DNA from: Bacillota bacterium
GTDB taxonomy: Bacteria; Bacillota; Sulfobacillia; DUSP01; JBFMCS01
Direction of reading: 5' to 3'
DNA: 47,594 nucleotides
NCBI GenBank assembly: GCA_040754315.1
Contig: JBFMCS010000003.1
Location: 1 to 47,594 of the forward strand
Positions 1 to 47,594 of the stretch are shown one piece after another. How positions within the stretch are numbered: the first letter of the stretch is position 1; every line of letters begins with the position of its first letter. The notes under the pieces were generated by a model. The model saw only the letters and a program-made list of their open reading frames with translations, searched no databases and was not told the origin of the DNA. The position numbers and the translations under genes are program-made.

Positions 1-138
1 TGCCTCTACTACCTGTCCATGTGTGAGATCCCCTCTCTTCATCGGCACCACTCGGTCAACGATATCCCTCAACCCAATGGCATCCAGCACAGGTTTCACA
101 ACATAGACAGCATCAAGTCGCTTCAAAACCCCAGCCAT
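1..138 (-). pseudogene. IS1634-like transposase, N-terminal fragment cut by window edge
   Basis: The minus strand from an ATG at 138 runs open to the window edge (46 codons). It reads like the DUF4277 N-terminal domain of IS1634-family transposases: a V-L-K-R-L-D start, then V-L-D-A-I-G-L-R-D-I-V-D and finally T-H-G-Q-V-V-E-A, matching the family pattern of 'RLD...IGL...D...SHGQ'. An in-frame GTG at 159 with GAAAGG upstream is an alternative start. Whether the element is complete cannot be judged because the rest lies outside the window. Confidence 0.55.
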
Positions 139-159
139 GGTGCCGCCAAATGCCGCCAC

Positions 160-803
160 CGGGTGCCTTTCTCGACCATCCCGAAGCCTTCTTATGCCTT
201 CACCCCCCCAAGAAACACTCTATTGGAGGATTTGACATCGATCCTTTATAATCCTGGTTCCGAAGATTCCGACCATGTCCCTGGATACCCCTCTTCTCAT
301 GTGCGGAAAATGGGATTTCACGATGTTTGCCATGCTAGTTGCCTCCTTTTTCATTGAATCTGTGCTCAATCATTATCGCCAAGAGCCTCCCTCACGCTAG
401 CAAGGTTCACCTCCAACGACATGACTTTGCCAGCTGAGCTCCAGACCTATTGCTTGGTAGAGACGGGTGCTGGGTTTCACCTGTGCCTTTCACCTTGACC
501 CCTCTCTGTTTGGATCAACCCTACGTGGCAAAGGCTTGCTGCAAATCCTAGTAATCACCCGGCTTCTCCTTTCGTTGCCAATTATAATATGTTCCTCATA
601 GCTTGTAAATAACCTAACGCAATCATATTAGCTTTAGTGACATGGCGAGCCCATAGCCCCTGCTCTCGTTGTAAAGCCACCAACCATTTGGAATGTCAAC
701 CAAGGCCAATACATGCTTTAGATTTGCCCAGTTCTCTCTCATCTTAGTGTTGACCAAGGAGCGGCGATCCCCATCCTCCCTCCATATCCCAGAAACCTCC
801 CGG
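160..803. other. Non-coding stretch upstream of the foldase gene
   Basis: About 640 bases with only short, low-quality reading frames on both strands. None shows a recognisable protein motif or a good ribosome site. It probably holds the flank of the transposase fragment and degraded DNA. Confidence 0.4.
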
Positions 804-833
804 TGGCAAAGCACCATGGCAGGGTGGTATAAT
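804..833 (+). promoter_or_regulatory. Candidate sigma-A promoter with extended -10
   Basis: A perfect TATAAT lies at 828-833, preceded by TGG (extended -10). A weak -35 (TGGCAA, 804-809) sits 18 bases upstream. It would start transcription near 840, about 95 bases before the foldase ATG. The leader contains a small hairpin (CGCCCC at 864-869 pairing with GGGGCG at 875-880). Confidence 0.5.
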
Positions 834-934
834 ATCATTCGGGACATGCCTGACCCTCTCTCGCGCCCCAGTGAGGGGCGACACTCTTGCAGGTGGTGCT
901 AATTGTGGCGTCTTCCAAGACAGGATTAGGCGGC

Positions 935-1840
935 ATGGTCGCCAAGGGGAATCCCTTCTTTTACGTAACCATTGGCCTTCTCGTCGTATGTCTAGTCTTG
1001 GGTGTTCTGGCCTTCAATTCTCCCACGGCCGATCCTGCCGCGGGAAACAACATCATAGCCATGGTCAACGACGAGCCCATCACCAAGGATGAGCTCCTGG
1101 CTGAACTGAAAAACGCCGGAGCTCAGGCGGAACTGGACAGGATGATTTCGGAACGCCTCATCATGCAGGAGGCGGCCAAGATGGGGGTAACGGTTACCGA
1201 GGACCGACTCCAGGAGGAGATCGACAAGATCAAAGAGCAGTTCTCCAGCGAGTGGGAGTATACCACGACCCTTTCCTACAGCAACATGACGGAGGATATT
1301 CTCAAAGAGAGGCTTGTCCTTAATCTCATGGTTGAGGAGATCTTGAAGGAAAGGGTAGAGGTAACCGAGGAACAGGTGAGGCAGTACTTCGAGGACAACA
1401 AGGATGACTTCGCCCAGCAAGAAGAGGTCCATGCCAGGCACATACTCCTCTCCACCGAAGAGGAGGCAATAGAGGTCAAAAGACTCCTAGACCAAGGCGA
1501 GGACTTCGCCACCATGGCCAAGGAGAGATCCACCGACACCTCCAACAGTGAGCAAGGGGGAGACCTAGGCTTCTTCGGGCGGGGGCGGATGGCCCAGGAG
1601 TTCGAGGATGCGGCATTCAAGCTGCAAATAGGGGAGACATCAAATCCTGTTAGCACGGCCTTCGGCTATCACATAATCAAGGTGGAGGGTAAGAAGGAAT
1701 ACGCCGAGGCCAGATTCGATGATGCCAGGGATGACGTCCACGAGATCCTGTTCCAGGAAGCCCTTAACAGCCTGGCTATGGAATGGCTCTCCGAGATCAG
1801 GGGCAAGGCCAACATACGGAACTACCTATCGTCCAACTAG
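935..1840 (+). CDS. Membrane-anchored parvulin-type peptidyl-prolyl isomerase (PrsA/SurA-like foldase)
   Basis: Extracytoplasmic protein-folding catalyst of 301 residues. After the start at ATG 935 there is a short charged segment and one hydrophobic stretch (about residues 8-28, VTIGLLVVCLVLGVLAF) acting as an uncleaved anchor or signal. A SurA_N-like helical region follows (MVNDEPITKDEL onward), then a parvulin domain in the second half, with H-A-R-H-I-L-L, the GGDLGFFGRG turn and FGYHIIKVEG near its end. There is no lipobox cysteine, so it differs from classic PrsA lipoproteins. The frame is open upstream to a TTG at 887, but ATG 935 places the anchor normally and follows an AGGATTAGG stretch. 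It is monocistronic, with a hairpin after the stop. Confidence 0.85.
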   Translation: MVAKGNPFFYVTIGLLVVCLVLGVLAFNSPTADPAAGNNIIAMVNDEPITKDELLAELKNAGAQAELDRMISERLIMQEAAKMGVTVTEDRLQEEIDKIKEQFSSEWEYTTTLSYSNMTEDILKERLVLNLMVEEILKERVEVTEEQVRQYFEDNKDDFAQQEEVHARHILLSTEEEAIEVKRLLDQGEDFATMAKERSTDTSNSEQGGDLGFFGRGRMAQEFEDAAFKLQIGETSNPVSTAFGYHIIKVEGKKEYAEARFDDARDDVHEILFQEALNSLAMEWLSEIRGKANIRNYLSSN

Positions 1841-1859
1841 TCCGGAATACCCCCCACAA

Positions 1860-1883
1860 GTGACCACCGGTGCCGGTGGTCAC
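1860..1883 (+). terminator. Hairpin after the foldase gene
   Basis: An 11-bp perfect stem (GTGACCACCGG / CCGGTGGTCAC) with a 2-base loop lies 19 bases after the foldase stop. The following T-tract is poor (TCTCTCAT), so termination may be weak or factor-assisted. Confidence 0.6.
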
Positions 1884-2000
1884 TCTCTCATATGCGCCAG
1901 TGCTCTAGGGGCAATGAGGCCCCGCCTGTTAACCGTGCCTGGGGAGGATGGCGGCATTCGCGCAAGAACCTAAGAGCTTGAGGATTAGAGGTTTACTTGC

Positions 2001-2634
2001 GCCACTACCACGGTGAACACCGTATTGCCTGTGAAGAAGCCCCAGAAAGCTGGCCTCTCACTTTGAGGCGAAGGCACGCTGCCACATCTCCGCACCCACC
2101 ATGATAAAAAAGGAGTTGGTGACCATGTAACCTATTATGGTAGGACTGGGCTTAAGCGACCACATCTCAGGGGGTGTCAAAGCCACGAGCCCCGAGTAGC
2201 CGCCAGCGCGGGCCAGCACCATGATGGGTATGATCACGTACAGGTTGGGACGAACACGAAGAACTGCATAAGATCGGTGTAGTGGACTCCGAAGAGACCA
2301 GACGCCACGGTATAAGATGCGAAGAAGAGCGTGGCCACCCAAGCGCATGTCTCATATGAGATGCCCCAGGGAGATCCAACCGTACGGAATACCGTAGCCG
2401 TGGCTGTGATCTGAGTACCTGCCGTAGCCACCAGGTGAACACCACCAGGGCAGGTGTAACGATGGCCACCATCTTGCTGAACCTGAGGTTCATTAACTCA
2501 AGGGGAGAGACACGTTGTTCCTGATGCCGATTCGCGTATCCTCGGGGCAAAGGCTGAGAACACGTACATCCCCACTATATAGGGGACGACAACCAGGATG
2601 GCCGGCACCCCAGAGGTATAGGTGAGAAGGCCAT
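2001..2634 (-). pseudogene. Sodium:solute symporter (SSS family), decayed internal portion
   Basis: The minus strand carries membrane segments of an SSS transporter in at least three frames. A segment like LTYTSGVPAILVVVPYIVG lies near 2635-2510. A segment with GTQITATATVF...SPWGISYETCAWVATLFFASYT lies near 2430-2250. The loop with A-L-T-P-P-E-M-W-S-L and the hallmark GAEMWQRAFASK lies near 2190-2060 (SSS consensus 'WQR.FAAK'). Frameshifts separate the pieces and the C-terminal half is absent. In the minus direction it follows the sigma-54-controlled gene at 2711-3826 and was probably the transporter of that operon. Confidence 0.7.
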
Positions 2635-2697
2635 ATCCGCCGCAACGGCGTGCCCGCCGTTGCCCGCTCCCAGAACCGCGATGGAGATTGGCTCCAT
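2575..2697 (-). pseudogene. Opine/octopine-dehydrogenase-like N-terminus, truncated
   Basis: Directly after the upstream gene's stop, with a good ribosome site (AAGGGGGTGAGG), an ATG at 2697 opens a frame beginning MEPISIAVLGAGNGGHAVAA. This is the typical Rossmann start (GAGNGG) of the NAD/NADP octopine/nopaline dehydrogenase family. After about 24 residues the sequence runs into symporter coding sequence in another frame and stops at 2575. This is best explained by a deletion that joined the two genes. Confidence 0.6.
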
Positions 2698-2710
2698 TTC
2701 CTCACCCCCT

Positions 2711-3826
2711 TCACGAATGGCCAAGGCTGGCGAAGCGGCGAGACAGCTCCTCGGCTCTGTCCATAGCCTCTTCTATACGCATCTCGGCGCAGTCATACCC
2801 CAGCACCTCTCTCATGACCGCCTGGTGCGCTTCGCCGAAGCGCACTGAACCGTCCTCCCGGATTTCCTCGATGCCGTCGAAGCGCTGAGCCTCCTCGTTC
2901 AGGCGGATAGCCTCCTGCCTGGTAATCCCTGGCGGCATCACAGCTTCCACCCCTTCTCGAGTCATCCTGACAGGGTAACCCCCCGGCAGCCCCTCTGGCC
3001 CCGGCGCGTGACCCATGTCACCTGCGTCCCGGAGGATACCCATGATGATCCTGAGCACCGAGGACGCCACCAGCGGGTGCGCTTCCTTCCCGCCAGGCCT
3101 CTTCATCTCCCCGGGCAAACGGCGGAACAGGTCATCCCTGTCAAACTCCCCGGTGACGTCCGACCCGTGCACCAGTATCCTCAAGTAGCACGGGGCGCCC
3201 CCAGTGGAACCGAAGCGGGAAAGATGATAGCTGACGTAGTGGGGAGCCAGCAGGTACACGTCCACCTCTTGAGGCCGGAGGCCAAGCCGCTGGGCCACCA
3301 GCTCCTTCAGGGCGGGAACCACGTTATCCACGTTGCCGATGCCAACCTCCGGCGCAAGACCCACCTTAGCAAGGATGGGGTTGACCGCGTCGGGGAAGGC
3401 CGCGTTCACCACCTTGGCCTGGGGACTGGACACCTGGATCGCCCTCATCAGGCGCTCCGTCAGGGCAAGGTGCATGGGCAGCCAGGGACCATAGCGCGCC
3501 TGGTCAATCCGGTCATAGAGGTCCTCCGGCAACTGGGTGAGAACCCACCATGACTGAAGGCTCAGGGAATTGTAGACGATGTCAGGCTTCACCTGCTCCA
3601 GCACCTCGGCAGTAGCATCCACGTCCTGGAAGTCCACGGGAATGAACCTCGCCCTGGGGTTAAACCCCATCTGGAGCGCCCCCTGTATGGCGCCGTTGGT
3701 CTTCCTCACACCCCACTCCTCGTTCTTGTCCGCCGTCACGACCTCCATGGGAAACCCGGTCCTCACCAGGAATTCCAGAACCCAGCCTCCCAGATCCCCA
3801 AGGCCGGCAATGAAGACCTTCTCCAT
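2711..3826 (-). CDS. Rossmann-fold NAD(P)-binding oxidoreductase of unknown substrate
   Basis: Protein of 371 residues from ATG 3826, preceded by AGGGGGTGG eight bases upstream (an in-frame TTG at 3832 is less likely). The N-terminus has a dinucleotide-binding loop (VFIAGLGDLGGWVLEF) and an acidic residue at the end of strand 2 (VVTADKN). The rest resembles saccharopine-dehydrogenase-like or malate/lactate-dehydrogenase-like uncharacterised proteins (NAAFPDAVNPIL, VGIGNVDN). I cannot assign a substrate. It is the first gene after a strong -24/-12 promoter, lies downstream of the CBS-PAS sigma-54 activator, and is followed by the truncated opine-dehydrogenase-like frame and a symporter remnant. 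This suggests uptake and catabolism of an amino acid or opine. Confidence 0.7.
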   Translation of the reverse strand: MEKVFIAGLGDLGGWVLEFLVRTGFPMEVVTADKNEEWGVRKTNGAIQGALQMGFNPRARFIPVDFQDVDATAEVLEQVKPDIVYNSLSLQSWWVLTQLPEDLYDRIDQARYGPWLPMHLALTERLMRAIQVSSPQAKVVNAAFPDAVNPILAKVGLAPEVGIGNVDNVVPALKELVAQRLGLRPQEVDVYLLAPHYVSYHLSRFGSTGGAPCYLRILVHGSDVTGEFDRDDLFRRLPGEMKRPGGKEAHPLVASSVLRIIMGILRDAGDMGHAPGPEGLPGGYPVRMTREGVEAVMPPGITRQEAIRLNEEAQRFDGIEEIREDGSVRFGEAHQAVMREVLGYDCAEMRIEEAMDRAEELSRRFASLGHS

Positions 3827-3900
3827 CAGCAAACCACCCCCTGATTGTGGGCATACCGGGTCAATCTCTTCCCGGCACAGATCCTCCTAGGATAACCCAA

Positions 3901-3915
3901 GCAACCTTCATGCCA
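3901..3915 (-). promoter_or_regulatory. Sigma-54 (-24/-12) promoter for the Rossmann-protein operon
   Basis: The minus strand reads TGGCATG-AAGG-TTGCTT, matching the sigma-54 consensus TGGCAYR-N4-TTGCW. It lies about 75 bases upstream of ATG 3826 and directly downstream of a sigma-54 enhancer-binding-protein gene pointing the same way. Confidence 0.8.
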
Positions 3916-4073
3916 CAAGAGCCACAAACCCATTGCCAGGATCCCTGCACAACGCAGGGCAAAGAAAAAGAGGATGGGGCTTTTGTCCGCACCCCCTGAT
4001 CGCCGGTTACCGGCATTTCATCTACATCCCGCCAACATCTCCGCATCCATACCGGGCTTTTCCCGGCCACGCT

Positions 4074-4093
4074 GTGATGACGCTCGTCATCAC
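4074..4093. repeat. Perfect 9-bp dyad, candidate activator site or terminator
   Basis: GTGATGACG-CT-CGTCATCAC overlaps the stop codon of the sigma-54 activator gene and lies about 170 bases upstream of the -24/-12 promoter at 3901-3915. The position suits an upstream activator sequence for a Fis/TyrR-type helix-turn-helix. No T-tract follows, which argues against a simple terminator. Confidence 0.45.
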
Positions 4094-5853
4094 CCCTGAT
4101 GCCCCTGGTCTCTCCAGGCCTTTCGCTTCTTCACTATGGTTGACTGGGAAATACCCAGGACACTGGCGGCCCTCCGCGTTGAACCATACCGCCTCAGGGC
4201 TAGCCTTATCAACTGTTCCTCCGCCTGGCGCACCATCTCTCTCAGGGGCACCATCTCATGCACTGACACCGCCTCTCCCTGCGGCCGGGCTGGCCGCCGT
4301 TTATTGTCCAGGGGCAACTCATCAACGGTGATCTCCGGCACATCTCCCATGATCACCAGGCGCTCAATGATGTTGCGAAGCTCCCGTACATTGCCGGGCC
4401 AGTCGTAGCTGGCCATGGCGTGCAGGGAAGCGGAGGAAAAGGTCCTGGCTGCACCGTACTGGCGGTTGAACATCTCCAGGTAGTACAGGCACAAGGGCAT
4501 GAGGTCCTCCCGCCTGTCTCGAAGGGGCGGGATGGTGATGGGTACCACATTGAGCCGGTAGTAGAGGTCCTCCCTGAACCTGCCCTGGGCCACCAGGAGG
4601 TCCAGGTCCCGGTTGGTGGCGGCGATGATCCTCGCATTCACGGACATCGGCCTGATTCCTCCCACCCTGAGGATCTGCTTCTCGTGAAGAAGCCTGAGGA
4701 GCTTCCCTTGCATTTCCAGGGGCAGCTCGGCCACTTCATCCAGGAACAGCGTGCCTCCTTGGGCAAGCTCGACAAGACCCGCCTTCCCCCGCCGGTCCGC
4801 CCCGGTGAACGCCCCGGGCTCATAGCCGAAGAGTTCCGATTCCAGGAGTTCCCGGGGTATGGCGGCACAGTTGATCTCCACGAAGGGCTCGTTCCTGCGG
4901 GTACTCAGCTCGTGGATCATCCTGGCCAGGAGGCCCTTTCCCACGCCCGCCCCCCCCAGGAGGAGCACTGTGGTGTCCACCGCCGCTACCTTCTTGGCGA
5001 TCCGGAGAACCCTCTGCATCTCCTCACTGTGGAAGACGAGACCCTGCTGGCCCTGGGCGACCTTGGCCAGGTAGAAGGCCTCCCGGGAGTCCGAGAAGAG
5101 CCCAACCCTGCTGGCCCTGGCCCGCATGCCCTCGAACTCACCGTCCTGCTCAGTTGGGTAGATGGTACGGATCTCCTCGAGGATCCCCTTGAGATCCCTG
5201 GTTACCGCCAGGACGTACCTCGTCGCACCGTCCTCCTGGGTAACCGGTGTGGCTGTCACCGCCACCCTCCGGCCGCTCGCAGTATCTTGCAGGATCGTAG
5301 CTGGCTTCCCGGCGAGGATAGCCCTGAGAGCGGCGGAGGGATAAAGCACGCCTGACCTGGTCATTTCCTCCACGTTCCGGCCCACAAGCTGGTAAGGCTT
5401 CATCCTGGTCATGTTCTCCGTGGCTCTCCCGGCCACAAGAACCGTGCCTAGGCCATCCATGATCCAGATGGAGTCCTCATTGTGCTCCAAGATGATGTCC
5501 AGGTACTCCAGGGCGCGGCTCGTGTGGGACAGGAGTCGCTCCATGGAGAGCACGCCGGCGAGAGCCCCTGCGGACGTCAAGGGGACCACCCCCTGCCGCC
5601 CCGAAATGCGGACCGCCTCCGCCAAGCTATCCCAGAGGGGCCTATCCGCGTCCAGCGACTCCACAGGCGCCCTCATTACTTCACCGGCCTGGGCACCAAG
5701 GCCCCCCTCGGTACCAGGGGGGATGTAGCCCAGCAAAGAGCCGTCCCTGGTCACCAGCAGGGGCCTGGAGGCGCCCGGAAAAGCGGCTCTTGACAGGAGG
5801 TCCTCAGGGGTTAACGTGACTGCGGGCTCCATGAACTCACTGATGGAGTGCAT
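4090..5853 (-). CDS. Sigma-54-dependent enhancer-binding protein with CBS pair and PAS sensor
   Basis: 587-residue transcriptional activator. Residues about 1-110 look like a CBS pair (ISEFMEP..., then GEVMRAPVESLDADRPLWDSL). A PAS domain follows (SIWIMDGLGTVLVAGRATENM). The AAA+ domain has an unusual Walker A, GGAGVGKG (family norm GESGTGKE), a sigma-54 contact loop GAFTGA, a Walker B GGTLFLDEV and the [10 protein letters not shown] motif. The C-terminus is a TyrR/Fis-like helix-turn-helix (RRAASVLGISQSTIVKK). The start at ATG 5853 is chosen for GAGGAG nine bases upstream; the frame is open to 5919. It probably activates the sigma-54 promoter immediately downstream. CBS domains suggest an adenine-nucleotide ligand, but this is inference. 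Confidence 0.9.
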   Translation of the reverse strand: MHSISEFMEPAVTLTPEDLLSRAAFPGASRPLLVTRDGSLLGYIPPGTEGGLGAQAGEVMRAPVESLDADRPLWDSLAEAVRISGRQGVVPLTSAGALAGVLSMERLLSHTSRALEYLDIILEHNEDSIWIMDGLGTVLVAGRATENMTRMKPYQLVGRNVEEMTRSGVLYPSAALRAILAGKPATILQDTASGRRVAVTATPVTQEDGATRYVLAVTRDLKGILEEIRTIYPTEQDGEFEGMRARASRVGLFSDSREAFYLAKVAQGQQGLVFHSEEMQRVLRIAKKVAAVDTTVLLLGGAGVGKGLLARMIHELSTRRNEPFVEINCAAIPRELLESELFGYEPGAFTGADRRGKAGLVELAQGGTLFLDEVAELPLEMQGKLLRLLHEKQILRVGGIRPMSVNARIIAATNRDLDLLVAQGRFREDLYYRLNVVPITIPPLRDRREDLMPLCLYYLEMFNRQYGAARTFSSASLHAMASYDWPGNVRELRNIIERLVIMGDVPEITVDELPLDNKRRPARPQGEAVSVHEMVPLREMVRQAEEQLIRLALRRYGSTRRAASVLGISQSTIVKKRKAWRDQGHQG

Positions 5854-6186
5854 GCACCAGTTCTCCTCTAACCTAAAGACGTCTGGACCGGGACAGGGTG
5901 CGTTGCCTCGGCGAAGCACCTCTGCTCCTTGTCTACTTCCATTCCTGGGTCAACTCTCCTGCATAGAAGGCCCAAATGCCATGAACGGGAGTGCTGTGGC
6001 TCATGCCCTCCGGAACCATGTCACCCATTGGCCCGCTCCGCCACGGGCCTTCTGAACCTGGCTTCAGATGCCACTGAAACCGGGAAGGAAAAACGCTTCT
6101 CCTATAAGAATTGAAGTCAATATCATGGACCCGCTTCCATAACGATACGGGGGCCGGACCAGTGACACAAGACTACAGTTTCTAAG
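5854..6186. other. Intergenic region without recognisable genes
   Basis: Separates the minus-strand activator from the plus-strand remnant at 6187. I found no -24/-12 element and no credible reading frame. Confidence 0.35.
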
Positions 6187-6498
6187 GTGGGGGCTGAAGC
6201 AGGCCAACCTCGTGGCCCAGGGTCACTCGGGCAACAAGCCACAGCTGCTCTCCATACGGAGGAGGCTATAAGGCATCCAGTCTTCTCCTTTGTGAACATC
6301 CTCCAGCCCTGCGCCACCTCGAACAAGGCTAACACCTGCCAGCGGGTGTATGATCTCAACGCCCAGGGTCACGACCCAACCGGCCTCGTCCCGGCTTTTG
6401 AGGGGGCCAAGGGGTGGGAAAGCCGGTCCTCACGGGGTGTTATACAAGGAAAGCGCCCTGCATTCACGAGGTGCTGGTGGGGGCGGGTGCCCAGGTGA
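6187..6498 (+). pseudogene. 2-oxoacid:ferredoxin oxidoreductase beta subunit, C-terminal remnant
   Basis: Two frames together match the C-terminal part of KorB/OorB-type TPP-dependent subunits. One frame gives LKQANLVAQGHSGNKPQLLSI near 6187-6252, equivalent to family 'ATYVARG.SGD...L'. After a frameshift the other gives EAIRHPVFSFVNILQPCATSNK, then RVYDLNAQGHDPT and PAFEGAKGWE (family 'HPGFSFVNVLQPCVTFNK...RVY.L...GHDP'). The upstream TPP-binding half is missing. It is a fossil of ferredoxin-linked oxoacid metabolism. Confidence 0.7.
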
Positions 6499-6558
6499 TG
6501 GTGAACCAGATCCGTAGACCCCGTCAAGGGTCAAACCCAATTGGGAGGCGTATTTCTA

Positions 6559-7179
6559 ATGGAAAACGTGAGCATCCTCGGACTCATGGGGAGTCCCCGG
6601 CGGAAGGGCAACTCCAGGATCCTCTTGGACAGGTTCCTGGAGGGCGCGGGCGAGGAGGGAGCCGTTACCAGAACACTCATCCTGGAGGACCTCTCATACT
6701 CCCCCTGCCGGGCCTGCGGGGGCTGCGACAAGACCGGCATATGCGTCGTGAAGGACGACATGCAACTGGTCTACGAAGAGGTCAAGAAGGCTGGCGGGCT
6801 TGTTGTGGCATCCCCCGTACACTTCGGGAGCATGAGCGGCAGGACCAAGATGGCCATAGACCGCTTCCAGTGCTTCTGGGCTGCCAAGTACCTCCTGGGC
6901 AAGGCCAGGATAAGGCTGGAAGAAGGCAGGCTTGGCTTCTTCATCTGCACCGGAGGCATGAAGCCCCCTCGCTTCTGCCAGAATGCCCTGGAGATCGTGA
7001 AACTGTTCTTCACAATCACCAACATAAGGCTTGCGGGGGAGCTGTGCTTCCGAGAGGTGGATGCCGCCGGCGCCATCCTCGACCACCCCACAGCCATGGA
7101 GGAGGCCTTCCAGGCGGGGAGGACCTTCGCCCGGAAGGTGCGGGAATCCCTCCAGGAACCTAAGGGGAGCGAGGCCTGA
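6559..7179 (+). CDS. Iron-sulfur flavoprotein (Isf-type, flavodoxin-fold NAD(P)H:FMN reductase family)
   Basis: 206 residues from ATG 6559, with GGGAGG ten bases upstream. The N-terminus has the FMN-phosphate loop of this fold (LMGSPRRKGNSR). Around residues 49-62 lies the compact cysteine motif C-x2-C-x2-C-x5-C (CRACGGCDKTGIC), which in Isf proteins binds a [4Fe-4S] cluster next to FMN. It probably carries electrons between ferredoxin and small acceptors in the anaerobic cytoplasm; the specific partner cannot be read from sequence. It is a single gene followed by a GC-rich hairpin, convergent with the aminotransferase at 7245. Confidence 0.85.
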   Translation: MENVSILGLMGSPRRKGNSRILLDRFLEGAGEEGAVTRTLILEDLSYSPCRACGGCDKTGICVVKDDMQLVYEEVKKAGGLVVASPVHFGSMSGRTKMAIDRFQCFWAAKYLLGKARIRLEEGRLGFFICTGGMKPPRFCQNALEIVKLFFTITNIRLAGELCFREVDAAGAILDHPTAMEEAFQAGRTFARKVRESLQEPKGSEA

Positions 7180-7190
7180 GGCATGAGCGA

Positions 7191-7217
7191 GGGGGGCCCG
7201 CAGGCCCCCCCACCTTC
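7191..7217 (+). terminator. GC-rich hairpin between convergent genes
   Basis: GGGGGGCC-CGCA-GGCCCCCC (7191-7210) followed by ACCTTCTT. It lies 12 bases after the flavoprotein stop and could serve both convergent genes. Confidence 0.65.
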
Positions 7218-7244
7218 TTCCATTGCCAGATCTTAGCTGCCCTC

Positions 7245-8597
7245 TCACAGGGTGCGGGAGACGTCTTCGAAGGTCTGTGAAAGCACCTCGAGCACCCTGT
7301 CCACCTGCTCCTCACTGATGATCGCTGGTGGCTCTATCCTGAGAACCCGGGCGTTGTTCAGGGTCCCTCCCACCAGGATCCCCCTGGAGAAAACCCCCTT
7401 TGCCACTTGATAGCCCACCTTGTGGTCAGGGAACTCCATGCCGATGAGCAGGCCCTTGCCCCTCACGTCCCTCAGTACACCGGGATAGGTGCCCTGGAGT
7501 ACCCTGAGCCCCTCCATAATGCGCTGGCCCTTCCTGGCGCACATGCCGGGGATGTCCAGCTCCAGGGTGATCTTGATGGCAGTGATGGCCGCCGCGCAGC
7601 ACAGTGGGTTCCCGCCGAAGGTGGGCGACCCCAGTATCCAGGGGTTCTCCGTCATCCTCTCCCACAGGTGCGGCCGGGCCACGATCCCTGTTATGGGGGC
7701 CACGCCACCCCCGAAGGCCTTCCCCACCACCAGGATATCCGGGACAACCCCCGACTGGTCCACGCACCACATGGTGCCTGTGCGGCCCATGCCTGTCTGT
7801 ATCTCGTCGGCTATGAGAAAGACCCCGTAACGATCACAGGTATCCCTGAGCCGGGGCATGTAGTCAGGGGGTGGCACGTTTACCCCACCCTCACCCTGTA
7901 TGGGCTCTACGATGACCGCGGCCACCGTCTCCCCCACCGCCTGGAGGTTCTTTATTGCGGTCTCCACAGCCGCTGCGTCCCCATACTCAACGTGTTGCAC
8001 ACCCTGGATCAGCGGTATGTAGGGCTCCCGGTAGAGCCCCTTCCCGGCACAGGACACGGCACCCATGGACTTGCCGTGGAACGCGCCCACCGTAGAGATG
8101 AAGTAGGTCCTGCCTGAGGCAAGCCTGGCAAGTTTCAGGGCCATTTCCACGGCCTCGGCGCCGCCATTACAGAAGAAGGAGTACTGCAGGTCCCCGGGGG
8201 TCACCATGGACACGAGCCTGGCGAGGTAGCCTCGGAGTGGGTCCACCAGCTCCTGGCTGTGCAGCGCGTAGCGGCCCAGCTGCGCCCTAACGGACTCCAC
8301 GACCTCAGGGTTCCGGTGACCCAGGGTATAGATGCCGAATCCCCCGAGGCAGTCAATGAACTCAACCCCGTGGGTGTCCCGGAACACCGCGCCATGGTCC
8401 TCCCATTCAACGAAGGAGTAGTCGGTGGACACCGACTTGCGGTATTCAAGTATTCCTGGGTTAACGTAGCTGGTGAAATTGGCGATGGAATCCTTCACTA
8501 TCCGTTCCCTGGCCTCTTCTGTGAGATCGGACCCCCTGATGTAGGAGAGTACCCTGGATGCCTCCTGCAGGATCTCATCCTTGGGGTATGTGGTCAT
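7245..8597 (-). CDS. Class III aminotransferase, putrescine-aminotransferase-like (paralogue 1)
   Basis: 450-residue PLP enzyme colinear with E. coli YgjG/PatA: NPGILEYRKSVSTDY, IDCLGGFGIY, HSQELVDPLR, the catalytic-lysine motif VGKAFGGG (K293) and GTLNNARVLRIEPP. It should transfer the terminal amino group of a diamine or omega-amino acid to an oxoacid. Where PatA-type enzymes and the second copy here have NSGTES in the cofactor loop it has NGGAEA, so the substrate may differ. The start is ATG 8597, with a perfect AAGGAGG seven bases upstream. A -24/-12 promoter lies at 8645-8659, and the divergent activator gene starts at 8873, so it is almost certainly the activator's target. It is transcribed alone. 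Confidence 0.85.
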   Translation of the reverse strand: MTTYPKDEILQEASRVLSYIRGSDLTEEARERIVKDSIANFTSYVNPGILEYRKSVSTDYSFVEWEDHGAVFRDTHGVEFIDCLGGFGIYTLGHRNPEVVESVRAQLGRYALHSQELVDPLRGYLARLVSMVTPGDLQYSFFCNGGAEAVEMALKLARLASGRTYFISTVGAFHGKSMGAVSCAGKGLYREPYIPLIQGVQHVEYGDAAAVETAIKNLQAVGETVAAVIVEPIQGEGGVNVPPPDYMPRLRDTCDRYGVFLIADEIQTGMGRTGTMWCVDQSGVVPDILVVGKAFGGGVAPITGIVARPHLWERMTENPWILGSPTFGGNPLCCAAAITAIKITLELDIPGMCARKGQRIMEGLRVLQGTYPGVLRDVRGKGLLIGMEFPDHKVGYQVAKGVFSRGILVGGTLNNARVLRIEPPAIISEEQVDRVLEVLSQTFEDVSRTL

Positions 8598-8644
8598 CGT
8601 ACCGCCTCCTTGGTCTTGTCTCTTGCTCCTGGCCTCACACTCAT

Positions 8645-8659
8645 GCAATACCCGTGCCG
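8645..8659 (-). promoter_or_regulatory. Sigma-54 (-24/-12) promoter for aminotransferase paralogue 1
   Basis: The minus strand reads CGGCACG-GGTA-TTGCAT, one mismatch from TGGCACG-N4-TTGCA. The predicted transcript starts near 8633, giving a leader of about 36 bases before ATG 8597. Confidence 0.8.
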
Positions 8660-8709
8660 GAAGGGAAACCCAGGCCTGGCGCTGCCGGGGACTCCTCTTT
8701 TCTCACCCC

Positions 8710-8783
8710 CCTTATCAATTTCGATAAGGCAGGCGCCCTGAGGGGAGCCGCCTGCGCGGGCAGGCGTTATCCCCAGTGATAAC
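8710..8783. promoter_or_regulatory. Twin TTATC-N6-GATAA dyads: candidate enhancer sites
   Basis: Two inverted repeats with the same design: CCTTATC-AATTTC-GATAAGG (8710-8729) and GTTATC-CCCAGT-GATAAC (8766-8783). Their centres are 55 bases apart (about five helical turns), roughly 60 and 115 bases upstream of the -24 element. This is the usual place for enhancer-binding-protein sites, between the divergent activator and its target. Confidence 0.7.
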
Positions 8784-8872
8784 TCGTTACCGCAAGTGAG
8801 AATGGCCTGAGAGGAAACGGGCTTTCCTGAAAGAAGATCCTTAGCCAGATCCTGAGAAAGGAGGCATGGGAT

Positions 8873-10624
8873 TTGAGCCGCCTCGGGCGTATCTGCCACA
8901 CGGTCCAGGCTGTCGCTGACGCCATCTCAGCAGCCCTGGGCATAGAAACGGAGGTAGTAGATGACGAGCTCACCATCGTGGCTGCCACGGGAAGGTACAG
9001 GGACAAGGTGGGCCAAAAAGAGGAGGAAGGACGGGTAGATGCAGGCTACCTCTATGGAAGGGTGCTCACCACGGGCAGCGAGTACATAGTGGAGGATGCG
9101 GCCCAGGACCCTACCTATGACCCCTCGGTGGCCCGGGGTGAGACAGAGGAACTGGCAGAGGTGTGCGCCCCCATCACCGTCGAGGGTGACGTGGTAGGGG
9201 TGATAGGCCTGGTGGCCTTCGACAAGACCCAGAGGGAGACCCTCCTTGGCAACAAGGAGCAGTTCCTGCTGTTCGTGAGGCACATGGGTACACTGGTGGC
9301 ATCCAAGGTGTCGGAGACGGAGAACTCTGACCGCCTGGGCGCCATCATCGAGTCCATCCACGAGGGGGTGATCGCCGTGAACAACGCAGGGCAGGTCACC
9401 CACTGTAACCGGAAGGGTGAGGAGCTCATCAGGCTCGGGCGACCAGAAATCCTGGGCCAAAACCTCCTAGCCATACTCCCCAGATCCTCCATCACGGAGG
9501 TGGTGGCAACAGGTAAGGGCTACGTAGACCGGGAGGAAACCTGCGACCGGGGCGGCGAGCGCCTGCGGTTCATGGTCACAGCCAAGCCCCTTTTCTCTGG
9601 GGATCGCACAATCGGCGCGGTGGCATCCCTCAGGGACTGCAGGGACGTGTACAGGATGGTCACGGACATGACCGGGGGTGGCGGGGGCTGCTCCTTCGAG
9701 GACATCAAGGGCACCAGCGAGGCCCTCACAGAGGTGAAGGAGAGGGCCCTGAAGATCGCCGCTTCGAATTCCACCGTTCTCATCATGGGGGAGAGCGGCA
9801 CAGGCAAGGACCTCTTTGCCAGGGCCGTCCATGCCGCAAGCCCCAGGGCATCGGGACCGTTCGTGACTGTGAACTGCGGCGCGATACCTGAGACACTCCT
9901 GGAGTCGGAACTCTTCGGCTACGAGGGGGGAGCCTTCACGGGGGCCCGCCGGGAGGGAAAGGCGGGGAAGTTCGAACTGGCCAGCGGGGGCACCATCTTC
10001 CTGGACGAGATTGGCGACCTGCCCCTTCACCTCCAGGTCAAGCTCCTCCACGTGCTCCAGCGGAGGGAGGTCGAACGCATCGGGAGCCAGAAGGTGACCC
10101 CCGTGGATGTGCGGGTCATAGCCGCCACCAACCACGACCTCGAGGAAATGCTGGGGGAGGGGGAATTCCGGATCGACCTCTTCTACCGCCTCAGCGTGAT
10201 ACCCCTCAGGGTGCCTCCCCTAAGGGAGCGCAGGGGCGACATCGCGGTACTCGTGGACCACTTCCTCAGCAAGCACTCAAGCCTGGCCAGGAAGTTCGTA
10301 GGGGGGGCTGGCAAGGAGGTGCTCGACCTGTTTTACAGGTACGACTGGCCGGGGAATGTCAGGGAGCTGGAGAACGTGGTGGAATACGCGGTGAACATGG
10401 AGTCAGGCTCAGTGATTACCCTGGCCAGCGTGCCGTCGCGGGTTAGGACCTCCCCTCCTGAGCAGGGACCCGAGATCCCTCTCAGGGAGAGGGTGGCGCT
10501 CTTCGAGCGCTCCTTGATCGGGCAGTACCTGCAGCGCTTCGGCAATACCTTAGAGGGAAAGAGAAGGGCCGCCCAGGCCCTGGGGATAGGGCAGGCGACC
10601 CTCTATCGCAAGATCAAGGAGTAG
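8873..10624 (+). CDS. Sigma-54-dependent enhancer-binding protein with GAF-like and PAS sensor domains
   Basis: 583-residue activator. Residues 1-150 form a GAF-like sensor ([37 protein letters not shown]). A PAS domain follows ([19 protein letters not shown]). The AAA+ domain has Walker A GESGTGKD near residue 306, GAFTGA near 353, Walker [13 protein letters not shown] and [14 protein letters not shown] Fis-type helix-turn-helix ends the protein ([19 protein letters not shown]). The start is TTG 8873, eight bases after AAAGGAGG; an ATG just upstream is out of frame. It is divergent from the aminotransferase it probably controls and close in sequence to the activator at 15964-17760. Confidence 0.92.
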
Positions 10625-10627
10625 ACC

Positions 10628-11452
10628 CTAGGTACCCAGGAGGTCCTTGAGGAAGGGCGGCAACACGAAGGATGCAGCGTGCATCTCGGGGCTCCAGTAA
10701 CGGGTGTTCCAGGGAGCGGGGCTCCTGACCTGGGATGGGTCAAGCCCCTTGGAGCCTGCCGTGAAACTCCAGTCCCAGCACGAATAAACAGGTACCGTGG
10801 CCCTGAACAGACGGGTCACCGGGAAAACGCTGGACACCGTGTTGAAGATCTCCCTCACCAGGCCGGGCTGGAAGAAGGGGGGTTCTGACTGGGCCACTAT
10901 CATACCCTGGTCCTTCAGGGCTCTCTCGCAGGAGGAGTAGAAGGGAAGGCTGAAGAGACCTATGGACGGCCCTATGGGGTCTGTGGAGTCGATGATGATC
11001 ACGTCGTACTCGCCCTCGTGCTCCTTCACGTAGCGGACCCCGTCATCGATGTTCACCCGCACCCTGCTGTCCTGGAGCGAGTGGCTCAGGGAGGGGAGGA
11101 ACTCGCGGCAAACCGCGATGACCCTCTCGTCCAGCTCCACGAGGTCCACGGACTCGACAGTGGGGTGCTTTAGAACCTCCCGGACACTGCCGCCATCACC
11201 CCCACCCACCACCAGCACCCTCCTGGGGTCCGGGTGGGCCGAGAGGGGCACGTGTGCCATCATCTCGTGGTAGATGAACTCGTCCTTCTCCGTGGTCTGG
11301 ATGATGCCATCCAGTACCAGGGTGCGGCCGAATTCGTCGGTGTCAAGGACAGCGATATCCTGGTACCTGGATTTCTCCCGGTGCAGCGTCCTCCTAACCT
11401 TGACCTGGGCCGCAAGGTAATCAGTATGCTTTTCCGTGAACCACATCTCCAT
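10628..11452 (-). CDS. speE: Polyamine aminopropyltransferase (spermidine synthase)
   Basis: 274 residues, normal length for SpeE. It transfers aminopropyl from decarboxylated S-adenosylmethionine to putrescine. Visible family marks are the N-terminal beta-sheet region ending LDGIIQTTEKDEFIYHEMM, the nucleotide-binding VVGGGDGGSVREVLKH, the acidic LVELDERV and the catalytic IIIDSTDPIGP. It is the last gene of the aminotransferase-polyferredoxin-AOR-moaD series, 23 bases after moaD, and its stop lies 3 bases from the convergent activator's stop. A polyamine-building enzyme inside a putrescine-using operon is odd; see findings. Confidence 0.88.
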   Translation of the reverse strand: MEMWFTEKHTDYLAAQVKVRRTLHREKSRYQDIAVLDTDEFGRTLVLDGIIQTTEKDEFIYHEMMAHVPLSAHPDPRRVLVVGGGDGGSVREVLKHPTVESVDLVELDERVIAVCREFLPSLSHSLQDSRVRVNIDDGVRYVKEHEGEYDVIIIDSTDPIGPSIGLFSLPFYSSCERALKDQGMIVAQSEPPFFQPGLVREIFNTVSSVFPVTRLFRATVPVYSCWDWSFTAGSKGLDPSQVRSPAPWNTRYWSPEMHAASFVLPPFLKDLLGT

Positions 11453-11475
11453 GGGATCCTCACCCCTTCCCGGTC

Positions 11476-11712
11476 CTATCCCCCCGAAAAGGGGGAGAAG
11501 AAAGCCACCTTGTCACCGTCACACGGCACCCGGTCAAAGGCCGCCTTGCGGCCATTGACGGCTCCGAAAGACACAGAATGCCTGGCTATGCCTAAAAGTT
11601 CCAGGATGCCCCCCAGGGTCATGCCCTCATCCACCCTAACCTCTGTGAGAGCACTTCCTCCCGGAGCGTAACGCCTGAGCGACCCGTGGAGCGTCACCTC
11701 TATACGGGGCAA
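11476..11712 (-). CDS. MoaD/ThiS-type sulfur carrier for the AOR cofactor
   Basis: 78 residues with the beta-grasp pattern of MoaD (IEVTLHGSLRRYAPGG at the N-terminus, VNGRKAAFDRVPCDGDKVAFFSPFSGG at the end). The C-terminal Gly-Gly is the residue pair that is adenylated and thiocarboxylated to give sulfur to pyranopterin. TTG 11712 is chosen because AGGGAGG lies eight bases upstream; the frame is open to 11880 but that part lacks family sequence. It lies 95 bases after the AOR gene, as expected for a carrier serving a tungsto- or molybdopterin enzyme. Confidence 0.8.
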   Translation of the reverse strand: MPRIEVTLHGSLRRYAPGGSALTEVRVDEGMTLGGILELLGIARHSVSFGAVNGRKAAFDRVPCDGDKVAFFSPFSGG

Positions 11713-11807
11713 AGTGACTCCCTCCCTTTCGCCCGGGCAGGCGGTTTCTCCTCCTTCGAATCCCGGTCTTACGCCAAGGGGCAATGGGGCCCTACAGGGA
11801 GCTCCCC

Positions 11808-13589
11808 CTATTTCGCCACGTCCTTGTCGATCCCCAGTCCCTCCAGCTTCGAGGCCGTGGGCACGCCCTGGTGGTCCCATCCCCTCAGGGAGTAGTACTC
11901 CGAAAGCATCCTCTCGAATTCATCCCTGGGGATCACCTGCCCCTGGGCACTGCCTGAGGGCATCGGGTCATCATGGACCCTTGCGGGCAGCACGTCATGC
12001 TCCCGGCGAAAGCCAGCCTTGACGTTGAGGAGCCTGCCCAGGTTCCATATCCTCTCTCCCGCCTTCTCCATCTCCTGAGCTGTGATGGCCCGGCCCAGGC
12101 ACCCTGAGGCCACAGCAGCCATGGTCTCGAAGTTGGAGCTCCCCCAGAAGTCGCAGAGGACCAGCGAGAACTTGATAGAGTTCTTGTGCTGGCCATCGAT
12201 GACCAGCTGTGCCTTGCCCTCGATGGTGAAGGGGTTCACGTTGCCCAGGGCCTCGTCCCCTACCGGCCATGCCCTCATATGGCAGGCACCCCGGTCAGAG
12301 GTGGCGTAGGCCAGCCCCATGCCCCAGGATCCCCTGGGCTCATACGCTGGGAACTCCAGGCCCTTCACGTGCATGGCATACTCTGCCCCTCCATACTTCT
12401 CTGCCAGGTGCTTGACGCCCTTGCCCAGTTCAGCTCCGATCCCTTCCCCGCGGGCGATGAGCCCTGGGGCTTCCAGGTACTTCGTGGTGTCTCCGAACCG
12501 GAAGCCTAGGTCGTGGACACCCCTCTCGGCCAGCTCCATGGCGAAGGCCATGGCCCCGCCAGCCGATATGGTGTCAAGGCCAAGGTCATCGCAGGCGGCG
12601 TTGAAAGCGACTACGGCCTCCAGGTCGGAGATCCCGCAATTGGATCCCACCAGGGCAAGGGTCTCGTACTCAGGCCCTTCCACTCGAGCCTGGTTCACCT
12701 CGACATAGTTGCCGCATGCCAGGGGACAGCTGTGGCAGGCCTTCTTGCCCACGCGGTGGCCCTTGAGGGTGCTAGAGGTGAGGTTCTCGAAGGCCTCGAA
12801 GGTTCCCTCCTGGAAGTTGCGTGTGGGGAGTATGCCAGCGCTGTTTGTGGCCTCCACCAGCGCAGGGGTGCCATCGGTCTGTGCCCAGAGGTTCGAGTCC
12901 GTGAGGACGTCCTCCTTGACCAGCCTCTTGAGGTCTGCCATGAAGGCGCTGATGCCAGGCACATTCACCTTGCCTGTCCCGTTGACCGCCACGGCCTTCA
13001 GGTTCTTGGACCCCATGACGGCCCCCACGCCGCCCCGGCCGGCCTGGCGGTAGAACTCGCTGGTGATGCAGGCCATGGGAACCAGGTTCTCCCCGGCGGG
13101 TCCGATGGCCAGCACAGGGGGCCTGGCACCCAGCTCCTCCCGGATGGCCATCTCGGTGTCGCTGGCGCCCTTGCCCCAGAGGCCCTCAGCATCCCGGAAC
13201 TCTACCTTGCCGTCATTAATGTAGACATACACGGGTTTCTGTGCCCTCCCTGTGAATATCACGCCATCGTAACCCGCGTACTTGAGTATTGACCCGAAGC
13301 TGCCCCCTATGGAGCAGTCCAGCACCGTCCCAGTGGCCGGGGACTTGGTTATCACTGCCAGCTTCCCTGAGCAGGGCACAACCGTGCCTGCGGAAACACC
13401 AGTCATCAGGACTAGCGGGCACTGGGGCGACAGGGGATCGGTGTCACCGTCGATGAGGGACGCCAGGTAGCGATAACCCAGTCCCTTGCCACCGTAGTAG
13501 TCCCGAGCCCACTCCAGGTTCAGGGGTTCTAATCTGTAGGTCTTGGACCCTAGGTCCACCCTGAGTATCTTGCCAGCGTAGCTAGTCAC
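11808..13589 (-). CDS. aor: Tungsten-type aldehyde ferredoxin oxidoreductase
   Basis: 593 residues, the usual length for the family. It oxidises aldehydes to acids with ferredoxin as acceptor, using bis-pyranopterin tungsten and one [4Fe-4S] cluster. The N-terminal beta domain starts YAGKILRVDL and includes GGKGLGYRYLASL and SGKLAVITKSPATG. The cluster ligands are the C-x2-C-x3-C of ACHSCPLACGNYVEV (about 283-289) with a distal Cys in LVLCDFWGSSNF (about 477). Start GTG 13589 has GGAGGT eight bases upstream and overlaps the polyferredoxin stop by eight bases, so the two are translationally coupled. Its neighbours suggest that 4-aminobutanal is the substrate. Confidence 0.92.
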   Translation of the reverse strand: MTSYAGKILRVDLGSKTYRLEPLNLEWARDYYGGKGLGYRYLASLIDGDTDPLSPQCPLVLMTGVSAGTVVPCSGKLAVITKSPATGTVLDCSIGGSFGSILKYAGYDGVIFTGRAQKPVYVYINDGKVEFRDAEGLWGKGASDTEMAIREELGARPPVLAIGPAGENLVPMACITSEFYRQAGRGGVGAVMGSKNLKAVAVNGTGKVNVPGISAFMADLKRLVKEDVLTDSNLWAQTDGTPALVEATNSAGILPTRNFQEGTFEAFENLTSSTLKGHRVGKKACHSCPLACGNYVEVNQARVEGPEYETLALVGSNCGISDLEAVVAFNAACDDLGLDTISAGGAMAFAMELAERGVHDLGFRFGDTTKYLEAPGLIARGEGIGAELGKGVKHLAEKYGGAEYAMHVKGLEFPAYEPRGSWGMGLAYATSDRGACHMRAWPVGDEALGNVNPFTIEGKAQLVIDGQHKNSIKFSLVLCDFWGSSNFETMAAVASGCLGRAITAQEMEKAGERIWNLGRLLNVKAGFRREHDVLPARVHDDPMPSGSAQGQVIPRDEFERMLSEYYSLRGWDHQGVPTASKLEGLGIDKDVAK

Positions 13590-13986
13590 ACTGCCCCACC
13601 TCCAGGACAACGGCTCCCACGGGGCACCAGTCGACGCACTGGGGGTCTCCCCCGCATAGGTCGCAGATGCCTACCGCCTCGTCCCCGCGATCCACTATCA
13701 CGCCGTGGGGACACTCCTCAATGCACGCGCCACACTGGGTGCACATGTCCGGGTCAACGTGAAGGCGGCCGTCCAGCCGGGAGATGGCCTCCACGGGGCA
13801 TACCTCGATGCAGGCGCCGCAGTTATCACAGACCCTTCCCTCTACCCTGAGCCCACTGGTGTCATAGTAGGACTCCACCTTGAGCCTGGCCCTGGCGGGA
13901 TAGAAGGCGTTCTCTTTCTGGGCTGAGCAAGCCAGCCGGCACAGCTGGCATCCGGTGCACTTATCTGCCAGGAACTTGAGATTCAT
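13582..13986 (-). CDS. Polyferredoxin with four [4Fe-4S] motifs, AOR electron partner
   Basis: 134 residues from ATG 13986 (ribosome site GGGAGGGAGGGG). Four cysteine clusters are visible in order: CTGCQLCRLAC, CDNCGACIEVCP, CTQCGACIEECP and CDLCGGDPQCVDWCP. The layout is that of HycB/AOR-associated iron-sulfur subunits. It overlaps the AOR gene by eight bases, so it probably takes electrons directly from AOR and passes them to a free ferredoxin or another oxidoreductase. Confidence 0.88.
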   Translation of the reverse strand: MNLKFLADKCTGCQLCRLACSAQKENAFYPARARLKVESYYDTSGLRVEGRVCDNCGACIEVCPVEAISRLDGRLHVDPDMCTQCGACIEECPHGVIVDRGDEAVGICDLCGGDPQCVDWCPVGAVVLEVGQCD

Positions 13987-14025
13987 TGTATCCCCTCCCT
14001 CCCTTGCCACATACAGAGCCCATTC

Positions 14026-15369
14026 CTACCTGCTTGCCTTCTCCAGTACTTCTCCCATAACTCCAATGACCCTGTCTACCTGTTCAGTGGATATGGTCAG
14101 TGGCGGCTCAAACCTGAGGGTCTTGGCGTTCACCAGGGTACCCGCAACGAGGACCCCGTTGTCGAACAGGCCCTTGGCAACCTCGTAGCCCTTTTCGTCG
14201 CTGGTGAACTCCACACCGATGATGAGGCCCTTACCCCGGACCTCCAGCGCCACACTAGGATACTTCGCCGTGACTTCCTCCAGCCCCTTCAACAGGCGGT
14301 CGCCCATCTTGGCGGCGCGTTCACAGAGGTTCTCCTCCAAGAGCACGTTTATGGTGGCGATGGCGGCGGCGCACGCTAGGGGGTTCCCCCCGAAGGTGGT
14401 GGTGTGGAGGAAGGGGTTGGGGGTCATCTTCTCCCACACCCTGGCGCTGGCCACGAAGGCCCCGGCGGGCATCACCCCACCCCCGAAGGCCTTGCCCAGC
14501 GCGAGGATGTCTGGCTCTACATCCCAGTGCTCGCAGCAGAACATCTTGCCGGTCCTCCCCATGCCCGTCTGGACCTCATCCAGGATGAGGAGGGCACCAT
14601 ACCTCTCGCAGGCGGACTTTACCTTGGGCAAGTAGCCGGCGGGGGGGACTATGACCCCGCCCTCACCCTGGATGGGCTCCAGGAGGACAGCGGCGACGTC
14701 CTCGCCGATGAACTGGCAGCTCTCCAGCATCTTCTCGATGATGCCCGCGTCCCCGAAGGGCACGTGGTGGAAACCGGGCACCAGGGGCAGGTAGGGCTTG
14801 CGGAAAACCGCCTTGGAGGTGGCCGTGAGCGAGCCCATGCTCTTGCCGTGGAACGCCCTGGTCGCAGCGATGAAACTGGTGCGCCCTGTGGCCAGCCGGG
14901 CGAGCTTCAGTGCGCCCTCGACGCTCTCCGTGCCGCTATTGGTGAAGAAGGAGTACTGCAGGTTGCCAGGGGTCAGGTCCGACACCAGGGTCGCCAGGAT
15001 TGCCCTGAGCGGGTCCAAGAGTTCCTGGCTGCACAAGGCCTGCCGGTCCAGCTGGTCCCTGACTGCCTTGAGGATCTTGGGATGACGGTGACCACAGTTG
15101 TAGATCCCGTATCCTCCCAGGCAGTCGATGTATTCCTTGCCGTGTATGTCCTGGAAGGTACAGCCGAAGTCCTTCCACTCCACGGCTGTGTAGTCGTTGG
15201 AGACTGACTTCCTGTACTCCAGGAAGCCTGGATTGACGTGATCCTTGAACCCATCCACGGCCTTCTGGACCATCCAGGCCTTCTCTTCCTCGGTTAAGGT
15301 CGCCTTGGCGACCATGTCGAGGGCCTTCTGGCTGTCCCGGACTATTTCCGCCTTGCTCTTCTGGCTCAT
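14026..15369 (-). CDS. Putrescine aminotransferase-like class III aminotransferase (paralogue 2)
   Basis: 447 residues, very similar along its whole length to E. coli PatA/YgjG: NPGFLEYRKSVSNDY, SQELLDPLRAILA, YSFFTNSGTESVE, FRKPYLPLVPGFHHVPFG, ILDEVQTGMGRTGKM, PLP lysine K293 in LGKAFGGGVMPAGA, and NPFLHTTTFGGNPLACAAA. The expected reaction is putrescine + 2-oxoglutarate -> 4-aminobutanal + glutamate. Start ATG 15369 has GGGAGG upstream. It is the first intact gene after the sigma-54 promoter at 15785, followed by the polyferredoxin and AOR that would oxidise its aldehyde product. Confidence 0.9.
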   Translation of the reverse strand: MSQKSKAEIVRDSQKALDMVAKATLTEEEKAWMVQKAVDGFKDHVNPGFLEYRKSVSNDYTAVEWKDFGCTFQDIHGKEYIDCLGGYGIYNCGHRHPKILKAVRDQLDRQALCSQELLDPLRAILATLVSDLTPGNLQYSFFTNSGTESVEGALKLARLATGRTSFIAATRAFHGKSMGSLTATSKAVFRKPYLPLVPGFHHVPFGDAGIIEKMLESCQFIGEDVAAVLLEPIQGEGGVIVPPAGYLPKVKSACERYGALLILDEVQTGMGRTGKMFCCEHWDVEPDILALGKAFGGGVMPAGAFVASARVWEKMTPNPFLHTTTFGGNPLACAAAIATINVLLEENLCERAAKMGDRLLKGLEEVTAKYPSVALEVRGKGLIIGVEFTSDEKGYEVAKGLFDNGVLVAGTLVNAKTLRFEPPLTISTEQVDRVIGVMGEVLEKASR

Positions 15370-15394
15370 GGTCTATCCCTCCCAGGTTCATTTG

Positions 15395-15660
15395 TTCCAA
15401 ACCGCTGGCGGCACCAGAGGCCAGAGGCCGCCAGCACTCTCCCTGGACTTCTCCTCTAGGACGATTTCCCCAAAACCCCAGCCTACCCAGTTGAAGAACT
15501 TCATGGGCCCCATCCATGCCCGCCAGGGGCCTGGGCCAGCAGGACTTCTGGCTGAGTGACACGACGATCATGAGGAATATGGAGACGAGGAAGCCCGGCA
15601 CGGTACCTATGTAGACGGCTTCCCATGTGGCCCACTCCGGCCTTACCCTGCTTTTTATGT
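15395..15660 (-). pseudogene. Sodium:solute symporter C-terminal remnant
   Basis: One minus frame gives SRVRPEWATWEAVYIGTVPG followed by the hydrophobic FLVSIFLMIVVSLSQKS, matching the last membrane helix of SSS transporters. After a frameshift the other frame gives MGPMKFFNWVGWGFGEIVLE and ends before the aminotransferase. Only the C-terminal end survives. Its place between the sigma-54 promoter and the aminotransferase indicates that the operon once began with its own transporter. Confidence 0.6.
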
Positions 15661-15784
15661 GAGGTCATCTCGTCTCCCGGGCCCGTCCTGGGCTGAAGTC
15701 CTTGACAAAGCCCAAGGCCCCCGGAAACCCGCTGTGTCACGCATAGACCACCCCCTGAGTCTGGAAACCCTTGTTCATATACAC

Positions 15785-15799
15785 GCAATAGTCATGCCA
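15785..15799 (-). promoter_or_regulatory. Sigma-54 (-24/-12) promoter for the putrescine/AOR operon
   Basis: The minus strand reads TGGCATG-ACTA-TTGCGT, a full match to the TGGCAYR-N4-TTGC core. It lies between the activator gene at 15964-17760 and the transporter remnant, and points towards aminotransferase, polyferredoxin, AOR, moaD and speE. Confidence 0.8.
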
Positions 15800-15963
15800 G
15801 GCGCATGCCCCCCCTGTAACTGGGCAAAACCTTCAGTATGGGCCCGCCATGGTCCCAGAAATGGTAAAGGCGAGCCGCCCTAGGGGCGTCGCCACGGCAC
15901 TATCCCTCTCAGCCAGTGCTCCAGGTCCAACAGTGAACCCATTCTCACAAGTGGGACAACGTC

Positions 15964-17760
15964 TTACAATGGAGAAGAGATGCCTAGTTCCACCATTTTC
16001 CTGTAGAGGGTGGCCCTGCTGATGCCCAGGGTCCTGGCCACCTTCTCCTTCCCCTCCCGGCCCTGGCCGAACCTGGCCAGGAGTTCCTCCAGGATCTCTC
16101 TCTCGTGCCTTTGCAGCCTGCTCTTGAGGGAGCCCGAGTCCTCTTTCCCCCGGAGCGTGGCCTTGCGTATCCGCTGGGGCACCCTCTCCAGGGTCACCAC
16201 GGAGCCCGTCTCCATGTTGACAGCGTACTCCACCGCATTCTCCAGCTCCCGGACGTTGCCCGGCCAGTCATACGCGGTGAAGGCAGCCATGACCTGTGGG
16301 TGAAACCCGGTGATCCGCTTTCCCAGGAGCGTGGTGTGCCGGGAAAGGCAGTGGTTCAGGAGAACCGGTATGTCCTCGGGGCGCTCCCTGAGAGGCGGCA
16401 CTGCCAGGGGTATCACGTTGAGGCGGAAGTAGAGGTCCGAGCGGAACTCCCCCTCCCCTATCATGGCGTCCAGGTCCCGGTTGGTGGCGGCTATCACCCG
16501 CACATCCACGGGGATGGCCCGGGTGCCGCCCACCCTGTCAACGGTCCTCAGATGGAGGACGTGAAGGAGCTTGGCCTGGAGGTGCAAGGGGAGGTCACCA
16601 ATCTCATCAAGGAAGATAGTGCCGCCGTCCGCCAGCTCGAACTTGCCGGGCTTCCCCTCCTTCCTGGCCCCGGTGAAGGCCCCTCCCTCGTAGCCGAAGA
16701 GCTCGGATTCCAGGAGGGATTCGGGTATCGCCCCGCAGTTCACGGTTATAAAGGGGCCCGCCGCCCTGGGGCTGGAGCAATGAATGGCCCTGGCTAAGAG
16801 CTCCTTGCCCGTGCCGCTCTCCCCGGTTACCAGGACAGTGGAGTTGCCCCGGCTGATCTGCCTTGCCTGGGCCTTCAGGCTCCTAATTGCCTCGCTCTCC
16901 CCCTGGATGTCATCGAAGGAGGATGTCTCAGACCGGGAGGATATGTTGTACACAAGTTTCCTGACCTCGGCGATGCCCCTGAATGACGCCACTGCCCCCA
17001 CTACCCGGCCACCCACCACGATGGGGTTTGAGGTGACCACCAGGTGCCGCCGGTTGGCCCCGGAATGGTGGATCTCCTCCCGCTCGGTGTAGCCCTGGCC
17101 GGTCCGGAGCACATCCAGGATTGGCGAGGCCGGCCAGAGATGGGCAATGTGCGTCCCTACCAGGTCCTTCCGGGGTCTCTCCACCAAAACCTCAGCCTTA
17201 GGATTGCAGTGGGTTATGATGCCCTCATGGTCGATGGCGATGACGCCCTCGTGGATGGTCTCGATGATGGTCCTGAGACGGTTGGAGAATATGGTGAGTT
17301 CCTCCATGACCATTGTCTCCCGGGCCTTGCTCGCCAGGAGGAAAGCCATCTTCTCCAGGAAGTCCAGGAGCCGCTGCTTCCTGCCCAGGAGGGCCCCCCG
17401 TTGCTCTGGGTCAAAGGCCACCAGGCCCACCACGCCAATCACACGCTCCCCCATCTTGATGGGACAGCAGATCTCCCCCACCTCATCGGTCTCCCCAACC
17501 AGTGAGGTGGGGTCATAGGTTGGGTCTGAGGCGGGATCCTCAACAACGCAGGGCTCACCGGTGCGGAGTACCCTAGCGTACATGAAGTCCGCTTCCCGCC
17601 GGCCCCCCTCTTCCTTGGTGCCGATCTCCCTCTGGTATTTCCCGGTCCCCGCCACTATCGTGAGCTCGTCATCAACTATCTCCGTCTCCACGCCCAGCGC
17701 GGCGGAGATGGCCTCGGCGACCTGCTGGACGCTGGGACCGATGGATTCGAGAATCCCCAC
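15964..17760 (-). CDS. Sigma-54-dependent enhancer-binding protein (GAF-PAS-AAA-HTH) of the putrescine/AOR operon
   Basis: 598 residues. The sensor region ([37 protein letters not shown]) is GAF-like and paralogous to that of the activator at 8873. A PAS domain follows ([20 protein letters not shown]). The AAA+ core has [26 protein letters not shown] and [13 protein letters not shown]. The helix-turn-helix is [21 protein letters not shown] 17760 is preferred because it aligns with the paralogue's start and has AGGGGGG upstream; ATG 17793, right after the fxsA stop, is the alternative. It is probably co-transcribed with fxsA and acts on the promoter at 15785-15799. Confidence 0.9.
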
Positions 17761-17794
17761 AGCTCGCCCCCCTGGCCCCTCTGGGGGCCCCATC

Positions 17795-18199
17795 TCACTC
17801 TCTCTTCCTCGGCCTTACTATCCACACTGTGGGACCTGTGACCCGGGAGAGCAGCCACCGCCCGGCATAACCCCTTATCCATGCGCGAGTGGGCTGAAGG
17901 AGCAGGAGGAGCCCCATGGTATCCGTGATGAAGCCAGGGGTCAAGAGCAAGAGACCGCCCACCAGCACGAGTGCGCCGTCCATTAGCCCCCGGGCAGGCA
18001 CACGGTGGTTCTCCAGGTCCTCGGAAATGCGGCGGAGCACCCCGAAACCCTCCGACCGGGCAAGGTAGGCACCCAGGACTGCAGTGAGGAGGATCAGGGC
18101 CACTGTGGAACTCGTACCGATGCGCCGGCCCACCTCTATCATGACGGCGACCTCCGCCAGCGGCACCAGGGTGAAAAGAAGCAGGATTCTCCAGAACAA
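17795..18199 (-). CDS. fxsA: FxsA family membrane protein
   Basis: 134 residues with the typical start [20 protein letters not shown] and the conserved [21 protein letters not shown] and [17 protein letters not shown] segments, giving about three to four membrane helices. FxsA homologues are widespread; the E. coli protein affects exclusion of phage T7 by the F plasmid, but its molecular role is unknown. It lies 15 bases after pyruvate kinase and directly before the sigma-54 activator. Confidence 0.88.
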
Positions 18200-18214
18200 G
18201 GCAGGGCCTCCCTC

Positions 18215-19966
18215 TCAGAGTACGGTGGCCTTCCCCCGGTAGACTAGTCCCGCCGAGGCATCCACCGTCACCTCCATCCCGTCATGGAGGAGGCTCATGG
18301 CCCCCCTGGCCCCCACCACTACGGGGATGCCCAGGCTGAGGCCTACTATGGCGGCATGGGAGGTAAGCCCGGCTTCCTCCGTGATGATGGCTGAGGCCTT
18401 CTCCATGTAGGGGGTGTACTCCCGGTCAGTGCCAGTGGCCACCAGCACCTCCCCCGGCACCAGGGCGCAGGCATCCTCAACCCGCTTCGCCAGGCGGGCC
18501 ATGCCCGAGGCTGAGGACAACCCTATCCCTGTGCCCCTTAGAAGCACATCCCCGACGGTGTGAACCTTTATCATATTCGTGGTCCCCGGCACCCCCACGG
18601 GGATACCCGCGCTCAAGACCACAAGGTCTCCCTGGTTTATGGTTTTCGCCTTGAGGGCGGCCCCTATTGCGTCTTGTATCATCTGGTCCGTGCCCGCCAC
18701 CCGGCCTACCTGGAGGGGCTTGACACCCCAGACCAGCAGGAGTTTCCTCAGTACTGTCTCGTCAGGGGTGGCTCCCACCACCGGGGCGACGGGACGGTAC
18801 TTCGCAACCATGCGGGCAGTATGCCCTGAGGTCGTGGCAGTTATGATGGCCTTGGCCCCCAGGTCCGCCGCCATGGCACAGGTGGCGTAGCTGATGGCCT
18901 CGGTGACCGAGGCGAGCCTCGTCTCCCGCCTTAGGTAGTGAAGGATGTCCTCGTGCCTCAAGGCAGACTCGGCCCTGGCAGCAATGCGGGCCATCATGGC
19001 GCAGGCCTCCACAGGGTGCTCCCCTACGGCGGTCTCCGCGGAGAGCATCACCGCGTCGGTTCCATCCAGGATGGCGTTGGCCACATCGCTGGCCTCCGCC
19101 CGGGTGGGGCGGGTCTTGGCCACCATGGACTCCAGCATCTGGGTGGCTGTTATGACTGGCTTTCCCCTGGCATTACACCGGGCGATGATCTCCTTCTGTG
19201 CCAGGGGCACCTCTTCAGGCTCTAGCTCCACCCCCAGGTCGCCCCGGGCCACCATCAGGCCGTCAGCCACCTTCAGGATGTTGTCCAGGTCCTCCAGGGC
19301 CTGGCGGGTCTCGATCTTGGCTATGACATCGGCGGTGCCCCCGGACTGCTCCAGGACACGCTTGACCGAGATCACGTCGCCCGAATTCCTGACGAAGGAG
19401 GCCGCAAAGAAGTCCGCGCCCTCCTGGGCCGCGAACTGGATGTCACTGGCATCTTGGCTTGATATGTAGGGTACCGGCAGGGACACCCCTGGCATGCTGA
19501 CCTTCTTACCAGCGGAAACCCAGCCTCCCCCTATGACACGGCAATGCACCTCATCCCCCTGGATCCCCTCGGCCAGGAGCACGACATTGCCGTCATCCAC
19601 AAGGATCCGCTGGCCCGGACCTATCTCCCGGGCGAGTCCCGGGGAGTTCACGTAGGCTATGCCGCTGTCCCCCAAACCCTCCCTGAAGGCCAGCACGAAG
19701 AGGGCGCCCTCCTCCAGGCACACAGGGCCACTGGCGAACCGGCCAAGGCGAACCTCTGGGCCTTGACCGTCCAGGAGAACTGCAACCTGGCCACCGGAAG
19801 TCCTGGCTGCCTCCCTGAGGCCGTCCAAGAGTGACCGGTGCTCAGGGCGGGACCCGTGGGAGAGATTGATCCTGGCCACGTCCATACCGGATTCTATGAG
19901 CCTGAGAATCGTGTCCCTGTCCCGGGTGGACGGGCCCAGGGTGCAGACGATCTTTGTGCGACGCAT
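18215..19966 (-). CDS. pyk: Pyruvate kinase with extra C-terminal PEP-mobile domain
   Basis: 583 residues: the standard pyruvate kinase (RRTKIVCTLGPSTRD, ARINLSHGS, the Mg-site segment VIAKIETRQALEDLD, MVARGDLGVE, ITATQMLESM) followed after residue about 475 by the PEP-utiliser-like domain (VATGTDREYTPYMEKA, EEAGLTSHAAIVG). Such longer enzymes are common in Bacilli and Clostridia. It makes pyruvate and ATP from PEP and ADP at the end of glycolysis. Start ATG 19966 follows AAGGAG. It lies downstream of dnaE and the small DUF2007-like gene. Confidence 0.95.
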   Translation of the reverse strand: MRRTKIVCTLGPSTRDRDTILRLIESGMDVARINLSHGSRPEHRSLLDGLREAARTSGGQVAVLLDGQGPEVRLGRFASGPVCLEEGALFVLAFREGLGDSGIAYVNSPGLAREIGPGQRILVDDGNVVLLAEGIQGDEVHCRVIGGGWVSAGKKVSMPGVSLPVPYISSQDASDIQFAAQEGADFFAASFVRNSGDVISVKRVLEQSGGTADVIAKIETRQALEDLDNILKVADGLMVARGDLGVELEPEEVPLAQKEIIARCNARGKPVITATQMLESMVAKTRPTRAEASDVANAILDGTDAVMLSAETAVGEHPVEACAMMARIAARAESALRHEDILHYLRRETRLASVTEAISYATCAMAADLGAKAIITATTSGHTARMVAKYRPVAPVVGATPDETVLRKLLLVWGVKPLQVGRVAGTDQMIQDAIGAALKAKTINQGDLVVLSAGIPVGVPGTTNMIKVHTVGDVLLRGTGIGLSSASGMARLAKRVEDACALVPGEVLVATGTDREYTPYMEKASAIITEEAGLTSHAAIVGLSLGIPVVVGARGAMSLLHDGMEVTVDASAGLVYRGKATVL

Positions 19967-20000
19967 ATAGAAGTCTCCTTGTGCCTTCCCTGCGAGGCCC

Positions 20001-20204
20001 CTATACCTCCCTCAGGATGCCCAGCACGAGTTCGTGTGCTTCCTCAGCCTCACCCTTCGGTACCAGTATCTCCACATTACAGGAGACACCGAAATGGGGG
20101 ATGCCGGCAGGCCTCAGCATCACCAGGAGTCCTTCCCTCGCCAGCACATCCCTGAGCATTTCGGCGATGGAGTTGTTCGGCGCTATGTAAACCACAGTCC
20201 ACAT
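20001..20204 (-). CDS. Small DUF2007-like protein between dnaE and pyk
   Basis: 67 residues: MWTVVYIAPNNSIAEMLRD, then GLLVMLRPAGIPHFG and VEILVPKGEAEEAHELV. The pattern of a substrate-like loop and a C-terminal 'A.E.L' helix matches the DUF2007 family (putative signal-transducing proteins, function unknown). Start ATG 20204 has TAGGGAGGG upstream, overlapping the dnaE stop. Conservation of this small gene between dnaE and pyk in related Clostridia is from memory, not checked here. Confidence 0.75.
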   Translation of the reverse strand: MWTVVYIAPNNSIAEMLRDVLAREGLLVMLRPAGIPHFGVSCNVEILVPKGEAEEAHELVLGILREV

Positions 20205-20216
20205 GCGCTTCCCTCC

Positions 20217-23200
20217 CTAGTCTCGCTCGGGAGTACTCTTTCGCCCCTTCGCCGCCATACTCCTCTTCAGGCCCGGGGGCGGTGATCCTGAGAGCGCTAT
20301 GGAACCCCGCCCCAAGAGCGACTCGACATCGGATACAAGCTGGGCCCCCGGGGCCACCCAGTACTCTTGGGGAACGCGAACCGCTCGCTGGTCTCCCTCC
20401 ACCCTCATGTACACCGGGCAGGCCCCGGGGTGTGCCGCCAGGACCTCCTTGAGCTGGCCCAGCCGCCTTGCCAGGGACTCCCTGGACCCGCCCTTCAGTT
20501 TTATGAAAACATCGCCTATCTCCCCGTTTTCCCCGTTCTCCGGCTCGCCTGCAGGCTCCTCCCCCAGGACCCACACCTCGTCCGCCAGGACCTTCACATC
20601 CTCCTCCTGGACATCCAGCCTGCCCTTGACGGCCACCGCCGCCTCGCCCTCCAGGCACTCCCGGCAGCGCGCGTACACCTTGGGGAACACCACAACCTCG
20701 ATGGAACCCACCAAGTCTTCCAGGCTCACGAAGGCCATGGGTTCCCCGTTCTTGGATGTGATCCTCTTACACTGGGTCACGATGCCCGCTAGGCTGACCT
20801 CACTATTGTCGGGTAGGTCCGGGAGCTCCGCCGTTGTCGCGGTGGCGATCCTCTCCACATCCTCCTGGCGGTCCAGGAGGGGGTGGCCGCTGACGTAGAG
20901 ACCCAGGATCTCCTTCTCCATGCGCAGGAGCTCCGCCCGGGGGAGTTCCTCCAGGTCAGGAAGTTCACCGGCGGGCTTCCCGAAGGACCCGGCATCCAGG
21001 TCGAAGAAACTGAGTTGCCCCGAAGAGCGCTGCCTCTGCAGGTCCTGCCCAAGTTCCAGGGCCCTGTCCATGCCAGCCAGGATCTGGGATCGCCTCCCCA
21101 TGCCACCCAGGGCTCCGGCCCTGGCCAGGCTCTCCAGGACTCTCTTGTTGACAGACCTCAAGTCCACTCGCTCGCACAGGTCTGTGAGGGAGAGGAAGGG
21201 GCCATCCTTGCGGGCCTCCAGCACGCACTGGATGGCTCCTTTCCCTACGTTCTTCACCGCGGCCAGCCCGAACCTGATGGCCTTCGTGCCCTGGTGGTTC
21301 ACAACGGTGAACACCTCGTCGCTCTCATTGATGTCAGGGGGCAGCACCTGGATACCCATGCGGCGGCACTCGGCCACGTAGAGGGCCACCTTGTCGCTGG
21401 ATCCCCCCACGCTGGTGAGGAGCGCGGCCATGAAGTGGACCGGGTGGTTGGCCTTGAGGTAGGCAGTCCTGTAAGCTACCAGGGCGTAGGCAGCTGCGTG
21501 GGAGCGGTTGAAACCGTAATTGGCAAACTTCATGATGAGCTCGTATATCTCGCCCCCGGACTTCTCGTTTACCCCGTTCCGCAGGCAGCCATCCACAAAG
21601 GCCTCCTTCTGCTGGTCCAGCATCTCCTTCTTCTTCTTGGACACCGCCCGCCTCAGGAGGTCCGCTTGGCTCAGGGTGAAACCAGCCATGGCGGCAGCCA
21701 CCTGCATGATCTGCTCCTGGTAGATCATGATGCCATGGGTGTCCCTAAGGATGGGCTCGAGCCTGGGGTGAAGGTAGCTGGGGGTCTTCCGCTTGTTCTC
21801 AACGTACTGGGGTATGTGCTCCATGGGACCGGGCCTGCAGAGGGCAACCGCGGCTACCAGGTCCTCGAAACACTCCGGCCTCATTTCCCTGAGAAGGTCC
21901 CTGACCCACCGGGACTCCAGCTGGAACACACCCAGGGCCTCTCCCCGCTGGAGCATGGCGTAGGTCTTCTCGTCATCCAGGGGAAGGGAGTCAATATCAA
22001 GGACCTGCCTGGTCTCCCCGGACACGCCCCGGGCAGCGCCATCGATGACAGTGAGGGTCCTCAGGCCCAGGAAGTCCATCTTCAGGAGGCCCATGCGTTC
22101 CAGGACCTCCATGGGAAACTGGGTGACTATTGCCCCCTCGGGCATCCTCTGCAGGGGAACGTGCTCTGAAAGAGGGTCCGGTGAGATCACGACCCCTGCG
22201 GCGTGGACCGATGTGTGCCTGGGAAGGCCCTCCAGGGCCCTGGCGAGGTCCACCAGCTCCCTTACCTTCTCATCTGACAGGTAGAGGGAACGGAGCTCCT
22301 GCACCTGGTCCATGGCCTTGTCCAGGGTCATTCCCACCTGGTAGGGTACCATCTTCGCCACCCTGTCCACATCGGCGTAGGTCATGCCCAGTGCCCTGCC
22401 CACATCCCTTATGGCGGCCCTGGCCGCCATGGTGCCGAAGGTGATGATCTGCGCCACGCAATCCTCACCGTAGCGCCTGACAACGTAGTCAATGACCTCG
22501 CCCCTGCGCTCGAAGCAGAAGTCAATGTCCATGTCAGGCATGGTGATGCGGTCGGGATTCAGGAACCGCTCGAAGAGCAACCCGTAGCGCAGGGGGTCAA
22601 TGTCCGTGATCCCCAGGAGGTAGGCAACCAGGCTTCCGGCGGCGGATCCCCGTCCCGGCCCAACCGGAATACCCCTCTTCCTGGCGTACTCGATGAAGTC
22701 CCACACAATAAGGAAGTAGCCGGCATAGCCCATGCGGTTGATGATGCCCAGCTCGTACTGTAGCCTCTGAGTGACCTCGTCACCCCCTGAGGGGTAGCGC
22801 AGGGTAAGTCGCTCCTGGCACAGGTGCCTGAGGTAGGATGCCGCGTCATGGCCCTGGGGTATGTCGTAACGGGGAAGGAGGATCTTGCCGAACTCCATGG
22901 CCAGCTGGCAGCGTTCGGCCACGGCCATGGTGTTGGCCAGGGCATGAGGGTAGTCGCCGAAGAGCTCCTCCATCTCCTGGGCGGACTTCATGTAGAACTC
23001 GCTTGTGGCAAAGCGCAGCCGTCCAGGGTCAGTGATGGCCTTGTTGGTCTGGATGCAAAGGAGCACATCCTGAGCCTTGGCGTCCTCCCTCCGCACGTAG
23101 TGCACGTCGTTGGTGACCACCAGGGGGATCCCCAGGTCCTGGCCCAGGGTGATGAGCCCCTCGTTGACCCTCTTTTGCGCGGCCATGCCGTTGTCCTGGA

Positions 23201-23720
23201 GTTCCAGGTAGAGGTTGTCCCGCCCGAAGACCTCCCGGAGCTCCTGAGCGGCCCTCTTGGCGGCATCGTACCCGGAGGTGAGCCTGCGGGGCACCTCCCC
23301 GGCCAGGCAGGCAGTGAGGGCTATGAGGCCCCTGGAGTGCTTGGCCAGGAGCTCCCGGTCCACCCTTGGCTTGTAGTAGAAGCCCTCCAGGGAGCCCAGG
23401 GACACAAGCTTCATGAGGTTAAGGTAGCCCTCCTGGTCACTGGCCAGGAGCACCAAGTGGTAGGGGTCGTCATCAAGCCTGGGCTCCCGGTCCTTCCGGC
23501 CCCTTGGGGCAACGTAGACCTCGCAGCCAATAACGGGCTTTATGCCGTGCTGGCGGCAGAGCCTGTAGAAGTCCACGCAGCCGTACATGTTCCCGTGGTC
23601 CGTTATGGCCAGGGCGGGCATGTCCAGGTCAACCGCCCGCTTGACCAGGGCCTCCAGGCGCCCTGCCCCGTCAAGAAGGCTGTACTCGGTATGCACGTGC
23701 AGGTGCACGAAGGATCCCAA
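20217..23720 (-). CDS. dnaE: DNA polymerase III alpha subunit
   Basis: 1167 residues, the length of bacterial DnaE. The PHP domain opens the protein (HLHVHTEYSLLDGA, ALAITDHGNMYG). The polymerase active site has PDMDIDFCFERR with the paired aspartates near residue 400. The palm/fingers region includes GPGRGSAAGSLVAYLLGI and RSHAAAYALVAYRTAYLK. A helix-hairpin region and an OB fold follow (VSLAGIVTQCKRITSKNGEP). The start is TTG 23720, with AGGAGG nine bases upstream. Downstream genes follow closely, so dnaE probably heads the dnaE-DUF2007-pyk-fxsA series. Confidence 0.96.
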   Translation of the reverse strand: MGSFVHLHVHTEYSLLDGAGRLEALVKRAVDLDMPALAITDHGNMYGCVDFYRLCRQHGIKPVIGCEVYVAPRGRKDREPRLDDDPYHLVLLASDQEGYLNLMKLVSLGSLEGFYYKPRVDRELLAKHSRGLIALTACLAGEVPRRLTSGYDAAKRAAQELREVFGRDNLYLELQDNGMAAQKRVNEGLITLGQDLGIPLVVTNDVHYVRREDAKAQDVLLCIQTNKAITDPGRLRFATSEFYMKSAQEMEELFGDYPHALANTMAVAERCQLAMEFGKILLPRYDIPQGHDAASYLRHLCQERLTLRYPSGGDEVTQRLQYELGIINRMGYAGYFLIVWDFIEYARKRGIPVGPGRGSAAGSLVAYLLGITDIDPLRYGLLFERFLNPDRITMPDMDIDFCFERRGEVIDYVVRRYGEDCVAQIITFGTMAARAAIRDVGRALGMTYADVDRVAKMVPYQVGMTLDKAMDQVQELRSLYLSDEKVRELVDLARALEGLPRHTSVHAAGVVISPDPLSEHVPLQRMPEGAIVTQFPMEVLERMGLLKMDFLGLRTLTVIDGAARGVSGETRQVLDIDSLPLDDEKTYAMLQRGEALGVFQLESRWVRDLLREMRPECFEDLVAAVALCRPGPMEHIPQYVENKRKTPSYLHPRLEPILRDTHGIMIYQEQIMQVAAAMAGFTLSQADLLRRAVSKKKKEMLDQQKEAFVDGCLRNGVNEKSGGEIYELIMKFANYGFNRSHAAAYALVAYRTAYLKANHPVHFMAALLTSVGGSSDKVALYVAECRRMGIQVLPPDINESDEVFTVVNHQGTKAIRFGLAAVKNVGKGAIQCVLEARKDGPFLSLTDLCERVDLRSVNKRVLESLARAGALGGMGRRSQILAGMDRALELGQDLQRQRSSGQLSFFDLDAGSFGKPAGELPDLEELPRAELLRMEKEILGLYVSGHPLLDRQEDVERIATATTAELPDLPDNSEVSLAGIVTQCKRITSKNGEPMAFVSLEDLVGSIEVVVFPKVYARCRECLEGEAAVAVKGRLDVQEEDVKVLADEVWVLGEEPAGEPENGENGEIGDVFIKLKGGSRESLARRLGQLKEVLAAHPGACPVYMRVEGDQRAVRVPQEYWVAPGAQLVSDVESLLGRGSIALSGSPPPGLKRSMAAKGRKSTPERD

Positions 23721-23813
23721 CCTGTTTCGCCTCCTGACAAAACCATAGCGTGGATTCCAGAAATATGGTATTATCTAGATTGCCGGGGCACATCCATAAG
23801 GAGGTTTAGCGCC

Positions 23814-23975
23814 ATGCCATGGAAGAAGTGCCCTTTTTGCGACGGGCTTTCCTACTCGGCGGCCACCGTCTACCAAACCTGGCTGTGCCCGTATTGTGAA
23901 AAGGACATCGCATCGGCCAAAGACTGCCAGCCTGACCGGGAAGAGGTAGAAGCAGCCAAGGCAAACCCCCGCTAG
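23814..23975 (+). CDS. 53-residue zinc-ribbon protein
   Basis: ATG 23814 follows AAGGAGGT. The product has two CPxC knuckles (KKCPFCDGLSY and WLCPYCEKDI), enough for one zinc site, and an acidic/alanine-rich tail. It is divergent from dnaE and has its own strong terminator at 24001. Function is unknown; such small ribbons are often RNA- or protein-binding. Confidence 0.75.
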   Translation: MPWKKCPFCDGLSYSAATVYQTWLCPYCEKDIASAKDCQPDREEVEAAKANPR

Positions 23976-24000
23976 GCCTATCACCAGTGCTAACGCGCGG

Positions 24001-24021
24001 GCTCCCTCAGGGAGCTTTTTT
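24001..24021 (+). terminator. Rho-independent terminator after the zinc-ribbon gene
   Basis: GCTCCCTCAGGGAGC followed by six T residues. It overlaps the last codons of the convergent glycosylase gene. Confidence 0.88.
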
Positions 24022-24714
24022 CTTTCCGTACTCGCAGCGGGGTCTTAGGGCGCAATCCCCGCAGCGAGGGTTCCTGGACCCGCAGGTCCTCCTCCCGTGG
24101 CGTATCAGGTTGATATGGAGGTCGTACTCCATGCCCCTGGGTATGATCCCTTCCACCGCCGCCTGTAGCCCGCCCGGGGTCTTAGAGCCCTTGGCCATCC
24201 CCAGCCGCCGCATAACCCGGAACACGTGAGTGTCCACTGGGAACGAGGGGCGGCCTAACCCGAACAGGAGAACGCAGGCGGCGGTCTTGGCCCCAACACC
24301 CTTGAAGGAGGTCAGGTACCCGAAGACCTCCCGGGTATCCCAGTCCTTTAGGAAGTCCAGGCTCAGCCAGCCCCTGTCCTTGAAGATGGCCTGGAGCATT
24401 TCCTTTATGCGCCCGGCCTTCTGCCCGGAAAGCCCCCCTTCTCTAATGGCCTCCTCCACCTGGGACACAGGGGCCTTCATTACCTCCTCCCAGCCGGAAA
24501 ACCTCTCCTTGAGGGCCCGGTAGGTGCGGGCGCTGTTCCTGTCCGAGGTGGCCTGGGATAGAACGGTGGCCAGGAGGATGTCCAGGGGATCCCCTTCAAC
24601 CTCGTCCAGGACTGCCCTGTCCTGGTCCAGTGTTCTGCTTTCGGCCTCGGCGCTCCCGTACATGCCCTCGAGGGCGCTGGCGAGAAGGTCCAGGTTTGAC
24701 TGGTTAAGGCGCAA
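24007..24714 (-). CDS. Endonuclease III-type DNA glycosylase/AP lyase
   Basis: 235-residue HhH-GPD protein for base-excision repair of oxidised pyrimidines. The helix-hairpin-helix is FKGVGAKTAACVL with the catalytic lysine, followed by the catalytic aspartate in FPVDTHVFRVMRRLG. A [4Fe-4S] site closes the protein (C-x6-C-x2-C-x5-C in CGSRNPRCGDCALRPRC). Both catalytic residues are present, so it is probably bifunctional like Nth. Start TTG 24714 has GAGGAG upstream within the murD stop region. It is the last gene of an aspartate-aminotransferase/murD/nth series. Confidence 0.85.
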   Translation of the reverse strand: MRLNQSNLDLLASALEGMYGSAEAESRTLDQDRAVLDEVEGDPLDILLATVLSQATSDRNSARTYRALKERFSGWEEVMKAPVSQVEEAIREGGLSGQKAGRIKEMLQAIFKDRGWLSLDFLKDWDTREVFGYLTSFKGVGAKTAACVLLFGLGRPSFPVDTHVFRVMRRLGMAKGSKTPGGLQAAVEGIIPRGMEYDLHINLIRHGRRTCGSRNPRCGDCALRPRCEYGKKKAP

Positions 24715-24718
24715 CCTA

Positions 24719-26083
24719 TCACTCCTCTATCTCCATGACCAGGGCCTTGAAGAACCGGCCCCGCTCCTCGAAGTCCCTGAACATGTCGTAGCTGGCGCAG
24801 GCCGGGGACAGGATCACGCTCTCGCCCGGCCGAGCCACCCTCCTGGCCACTTCCACCGCGTCGGAGAGGTCCCGGCACCTTATGACCTCGGGACCATCCT
24901 CACGGCCCTGGGCGGCCTGGCCCACCGCCTGCTCTATCTTGCAGGCGGCCTTCCCCAGGGTTATAAGCACCCTCACGCGCCCCATCATTGCCAGGGCTAG
25001 GTTGTCAAAGGGCATGCCCTTGTCATACCCCCCCGCGATGAGCACCAGGGGCGGCTCCAGGGTGCCCAGGGCGGCAAGACACCGGTCCGGCGCCGTGGCT
25101 ATGGAGTCATTGTAGTACTTGACACCGCCAGCATCCCTCACCAGCTCGATCCTGTGTTCCACGCCGGGAAACTCGCGGAACACCCCGCCAGCTGCCTCCG
25201 GGGGCGCCCCTGCCAGCCCGGATACGGCAAGGGCCGCCAGGGCGTTCTCCAGGTTGTGCCAGCCCTTGATCATCAGTTCCCCAGCCCCGCATACCACCTG
25301 GGGCTCCTTGAGATTCAGGTAGATGAGGCCGTCCTGGACGTAGGCCCCCATCTCCACAGGGGAGCGGGCGCTGAACAGCACTGCCTGGCCCGGGGCTTCC
25401 CTTGCCATGGACATGGTGATTTCCCGGTCGGCGTTGAACACCGCATGGTCCTGGGGTTTCTGGTAGCGGAAGATGTTGCGCTTGGCGTCGTAGTAGCGCT
25501 CCAGGCTGCCATGGATGTTAAGGTGGTCAGGGCTGAGGTTAAGCAACGCGGATACCTGGGGGCTCCTGTCTACCAGCTCCAGCTGGAAACTAGAGAGTTC
25601 CATTACAGCAAAGGCCTCAGGGGACAGCGTCTCTGCCTGCTCGATGAGGGGCCTTCCTATGTTCCCTCCCACCAGGACCTCGGCCCCCCAGCGCTTGAGG
25701 ATCTCGGCAGTCAGGGTGGTGGTGGTAGTCTTGCCGGCGCTTCCCGTGATACCTATGACCGTTGCCCGGCAGAGGCTGAGGAAGAGCTGGGTCTCAGAGG
25801 AGATCCATACCCCCCGGCTCCTGGCCTCCTCTATCTCGGGCAGGTCCTTAGGCATCCCAGGGGTCAGGAAGATGGTCTCGTGACCCTCCAGCCCATCCAG
25901 GTAGCCAGGGCCAAGGTGGTAGGAGACCCCGGACCCCAGGGCCCGGATGGAACCCTCAAGTTCCGAGGTTTCCTTCTTGTCCAGGACCGTGAGAACGGCC
26001 CCTTTCCCTAGGAGGAACCTGGAGAGGGCCATGTTGGAGACCCCCAGTCCCACCACGGCAACGCGGCGTCCCTGCCACTTCAT
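24719..26083 (-). CDS. murD: UDP-N-acetylmuramoylalanine--D-glutamate ligase
   Basis: 454 residues. It adds D-glutamate to UDP-MurNAc-L-Ala in the cytoplasm. An N-terminal Rossmann-like domain (VAVVGLGVSNMALS) precedes the Mur ligase ATP loop GITGSAGKTTTT near residue 115. LNLSPDHLNIHGS, the KRNIF carbamylated-lysine region and FPGVEHRIELV follow, with YNDSIATAPD in the C-terminal domain. Start ATG 26083. It lies 2 bases from the aminotransferase stop, away from any dcw cell-division cluster, so it may be the main copy displaced or a second copy. Confidence 0.93.
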   Translation of the reverse strand: MKWQGRRVAVVGLGVSNMALSRFLLGKGAVLTVLDKKETSELEGSIRALGSGVSYHLGPGYLDGLEGHETIFLTPGMPKDLPEIEEARSRGVWISSETQLFLSLCRATVIGITGSAGKTTTTTLTAEILKRWGAEVLVGGNIGRPLIEQAETLSPEAFAVMELSSFQLELVDRSPQVSALLNLSPDHLNIHGSLERYYDAKRNIFRYQKPQDHAVFNADREITMSMAREAPGQAVLFSARSPVEMGAYVQDGLIYLNLKEPQVVCGAGELMIKGWHNLENALAALAVSGLAGAPPEAAGGVFREFPGVEHRIELVRDAGGVKYYNDSIATAPDRCLAALGTLEPPLVLIAGGYDKGMPFDNLALAMMGRVRVLITLGKAACKIEQAVGQAAQGREDGPEVIRCRDLSDAVEVARRVARPGESVILSPACASYDMFRDFEERGRFFKALVMEIEE

Positions 26084-26085
26084 GG

Positions 26086-27285
26086 CTAATCTTCCTTTCC
26101 CAGTGCCTCCTCCACGCGATCGAGGCCCTCTGCTATGGCCTCCATGGACGTGGCGTAGGACAGCCGGACGTTTTCGGCAGAACCGAAGTCCTCTCCAGGC
26201 ACCACAGCGACCCGGGCGGCCTCCAGGAGGGCCTCTGCCAGGCTGGCGGCATCCTCGACGGTGCGCCCGCCGATGCGCCTGCCGTGAAGTTCAGATATCC
26301 TGGGGAACAGGTAGAAGGCGCCGTCAGGGACTTGCCCCAGGTTGAACCCGGGTATGGACTGGAGCCTCTGGGCCATGTAGTCTCTCCGCTTCTCGAACTC
26401 GGCCACCATATCCCGCACGGGCTCCGTGGGTCCCTCCAGGGCTGCCAGGGCCGCCCTCTGCGATATAGAGCAGGCGCAGGATGTCGTCTGGCTCTGGATG
26501 CTGTCCATTGCCTTGATAATCCCGGGCTCAGCCGTAGTGTACCCAATGCGCCATCCCGTCATGGAGAAGGCCTTGGATACACCGTTCACCGTCACCGTGC
26601 GCTTTTTCACCTCGGGGCCCAGGGAGGCAATGCTGACGTGCTCCTTGCCCCCGTATATGAGTTTCTCGTAGACCTCGTCGCTTATGACATAGAGGTCGCG
26701 CTCCAGGACGAAAGATGCCAGGTCCTCCAGCTCCTGGCGGGAGTACACGGCGCCCGTGGGGTTCCCGGGGGTGTTAAGGAGAACGGCCTTGGTCCTTGGG
26801 GTAGTAAACCCCTCCAGGATCTCGGGGGCCACCTTGAAACCCTGGTCCTCCCCGGCAAGGACCAGTATGGGTATCCCGCCGGCGAGTCTCACCATCTCCT
26901 TGTAACTAACCCAGCAGGGCGCGGGGCAAAGTACCTCATCCCCCTCGTCCACCAGCACCTGGACGGCGTTGTAAAGGGAGTGCTTGCACCCTGAGGATAC
27001 CAGCACCTGTGAAGGCTGGCACGCTATCCCGTTCTCCTCCTGGAACTTCCTGGCTATTGCCTCCCGGAGTTCCGGTATCCCGGCGTTGGGGGTGTACTTG
27101 GTGAACCCTCTGGAAATAGCCTCAGCGGCCTTGGCCTTGATGTGCCCCGGCGTGTCGAAGTCAGGCTCCCCCACACCAAAGGTGATGATGTCAGCGCCCT
27201 GCCTCTTCAGCTCCTTCACCCTGGCGTCCAGGGCCATGGTCCCGGACGGGCTGACCCCCAGGGCTCGCTTGGACAGTGCTCGCAT
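26086..27285 (-). CDS. Aspartate-type class I aminotransferase
   Basis: 399 residues, fold type I PLP enzyme of the I-gamma (Bacillus/Thermus aspartate aminotransferase) group. It has ITFGVGEPDFDTP, TKYTPNAGIPELREAIA, LNTPGNPTGAVYS, YVISDEVYEKLIY, the PLP lysine in NGVSKAFSMTGWRIGY, and C-terminal NVRLSYATS with the substrate-carboxylate arginine. The expected reaction is aspartate + 2-oxoglutarate <-> oxaloacetate + glutamate; alanine or aromatic specificity cannot be excluded. Start ATG 27285 has AGGGAGGGG upstream. Confidence 0.9.
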   Translation of the reverse strand: MRALSKRALGVSPSGTMALDARVKELKRQGADIITFGVGEPDFDTPGHIKAKAAEAISRGFTKYTPNAGIPELREAIARKFQEENGIACQPSQVLVSSGCKHSLYNAVQVLVDEGDEVLCPAPCWVSYKEMVRLAGGIPILVLAGEDQGFKVAPEILEGFTTPRTKAVLLNTPGNPTGAVYSRQELEDLASFVLERDLYVISDEVYEKLIYGGKEHVSIASLGPEVKKRTVTVNGVSKAFSMTGWRIGYTTAEPGIIKAMDSIQSQTTSCACSISQRAALAALEGPTEPVRDMVAEFEKRRDYMAQRLQSIPGFNLGQVPDGAFYLFPRISELHGRRIGGRTVEDAASLAEALLEAARVAVVPGEDFGSAENVRLSYATSMEAIAEGLDRVEEALGKED

Positions 27286-27319
27286 GGTATCCCCTCCCTG
27301 TTGGACTCGGCTTCAATCT

Positions 27320-28027
27320 CTAGATGGCGTAGGATCTCCCCTCCTGGGCCACCGACGAGGCCTTGTGTATGGCCCGGGCCTCATTCTCCAGGACTGTTGG
27401 GTCCACACCGGGGGCCACGTGGGTGAGGAGAAGGTTAGAAGCAGCGGAGTCCCGGGCAGCCCGGGCTGCCTGGCTCGCCTTAAGGTGACCTGGGGCCTCC
27501 TGGGTCTCCAGGAGGTTGGACTCGCAAAGAAACAGGTGGCTTCCCCGGGCCAGGGTCTCCAGGGCCGGGGTTGGCCCTGTATCGGACGAGTAGGCGAACA
27601 CCCTGCCCCCTGAGGTCACCCGGACCCCGAAGGCCGGGACCGAGTGCTGGACCTGGTGGAAGCACACGCTCATGTCACCGATGGTGACCTCCAGGCCGTC
27701 CTCGATCACGTGCCTCTGGTAGACGCCCTTGTAGTCCAGGAGACCAGACTCCAGGGACGGTTCAACGGGGGAGTACAGGGGCAGGGTAATCCCGTGGGCG
27801 TCCAGGGCGTACCTGAGAACCATGAGGTCGGCCATGTGATCCCAGTGGAGGTGGCTCAGGATGACGGCGTCCACCTCCCAGGGCATCCGGCTCCCGTGGA
27901 GCCTCGAAAGGGTGCCAGTACCCAGTTCCAGGAGGACCCGGGCCCCGGGGCTGGTAAGAAGGTAGCCGGAGCATGCCCCCCCGGGCGCCGGGTAGGGACC
28001 CCACGCCCCTAGAACAAGAAGATCCAT
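27320..28027 (-). CDS. MBL-fold metallo-hydrolase (RNase Z/YhfI-like)
   Basis: 235 residues from ATG 28027 (AGGGGGTGGG upstream). A metallo-beta-lactamase fold is shown by LVLGAWGPYPAPGGACSGYL, the metal motif LSHLHWDHMADL near residue 65, HSVPAFGVRV, FAYSSDTGPTPAL and LLLTHVAPGVDP. The layout fits the YhfI/RNase Z-like hydrolase subgroup; the substrate is not known. It starts 2 bases after the tandem nitrilase stop and is probably co-transcribed with it. Confidence 0.85.
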   Translation of the reverse strand: MDLLVLGAWGPYPAPGGACSGYLLTSPGARVLLELGTGTLSRLHGSRMPWEVDAVILSHLHWDHMADLMVLRYALDAHGITLPLYSPVEPSLESGLLDYKGVYQRHVIEDGLEVTIGDMSVCFHQVQHSVPAFGVRVTSGGRVFAYSSDTGPTPALETLARGSHLFLCESNLLETQEAPGHLKASQAARAARDSAASNLLLTHVAPGVDPTVLENEARAIHKASSVAQEGRSYAI

Positions 28028-28029
28028 GC

Positions 28030-29658
28030 TCATCCCACCCCCTCGCGAAGGGCGATCCTTTCGTACCATATAACCTGTTGCATCCTCAGGAAGTCCTTGG
28101 ACCCAGCGGGGGTGTCTCCGGACACCTCCACATCCATCACGGCAAAGCCTTCCTGGGCCGGAGCGCAGCGCTGGCGGTTCGGGCCCTGGGTCTCCCAGGG
28201 GTTACCGTACACGGTGCTCCTGCCACTGAAGGGAGCCCCGCAGCGGTTGGCCACCCCCAGGAAGAGGTCATTGGTGGCCCAGCGGTCATCCCACAGGAAG
28301 TCGTGCTCCCTCCGTGTCCAGGCGGCAGGCACCGCCAGGAGGTCCGCGCGGTTCTTCGCGGCGCTTCTTGGGGCCTCCGGAAAGAGGAGGTCCGTCCCCC
28401 CTAGCAGCGCCACCCTGCCGTAGGGGGTCTGGTGAGTTCCGGAGAGGGATTCCCCGGGGGATGCCCATGCCCGTTCTTCCCCGGAGAGGTGGACCTTCCG
28501 GTAGAAGCCCGCTACGCCTTCAGGGCCCACCAGGACTGTGGTACTGTAGCGCCGGGTGCCATCCCTCTCCAGCAGGCCTGCCACTAGGTAGGAGCCAAGC
28601 TCCCTGGCCAGGACCTCCAGGGCGTCCACCTGGGGCCCTGGTACGGGAAGGGCTTGCTCAGGGTCCACCGGCCACTGGGAGAGACAGTATTCGGGGAACA
28701 CCAGGATCCCTCTATGTCCTTCCAGCGCCTGCCGGGCGAGGCGGGCGAGCCGTTCCAGGTTGGCCCGCCAATCGTGCCCCGGGCATGACTGCACAACCGC
28801 AAAGGCGCCCCGCCTTCCCCCGCCCTGAACCCGGTGCCACAGATAGGGGTTTAGGAGGAGACCCTGGTAGACCCCGGGGCGCCTCAGGCGGAGGCGGTCA
28901 CCCAGCCCCTCCAGGGACTTGTCCCGGGCCCTCTTCAGGTCCACCCGTGCGGTGACCACGCCATCGCCGGTCTCCAGGGAGTCCAGCACCTCCCCTTCAG
29001 GCCCCACCAGGCAGGTGTTGCCCCGGAAGGCTATGCCCCCCTCGGTCCCCCAGCGGTCGGCAACCACCAGGTATATACCGTTCTCCAGGGCCCTTGCCCT
29101 CCAGCTCTTGGCGGGGGCTGGCCCAACCCAGTTGGCCGGGAGGGCCATGACACCGGCACCCCGGAGTGCCGCAACCCTGGCAACCTCGAAGAACTCGGCA
29201 TCCATGCAGATCATCATGGAGAGGCTACCGATCTCGGTATCGATGACGGGGACAGGCAGGTTACCCGGGGAGCACCAGTGGGTCTCTGCGTGAAAGAGGT
29301 GAGTCTTGCGATACTTGGCCAGCAGATTGCCGGTAGGTCCTAGTAGCGCGCAGGCGTTGTAGAGGGCACCCGTCGAAGGCTCCACCTCGGGCAGGCCCAC
29401 CACAAGGTAGATGCCCCAGCGCCGCGCAAGTCCCCCCAGGAACTCTGTGGTGGGGCCCGGTATGGTCTCCGCCACAGGACCCAGTTCCCCAGCGTCCCGG
29501 AACATGCAGCCCGTGGCTGCCATCTCCGGCAGTACCACCAGGCGCGCACCGGCCCCGGCCGCCTGGCCTGTGAGGGCGGCAAGCGCCCTGAGATTCTCCT
29601 TCTTCTGGGAGAAGGCGGGTTCGTACTGGACGGCTGAGGCCAGGTAGGTATCCGTCAC
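28030..29658 (-). CDS. Tandem two-domain nitrilase-superfamily protein, second domain lacking the catalytic Cys
   Basis: 542 residues holding two carbon-nitrogen hydrolase domains. Domain 1 (about 1-255) has the full Glu-Lys-Cys triad: VVLPEMAATG, YRKTHLFHAE and MMICMDAEF. Domain 2 (about 275-535) keeps the Glu (VFPEYCLSQW) and Lys (YRKVHLSGEE), but at the nucleophile position it reads VALLGGTDLLFPE with no Cys. It therefore looks like an active amidase or nitrilase fused to a pseudo-domain. The start is GTG 29658 because AGGAGG lies just upstream; the frame is open to 29673. The substrate is unknown. Neighbours are an MBL hydrolase and a spore protein. Confidence 0.85.
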   Translation of the reverse strand: MTDTYLASAVQYEPAFSQKKENLRALAALTGQAAGAGARLVVLPEMAATGCMFRDAGELGPVAETIPGPTTEFLGGLARRWGIYLVVGLPEVEPSTGALYNACALLGPTGNLLAKYRKTHLFHAETHWCSPGNLPVPVIDTEIGSLSMMICMDAEFFEVARVAALRGAGVMALPANWVGPAPAKSWRARALENGIYLVVADRWGTEGGIAFRGNTCLVGPEGEVLDSLETGDGVVTARVDLKRARDKSLEGLGDRLRLRRPGVYQGLLLNPYLWHRVQGGGRRGAFAVVQSCPGHDWRANLERLARLARQALEGHRGILVFPEYCLSQWPVDPEQALPVPGPQVDALEVLARELGSYLVAGLLERDGTRRYSTTVLVGPEGVAGFYRKVHLSGEERAWASPGESLSGTHQTPYGRVALLGGTDLLFPEAPRSAAKNRADLLAVPAAWTRREHDFLWDDRWATNDLFLGVANRCGAPFSGRSTVYGNPWETQGPNRQRCAPAQEGFAVMDVEVSGDTPAGSKDFLRMQQVIWYERIALREGVG

Positions 29659-29685
29659 AGCCACCTCCTCCACGGGTCACTAAGA

Positions 29686-29931
29686 CTATATTCCCTTCCC
29701 CCGGGGATTTCCCTGCCCCGCCCTGCCACGGGAGGAAGGGTCTTCCCTCCCGTGAGGGCCCGCTCTAAGCCTCCTGGTCATGAGGCCTCCAACCTTGCCG
29801 CTCTCGGCCGCGGTAAGCCCGGCCCAGCCCTTTTCCCTCACCTTCTCCATGAGGCCGAGATCCTCAGCTATCTCCTCCTTGAGGTCGTCTAGCGGCCCGG
29901 GCTTCTTGGGTTTCTTCTGTGGCTTGGCCAC
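29686..29931 (-). CDS. Alpha/beta-type small acid-soluble spore protein-like
   Basis: 81 residues: a lysine/proline-rich start (AKPQKKPKKPGPLDD), then the SASP-like core LKEEIAEDLGLMEKVREK, GWAGLTAAESGKVGGLMTRR and a basic tail. The core parallels the alpha/beta SASP pattern (MK.EIA.E.GV ... G.VGG.MTKRL). Such proteins coat DNA in the spore and protect it. GTG 29931 with GGGGG upstream is preferred. The gene overlaps the 3' end of the upstream glycosylase gene by 68 bases in another frame. This is the main evidence that the host forms spores. Confidence 0.72.
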   Translation of the reverse strand: MAKPQKKPKKPGPLDDLKEEIAEDLGLMEKVREKGWAGLTAAESGKVGGLMTRRLRAGPHGREDPSSRGRAGQGNPRGKGI

Positions 29932-30637
29932 GGTTATCAACCCCCTTGGGACCCGGGATAGCTTCCCCGCTTTTCTCGAGGCCTATCCGGGGGCACCCCC
30001 TGACAGGGCAGCCCATGCACCGCGGGGCGCTTTTCAGGCAGTGCACCTTGGCCAAGCGCACTAGGAGGGCGTGAAACTCGTTGAACAGGTATGGGTCTGG
30101 CGGGAGCAAGCCCTCCACGAGGCGCCGGGCGTCCTCGTAGGAGTCCCCGTGAAGGAGGCCCCACCGCCTGAGGATCCGCCTGGAGTAGGCATCGGCCACG
30201 AAGGCCGGGAGATCCCCGGCATAGCACAGGATGGCGTCGGCGGTCTCAAAGCCTATCCCGTGAACCCCCAGGAGGGTGTCGCGGAGGCGGTCCTGGGGCA
30301 TGGTCCAGAGGGCATCCATCCTGCCTCCGAAGCGTTCCTGGAGGAAGCAGGTGAACGCCCTGAGTTTCCGGGCCTTGGCATTGTAGTAGCCTGTGGGGAA
30401 GATCAGCTGCGCCAGCCTCTCCTCTTCGCACCGGCACAGGGAGGCGGCGTCCATGAGTCCCTCCGCCTTCAGGGCGGCCATGGCCTTCTCCACGTTCCTC
30501 CAGGAGACGGACTGGGTGAGTATGGCGCCCACCGCCACCTCGAAGGGGGTGTCCGCAGGCCACCAGTGCTGAGGCCCGAAGGCCCTGAGGAGTGCGTAGT
30601 AGGCCTCCAGTATGAAGTTGCGGTGCTCAGCCCGCAT
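29864..30637 (-). CDS. HhH-GPD DNA glycosylase, MagIII/HP0602-like
   Basis: 257 residues. PQHWWPADTPFEVAVGAILTQ, FPTGYYNAKARKLRAF and the hairpin GVHGIGFETADAILCYAG resemble the MagIII (Helicobacter HP0602) subgroup of the endonuclease III superfamily. The catalytic aspartate is present (VADAYSRRIL), but the Nth lysine position is Glu (GFETAD), so it should act as a monofunctional glycosylase, perhaps on alkylated purines. An iron-sulfur-like C-x6-C-x2-C-x4-C closes the core. The last 25 or so residues are low-complexity and overlap the spore-protein gene. Confidence 0.8.
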   Translation of the reverse strand: MRAEHRNFILEAYYALLRAFGPQHWWPADTPFEVAVGAILTQSVSWRNVEKAMAALKAEGLMDAASLCRCEEERLAQLIFPTGYYNAKARKLRAFTCFLQERFGGRMDALWTMPQDRLRDTLLGVHGIGFETADAILCYAGDLPAFVADAYSRRILRRWGLLHGDSYEDARRLVEGLLPPDPYLFNEFHALLVRLAKVHCLKSAPRCMGCPVRGCPRIGLEKSGEAIPGPKGVDNRGQATEETQEARAARRPQGGDS

Positions 30638-30934
30638 TGAACTTCTCCCATCCAGCGAGGGCCCGGCCCGCTCCCGAAATCCCGTTTATGAGCCATGGTT
30701 ACGCAAGGCTCCTTGTACGGGATAGATGGGTGGTGGTCCTCCCAGATTTAAGGCACCCCCATGGTGCCTTCCCTTGCTAACGTGTGTTCTTCTTCCCATC
30801 CTTGGCGGATTCCTGTCGGCCAAGGCTCGCCATCTCAAGGGCAGGTGTTCCTTGGGGGCGCAGAGTGAGGGTCAGGTTGCCCTAGGCTCATTTTCTCTGG
30901 CTTTGCTGGCACAGGCGGATGTGCGGCCTTCCCA
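30638..30934. other. Intergenic region with one hairpin
   Basis: No credible gene. A perfect stem, AAGGCACC-CCCAT-GGTGCCTT (30750-30770), sits in the middle. It lacks a T-tract, so its role is unclear. Confidence 0.4.
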
Positions 30935-30963
30935 TTGACGGTGGCCTGTTGGTTCTATAGGAT
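30935..30963 (+). promoter_or_regulatory. Sigma-A promoter of the Phd-Uma2 gene
   Basis: TTGACG (30935-30940), a 17-base spacer, and TAGGAT (30958-30963). Transcription would start near 30970, inside the inverted repeat that follows. Confidence 0.65.
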
Positions 30964-30967
30964 GATA

Positions 30968-30992
30968 TTGGCTAAGTTTCTTAATTAGCCAA
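30968..30992. promoter_or_regulatory. Inverted repeat abutting the ribosome site: candidate operator
   Basis: TTGGCTAA-N9-TTAGCCAA spans the predicted transcription start and ends directly against AGGAGG (30993-30998). It could bind the Phd-like N-terminal domain of the encoded protein (autorepression), or fold at the mRNA 5' end. Confidence 0.55.
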
Positions 30993-31006
30993 AGGAGGGC
31001 CATCCG

Positions 31007-31744
31007 GTGGAGGTGCCATCCACAGAGGTACAGAACAACTTCGGTCGCTACTTGAGACTGGCGCTCTTCGAGGACATAGTCGTCACGAAGAACGGGAAGA
31101 AGAAGGCGGTTATCAAGGCGTTCCGGGAACCGGAAGAAGGCCCCATAACCGTGGCCGAGAAGGCTGAGGCATACGATTGGAGGATATCATATGAGGACTT
31201 TCTCAAGCTCTCGGAAGGGAGCGAGAAGCGATATGAGTACATTGATGGGGAGGTCTACCTGCTTACCTCTCCATCCTACGAACACCAGGCGATCGTAATG
31301 GAGATATCCAATGTGCTGTACAACTGGTTCAGGGGAAAAGGATGCAGGCCGCTGACGGCACCCTTTGATGTCACCCTGGCCAAGGGCGACGTGAAGAGCG
31401 TTGTCCAACCCGATATCGTGGTAATCTGCGACACGGAAAACACTTATGAAGGGAAGTACACTGGGGTTCCAACCATGGTGATCGAGGTTGTCTCCGAGTC
31501 GACGCGGCAAAGGGATTTGCTGAGGAAGCTGGATCTCTACTTCCACGGGGCTGTAAGGGAGTACTGGATCGTAAACCCCATGCGTAAAGAGGTGTACGTG
31601 TACCGCTTTCAAGAACAAGACATCAAAGAGTTCCATGTATACAGGGGAACTGAAAAGGCCCAGTCCACCATGTTCGAGGGGCTGGAAGTTCCCCTGGGGC
31701 AAGTGTTCGCGAGCGTCTTCCCTGACCCCTCGAAGGCCACTTGA
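31007..31744 (+). CDS. Phd/YefM-type antitoxin domain fused to a Uma2-family (DUF820) nuclease
   Basis: 245 residues from GTG 31007 (AAAGGAGG eight bases upstream). Residues 1-40 read like a Phd/YefM DNA-binding antitoxin N-terminus (VPSTEVQNNFGRYLRLA, IVVTKNGKKKAVI). From about residue 58 a Uma2/DUF820 domain follows: YDWRISYEDFLKLSE, YEYIDGEVYLL, QPDIVVICD, MVIEVVSEST and REYWIVNPMRKEVYVY. This carries the PD-(D/E)xK-like acidic residues of the putative nuclease. No separate toxin follows. Uma2 proteins are abundant but poorly characterised. Confidence 0.85.
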   Translation: MEVPSTEVQNNFGRYLRLALFEDIVVTKNGKKKAVIKAFREPEEGPITVAEKAEAYDWRISYEDFLKLSEGSEKRYEYIDGEVYLLTSPSYEHQAIVMEISNVLYNWFRGKGCRPLTAPFDVTLAKGDVKSVVQPDIVVICDTENTYEGKYTGVPTMVIEVVSESTRQRDLLRKLDLYFHGAVREYWIVNPMRKEVYVYRFQEQDIKEFHVYRGTEKAQSTMFEGLEVPLGQVFASVFPDPSKAT

Positions 31745-31814
31745 GGGTATACCAACACCGGCTTGGAGGTAACGGCAGGACCAGAACCGGCTTGTCCTGG
31801 CGGTTGTTGACACA

Positions 31815-32094
31815 GTCCGGCCATTTCCTCACAGGAACCGCGGACACTGCAATTGGGGCATATCTCATGCTCCCTGGGAATGGGAATGAAAACGGGAACC
31901 CTGCGGGAGGCAACAAAAGTGCTGGTGCCACCGGCAGAAAGCCGCTCACCCACCAGCTGGCGGTGCCTCCCGGTGGCTGCCACTATCACCAGGTTGGTGT
32001 CAACAAAGGTAAGCTCCAGTTCCAGCACGGCAGCAGTGGTATCAACGACTGTCTGTGTGAAATTGCTGATTTCCCCGATACAGGAACATGCCAT
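31815..32094 (-). pseudogene. Sensor-domain fragment of a fourth sigma-54 activator
   Basis: From ATG 32094 the frame gives IGEISNFTQTVVDTTAAVLE, LTFVDTNLVIVAATGRHR and HEICPNCSVRGSCEEMAGLC. This resembles the N-terminal sensor of the complete activators here (compare '[29 protein letters not shown]'), with a C-x2-C-x5-C motif. After about residue 93 family sequence ends and no PAS, AAA+ or helix-turn-helix part follows. Confidence 0.6.
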
Positions 32095-32122
32095 GGAACA
32101 AAACCTTCCTTCTTGTTACAGA

Positions 32123-32760
32123 CTACAGGAAACCCCAGCTCCTGCCCTCCCGTCTCTCACCCCGGCTGCTTGAGGCCGGGCGAACCGTAAAGGGTAGCCT
32201 AGGGTGGGCAAGGCCCAGGCTCGCCTGGGCCTCCGCTGTCTTGAAGGCAGCGCCCGTGGGCTCAGGAACGGTAAGCCTTTCCCTGATCTTCCCTGCTACT
32301 ACTGCCAGCCCCATGCAACCCAGCACCAGCACCTCGGCACCGACTTCCAGGGCCCTGGCTGCATTCTCCAGAAGGGCATCTGCAGTCTTCTGCAGGTCCC
32401 TTGAAAGGTCCAGGGCGGGGATGTGGATGCCCGAGGCAGGCCACCTTCTGCGAGATACCGGCCCTCCTGCACCTTTCCCAAACTAGCGGTACGGTGTTCC
32501 GGGACACCGTTACAGTGCCCAGCCTTCCCAGGGTGGAGGCAGCAAGGATGGAGGTTTCGCCGCAGCCTACCAACGGGATTTTCACATTCTTCCTGCACTG
32601 GTCGACGCCGGGACCCGCCAAGCAGTATATGAGGCAGGCATCGAATTCCAGGGTTCTGCCTCCTGGGCAAGGGCGAGGACACCTGAAAGGGCTGCCTTCA
32701 CATCCGACCCGTTTTCCACAGTTCCGCCAGGCGAGCGGCAATTTCTCCCTCCACCACGGG
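32123..32760 (-). pseudogene. Asp/Glu/hydantoin racemase family, frameshifted
   Basis: Minus-strand pieces in successive frames: SPGGTVENGSDVKAALSGVL with ALAQEAE near 32760-32650, EFDACLIYCLAGPGVDQC with IPLVGCGETSILAASTLGRL near 32640-32520, then IHIPALDLSRDLQKTADALL and VGAEVLVLGCMGLAVVAG to the stop at 32123. The two catalytic-cysteine regions of the racemase family (ACLIYC..., VLGCMG) are both visible, but frameshifts near 32645 and 32430 split the gene. It lies upstream of the activator fragment, in the same direction. Confidence 0.65.
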
Positions 32761-33022
32761 GTGATGGTGTTTAGGGCACCAGCCTATGTTGAATACGCTG
32801 TCTCTGTTTCGTCAGATGTCCCCATCGTTGGAGGATGCCGTCCCTCCGGTCTGACCTGATAGATTGATGCCCGGTTCCACAACGCCCTCGCCGCGCTATG
32901 CAAATGGAGACCCCTTGATGCGGACAGACTTAATCATGCCCGGGTAGACAACACGTCGTCGACTTGGACCTCGAGTTTAGCGTTGAGACAGCACCCCTGG
33001 CAGCCTCTGGAAGAACCCCGAG

Positions 33023-33051
33023 TTTCCGGGTGGGCCCAGGTGTGCTAGAAT
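33023..33051 (+). promoter_or_regulatory. Candidate promoter of the MntA/HepT-like pair
   Basis: TTTCCG (33023-33028), a 17-base spacer, and TAGAAT (33046-33051) with a TGC extended -10. It lies 50 bases before the first gene of the pair. Confidence 0.5.
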
Positions 33052-33100
33052 AAACACAGGCTGACTGGTTCTGTCCCTTCAGGCTGGAGAGTGATAGAAA

Positions 33101-33559
33101 GTGTACAGGTTTAGAAGGATCTCTCACGACATCATGAGTCTTGTGCCCGCCCTTGTAGAGGCGATATCCCAGGATGAGCATGTAAGTGCACTGTTTCTCT
33201 TCGGTTCGTATGCTGAGGACCGACAGGGAGCTGCCAGCGATGTGGACTTGGCTGTGTTGCTGGATGATGACTTGCCGAGGCATCTGCGATCGGACAAGAG
33301 ACTTGACCTGCTCGCCTTGGCCACAACAACACTAGCCACCGATGAGGTGGATCTCGTGGTGCTCAACGATGCCCCCGCCTCCCTGGCCTACCGGGTATTC
33401 GGCCAGGGTCGTCTGCTCTACGAGCGACCCGGTCTCAGAGAGGTGCGAGTTCGGTTCCAGGCCCGCACATACTCGAATTACCTGGATTTTCTACCGGCGG
33501 AGAGCATCGTTCACGAGGGTTTGATGCGCCGCTTTGAGGAGGGAAGATTCGGTGGTTGA
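33101..33559 (+). CDS. MntA-type minimal nucleotidyltransferase (antitoxin of a HepT/MntA pair)
   Basis: 152 residues (GTG 33101; an ATG at 33134 would remove 11 residues and is also possible). The nucleotidyltransferase signature GS-x10-DxD is intact: LFLFGSYAEDRQGAASDVDL, followed by LAVLLDDDL. In characterised pairs MntA AMPylates a tyrosine of the HepT RNase and so neutralises it. The gene overlaps the next one through GTGGTTGA, showing translational coupling. It belongs to a short accessory patch surrounded by pseudogenes. Confidence 0.85.
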   Translation: MYRFRRISHDIMSLVPALVEAISQDEHVSALFLFGSYAEDRQGAASDVDLAVLLDDDLPRHLRSDKRLDLLALATTTLATDEVDLVVLNDAPASLAYRVFGQGRLLYERPGLREVRVRFQARTYSNYLDFLPAESIVHEGLMRRFEEGRFGG

Positions 33560-33944
33560 TCGGGTGATTCTTGAGAAACGACTCCTCAAGCTCGAGCGGA
33601 CCATTCACAAGCTGAGGGGACTGTCCCAGGTCAGTTGGGAACGCTTCATGGAGGGCGAGGGTATCAGGGACCGGGCAGAAAGGAACCTTCAGACAGCTAT
33701 CCAGGTGTGTATTGACATGGGAAGCCATATCATTGCAGACTCCGGTCATCGCCCTCCATCCAGTTATGCCGATGTCTTCAACGTCCTCAGGGAGGAAGGC
33801 CTCCTGGAGGAATCCCTTGCCTCGAGGCTTGAAACTCCCTCATTCACTCCCGGCTATCAAACCCGCCATTTATTCGTAGACAATCCCCGTCAAACTGTTC
33901 CGGCACGAACACGTGGTGCCAAAAGAAATCGCTCTCATCACTAA
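33552..33944 (+). pseudogene. HepT-like toxin with foreign C-terminus, active-site motif lost
   Basis: From GTG 33552 (GAGGAGG upstream) the frame matches the HepT/DUF86 helical fold for about 95 residues: EKRLLKLERTIHKLRGL, AERNLQTAIQVCIDMGSHII, YADVFNVLREEGLL and SLASRLE. The family then normally has 'M.GFRN.LVH.Y' with the catalytic R-x4-H-x-Y, which is AMPylated by MntA. Here the frame runs into unrelated residues (TPSFTPGYQTRHLF...) and ends at 33944 without that motif. It is probably an inactivated toxin. Confidence 0.7.
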
Positions 33945-34076
33945 CCATGACAACACCGGCACCCTCCGACCCAACTATGTGAACCTACAATTATTGCCTG
34001 CGTGGTATGTTTAAAATAACAAAGGACTTTGCTTAGCCATAAAAGAAGAAGGGCTGTAATAGGCTGCCGGTACTAG

Positions 34077-34985
34077 ATGCGTCGAATGGAAATCTGCACG
34101 ATTTGCCCTCTTCACTTCGAAAGAATTCCCAATCGTATCTCAGAAGGGGTGAACTGCATAAACAAGTGTAACCTCTCGCTAGTGCAAATGGCCCCAACCC
34201 TGGGGGATATGCAACGAAACGCCTCCAGGATATCGGAGAGCATCAACACTATTGTCAGACAGCGTCCTGACACCAATCTGGTCGTCTTCCCGGAGCTGGC
34301 CCTGACGGGTTACGAGTGCGCAGACCTCTTCCCCCAGATTGCCCGGAGACCCGAAGCCAGCGGGGAAATAGGGCTCATCAGGGAAACCGCCAGGGAAAAG
34401 GGCATCTTCGTATTGCTGGGATACGCCGAGAAAGGAGGGGGCGAGCGGGTCCACAATTCGCTGCTTTTGATAGGAAGTGACGGGAACATAGCAGGGAATC
34501 ACCGAAAGGTTCATCTCCCCCCGGCGGAAAAGGGCGTGTTCACTCAGGGTGATGACTACTGCCTCTGCGAGACACCCCTTGGACGGGTAGGCCTTCTCAA
34601 CTGCTGGGACGCAGCCTTCCCCGAGGTCTCCCGCCTCTACGCGCTCTCAGAGGCAGACTTCCTGGTGGTAGCAGCTGCCTGGGAGGAACCCTATGATGAA
34701 CCCTGGGTCCTGTCGGTAAGAAGCCGTGCCCTGGACAATGGGCTGGCGGTGGCCGCCGTAAACCGCGTGGGCAAGGACAAAACCCTTTCCTTCTTCGGGC
34801 GGAGTCTCTTTTCCGATGCCATGGGCAAAGTGCTTCAGGAGGCGCCCGCGGGGAAGGAGTGTGTAATCCACCAGTCTCTGGATTTGGACTCTTACAGGAA
34901 ACAGCGAGAGACCTTTTCTTCACAGGTTCTCGAGCTCAGAAGCGATACATACAAACTGGAGCGTGTGATCACCAGAAAAGCCTGA
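34077..34985 (+). CDS. Carbon-nitrogen hydrolase (nitrilase superfamily amidase)
   Basis: 302 residues from ATG 34077, but family sequence begins only near residue 31 (CNLSLVQMAPTLGDMQRNAS). The true start may be later, for example GTG 34149; no start has a convincing ribosome site. The full triad is present: Glu in VVFPELALTGYE, Lys in NHRKVHLPPAEK and Cys in GLLNCWDAAFPE. The family includes N-carbamyl-beta-alanine and N-carbamoylputrescine amidases and glutaminase-type domains. The adjacent NCS1 permease suggests a nucleobase, hydantoin or ureide breakdown product as substrate, but that is inference. It is the first gene of a three-gene series. Confidence 0.82.
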   Translation: MRRMEICTICPLHFERIPNRISEGVNCINKCNLSLVQMAPTLGDMQRNASRISESINTIVRQRPDTNLVVFPELALTGYECADLFPQIARRPEASGEIGLIRETAREKGIFVLLGYAEKGGGERVHNSLLLIGSDGNIAGNHRKVHLPPAEKGVFTQGDDYCLCETPLGRVGLLNCWDAAFPEVSRLYALSEADFLVVAAAWEEPYDEPWVLSVRSRALDNGLAVAAVNRVGKDKTLSFFGRSLFSDAMGKVLQEAPAGKECVIHQSLDLDSYRKQRETFSSQVLELRSDTYKLERVITRKA

Positions 34986-35000
34986 AGGGAGGTAACCACA

Positions 35001-35213
35001 TTGGAGAGTCTGGAAGCCAAACTAAAGGGCAAGACCGGCATGGGAGAAAAAGAGGAAAAGGAACTCATAGAACGCATCGGCCTTCTGGAAGAGGAGATGT
35101 CCGCCAAGGGCAGGGTCGTTGAGGGCTTAAGCAGCACTGACTGGGTGCTTATGGGTGCCTTTTCCCTCGCTTCGCTAGTGTTGGTCCAAGTACTAAAGTC
35201 CGTAATCGTGTAA
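35001..35213 (+). CDS. 70-residue single-pass membrane protein with N-terminal coiled coil
   Basis: TTG 35001 follows GGGAGGT by seven bases. Residues 1-45 are charged and heptad-like (MGEKEEKELIERIGLLEEEM). Residues 47-66 form one membrane helix (DWVLMGAFSLASLVLVQVL). It lies 15 bases after the amidase and 25 bases before the NCS1 permease. I do not recognise a family; a small accessory subunit or regulator of the permease is a reasonable guess. Confidence 0.65.
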   Translation: MESLEAKLKGKTGMGEKEEKELIERIGLLEEEMSAKGRVVEGLSSTDWVLMGAFSLASLVLVQVLKSVIV

Positions 35214-35238
35214 GTCTGTCGCAAAGGAGGCGTAAACA

Positions 35239-36660
35239 ATGGCAAGCAAAGGAGAATCTACTGTCAATCGCGAGGCAATATTTGGTCTGTTGCCAGTAAC
35301 ACCCAAGGAACGGGAATTCACCTTCTACGACTTCGCCAATGTCAATGTGGGACTGGCCATCGCCACTTGGTGCTTCCTGATCGGCGGCACCATGGCATTC
35401 TTCGTGAACCTCACCGATGGTCTCCTGGCCGCACTCTTAGGCAATACCGTAGCGGTTATCATCATGGCTGCCGCAACGACCCTGCCATCGTGCAAGTACG
35501 GCCTGGAACAGTACACGGCACTGCGCAGCGTTTTCGGCACGCTGGGAACGAAAGTGGTATTCCTCGTTGTCGTACTTATTGTAGAATTCCTATGGGCAGC
35601 CATTCTTGCGGTGATGTTCGGAAAGGCCATGCAGAATGTCTATGTGGGGTTGACTGGATCAACTGAGGCAGGGCAAGTTCTGCTGATAGGGTTTGCGGTG
35701 CTAGCCATCTTGGTAAGCTGGTTCGTGGTTTGGAAGGGACCGGCCACAATCAGGTCCTTGAACAAGATAATTGCCCCGGGCCTGGCAATTATGATGGGCA
35801 TCATGATCTACCTTATGGTAAGGGAATTCGGCGCCGGGGGGCTTTTGGCTGCACCCCCACTGGATCCCCATCCTAACCGCTGGTGGAACTTCATGATCGC
35901 CTTTGAGCTGAACCTGGGAGCCGGTTTCTCATGGTGGCCCATAATGGGAGGCCTGGCGCGGCTTACCAAGAACGAACGCGCAGCCTTCTGGCCTAACATG
36001 ATCGGCATTAACCTGGCCGCCGTGGTCGGCACCATGGTGGGATTGGCCGCCGCCATCACCATTGGAACAAGCGATCCTACGCAGTGGATGATCCCCCTGG
36101 GAGGAGCAATCTTCGGCATCCTGGCGCTGGTCTTCGTTGCCTTCGCCAATGTGACATCCATTATGTCGCTGGCCTACGCCACTTGCCTGGCTATGAAGCA
36201 GGTCAAGGCCTTCCTGCTGATGGACTGGGGCAAGCTGACAGCGGTGTTCTTCCTCCCGGCAGCGGCCATCGTGTTCTTCCCCAATACGGTGTATGAGGGG
36301 TTCGGCAGTTTCCTGGCTGTATGCGCCACTTTCTTCGGCCCTCTCTCCGGCATTTACTTCGTGGACTACTTCCTCTTGAGGAAGCAAAGGCTCAGCCTGC
36401 GAAACATATACGACCTGTCCCCCCAGTCGGGCTACTACTTCTGGGGCGGGATTAACTGGGTTGCAGTGGTAGCCTTTGTGACCTCTATATGGGTCTACTA
36501 CCTGTTCCTTGACCCCATCACCTTCGAGAGCTCCGATATGTTCCTGCATTTCACGGCTTCCCTGCCGTCAACAGCCTACGCCATGCTGGCTTACTACGTA
36601 GTCATGAAGGCTGTGGCAGTACCCAAGAATGTGGGCTTCTATCTGACGCAAGGACGCTAA
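35239..36660 (+). CDS. NCS1-family nucleobase/cytosine-type permease
   Basis: 473 residues with about twelve membrane helices, normal for nucleobase:cation symporter-1 proteins. Family signs are the N-terminal REFTFYDFANVNVGLAIATW, ALLGNTVAVIIMAAATTLPS, the Tyr/Gly-rich KYGLEQYTALRSVFG, and FSWWPIMGGLARLTKNERAAFWP in the middle. It probably imports a purine, pyrimidine, hydantoin or allantoin-like compound with H+ or Na+. Start ATG 35239 has AAAGGAGG upstream. It is last in the amidase / small membrane protein / permease series and is followed by a strong terminator. Confidence 0.87.
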   Translation: MASKGESTVNREAIFGLLPVTPKEREFTFYDFANVNVGLAIATWCFLIGGTMAFFVNLTDGLLAALLGNTVAVIIMAAATTLPSCKYGLEQYTALRSVFGTLGTKVVFLVVVLIVEFLWAAILAVMFGKAMQNVYVGLTGSTEAGQVLLIGFAVLAILVSWFVVWKGPATIRSLNKIIAPGLAIMMGIMIYLMVREFGAGGLLAAPPLDPHPNRWWNFMIAFELNLGAGFSWWPIMGGLARLTKNERAAFWPNMIGINLAAVVGTMVGLAAAITIGTSDPTQWMIPLGGAIFGILALVFVAFANVTSIMSLAYATCLAMKQVKAFLLMDWGKLTAVFFLPAAAIVFFPNTVYEGFGSFLAVCATFFGPLSGIYFVDYFLLRKQRLSLRNIYDLSPQSGYYFWGGINWVAVVAFVTSIWVYYLFLDPITFESSDMFLHFTASLPSTAYAMLAYYVVMKAVAVPKNVGFYLTQGR

Positions 36661-36669
36661 GCCTCCCAT

Positions 36670-36710
36670 AGAAAACAGCCCCGTTGAACGGAGCTGTTTT
36701 CTCCTTTTTT
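36670..36710 (+). terminator. Strong bidirectional terminator
   Basis: AGAAAACAGC...GCTGTTTTCT stem with inner CCG/CGG pairing (36670-36702), followed by TTTTTT. The A-rich opposite side also lets it serve the convergent alcohol dehydrogenase. Confidence 0.9.
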
Positions 36711-36729
36711 ATGTGTGGGCGAGGGGTAT

Positions 36730-37902
36730 TCAGGCTCCCTCGTAGGTCTCCTCGATTACATGGATGAAACTCTCTCTCGTCATCTTCCTGGCATTGCCGG
36801 GAGTACCCAGGTTCTGCATGGCCACATCGGCTATGGTATCGAAGTCCTCTGGCCGGATACCTGTATCCTTCAGCTTGTGTATGTCCAGGGAGTTTGCCAT
36901 CTGCTTGACCGCCGTGACAGCGGCCTGGGCCGCCTCGGTAACCCCCATGTCCCCCGTGGCCACTCCCATGGCCTCGGCGATATCCGCGTAGCGGCGCGGG
37001 GCTGCAATAAGATTGTACTGCATCACATAGGGAAGGAAAATGGAATTGGCCACCCCGTGGGGAACATCGTGCAGCCCCCCTATGGCCTCAGCAAGGGAGT
37101 GCACGGCGGCCACATCGGAATTAGAAAAGGCTATCCCCGCCAGCAGGCTCCCGAGCATCATGTGTTCCCTGGCCTCCTGGTTATCGCCGTTGGCGTAGGC
37201 CGGCATTAGGTGTTCGTATATTAGGGCAATGGCCGGGAGCGCCAAAACATCTGACATGGGGTTGGCCAGAAGCGATGTGTAGGCCTCAATGGCATGGGTT
37301 AGAGCGTCCATTCCCGTGGAGGCCGTCAGATGGGAAGGCAATGATAGGGTCAGAAGCGGGTCAACTACGGCAACCGAGGGACAGATGAGCGGGCTGCCAA
37401 TGGCATCCTTGATATTGCGCTCCCCTGTGGTATTGGTAATGACCGCCCACATGGTTGCCTCACTGCCAGTCCCTGCTGTGGTGGGAACGGTAATCAAGGG
37501 CAGGCCCGGCTTCTTGACCTTGTAGAAGCCGAAATAGTCATGGACCTTGCCTGGGTTGGTAAAAAGCATTGAGATGGCCTTGGCTGCATCCATGGGGCTG
37601 CCTCCGCCGACAGCGATAATGAGGTCGGCCTCGTGTCTCTTGGCGACCTCCGCTCCTTCGTGGCAAGTTGAATCCCGCGGGTTGGGCTCAACCTTCGAAA
37701 ACACCTCAACCTTCATTCCTGCCTTCCTGAGGTCCTCAACAATGGGCTCAAGTAGGGGGCTTTTCTCGATGCCGCTGTCAGTCACAACCAAGGGCCTCGA
37801 GGCCCCCACAGAGCCTGCTTCATCTGCAAGCCTGCCAACTGCACCCTTGCCAAACTCGATGCGGGTGGGAGAGAAGAAAGTAAAGGCCTGGATGTTCTCC
37901 AT
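36730..37902 (-). CDS. Iron-containing (group III) alcohol dehydrogenase
   Basis: 390 residues, full length. The NAD(P)-binding motif is AVGGGSPMDAAKAISML, followed by VPTTAGTGSEATMWAVI. The metal site has TGMDALTHAIEAYTS with later His residues in AAVHSLAEAIGGLHDVPHGV. These enzymes interconvert alcohols and aldehydes (butanol/ethanol dehydrogenase, 1,3-propanediol dehydrogenase and so on); specificity cannot be read. Start ATG 37902 follows GAGGAGG. It has no operon partner; upstream lies IS110 debris. Confidence 0.9.
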   Translation of the reverse strand: MENIQAFTFFSPTRIEFGKGAVGRLADEAGSVGASRPLVVTDSGIEKSPLLEPIVEDLRKAGMKVEVFSKVEPNPRDSTCHEGAEVAKRHEADLIIAVGGGSPMDAAKAISMLFTNPGKVHDYFGFYKVKKPGLPLITVPTTAGTGSEATMWAVITNTTGERNIKDAIGSPLICPSVAVVDPLLTLSLPSHLTASTGMDALTHAIEAYTSLLANPMSDVLALPAIALIYEHLMPAYANGDNQEAREHMMLGSLLAGIAFSNSDVAAVHSLAEAIGGLHDVPHGVANSIFLPYVMQYNLIAAPRRYADIAEAMGVATGDMGVTEAAQAAVTAVKQMANSLDIHKLKDTGIRPEDFDTIADVAMQNLGTPGNARKMTRESFIHVIEETYEGA

Positions 37903-38204
37903 TTAAGTAACCTCCTCGCAGGTTAAAGCAGTAATGAAGGTAACCCTCAGGGAAGAGGGAATACCTGGGTAGGGCTGTGCCTGGGAGAGAGCCACAACCT
38001 CCTGGCAGTGCGACTGCCTACCAAAGACTGCTCCCCCAGGGAGATGCCCTGCCGCCAGACGATCGAAAGGGCGTAGTGCACAAAGCACCGATTCCACGAG
38101 GCCATCGCGGCGGCTTGGGTTGCCCGAGTTCCCTGAAGGAGTGAGATCGATGCGACCAACACGACATATGTCTTCTAGAGGACGAGTCAAATAACGCCCA
38201 GTTT
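37903..38204. other. Intergenic sequence, possibly IS110 flank
   Basis: No credible gene. It contains a small perfect hairpin, GGCAGT-GCG-ACTGCC (38004-38018). Because the IS110 transposase remnant begins right after it, part of this stretch may be the element's left end. Confidence 0.35.
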
Positions 38205-38600
38205 GTAGCCGTGCCAATTCCCCTGAGGGCTTGGATGAACTTGCTAGGCCTCTTGGCCGAAGGCTACGCCGTTTACACTGTCAAACCCAAGATTGTTGAC
38301 CGCTACAGAGACCCGTTACACGCCTTCTGGCTCCAAGGATGACAGTAAGATCCTTGGTCTTGGCAAGTATCCTCAAGACCGATAGGGCTCGGCATAGGCC
38401 TGTGCGGGCCGATAGTGAACATTTACGACAACTACGCTTTCTATGCCAGGACCGCCAAGGTTTGGTGCATAGCAAGACCATGCTGATAAACCAACTCACC
38501 GCCTGCCTAAAGGCCTACTACCCCAGAGCTCGAGAACTTGGTAAAATCTCATCCTGACAGTGAGATGTTCCTCACTATCATCGAGCATATCCGTGCTGTT
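38205..38600 (+). mobile_element. IS110-family transposase remnant (central part, frameshifted)
   Basis: One frame gives MNLLGLLAEGYAVYTVKPKI then VDRYRDPLHAFW near 38233-38330. After a frameshift the second gives LVLASILKTDRARHRP, DSEHLRQLRFLCQDRQGLVH and KTMLINQLTACLKAYYPRAR to 38557. This matches the middle of IS110 transposases. The N-terminal DEDD domain and the C-terminal part are missing. Confidence 0.72.
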
Positions 38601-39149
38601 GAGCTGGATCCCTGGAATGTGCTACATCGCCGCGGAAACCTCCCAGAACCTTTTCGTGGCACAACGCATTGGCCAATACCTGGATTAGAATAAGGGCGTC
38701 TTGGGTTTTGCTGGTCTTGCCTGTTCCCTTTGCTCGCGCTCCTGCCCTTGTCGGTAAGGACCTCGTTCACAGCAACCGGCCAGCATTTAGATTTAGCTTC
38801 ACTTTGATACCTGGAGATCCCTTTGTTGATAATTACAAATTGAAGGGTTTGCCCTTCCAGGGGTGGCGCCTTTGGCCTGGCGCCTGCAGCATCTCACCTT
38901 GCTAGGTAATTAAGGTGGGGATTTTTCTTGGCCGAAAATAGGGAATTCCTAATGGCCAAGGAAGTCTGCTCGGGTGTACGCCAGATCCCTGTTTGTGAGT
39001 GAAACCCAGGCAGCCTGATCGGGACAACATTGCCCAGGTCTCCATGCGTAGGCAGCCTGGACCACGAACACCCCGGACGTGACAGGTTATCCTGAGGGTC
39101 CTGTCCAGTCCATGGAAGGCAAGAACGCTATCTTGCTGATGCCTCAAAC
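38601..39149. other. Degraded intergenic DNA downstream of the ATPase operon
   Basis: Only short frames with no recognisable motifs on either strand. It is probably leftover mobile-element sequence; the first 90 bases may still belong to the IS110 remnant. Confidence 0.35.
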
Positions 39150-39166
39150 CAGCCGGCCGCCGGCTG
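39150..39166 (-). terminator. GC-rich hairpin after the ATPase/helicase operon
   Basis: CAGCCGGC-G-GCCGGCTG on the minus strand followed by GTTTG, about 45 bases after the last stop of the operon. The T-tract is weak. Confidence 0.5.
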
Positions 39167-39208
39167 AATACTAACGCGCTTTTCCTTACTCGAACAACTC
39201 ACCAAGGG

Positions 39209-40417
39209 TTATGCCCATGAGACCTCCTCATCTACATGTTCGTACTCTTCCACTAGGTCACTCACATTGAGAATGGGATCCTCGTTGTACTGCAGGAGAT
39301 GATCCAGCCACTGTATACCCGCGCGTATCCGAGTCCTGAGCTTCGTGTCCCGGGCTGGGAAGACCTCAAGGATTCGTTCCAGCAGTTCTCTGCCGTTAAG
39401 TGGTGGGGTCCAACCGTAAGCCTTTGAATGGGCGGAGACTATCTGTTCCATGACGCCGGCGAGTTGTTCCTCTGACAGGGGCAACAGCGCCTCAGCCTCA
39501 ACCATCTTGTCAAGGACCTCATCAGTGTGCTGGGCTTCCTCCACTAATCCCCGGGTTCTCAGCCACTCAGACGCCATCGCGCTATCATTCAGGCGGTCCA
39601 GGACATCGGGGAAAAAGCTCGTGGCTACTGTGAAAACGCTCAGGGTACTCGCCAGGCCACCCTTGGGAGAAAGGAACCTATTGATGTTAGCATAGGACCT
39701 TGCCCGGGCACCAGCGCCCAGTTTCCCAATTAGTTCCGCTTCGTCTATAAGCAGCACCCACCCCCTGTACCCCCTTAACCGGGCCAGTGCATCCACCATG
39801 CGAAAGTAATCCCAGGTATCAGAGGAGGCCGTGAACCTGCTTAGTTTCAGTGTTTCGTGGAAGTTGAGTCTGTGAATTGCCTTGAGATCCTGCGCCCTCA
39901 TGAATTCCCCAGCCAAGTCTTGATAGAGCCCGTAAGAGGCATCGGTGTATTGACCCTCTATGTAGTTCCGGAGCACCGCGGCTATCTTAGGGTGAAGGTT
40001 TGACTCAGCAAAACCTAGGATTTCCCCTGCCTCCTGGCTGCCGCCACGCACATCGGAGATCAGTTGTTCGATGCCGGGCTGGCTCGAACCGGGCAAGTAG
40101 GTTCCGGCTATAACCTTGGGATAAACCCTGTAAAACTTGTCAAAGGGTGTCTCCTTACTCAATATGATGAGGCTGACTACACACTCTTCTCTCAGTGCCA
40201 TATCCCAGATGGCATGCAACAGGTGGGTCTTACCTTCTCCATAATTGGCTTTGACGAAGATGGCTTGGCTGCCACGGGACCTCAGGCTCTGTATCTCATC
40301 ACGCACCTTTTCCAGGAGCCGCTCCCTACCCATGGGAAAACGACTGGCCACGCGGCGGGAAGGTACTCCCGATCGAAAGCTCTCAATGATGAGCCTCTGC
40401 TCTTGCTGGTCCTTCAT
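39209..40417 (-). CDS. P-loop ATPase resembling BrxD/DUF2791 (ATPase B of the four-gene system)
   Basis: 402 residues. The N-terminal SFRSGVPSRRVASRFPMGRE leads into Walker A KANYGEGKTHLLHA (58-64) and Walker B GWVLLIDEAELIG (D225-E226). The 'GEGKTHLL' loop, the early arginine-rich segment and the overall length resemble the ATP-binding proteins annotated as DUF2791/BrxD in BREX-type phage-defence loci, which are distant Orc1/Cdc6-type AAA proteins. Start ATG 40417 has AAGGAGG upstream and overlaps the previous stop as ATGA, so it is made together with ATPase A. It is the last gene of the operon. Confidence 0.8.
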   Translation of the reverse strand: MKDQQEQRLIIESFRSGVPSRRVASRFPMGRERLLEKVRDEIQSLRSRGSQAIFVKANYGEGKTHLLHAIWDMALREECVVSLIILSKETPFDKFYRVYPKVIAGTYLPGSSQPGIEQLISDVRGGSQEAGEILGFAESNLHPKIAAVLRNYIEGQYTDASYGLYQDLAGEFMRAQDLKAIHRLNFHETLKLSRFTASSDTWDYFRMVDALARLRGYRGWVLLIDEAELIGKLGAGARARSYANINRFLSPKGGLASTLSVFTVATSFFPDVLDRLNDSAMASEWLRTRGLVEEAQHTDEVLDKMVEAEALLPLSEEQLAGVMEQIVSAHSKAYGWTPPLNGRELLERILEVFPARDTKLRTRIRAGIQWLDHLLQYNEDPILNVSDLVEEYEHVDEEVSWA

Positions 40418-41604
40418 GGCTGCTGCCTCCTTGTCTTATCCAGCACCATACTCATAGTCATGCGTACGGGGGAAACGCTGCCCGCTGGGTCGATGCCACC
40501 CAACTCGTCCAGGATCTCACCTCGCAGGGGTGGGGGCGCCCCGACAAGGTCTAGCACATTGCTGGCGATCTGGGCAAGGCATGCCCGGCCACTTTGTTGC
40601 CAGGCGTGGTCGAGGTCTATCAAGTCGGCAAATCTGTTGAACTTCTCGGAACGCACCTCGTTCTGCAGTCGCATCCAAAGGGCCTCATATGAACGGATCC
40701 CCCTGGACTGGTCCTCCACAATCTCCCTGCGTCCGGAGAGAATCAGGAAAAAGCCTCTCACGCTGTCCACTTCATCCACTACCTGTCGCAGGCTCTCATA
40801 GAACTCATCCCTCTTGGTGCGGGTATACTTTGCGCCGTGTTCAGGGTGCTTTTCCGTGACCTGGTGGACGTCATCAATTGCCAAGAGAACCCCCTTAACG
40901 TTCGCCTTCGGCAGGAAGTGAAGCAAGGACCTGAACACCAACCGCGCACTGTAGCGATCGATGGCCTTCCGAATACCAATCGTGTTGCGTTCGCGAGCCG
41001 GGACATAATCGCCCTTGAGCCACCTGTCCAAGGTGGAGCGCACCTCGGCGCCAAGGGAATGGACACCTAAATCGTCGCTGGCAAGGAGGAGTATGGCCGT
41101 GGCAAGAGACCGGTCCATGTCCAAGTCGCCGAAGAGGTCTTCCGCGAGTCTATCCTTGATCTCCCTGCGAACAACGGAGCCCTCCCTCCCATGAGATACA
41201 GCCCATTCCAGAAAGGCCACGTCATGCCTGTCATAGGCATACCCCAGCCTGCTCAGGAGGGCACCCGTATAGTGTCTAATCAGGGTCCCGGTATTGACAC
41301 CCTTCATGATCTGGCGGTAGATCTGGTCAAAGGAGAACAACGGCATTTCCTGGGCGCTCACTACCTGGGCCATGTACCCCCGGTTTCTGGCCTGGGAGGC
41401 GAGGTACCTGATGAAGTGAGACTTCCCACAACCCTTTCGCCCGGTGATGAGCTTGAGCTTGGAGCCTCCCTCAGCCAGGTAGGTATCGAGGTAGCGATCA
41501 CACAGAAACCTTGCCTGCCCCAGAGGGTCCACGAAGGTTTTGTGGAGCAGATCAGCATCATCCGGGGGTCCGTCTGGAGACAGGGCCAGAAGAAGGGTAT
41601 TCAC
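40414..41604 (-). CDS. Second P-loop ATPase (ATPase A of the four-gene system)
   Basis: 396 residues. Residues 21-40 (HKTFVDPLGQARFLCDRYLD) precede Walker A ITGRKGCGKSHFIRYLA (55-62). Walker B is GVLLAIDDVHQVTEKH (D244-D245). A following strand (GFFLILSGRREIVED) could be sensor 1, and an Arg-rich segment ends the core. It is of the same size and general plan as ATPase B but clearly different in sequence, so the two probably form a hetero-oligomer rather than a recent duplicate. Its GTG start at 41604 overlaps the previous stop as GTGA. Confidence 0.78.
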   Translation of the reverse strand: MNTLLLALSPDGPPDDADLLHKTFVDPLGQARFLCDRYLDTYLAEGGSKLKLITGRKGCGKSHFIRYLASQARNRGYMAQVVSAQEMPLFSFDQIYRQIMKGVNTGTLIRHYTGALLSRLGYAYDRHDVAFLEWAVSHGREGSVVRREIKDRLAEDLFGDLDMDRSLATAILLLASDDLGVHSLGAEVRSTLDRWLKGDYVPARERNTIGIRKAIDRYSARLVFRSLLHFLPKANVKGVLLAIDDVHQVTEKHPEHGAKYTRTKRDEFYESLRQVVDEVDSVRGFFLILSGRREIVEDQSRGIRSYEALWMRLQNEVRSEKFNRFADLIDLDHAWQQSGRACLAQIASNVLDLVGAPPPLRGEILDELGGIDPAGSVSPVRMTMSMVLDKTRRQQP

Positions 41605-42419
41605 TTTTCATCCACCTCTTGTACCTCCAGATAGCCGAGGTATTCGGTGCCGGTATGACTGGGCACCGCCATTGCGTTCGCGGCCGAGCGCACATTGCCA
41701 AAGATCAAGCGCCTGTTGTTCCAGACTAGGTTGGAACTGTCTCTTAGGCGATACAGGTCGAAGGCGAAGAGCCGTTCTGAATACCCTGAACGCCCTTTAA
41801 GCAGGGTAAGCACTTGGTATATCCTCTTTAGGCGAACCTGCCTCATCGGGCGACCCTTGGTTTGAACGCTCTCAGAGACCAGGAGATCGTAGGCCCTGAG
41901 GAGGGCAGACATGAACTGGCCCTCGTTCAACCGGCTCCTCATGAGCCTATCCAGTTCTCTCCGTATAGTGGAAGCCAGTGACACGGGGTCTAGGGCCCGG
42001 TTCACCCTGTTGTTCAAGAGGACCTGCTCCTCAGCCAGGGATATGCGGATTTCGAAGGGAAACACTTCGTAGCTGGGGAAGATACCTTCAACACGAAGAT
42101 CCAGCCTTTCGCAAGCTGCCTCAAAGACCTGTGCGTAGTCATGCTCTGGAATGTCGGTGAGGTTGAACCTAGAAACCGCATCCTCAAGGGCCTTCATGTG
42201 CTCCAGATAAGCAGTGACTGGTGCCTTGGAGGCTGCAAGGTGCCGCCTTAAGGCCGGAAGGTCAAGGACCTCTGAGGCTTGGAGGGCGTTCTTGGCGTTC
42301 TTCCCGAGGCTTTGTTGTGCCTTGCGAAGGCAATCCGCGACAGCCCTAATGTATTGCACATCACGCAGCCAGCCGGTGTCACCTGTTGATGGAGCCTTGG
42401 TCTCAGGGGCTATTTCCAT
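41601..42419 (-). CDS. Uncharacterised helical protein of the four-gene system
   Basis: 272 residues from ATG 42419 (GAGGAGG seven bases upstream; the frame is open to 42452). I recognise no domain. The N-terminal half is rich in predicted helix (IRAVADCLRKAQQSLGKNAK, LPALRRHLAASKAPV). The middle has FPFEIRISLAEEQVLLNNRV and STIRRELDRLMRSRLNEGQF. The C-terminus has a beta-rich stretch (LFAFDLYRLRDSSNLVWNN). No catalytic motif is obvious. Its place between the helicase and the two ATPases, with a 4-base overlap with ATPase A, suggests a structural or DNA-recognition subunit. Confidence 0.75.
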   Translation of the reverse strand: MEIAPETKAPSTGDTGWLRDVQYIRAVADCLRKAQQSLGKNAKNALQASEVLDLPALRRHLAASKAPVTAYLEHMKALEDAVSRFNLTDIPEHDYAQVFEAACERLDLRVEGIFPSYEVFPFEIRISLAEEQVLLNNRVNRALDPVSLASTIRRELDRLMRSRLNEGQFMSALLRAYDLLVSESVQTKGRPMRQVRLKRIYQVLTLLKGRSGYSERLFAFDLYRLRDSSNLVWNNRRLIFGNVRSAANAMAVPSHTGTEYLGYLEVQEVDEK

Positions 42420-42483
42420 GATATTACCTCCTCGGCAGATTTCTAGGTTCATCCTCCATAATACATCCCGCGCCTCTTCCGGG

Positions 42484-42507
42484 AAGGAGGAGGTACTCGT
42501 CCTCCTT
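42484..42507. repeat. 8-bp hairpin between helicase and downstream operon genes
   Basis: AAGGAGGA-N8-TCCTCCTT in the 140-base gap between the helicase stop and the next gene. On the minus-strand transcript it pairs a ribosome-site-like AAGGAGG, so it could set relative expression of the two halves of the operon or mark an internal processing point. Confidence 0.4.
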
Positions 42508-42559
42508 ATGCGCTGTCACTCAGTTCTTGGGTAATTAGCCGGAAACCCTCCCCTTCCCT

Positions 42560-45500
42560 TTAAGAGGTTTCTCTCCACCGGCAATCCGGCCATTCACTGC
42601 AAGCCAGGAACGTGCCGTAGCGGGAGGACTTGAGACATACCCTTCCGCCGCAATCCGGACATCTTAGATCCATGTCCTTTAGGAATTTGACCACAACTGA
42701 CCTTGGAATGCTGACCGTACGGTGCCGTTCACTTGCGTGGGACGGGCAGCCAAAGAAGGGGCCGTACTTGCCCCATATTAACCTCATGGGCCGGCCGCAA
42801 TCGAGGCATGTGGGTGTGGGGCGGCTTTCAGACAGGTATTGGCAAAGGTAAACCAGGAAGGCGTGCTTGGCCTGACTGTTCAGTTGTTCTCGAAGAAGCG
42901 CTGCTCCGGTGAGCTCCACAAGTCTTCGCACGATGGGAGGACTGGAGAGCCGTATCATCTGTTCGGCCGAGTAGCCGTGGGAAAGTGGGCTGAGGTTGCC
43001 GAAGTAGGCCACGTCCCTGTCAATGAAAGCCATCCTCTGGTGGAGATTCGAGCGGCACACGATACTCAACCCCTCGATCGATGAGGCCTCCGACAACAAT
43101 TGGCGAGTCTTCCCATCTGCTGGGGAGGGCTCCCTCGTGACGATCATCACCCTGGCACCCTTCTCACACAGGCATTGAAAGCCCTTGAGCGCTTCACGGA
43201 AACGCTTCTCGCGAATATACGGGCTATAGAGGATGACCTGGCTTCTTGCCCGTCGCATGTCCTCCGCCAAGAGGGCATGGAAGGCGTTACTGTCACAGAC
43301 AAGGATGTCATGAGGTCTCAGGGGATCAGCGCCGGTGGGGCTGCCCGAGTTGGCCTTGATCACCTCCCTGGAATCAAGGAACCTGTATGGGTCAGGGTAG
43401 TCCAGCAGGGTTCTAAGACTGTCATCCTTACCAGTCCTTGCCTCCAGATGAGCTCGGTCCCCTACTATCACCAGTTTGCCCTTGGCACGGGTGCAGGCCA
43501 CGTTCAGCAGGCGCATTGCGTTACTGCCAAAGCCGCCCTTCAGGAGCCTCCCTATCCTATAGGGGAAGTCATCCACTATGTCAAAGATAATGAAGTGTTT
43601 CTCGGCCCCCTGGAAACGATGCACCGTCGCAATTTCTACCTGGCTGGAGTCAAGCCCGTACTCCTCCGCCAGTGCATGCAGCAACCGGGCCTGTGCCCTG
43701 TAGGGCGTTATGACTCCAACTTCTCCACTTCCGTTCACGGTGATCTCTCTTGCCAGTAGGATGCTGACCAGGGCACTATAGAGATTGTACCGTGAATAGC
43801 CGGGCTCTGAACGGGCACACCAGCAGCCAGCCATGGAGGTGTCGCAGAACACCAAGGCGTGGTCAGGCTTTGGGTAACTCCGGGTCGCGGCCATGTATTC
43901 GTGTGGTTTGGCCTTGTGCTCCAGGTTATTATCTTTATAGGCCAGCCGGTTGGCCAGGTTGCCTATGGCGGGGTGCATTCTGTGTTGCTCAGTGAGGATG
44001 GAAAGACGTGGGTCATGGACAACCTTTCCGCTGGCATCAACCAGACCTGCCTGTTCAAAGATATCCCTGGTCATCCACTTGCTGCCCATGGGGTAGTCTC
44101 CGGGGTCACTGGCCGCGGCTATGGGTGGTAGTTGGCGGAAGTCACCAGATACGACCACACGCCGGGCCGAACAGCCTGCGGCGAACCATACGTTGGGCAG
44201 TGGTGCCATGCTGGCCTCATCAATAATAATGGTGTCAAAGGGAGTCTCGTGGAGCTCTGGCATGATGGCCAGCCGGTAGAGCGTCGCACCTACAACGCGA
44301 GCGCCAGCCAGGATGGTCCGGGGGAGAGCCTCCAGATCTAATTCGATCCTGGTGATTGAGCTGGCCAATTCTTCTAAGCTTGCGCGGAGACGGTTGATCT
44401 CCCGGCGCATATTGAGGGGGTCCGTTCCCCCACGGCGTTTTGCCAGTGCCATCTTCAAGCGCTGGATTTCCTCGGCCTGCCTGAGGGTTTCGAGCGTGTC
44501 ATGAGACTCCATCTCGAGGTTCAAACGCTGCTCTGACAGTTCTCTCACCAATCTGTCGGCACTATCCGTCTGCCGCTCTAACCTTATGGCAGGTGCGAAA
44601 AACCCCTTGGGCAACCCGCGTTGGCGCGCTCGTTTCAGCCTCTCACACAACCTGTCCCTCTTGGTGAGAGCCTCGATCTCCGCTTCCTTCAACCTCCTGG
44701 CCCTGGCTTCCAACTGCACAAGGGTGGTCCTGAGGCGTTGCACCTCCGGTTCCCGTTTTTGGGCCTCCTCTATGTATCTTGCGCTCGATTCGAGGCGGGC
44801 TATTTGTCTTGACACCCGCTTTCGCTCGGCTTCGAAAACCGCCTTCTCCTCGCGCAAGGGCCTGGCCTTGTCCTCAATGACAGCCTCCAGGGTGATGCCT
44901 GCCACCGAGGGGTCTGGTCTCTGGGGTTCTCCGACCCTGATGACAGTGCCCGGCTCCCGTTCCGTCTCAGGGAGGTATTGGAGCACAGCGAGCACCGCTG
45001 CGTCAACCGCCACGTTGGTGTGGGATGTGACGAGCACGCGTTCCCTTCCCTGGAGCAAAGCAGCGAGTTTGCCGATGGTCCTTGTCTTTCCTGTTCCTGG
45101 GGGTCCCCAGATGAAGCAAACTTGGCTCGTCTGGCAATTGAGAATGGCCCGTCGCTGGCCTTCATTGAGTCCGTCAAGATGGTCTATGTGAGCGTGAGGA
45201 AGGCCGGCATCACACGAGTCTCCCTCTAGGCGAAAGAGGCGAACCGCAAGGTCCTTGTTGGCATGTAGACTGCCAAAGACCGTATCCGCAAGCCGCGACC
45301 TCAAGATCTCCAAGAGATAGTACGGGGAGACCAGCAAGGTGCCGCCAGGCACCAATGGGCCAAGATCCTCCTTCAGGCTCAGAATGATTTCCAAGCCCTG
45401 CATACCTACGACTACCGTTTGATACTTGAGATCTCCCAGCCGGAGCTGGCCTGGGGTGTCACAGGGTAGTGCGATCTCGGAATCCACGAGGAAGGCGTAG

Positions 45501-45643
45501 AGATAAGATGTGCCCAAGCGCCCGTGGCGACGGCCATGGCGAAGCACGAGGGGTTCGGTACCGAACTCCTTCTTGACGGCATCGATCTCGTCTTCCAGGG
45601 CGGCCATTAGCTGTTGCGTAATAGCTGTAAAGGTATCAGCCAT
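42560..45643 (-). CDS. SF1 helicase fused to a PLD-like domain and two topoisomerase-type zinc ribbons
   Basis: 1027 residues, first gene of the four-gene system. The Upf1/Dna2-like SF1 core has Walker A FIWGPPGTGKTRTIGKLAAL (180-187), a charged coiled-coil insertion (about 260-440), Walker B TIIIDEASMAPLPN (472-478), SGDFRQLPPI, TEQHRMHPAIGNLANR and VHRFQGAEKHFIIFD with LLNVACTRAKGKL. Residues about 775-915 form a PLD-like domain whose motif is HQRMAFIDRDVAYFGNLS, with Arg in place of the usual HKD Lys. Two C4 topoisomerase-type ribbons end the protein; the second (C995, C998, C1015, C1021) is intact and the first lacks its fourth Cys. Start ATG 45643 follows AAGGGAG. Confidence 0.88.
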   Translation of the reverse strand: MADTFTAITQQLMAALEDEIDAVKKEFGTEPLVLRHGRRHGRLGTSYLYAFLVDSEIALPCDTPGQLRLGDLKYQTVVVGMQGLEIILSLKEDLGPLVPGGTLLVSPYYLLEILRSRLADTVFGSLHANKDLAVRLFRLEGDSCDAGLPHAHIDHLDGLNEGQRRAILNCQTSQVCFIWGPPGTGKTRTIGKLAALLQGRERVLVTSHTNVAVDAAVLAVLQYLPETEREPGTVIRVGEPQRPDPSVAGITLEAVIEDKARPLREEKAVFEAERKRVSRQIARLESSARYIEEAQKREPEVQRLRTTLVQLEARARRLKEAEIEALTKRDRLCERLKRARQRGLPKGFFAPAIRLERQTDSADRLVRELSEQRLNLEMESHDTLETLRQAEEIQRLKMALAKRRGGTDPLNMRREINRLRASLEELASSITRIELDLEALPRTILAGARVVGATLYRLAIMPELHETPFDTIIIDEASMAPLPNVWFAAGCSARRVVVSGDFRQLPPIAAASDPGDYPMGSKWMTRDIFEQAGLVDASGKVVHDPRLSILTEQHRMHPAIGNLANRLAYKDNNLEHKAKPHEYMAATRSYPKPDHALVFCDTSMAGCWCARSEPGYSRYNLYSALVSILLAREITVNGSGEVGVITPYRAQARLLHALAEEYGLDSSQVEIATVHRFQGAEKHFIIFDIVDDFPYRIGRLLKGGFGSNAMRLLNVACTRAKGKLVIVGDRAHLEARTGKDDSLRTLLDYPDPYRFLDSREVIKANSGSPTGADPLRPHDILVCDSNAFHALLAEDMRRARSQVILYSPYIREKRFREALKGFQCLCEKGARVMIVTREPSPADGKTRQLLSEASSIEGLSIVCRSNLHQRMAFIDRDVAYFGNLSPLSHGYSAEQMIRLSSPPIVRRLVELTGAALLREQLNSQAKHAFLVYLCQYLSESRPTPTCLDCGRPMRLIWGKYGPFFGCPSHASERHRTVSIPRSVVVKFLKDMDLRCPDCGGRVCLKSSRYGTFLACSEWPDCRWRETS

Positions 45644-46067
45644 GTGCTTGCTCCCTTGAATCGAAACCGATTGGGGAAAAGGCAGCGAGAAGGTCGAATT
45701 CCGTAGTACTCTTCTCGCATTCTCTTAGGAATTCCTTTCGTGGCAGGAAGAAAATGGAGAGGGTAGTGATGTTTCACCGGTAGCGCATTTGTGGCTAGCG
45801 ACTAGAGGGGAATCAATATGACCGTTTACACTGGTGCAGTGATTGGGCGGTAAATACGGTTCATCTGTAACAGTGGGCTTACAACCTTGGTGGATCTGGT
45901 GGTCAGTCAGTGTTGGACTCTTAGGCCGCTGAGTGTCTGAAGGCGGGGCGGTTAAAGAGAGCCTGGGGGCGTGAGGACGACCGTACCTTGGCTTGAAAAT
46001 AGAGAGGTTTTGTGTAAATGGCTAGTACTACCAACTAAAAGCGGCACCCGATTTCGTCCGATCCTGG
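45644..46067. other. Promoter-side region of the four-gene system
   Basis: No credible gene in about 420 bases. A short dyad, AATCG-AAAC-CGATT (near 45659-45672), lies just upstream of the helicase ribosome site, and a GGAATTC direct repeat lies near 45695 and 45730. No clear -35/-10 pair stands out. Confidence 0.35.
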
Positions 46068-46265
46068 GAGAGTAACTGGGTAAAGCTGACCGCGTGTTTC
46101 AACTACCCGTGTGAGATCTGCCGGATCATCTATACCACCAACACCATCGAGGGCTATCACCGGCAGCTGCGGAAGGTGACCAATAAGAAGACCGCGTACC
46201 TCCGGCAGAACCCCGCCGGGCGCTCGGGTTGCTTTCCAGTACTGCCCTATCCTCCTGGCGAGTAA
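46068..46265 (+). mobile_element. IS256-family transposase, C-terminal remnant
   Basis: A 66-codon open piece reads NWVKLTACFNYPCEICRIIY then TTNTIEGYHRQLRKVTNKK. This is the highly characteristic C-terminal motif of IS256 transposases ('F.YP..IR..IYTTN.IE..NR..RK'). It then loses similarity before the stop. The rest of the element is absent. Confidence 0.85.
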
Positions 46266-46401
46266 AGACCCATTTAACACGAAAATTGGCCTATTCTGGG
46301 GCGGCTTGACAAGTAGATATGAGCAAGTCGAAAAAGGGCAAAATAATCCAAGCCGATGCCAGATAATGCATCAGCCAGGCGGCTATTCAGCGACCGAACG
46401 C

Positions 46402-46792
46402 TCATGCGGTCTTAGGGTGCTCTGTCACCACCACCAGGCCTATCTTCCTGGCCTCAGCAATTATCCTCTTGACCCGGAATACGTCTTGCTTCAGCTTTGC
46501 GACTTCAAAGTGGGCTTCATCGTAATCTTCGTTGTTCTTCAGTAAGTTGCAGATGCTCACGAGGATCTTTCTCGCTAATCCGACCAGGGCTCTTTTTGCA
46601 CCACGCCGTTGCTGGACCTTCCAATACCAAGAGGATAAATAGCTGTCACGCACTCGAGTGGTGGACCAGGCGACCTCACATAGGATGCGTTTTAGATAGG
46701 TGTTACCCTTGGTGGTGCGAGTGGACTTTTTTCCCCTGCACTTTCGTTATTGCCAGGGCTTAAGCCCGCCCAGGAACAAATGCGTTCGAACA
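46402..46792 (-). mobile_element. IS110-family transposase, C-terminal remnant (frameshifted)
   Basis: On the minus strand FERICSWAGLSPGNNESAG (46790-46735) is followed, after a frameshift near 46735, by KSTRTTKGNTYLKRILCEVA, then RRGAKRALVGLARKILV and HFEVAKLKQDVF to the stop at 46402. The 'SWAGL.PGNNESAGK.KS..T.KGN.YLR' block is diagnostic for the IS110/IS1111 C-terminal domain with its serine nucleophile region. Confidence 0.85.
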
Positions 46793-46962
46793 AGGGGCAA
46801 CAGTTGGTTGTGCTCTAAGGCAATCAGGTTAGGTTACACCTCGAGGTTATACCTTCAAAATGGAATCAACCTTTCGTCCCTGATAACCCTAACATAGCAG
46901 AAAAAACGGGCCTTTGTGATCAGCCATTTTCATGCTCGGTTGTGCCTAATAGGCATGTGCGG

Positions 46963-47106
46963 TTACACAAATGATTTGCACTCCCGTGCCGGATACATAT
47001 AGATCAACATCTGGAACATAGAACAGTACCGTACCAGAAGCTCAATGGTCCACCGAATGGCGTGCTCGGCGCTGTTTGCCGTCCACTTGATTTGCTTGTT
47101 ATGCAC
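46963..47106 (-). CDS. Small ORF, second gene of a toxin-antitoxin-like cassette
   Basis: 47 codons from GTG 47106, one base after the upstream gene's stop. It begins HNKQIKWTANSAEHAIRWTI. The 'W....AEHAI' start faintly recalls DUF4258-type small proteins ('WT.HA...'), but the frame is short and its end looks degraded. It may be a truncated toxin gene, or not translated at all. Confidence 0.35.
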   Translation of the reverse strand: MHNKQIKWTANSAEHAIRWTIELLVRYCSMFQMLIYMYPARECKSFV

Positions 47107-47107
47107 A

Positions 47108-47326
47108 TCATTGATGTGCGACCGGATGGAGCTCGTAGATTCGCTCGTATTTCGCCGCCGCCCCCAGGTCGCCTTGGCGAAGAGCATCCCTCACGTTGTC
47201 CAATTTGTGGGCATCTTCAAGGTTGAGATAAGGCGACCAACCGGTGTCGTCTTCCATTGGTTCAACATCAACCTCGGCTACATATCGGTCTTCATGCACA
47301 TACTTCGATTTCTTGCGCTGTTTCAC
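47108..47326 (-). CDS. Small conserved acidic protein, possible antitoxin
   Basis: 72 residues from GTG 47326, chosen because GGAGG lies eight bases upstream (the frame is open to 47359). The sequence begins KQRKKSKYVHEDRYVAEVDV, continues EDDTGWSPYLNLEDAHKLDN and ends VRDALRQGDLGAAAKYERIY plus ELHPVA. Proteins of this pattern recur in many bacteria as the first gene of small two-gene cassettes, often beside a DUF4258 protein; that association is from memory. An acidic, small first gene tightly followed by another small ORF suggests an antitoxin. Confidence 0.65.
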   Translation of the reverse strand: MKQRKKSKYVHEDRYVAEVDVEPMEDDTGWSPYLNLEDAHKLDNVRDALRQGDLGAAAKYERIYELHPVAHQ

Positions 47327-47594
47327 CGTTACCGCCTCCGAGTAAACGACTGATCCCATCGGCCCGGATCCGGGCAGTAGGCAGTGATCAGAACCACGGG
47401 GCTACCATGACCTCTCGGGATACCCCATACAGCATGAATCGGTGCTCGGTTTCTATCCTTTTGTAAGAACCGATTTTCCGCACATCAGGTATGTTCTTCT
47501 AAGCAAGCCGCTACGTGTGGGCATAATTGGTCAGGAGGTATCGTAGGCAGCATAGAACGTGATCGGTTTGAACCCGAAAGCGCTCAAGAGACTG

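Follow-up and report, generated by a model that had tools for sequence, protein, structure and literature searches.

Several described defence systems share parts with the locus analysed here. In BREX Type 2, the ORC/Cdc6-type ATPase BrxD is tied to a helicase, BrxHI, and has been proposed as its loader (PMC12839542); BrxL, which resembles MCM, has been suggested to need a loader (PMC10164562). Shango (SngABC) is a small operon made of a BrxD-like ATPase (SngB), a helicase (SngC) and a third protein (SngA, TerB-like), Mokosh contains an SF1 helicase and a PLD-like domain, and PbeABCD is a CxC ABC ATPase system (PMC10853773). The window, that is, the whole stretch of 47,594 nucleotides that was analysed, carries four minus-strand genes (A to D) that recall each of these systems in part, and that we judge to be a candidate unnamed variant of the BrxD/SngB kind of defence, in which an ATPase is joined to a motor.

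Layout of the locus and comparison with BREX and Shango

The features of the locus are listed below; the transposase remnants were recognised from translations read by eye, with no HMM.

42560 to 45643, minus strand: gene A, 1027 aa, UPF1/IGHMBP2-like SF1 helicase with a degenerate PLD-like domain and two C-terminal zinc ribbons
41601 to 42452, minus strand: gene B, 283 aa, family without a name
41601 to 41604, minus strand: B/C overlap, 4 bases, GTGA, read from the sequence
40414 to 41604, minus strand: gene C, 396 aa, BrxC_BrxD-type ATPase with an altered Walker B
40414 to 40417, minus strand: C/D overlap, 4 bases, ATGA, read from the sequence
39209 to 40417, minus strand: gene D, 402 aa, BrxC_BrxD-type ATPase with intact catalytic motifs
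38300 to 38554, plus strand: IS110-type transposase remnant, left flank
46026 to 46262, plus strand: IS256-type transposase remnant, right flank (IYTTNTIEGYHRQLRKVT)
46405 to 46746, minus strand: IS110-type transposase C-terminal remnant, right flank

All four open reading frames of the preliminary description were recovered on the minus strand, as were its two 4-base overlaps, at the B/C and C/D junctions, which suggest translational coupling. It had also placed IS110 and IS256 remnants on both sides, which holds for IS110 but not for IS256, seen on the right only. Transposase fragments on either side of the operon suggest an old insertion hotspot. Several such fragments overlap one another within positions 38145-38690 and 45950-46760. 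A scan of the locus for promoters and terminators gave nothing above chance level. Among the other large ORFs of the window, those scanned encode metabolic and regulatory proteins as well as DNA polymerase III alpha, the sole ORF longer than 1100 aa.

The set is not BREX, since the genome lacks PglZ: PF08665 matched neither the window's genome nor the sister genome UBA8153, and no ORF corresponding to BrxC (~1200 aa) or to the PglX methyltransferase lies near the four genes. The earlier remark that PglZ, PglX and any protein of BrxC size are absent was thus borne out, for PglZ genome-wide. C and D do match BrxD profiles, but with 87.9 and 55.1 bits, respectively, against a BrxD equivalog cut-off of 350; moreover, the window set pairs two ATPases, one of them apparently disabled, and no BREX counterpart of B was found. 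Shango differs as well. C and D match SngB at 1e-17 and 1e-11, versus 5e-118 for a true SngB, and the motor of the window is an SF1 helicase with no SngC among the best matches of A. An identification of B as a TerB/SngA protein was rejected, neither B nor its 80 homologues having an SngA/TerB match among the matches listed. The view that the layout corresponds to no known system agrees with PADLOC 2023, NCBIfam 2026, Pfam and the literature found; no description of the B-C-D trio appeared in that literature, whose coverage left out preprints and most subscription papers.

The B-C-D core and its companion motors

The B-C-D arrangement goes beyond chance: of 86 complete loci, most of them from Bacillota, 85 have the three genes on one strand in that order, with median gaps of 11 bases between B and C and -8 bases between C and D, and their pairwise distances correlate (rho 0.89-0.91). 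Of 398 Bacillota genomes searched with B, 17 (~4%) were positive, in a patchy distribution, and all 17 loci also carry C and D. The genes thus form a conserved unit, as had been proposed. The outcome that would have refuted this, a lack of co-occurrence in other genomes, was not seen: B-C-D are always found as a group, usually accompanied by a helicase or BrxL, and UBA8153 has the same A-B-C-D set as the window. A core of all four genes was nonetheless rejected for one of B-C-D plus a motor, because an unrelated motor replaces A in most genomes and the nearest kin of A mostly stand alone.

In profile scans, B alone found no match in genome contigs, while the D profile, run on 84,980 genomes, matched 377 stretches, 80 of which were kept. 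Many loci come from MAG fragments whose names are unreliable, and we do not accept such names as proof that the set crosses phyla: L061, labelled 'Actinobacteria', appears to belong to the GTDB group of the sampled Bacillota. The GTDB phylum sample of this MAG (FK_Sedi_B_Bin.80) is the Bacillota sample, and its name seems wrong. Among 149 Spirochaetota genomes, one matched, the centre genome only. At L031 (1409-10509), the genes that come after B-C-D in the same orientation encode an HSP70-like protein (569 aa) and unassigned proteins, and D is split into two ORFs.

The companion is a PbeA-like SF2 helicase in 48 listed loci (mostly divergent; PbeA match 7e-60), an SF1 helicase in 10 listed loci and the window, BrxL in nine (directly after D) and an SNF2 helicase of the DpdE/ZorD kind in a few. 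These counts contain a few duplicates, and certain loci are truncated at contig ends or lack an assigned motor. An SngC-like helicase is the companion on two plasmids, and in L038 and L041 the genes immediately upstream of B-C-D are SngB-SngC. Companion type follows the phylogeny of the trio, with only five changes on the D tree, and no recurrent nuclease domain was found among 67 companions. BrxL, which adjoins D elsewhere, is absent from the window, where the SF1 helicase is the motor. The common PbeA-like companion recalls PbeABCD, but B-C-D sets carry ORC-type ATPases where Pbe has an ABC ATPase (PMC10853773), the SF2 companion lacks the N-terminal nuclease part of PbeA, and no convincing PbeC or other Pbe partner was found. 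The ABC ATPase PbeC had no PADLOC match in A to D of the window; one PbeC model matched 0 of 11 related genomes, and its controls gave no match either.

Because these motor families come from known anti-phage systems, B-C-D with its motor is probably an undescribed defence machine, a reading that draws on kinship and genomic context. Cas1/Cas3 genes lie beside L022 and L027, AbiE near the Desulfomonile copy of the trio, and a BREX cluster beside B-C-D in L029; on the Aulosira plasmid, PglZ-like, BrxD-like and BrxHI-like genes stand upstream of the trio. The failure to find the trio in the viral contigs and phage records searched, or close copies of it on plasmids, counts against defence.

Two of these neighbourhoods can be described further. 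In L029 (7065-19441), BrxC and PglXI are on the other strand, and an HTH-type protein precedes B, as in L033 and L034. In Aulosira laxa plasmid3 (L177:1-10278), a single gene run comprises a PglZ-like gene, an ATPase, a helicase, the remote B-C-D and a second helicase, the trio thus coming after genes like those of BREX Type 2.

Some of the evidence would suit a role in host DNA maintenance, B-C-D loading a helicase for repair, replication restart or the upkeep of plasmids or other elements, with proximity to defence genes reflecting variable regions. Companion motors are also similar to helicases of repair or replication, the fold of D is ORC/Cdc6-like (see below), remote copies of the trio sit on plasmids (Aulosira, Desulfomonile), and PADLOC scans of 135 flanking and 133 control genes showed no clear separation, the control also matching a Pbe locus and some flanks coming from related Lachnospiraceae. 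We consider this role unlikely, given the patchy presence in ~4% of Bacillota genomes, the motors from defence families (PbeA, BrxL, SngC, SNF2 of the DpdE/ZorD kind) and the BREX and CRISPR neighbours in single loci.

The ATPase pair, protein B and the helicase

C and D are ORC/Cdc6-clade BrxD-type ATPases (Pfam BrxC_BrxD, PF10923, formerly DUF2791; E 1e-28 and 5e-25, respectively). The motifs of D are intact (ANYGEGKT, LLIDE), and its Walker-A Lys and Walker-B Asp and Glu are invariant in 93 of 93 homologues. In C, Walker A is present (GRKGCGKS) but the Walker-B Glu is replaced by Asp (LAIDD); among its homologues, this Glu is lost in 88 of 89 and the Walker-A Lys kept in 78 of 89. The loss seems derived, since outgroup C proteins, from remote four-gene sets on the Aulosira and Desulfomonile plasmids, keep DE. 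The two ATPases of the preliminary description are indeed non-identical, but only D looks catalytic from these motifs, making it the apparent sole catalytic ATPase of the pair. The AlphaFold model of D (pLDDT 94) has as its nearest folds RdrA of the RADAR defence system, ORC/Cdc6, TnsC and DnaA.

B has no family match beyond chance level in Pfam, NCBIfam or PADLOC, and its 80 homologues show scattered weak matches at most (Pfam, PADLOC). In the 81-sequence alignment, an N-terminal helical coiled coil and a central beta region are followed by a C-terminal order of elements like that of a winged helix, a putative assignment based on secondary-structure order. The AlphaFold model is confident (pLDDT 91), and its comparison with PDB folds gave no match better than E 0.78. 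PDB profile matches of B to designed coiled coils and other helical proteins were discounted as composition matches. An identity with PbeC was likewise rejected, as B had only weak matches of coiled-coil type and the PbeC E-values of its homologues were no better than 0.003.

Protein A comprises three parts:

43397 to 45169, minus strand: SF1 helicase core, ~residues 159-749, Walker A GPPGTGKT and DEAS box intact (Pfam AAA_11/AAA_12)
42920 to 43264, minus strand: PLD-like domain, ~residues 794-908 (Pfam PLDc_2, E 1.4e-4, below the gathering score)
42572 to 42817, minus strand: two C-terminal zinc ribbons, ~residues 943-1024 (Zn_ribbon_Top1, E 7e-11)

Pfam thus recognises AAA_11/AAA_12 together with a topoisomerase-type zinc ribbon, and PDB profiles match the helicase core to UPF1 and SMUBP-2. 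Full-length colinear relatives of A were found linked to B-C-D; the helicase core is conserved in the alignment of linked relatives (A5), as is the CxxC...C pattern of the zinc ribbons.

The PLD-like domain had suggested a helicase-nuclease, a claim that was not supported. In the motif alignment, HxK(x)4D...GSxN reads HQR....D...GNLS in A, with the catalytic Lys replaced by Arg and the Ser of GS by Asn; in A of UBA8153 it reads VQQR, the His being lost too, and in eight clade-II linked helicases the motif is gone. Overall, it is intact in none of 10 readable SF1 helicases linked to B-C-D, against 6 of 7 readable unlinked relatives of A, the exception being L153 (Fisher p 6e-4, with the rows related and amounting to about two events, L153 being sister to clade II). 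A nuclease role for A is doubtful on this contrast, from which we read that the helicase may have lost its PLD nuclease on joining the trio. Mokosh is the nearest comparison for this architecture (helicase core to MkoA 1e-66, to MkoC 6e-39), but A has a broken HxK(x)4D motif, extra zinc ribbons and the partners B-C-D. A restriction machine in which the PLD domain of A breaks down invading DNA under the guidance of B-C-D, as first envisaged, would be in keeping with a domain that is still detectable and with standalone relatives bearing an intact HKD motif; the replaced residues in both A proteins, the loss in clade II and the lack of a recurrent nuclease in the other companions make it improbable.

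Whether A belongs to the set is a separate matter, as its nearest kin are mostly solitary helicase-PLD proteins without B-C-D, which counts against the reading favoured below. A could be an independent, single-gene, Mokosh-like defence gene lying by chance beside a trio that has lost its own motor or has it at another site. The 107 bases between A and B in the window would fit this, as would an AU test that rejected placing A in the family of clade-II companions (p 6e-6). However, the order A-B-C-D recurs in the sister genome Clostridiales UBA8153 (identity 45% for A, 55% for C and 69% for D), where A is directly upstream of B and C and D are on another contig, B being split by a contig break with contigs overlapping by 32 bases. 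The two A proteins are sisters in the tree, neither retains the PLD motif seen in their standalone kin, and other trios also have an adjoining motor. A chance neighbourhood therefore seems to us a poor bet.

Among the solitary helicase-PLD proteins, those of L140, L142, L144, L145, L148 and L149 are ~900-1070 aa long and retain the HKD motif, B-C-D being absent from their surroundings; they are perhaps a single-gene Mokosh-like defence family of their own. Solitary genes in L142 (2832-4862), L146 (2842-6145) and L147 (7906-11030), each split between two ORFs, may be copies that have decayed or suffered a frameshift.

A putative loader of exchangeable DNA motors

The reading that we favour, at roughly even odds (about 0.5), is that of an unnamed module against mobile elements, in which B-C-D would load or activate an exchangeable motor on invading DNA and block it without cutting. 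In the mechanism that we infer, active D and a nucleotide-binding, hydrolysis-defective C would form an ORC/Cdc6-like AAA+ assembly, and B, with its coiled coil and winged-helix-like C-terminal domain, would recognise DNA or a structure and bridge to the motor. This assembly would load or switch on a single motor on the invading DNA, here the SF1 helicase A, which would translocate and remodel the DNA, stopping its replication instead of cutting it. The non-cutting element of the model is suggested by the absence of a recurrent nuclease among the 67 companions and by the broken PLD motif in the 10 linked SF1 helicases.

More tentatively, and with considerable doubt, the module may be a prokaryotic form of 'licensing' turned to immunity, where an ORC/Cdc6-like heteromer of a live and a disabled subunit, together with a protein of new fold, would load interchangeable motors, including the MCM-like BrxL, on foreign DNA and stop its replication without cutting. 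If so, BREX and Shango would be specialised relatives of one loader-plus-motor plan, and the trio would represent a widespread minimal system, with 377 stretches encoding D relatives in the genome collection. To our knowledge, the field has yet to establish how BREX halts phage replication. What BREX Type 2 and Shango share, namely an ORC-like ATPase that serves a DNA motor, would here be isolated from methylation and nucleases, and the loader idea could be tested directly on a core of three proteins whose motors are exchangeable, BrxL alone being one of them.
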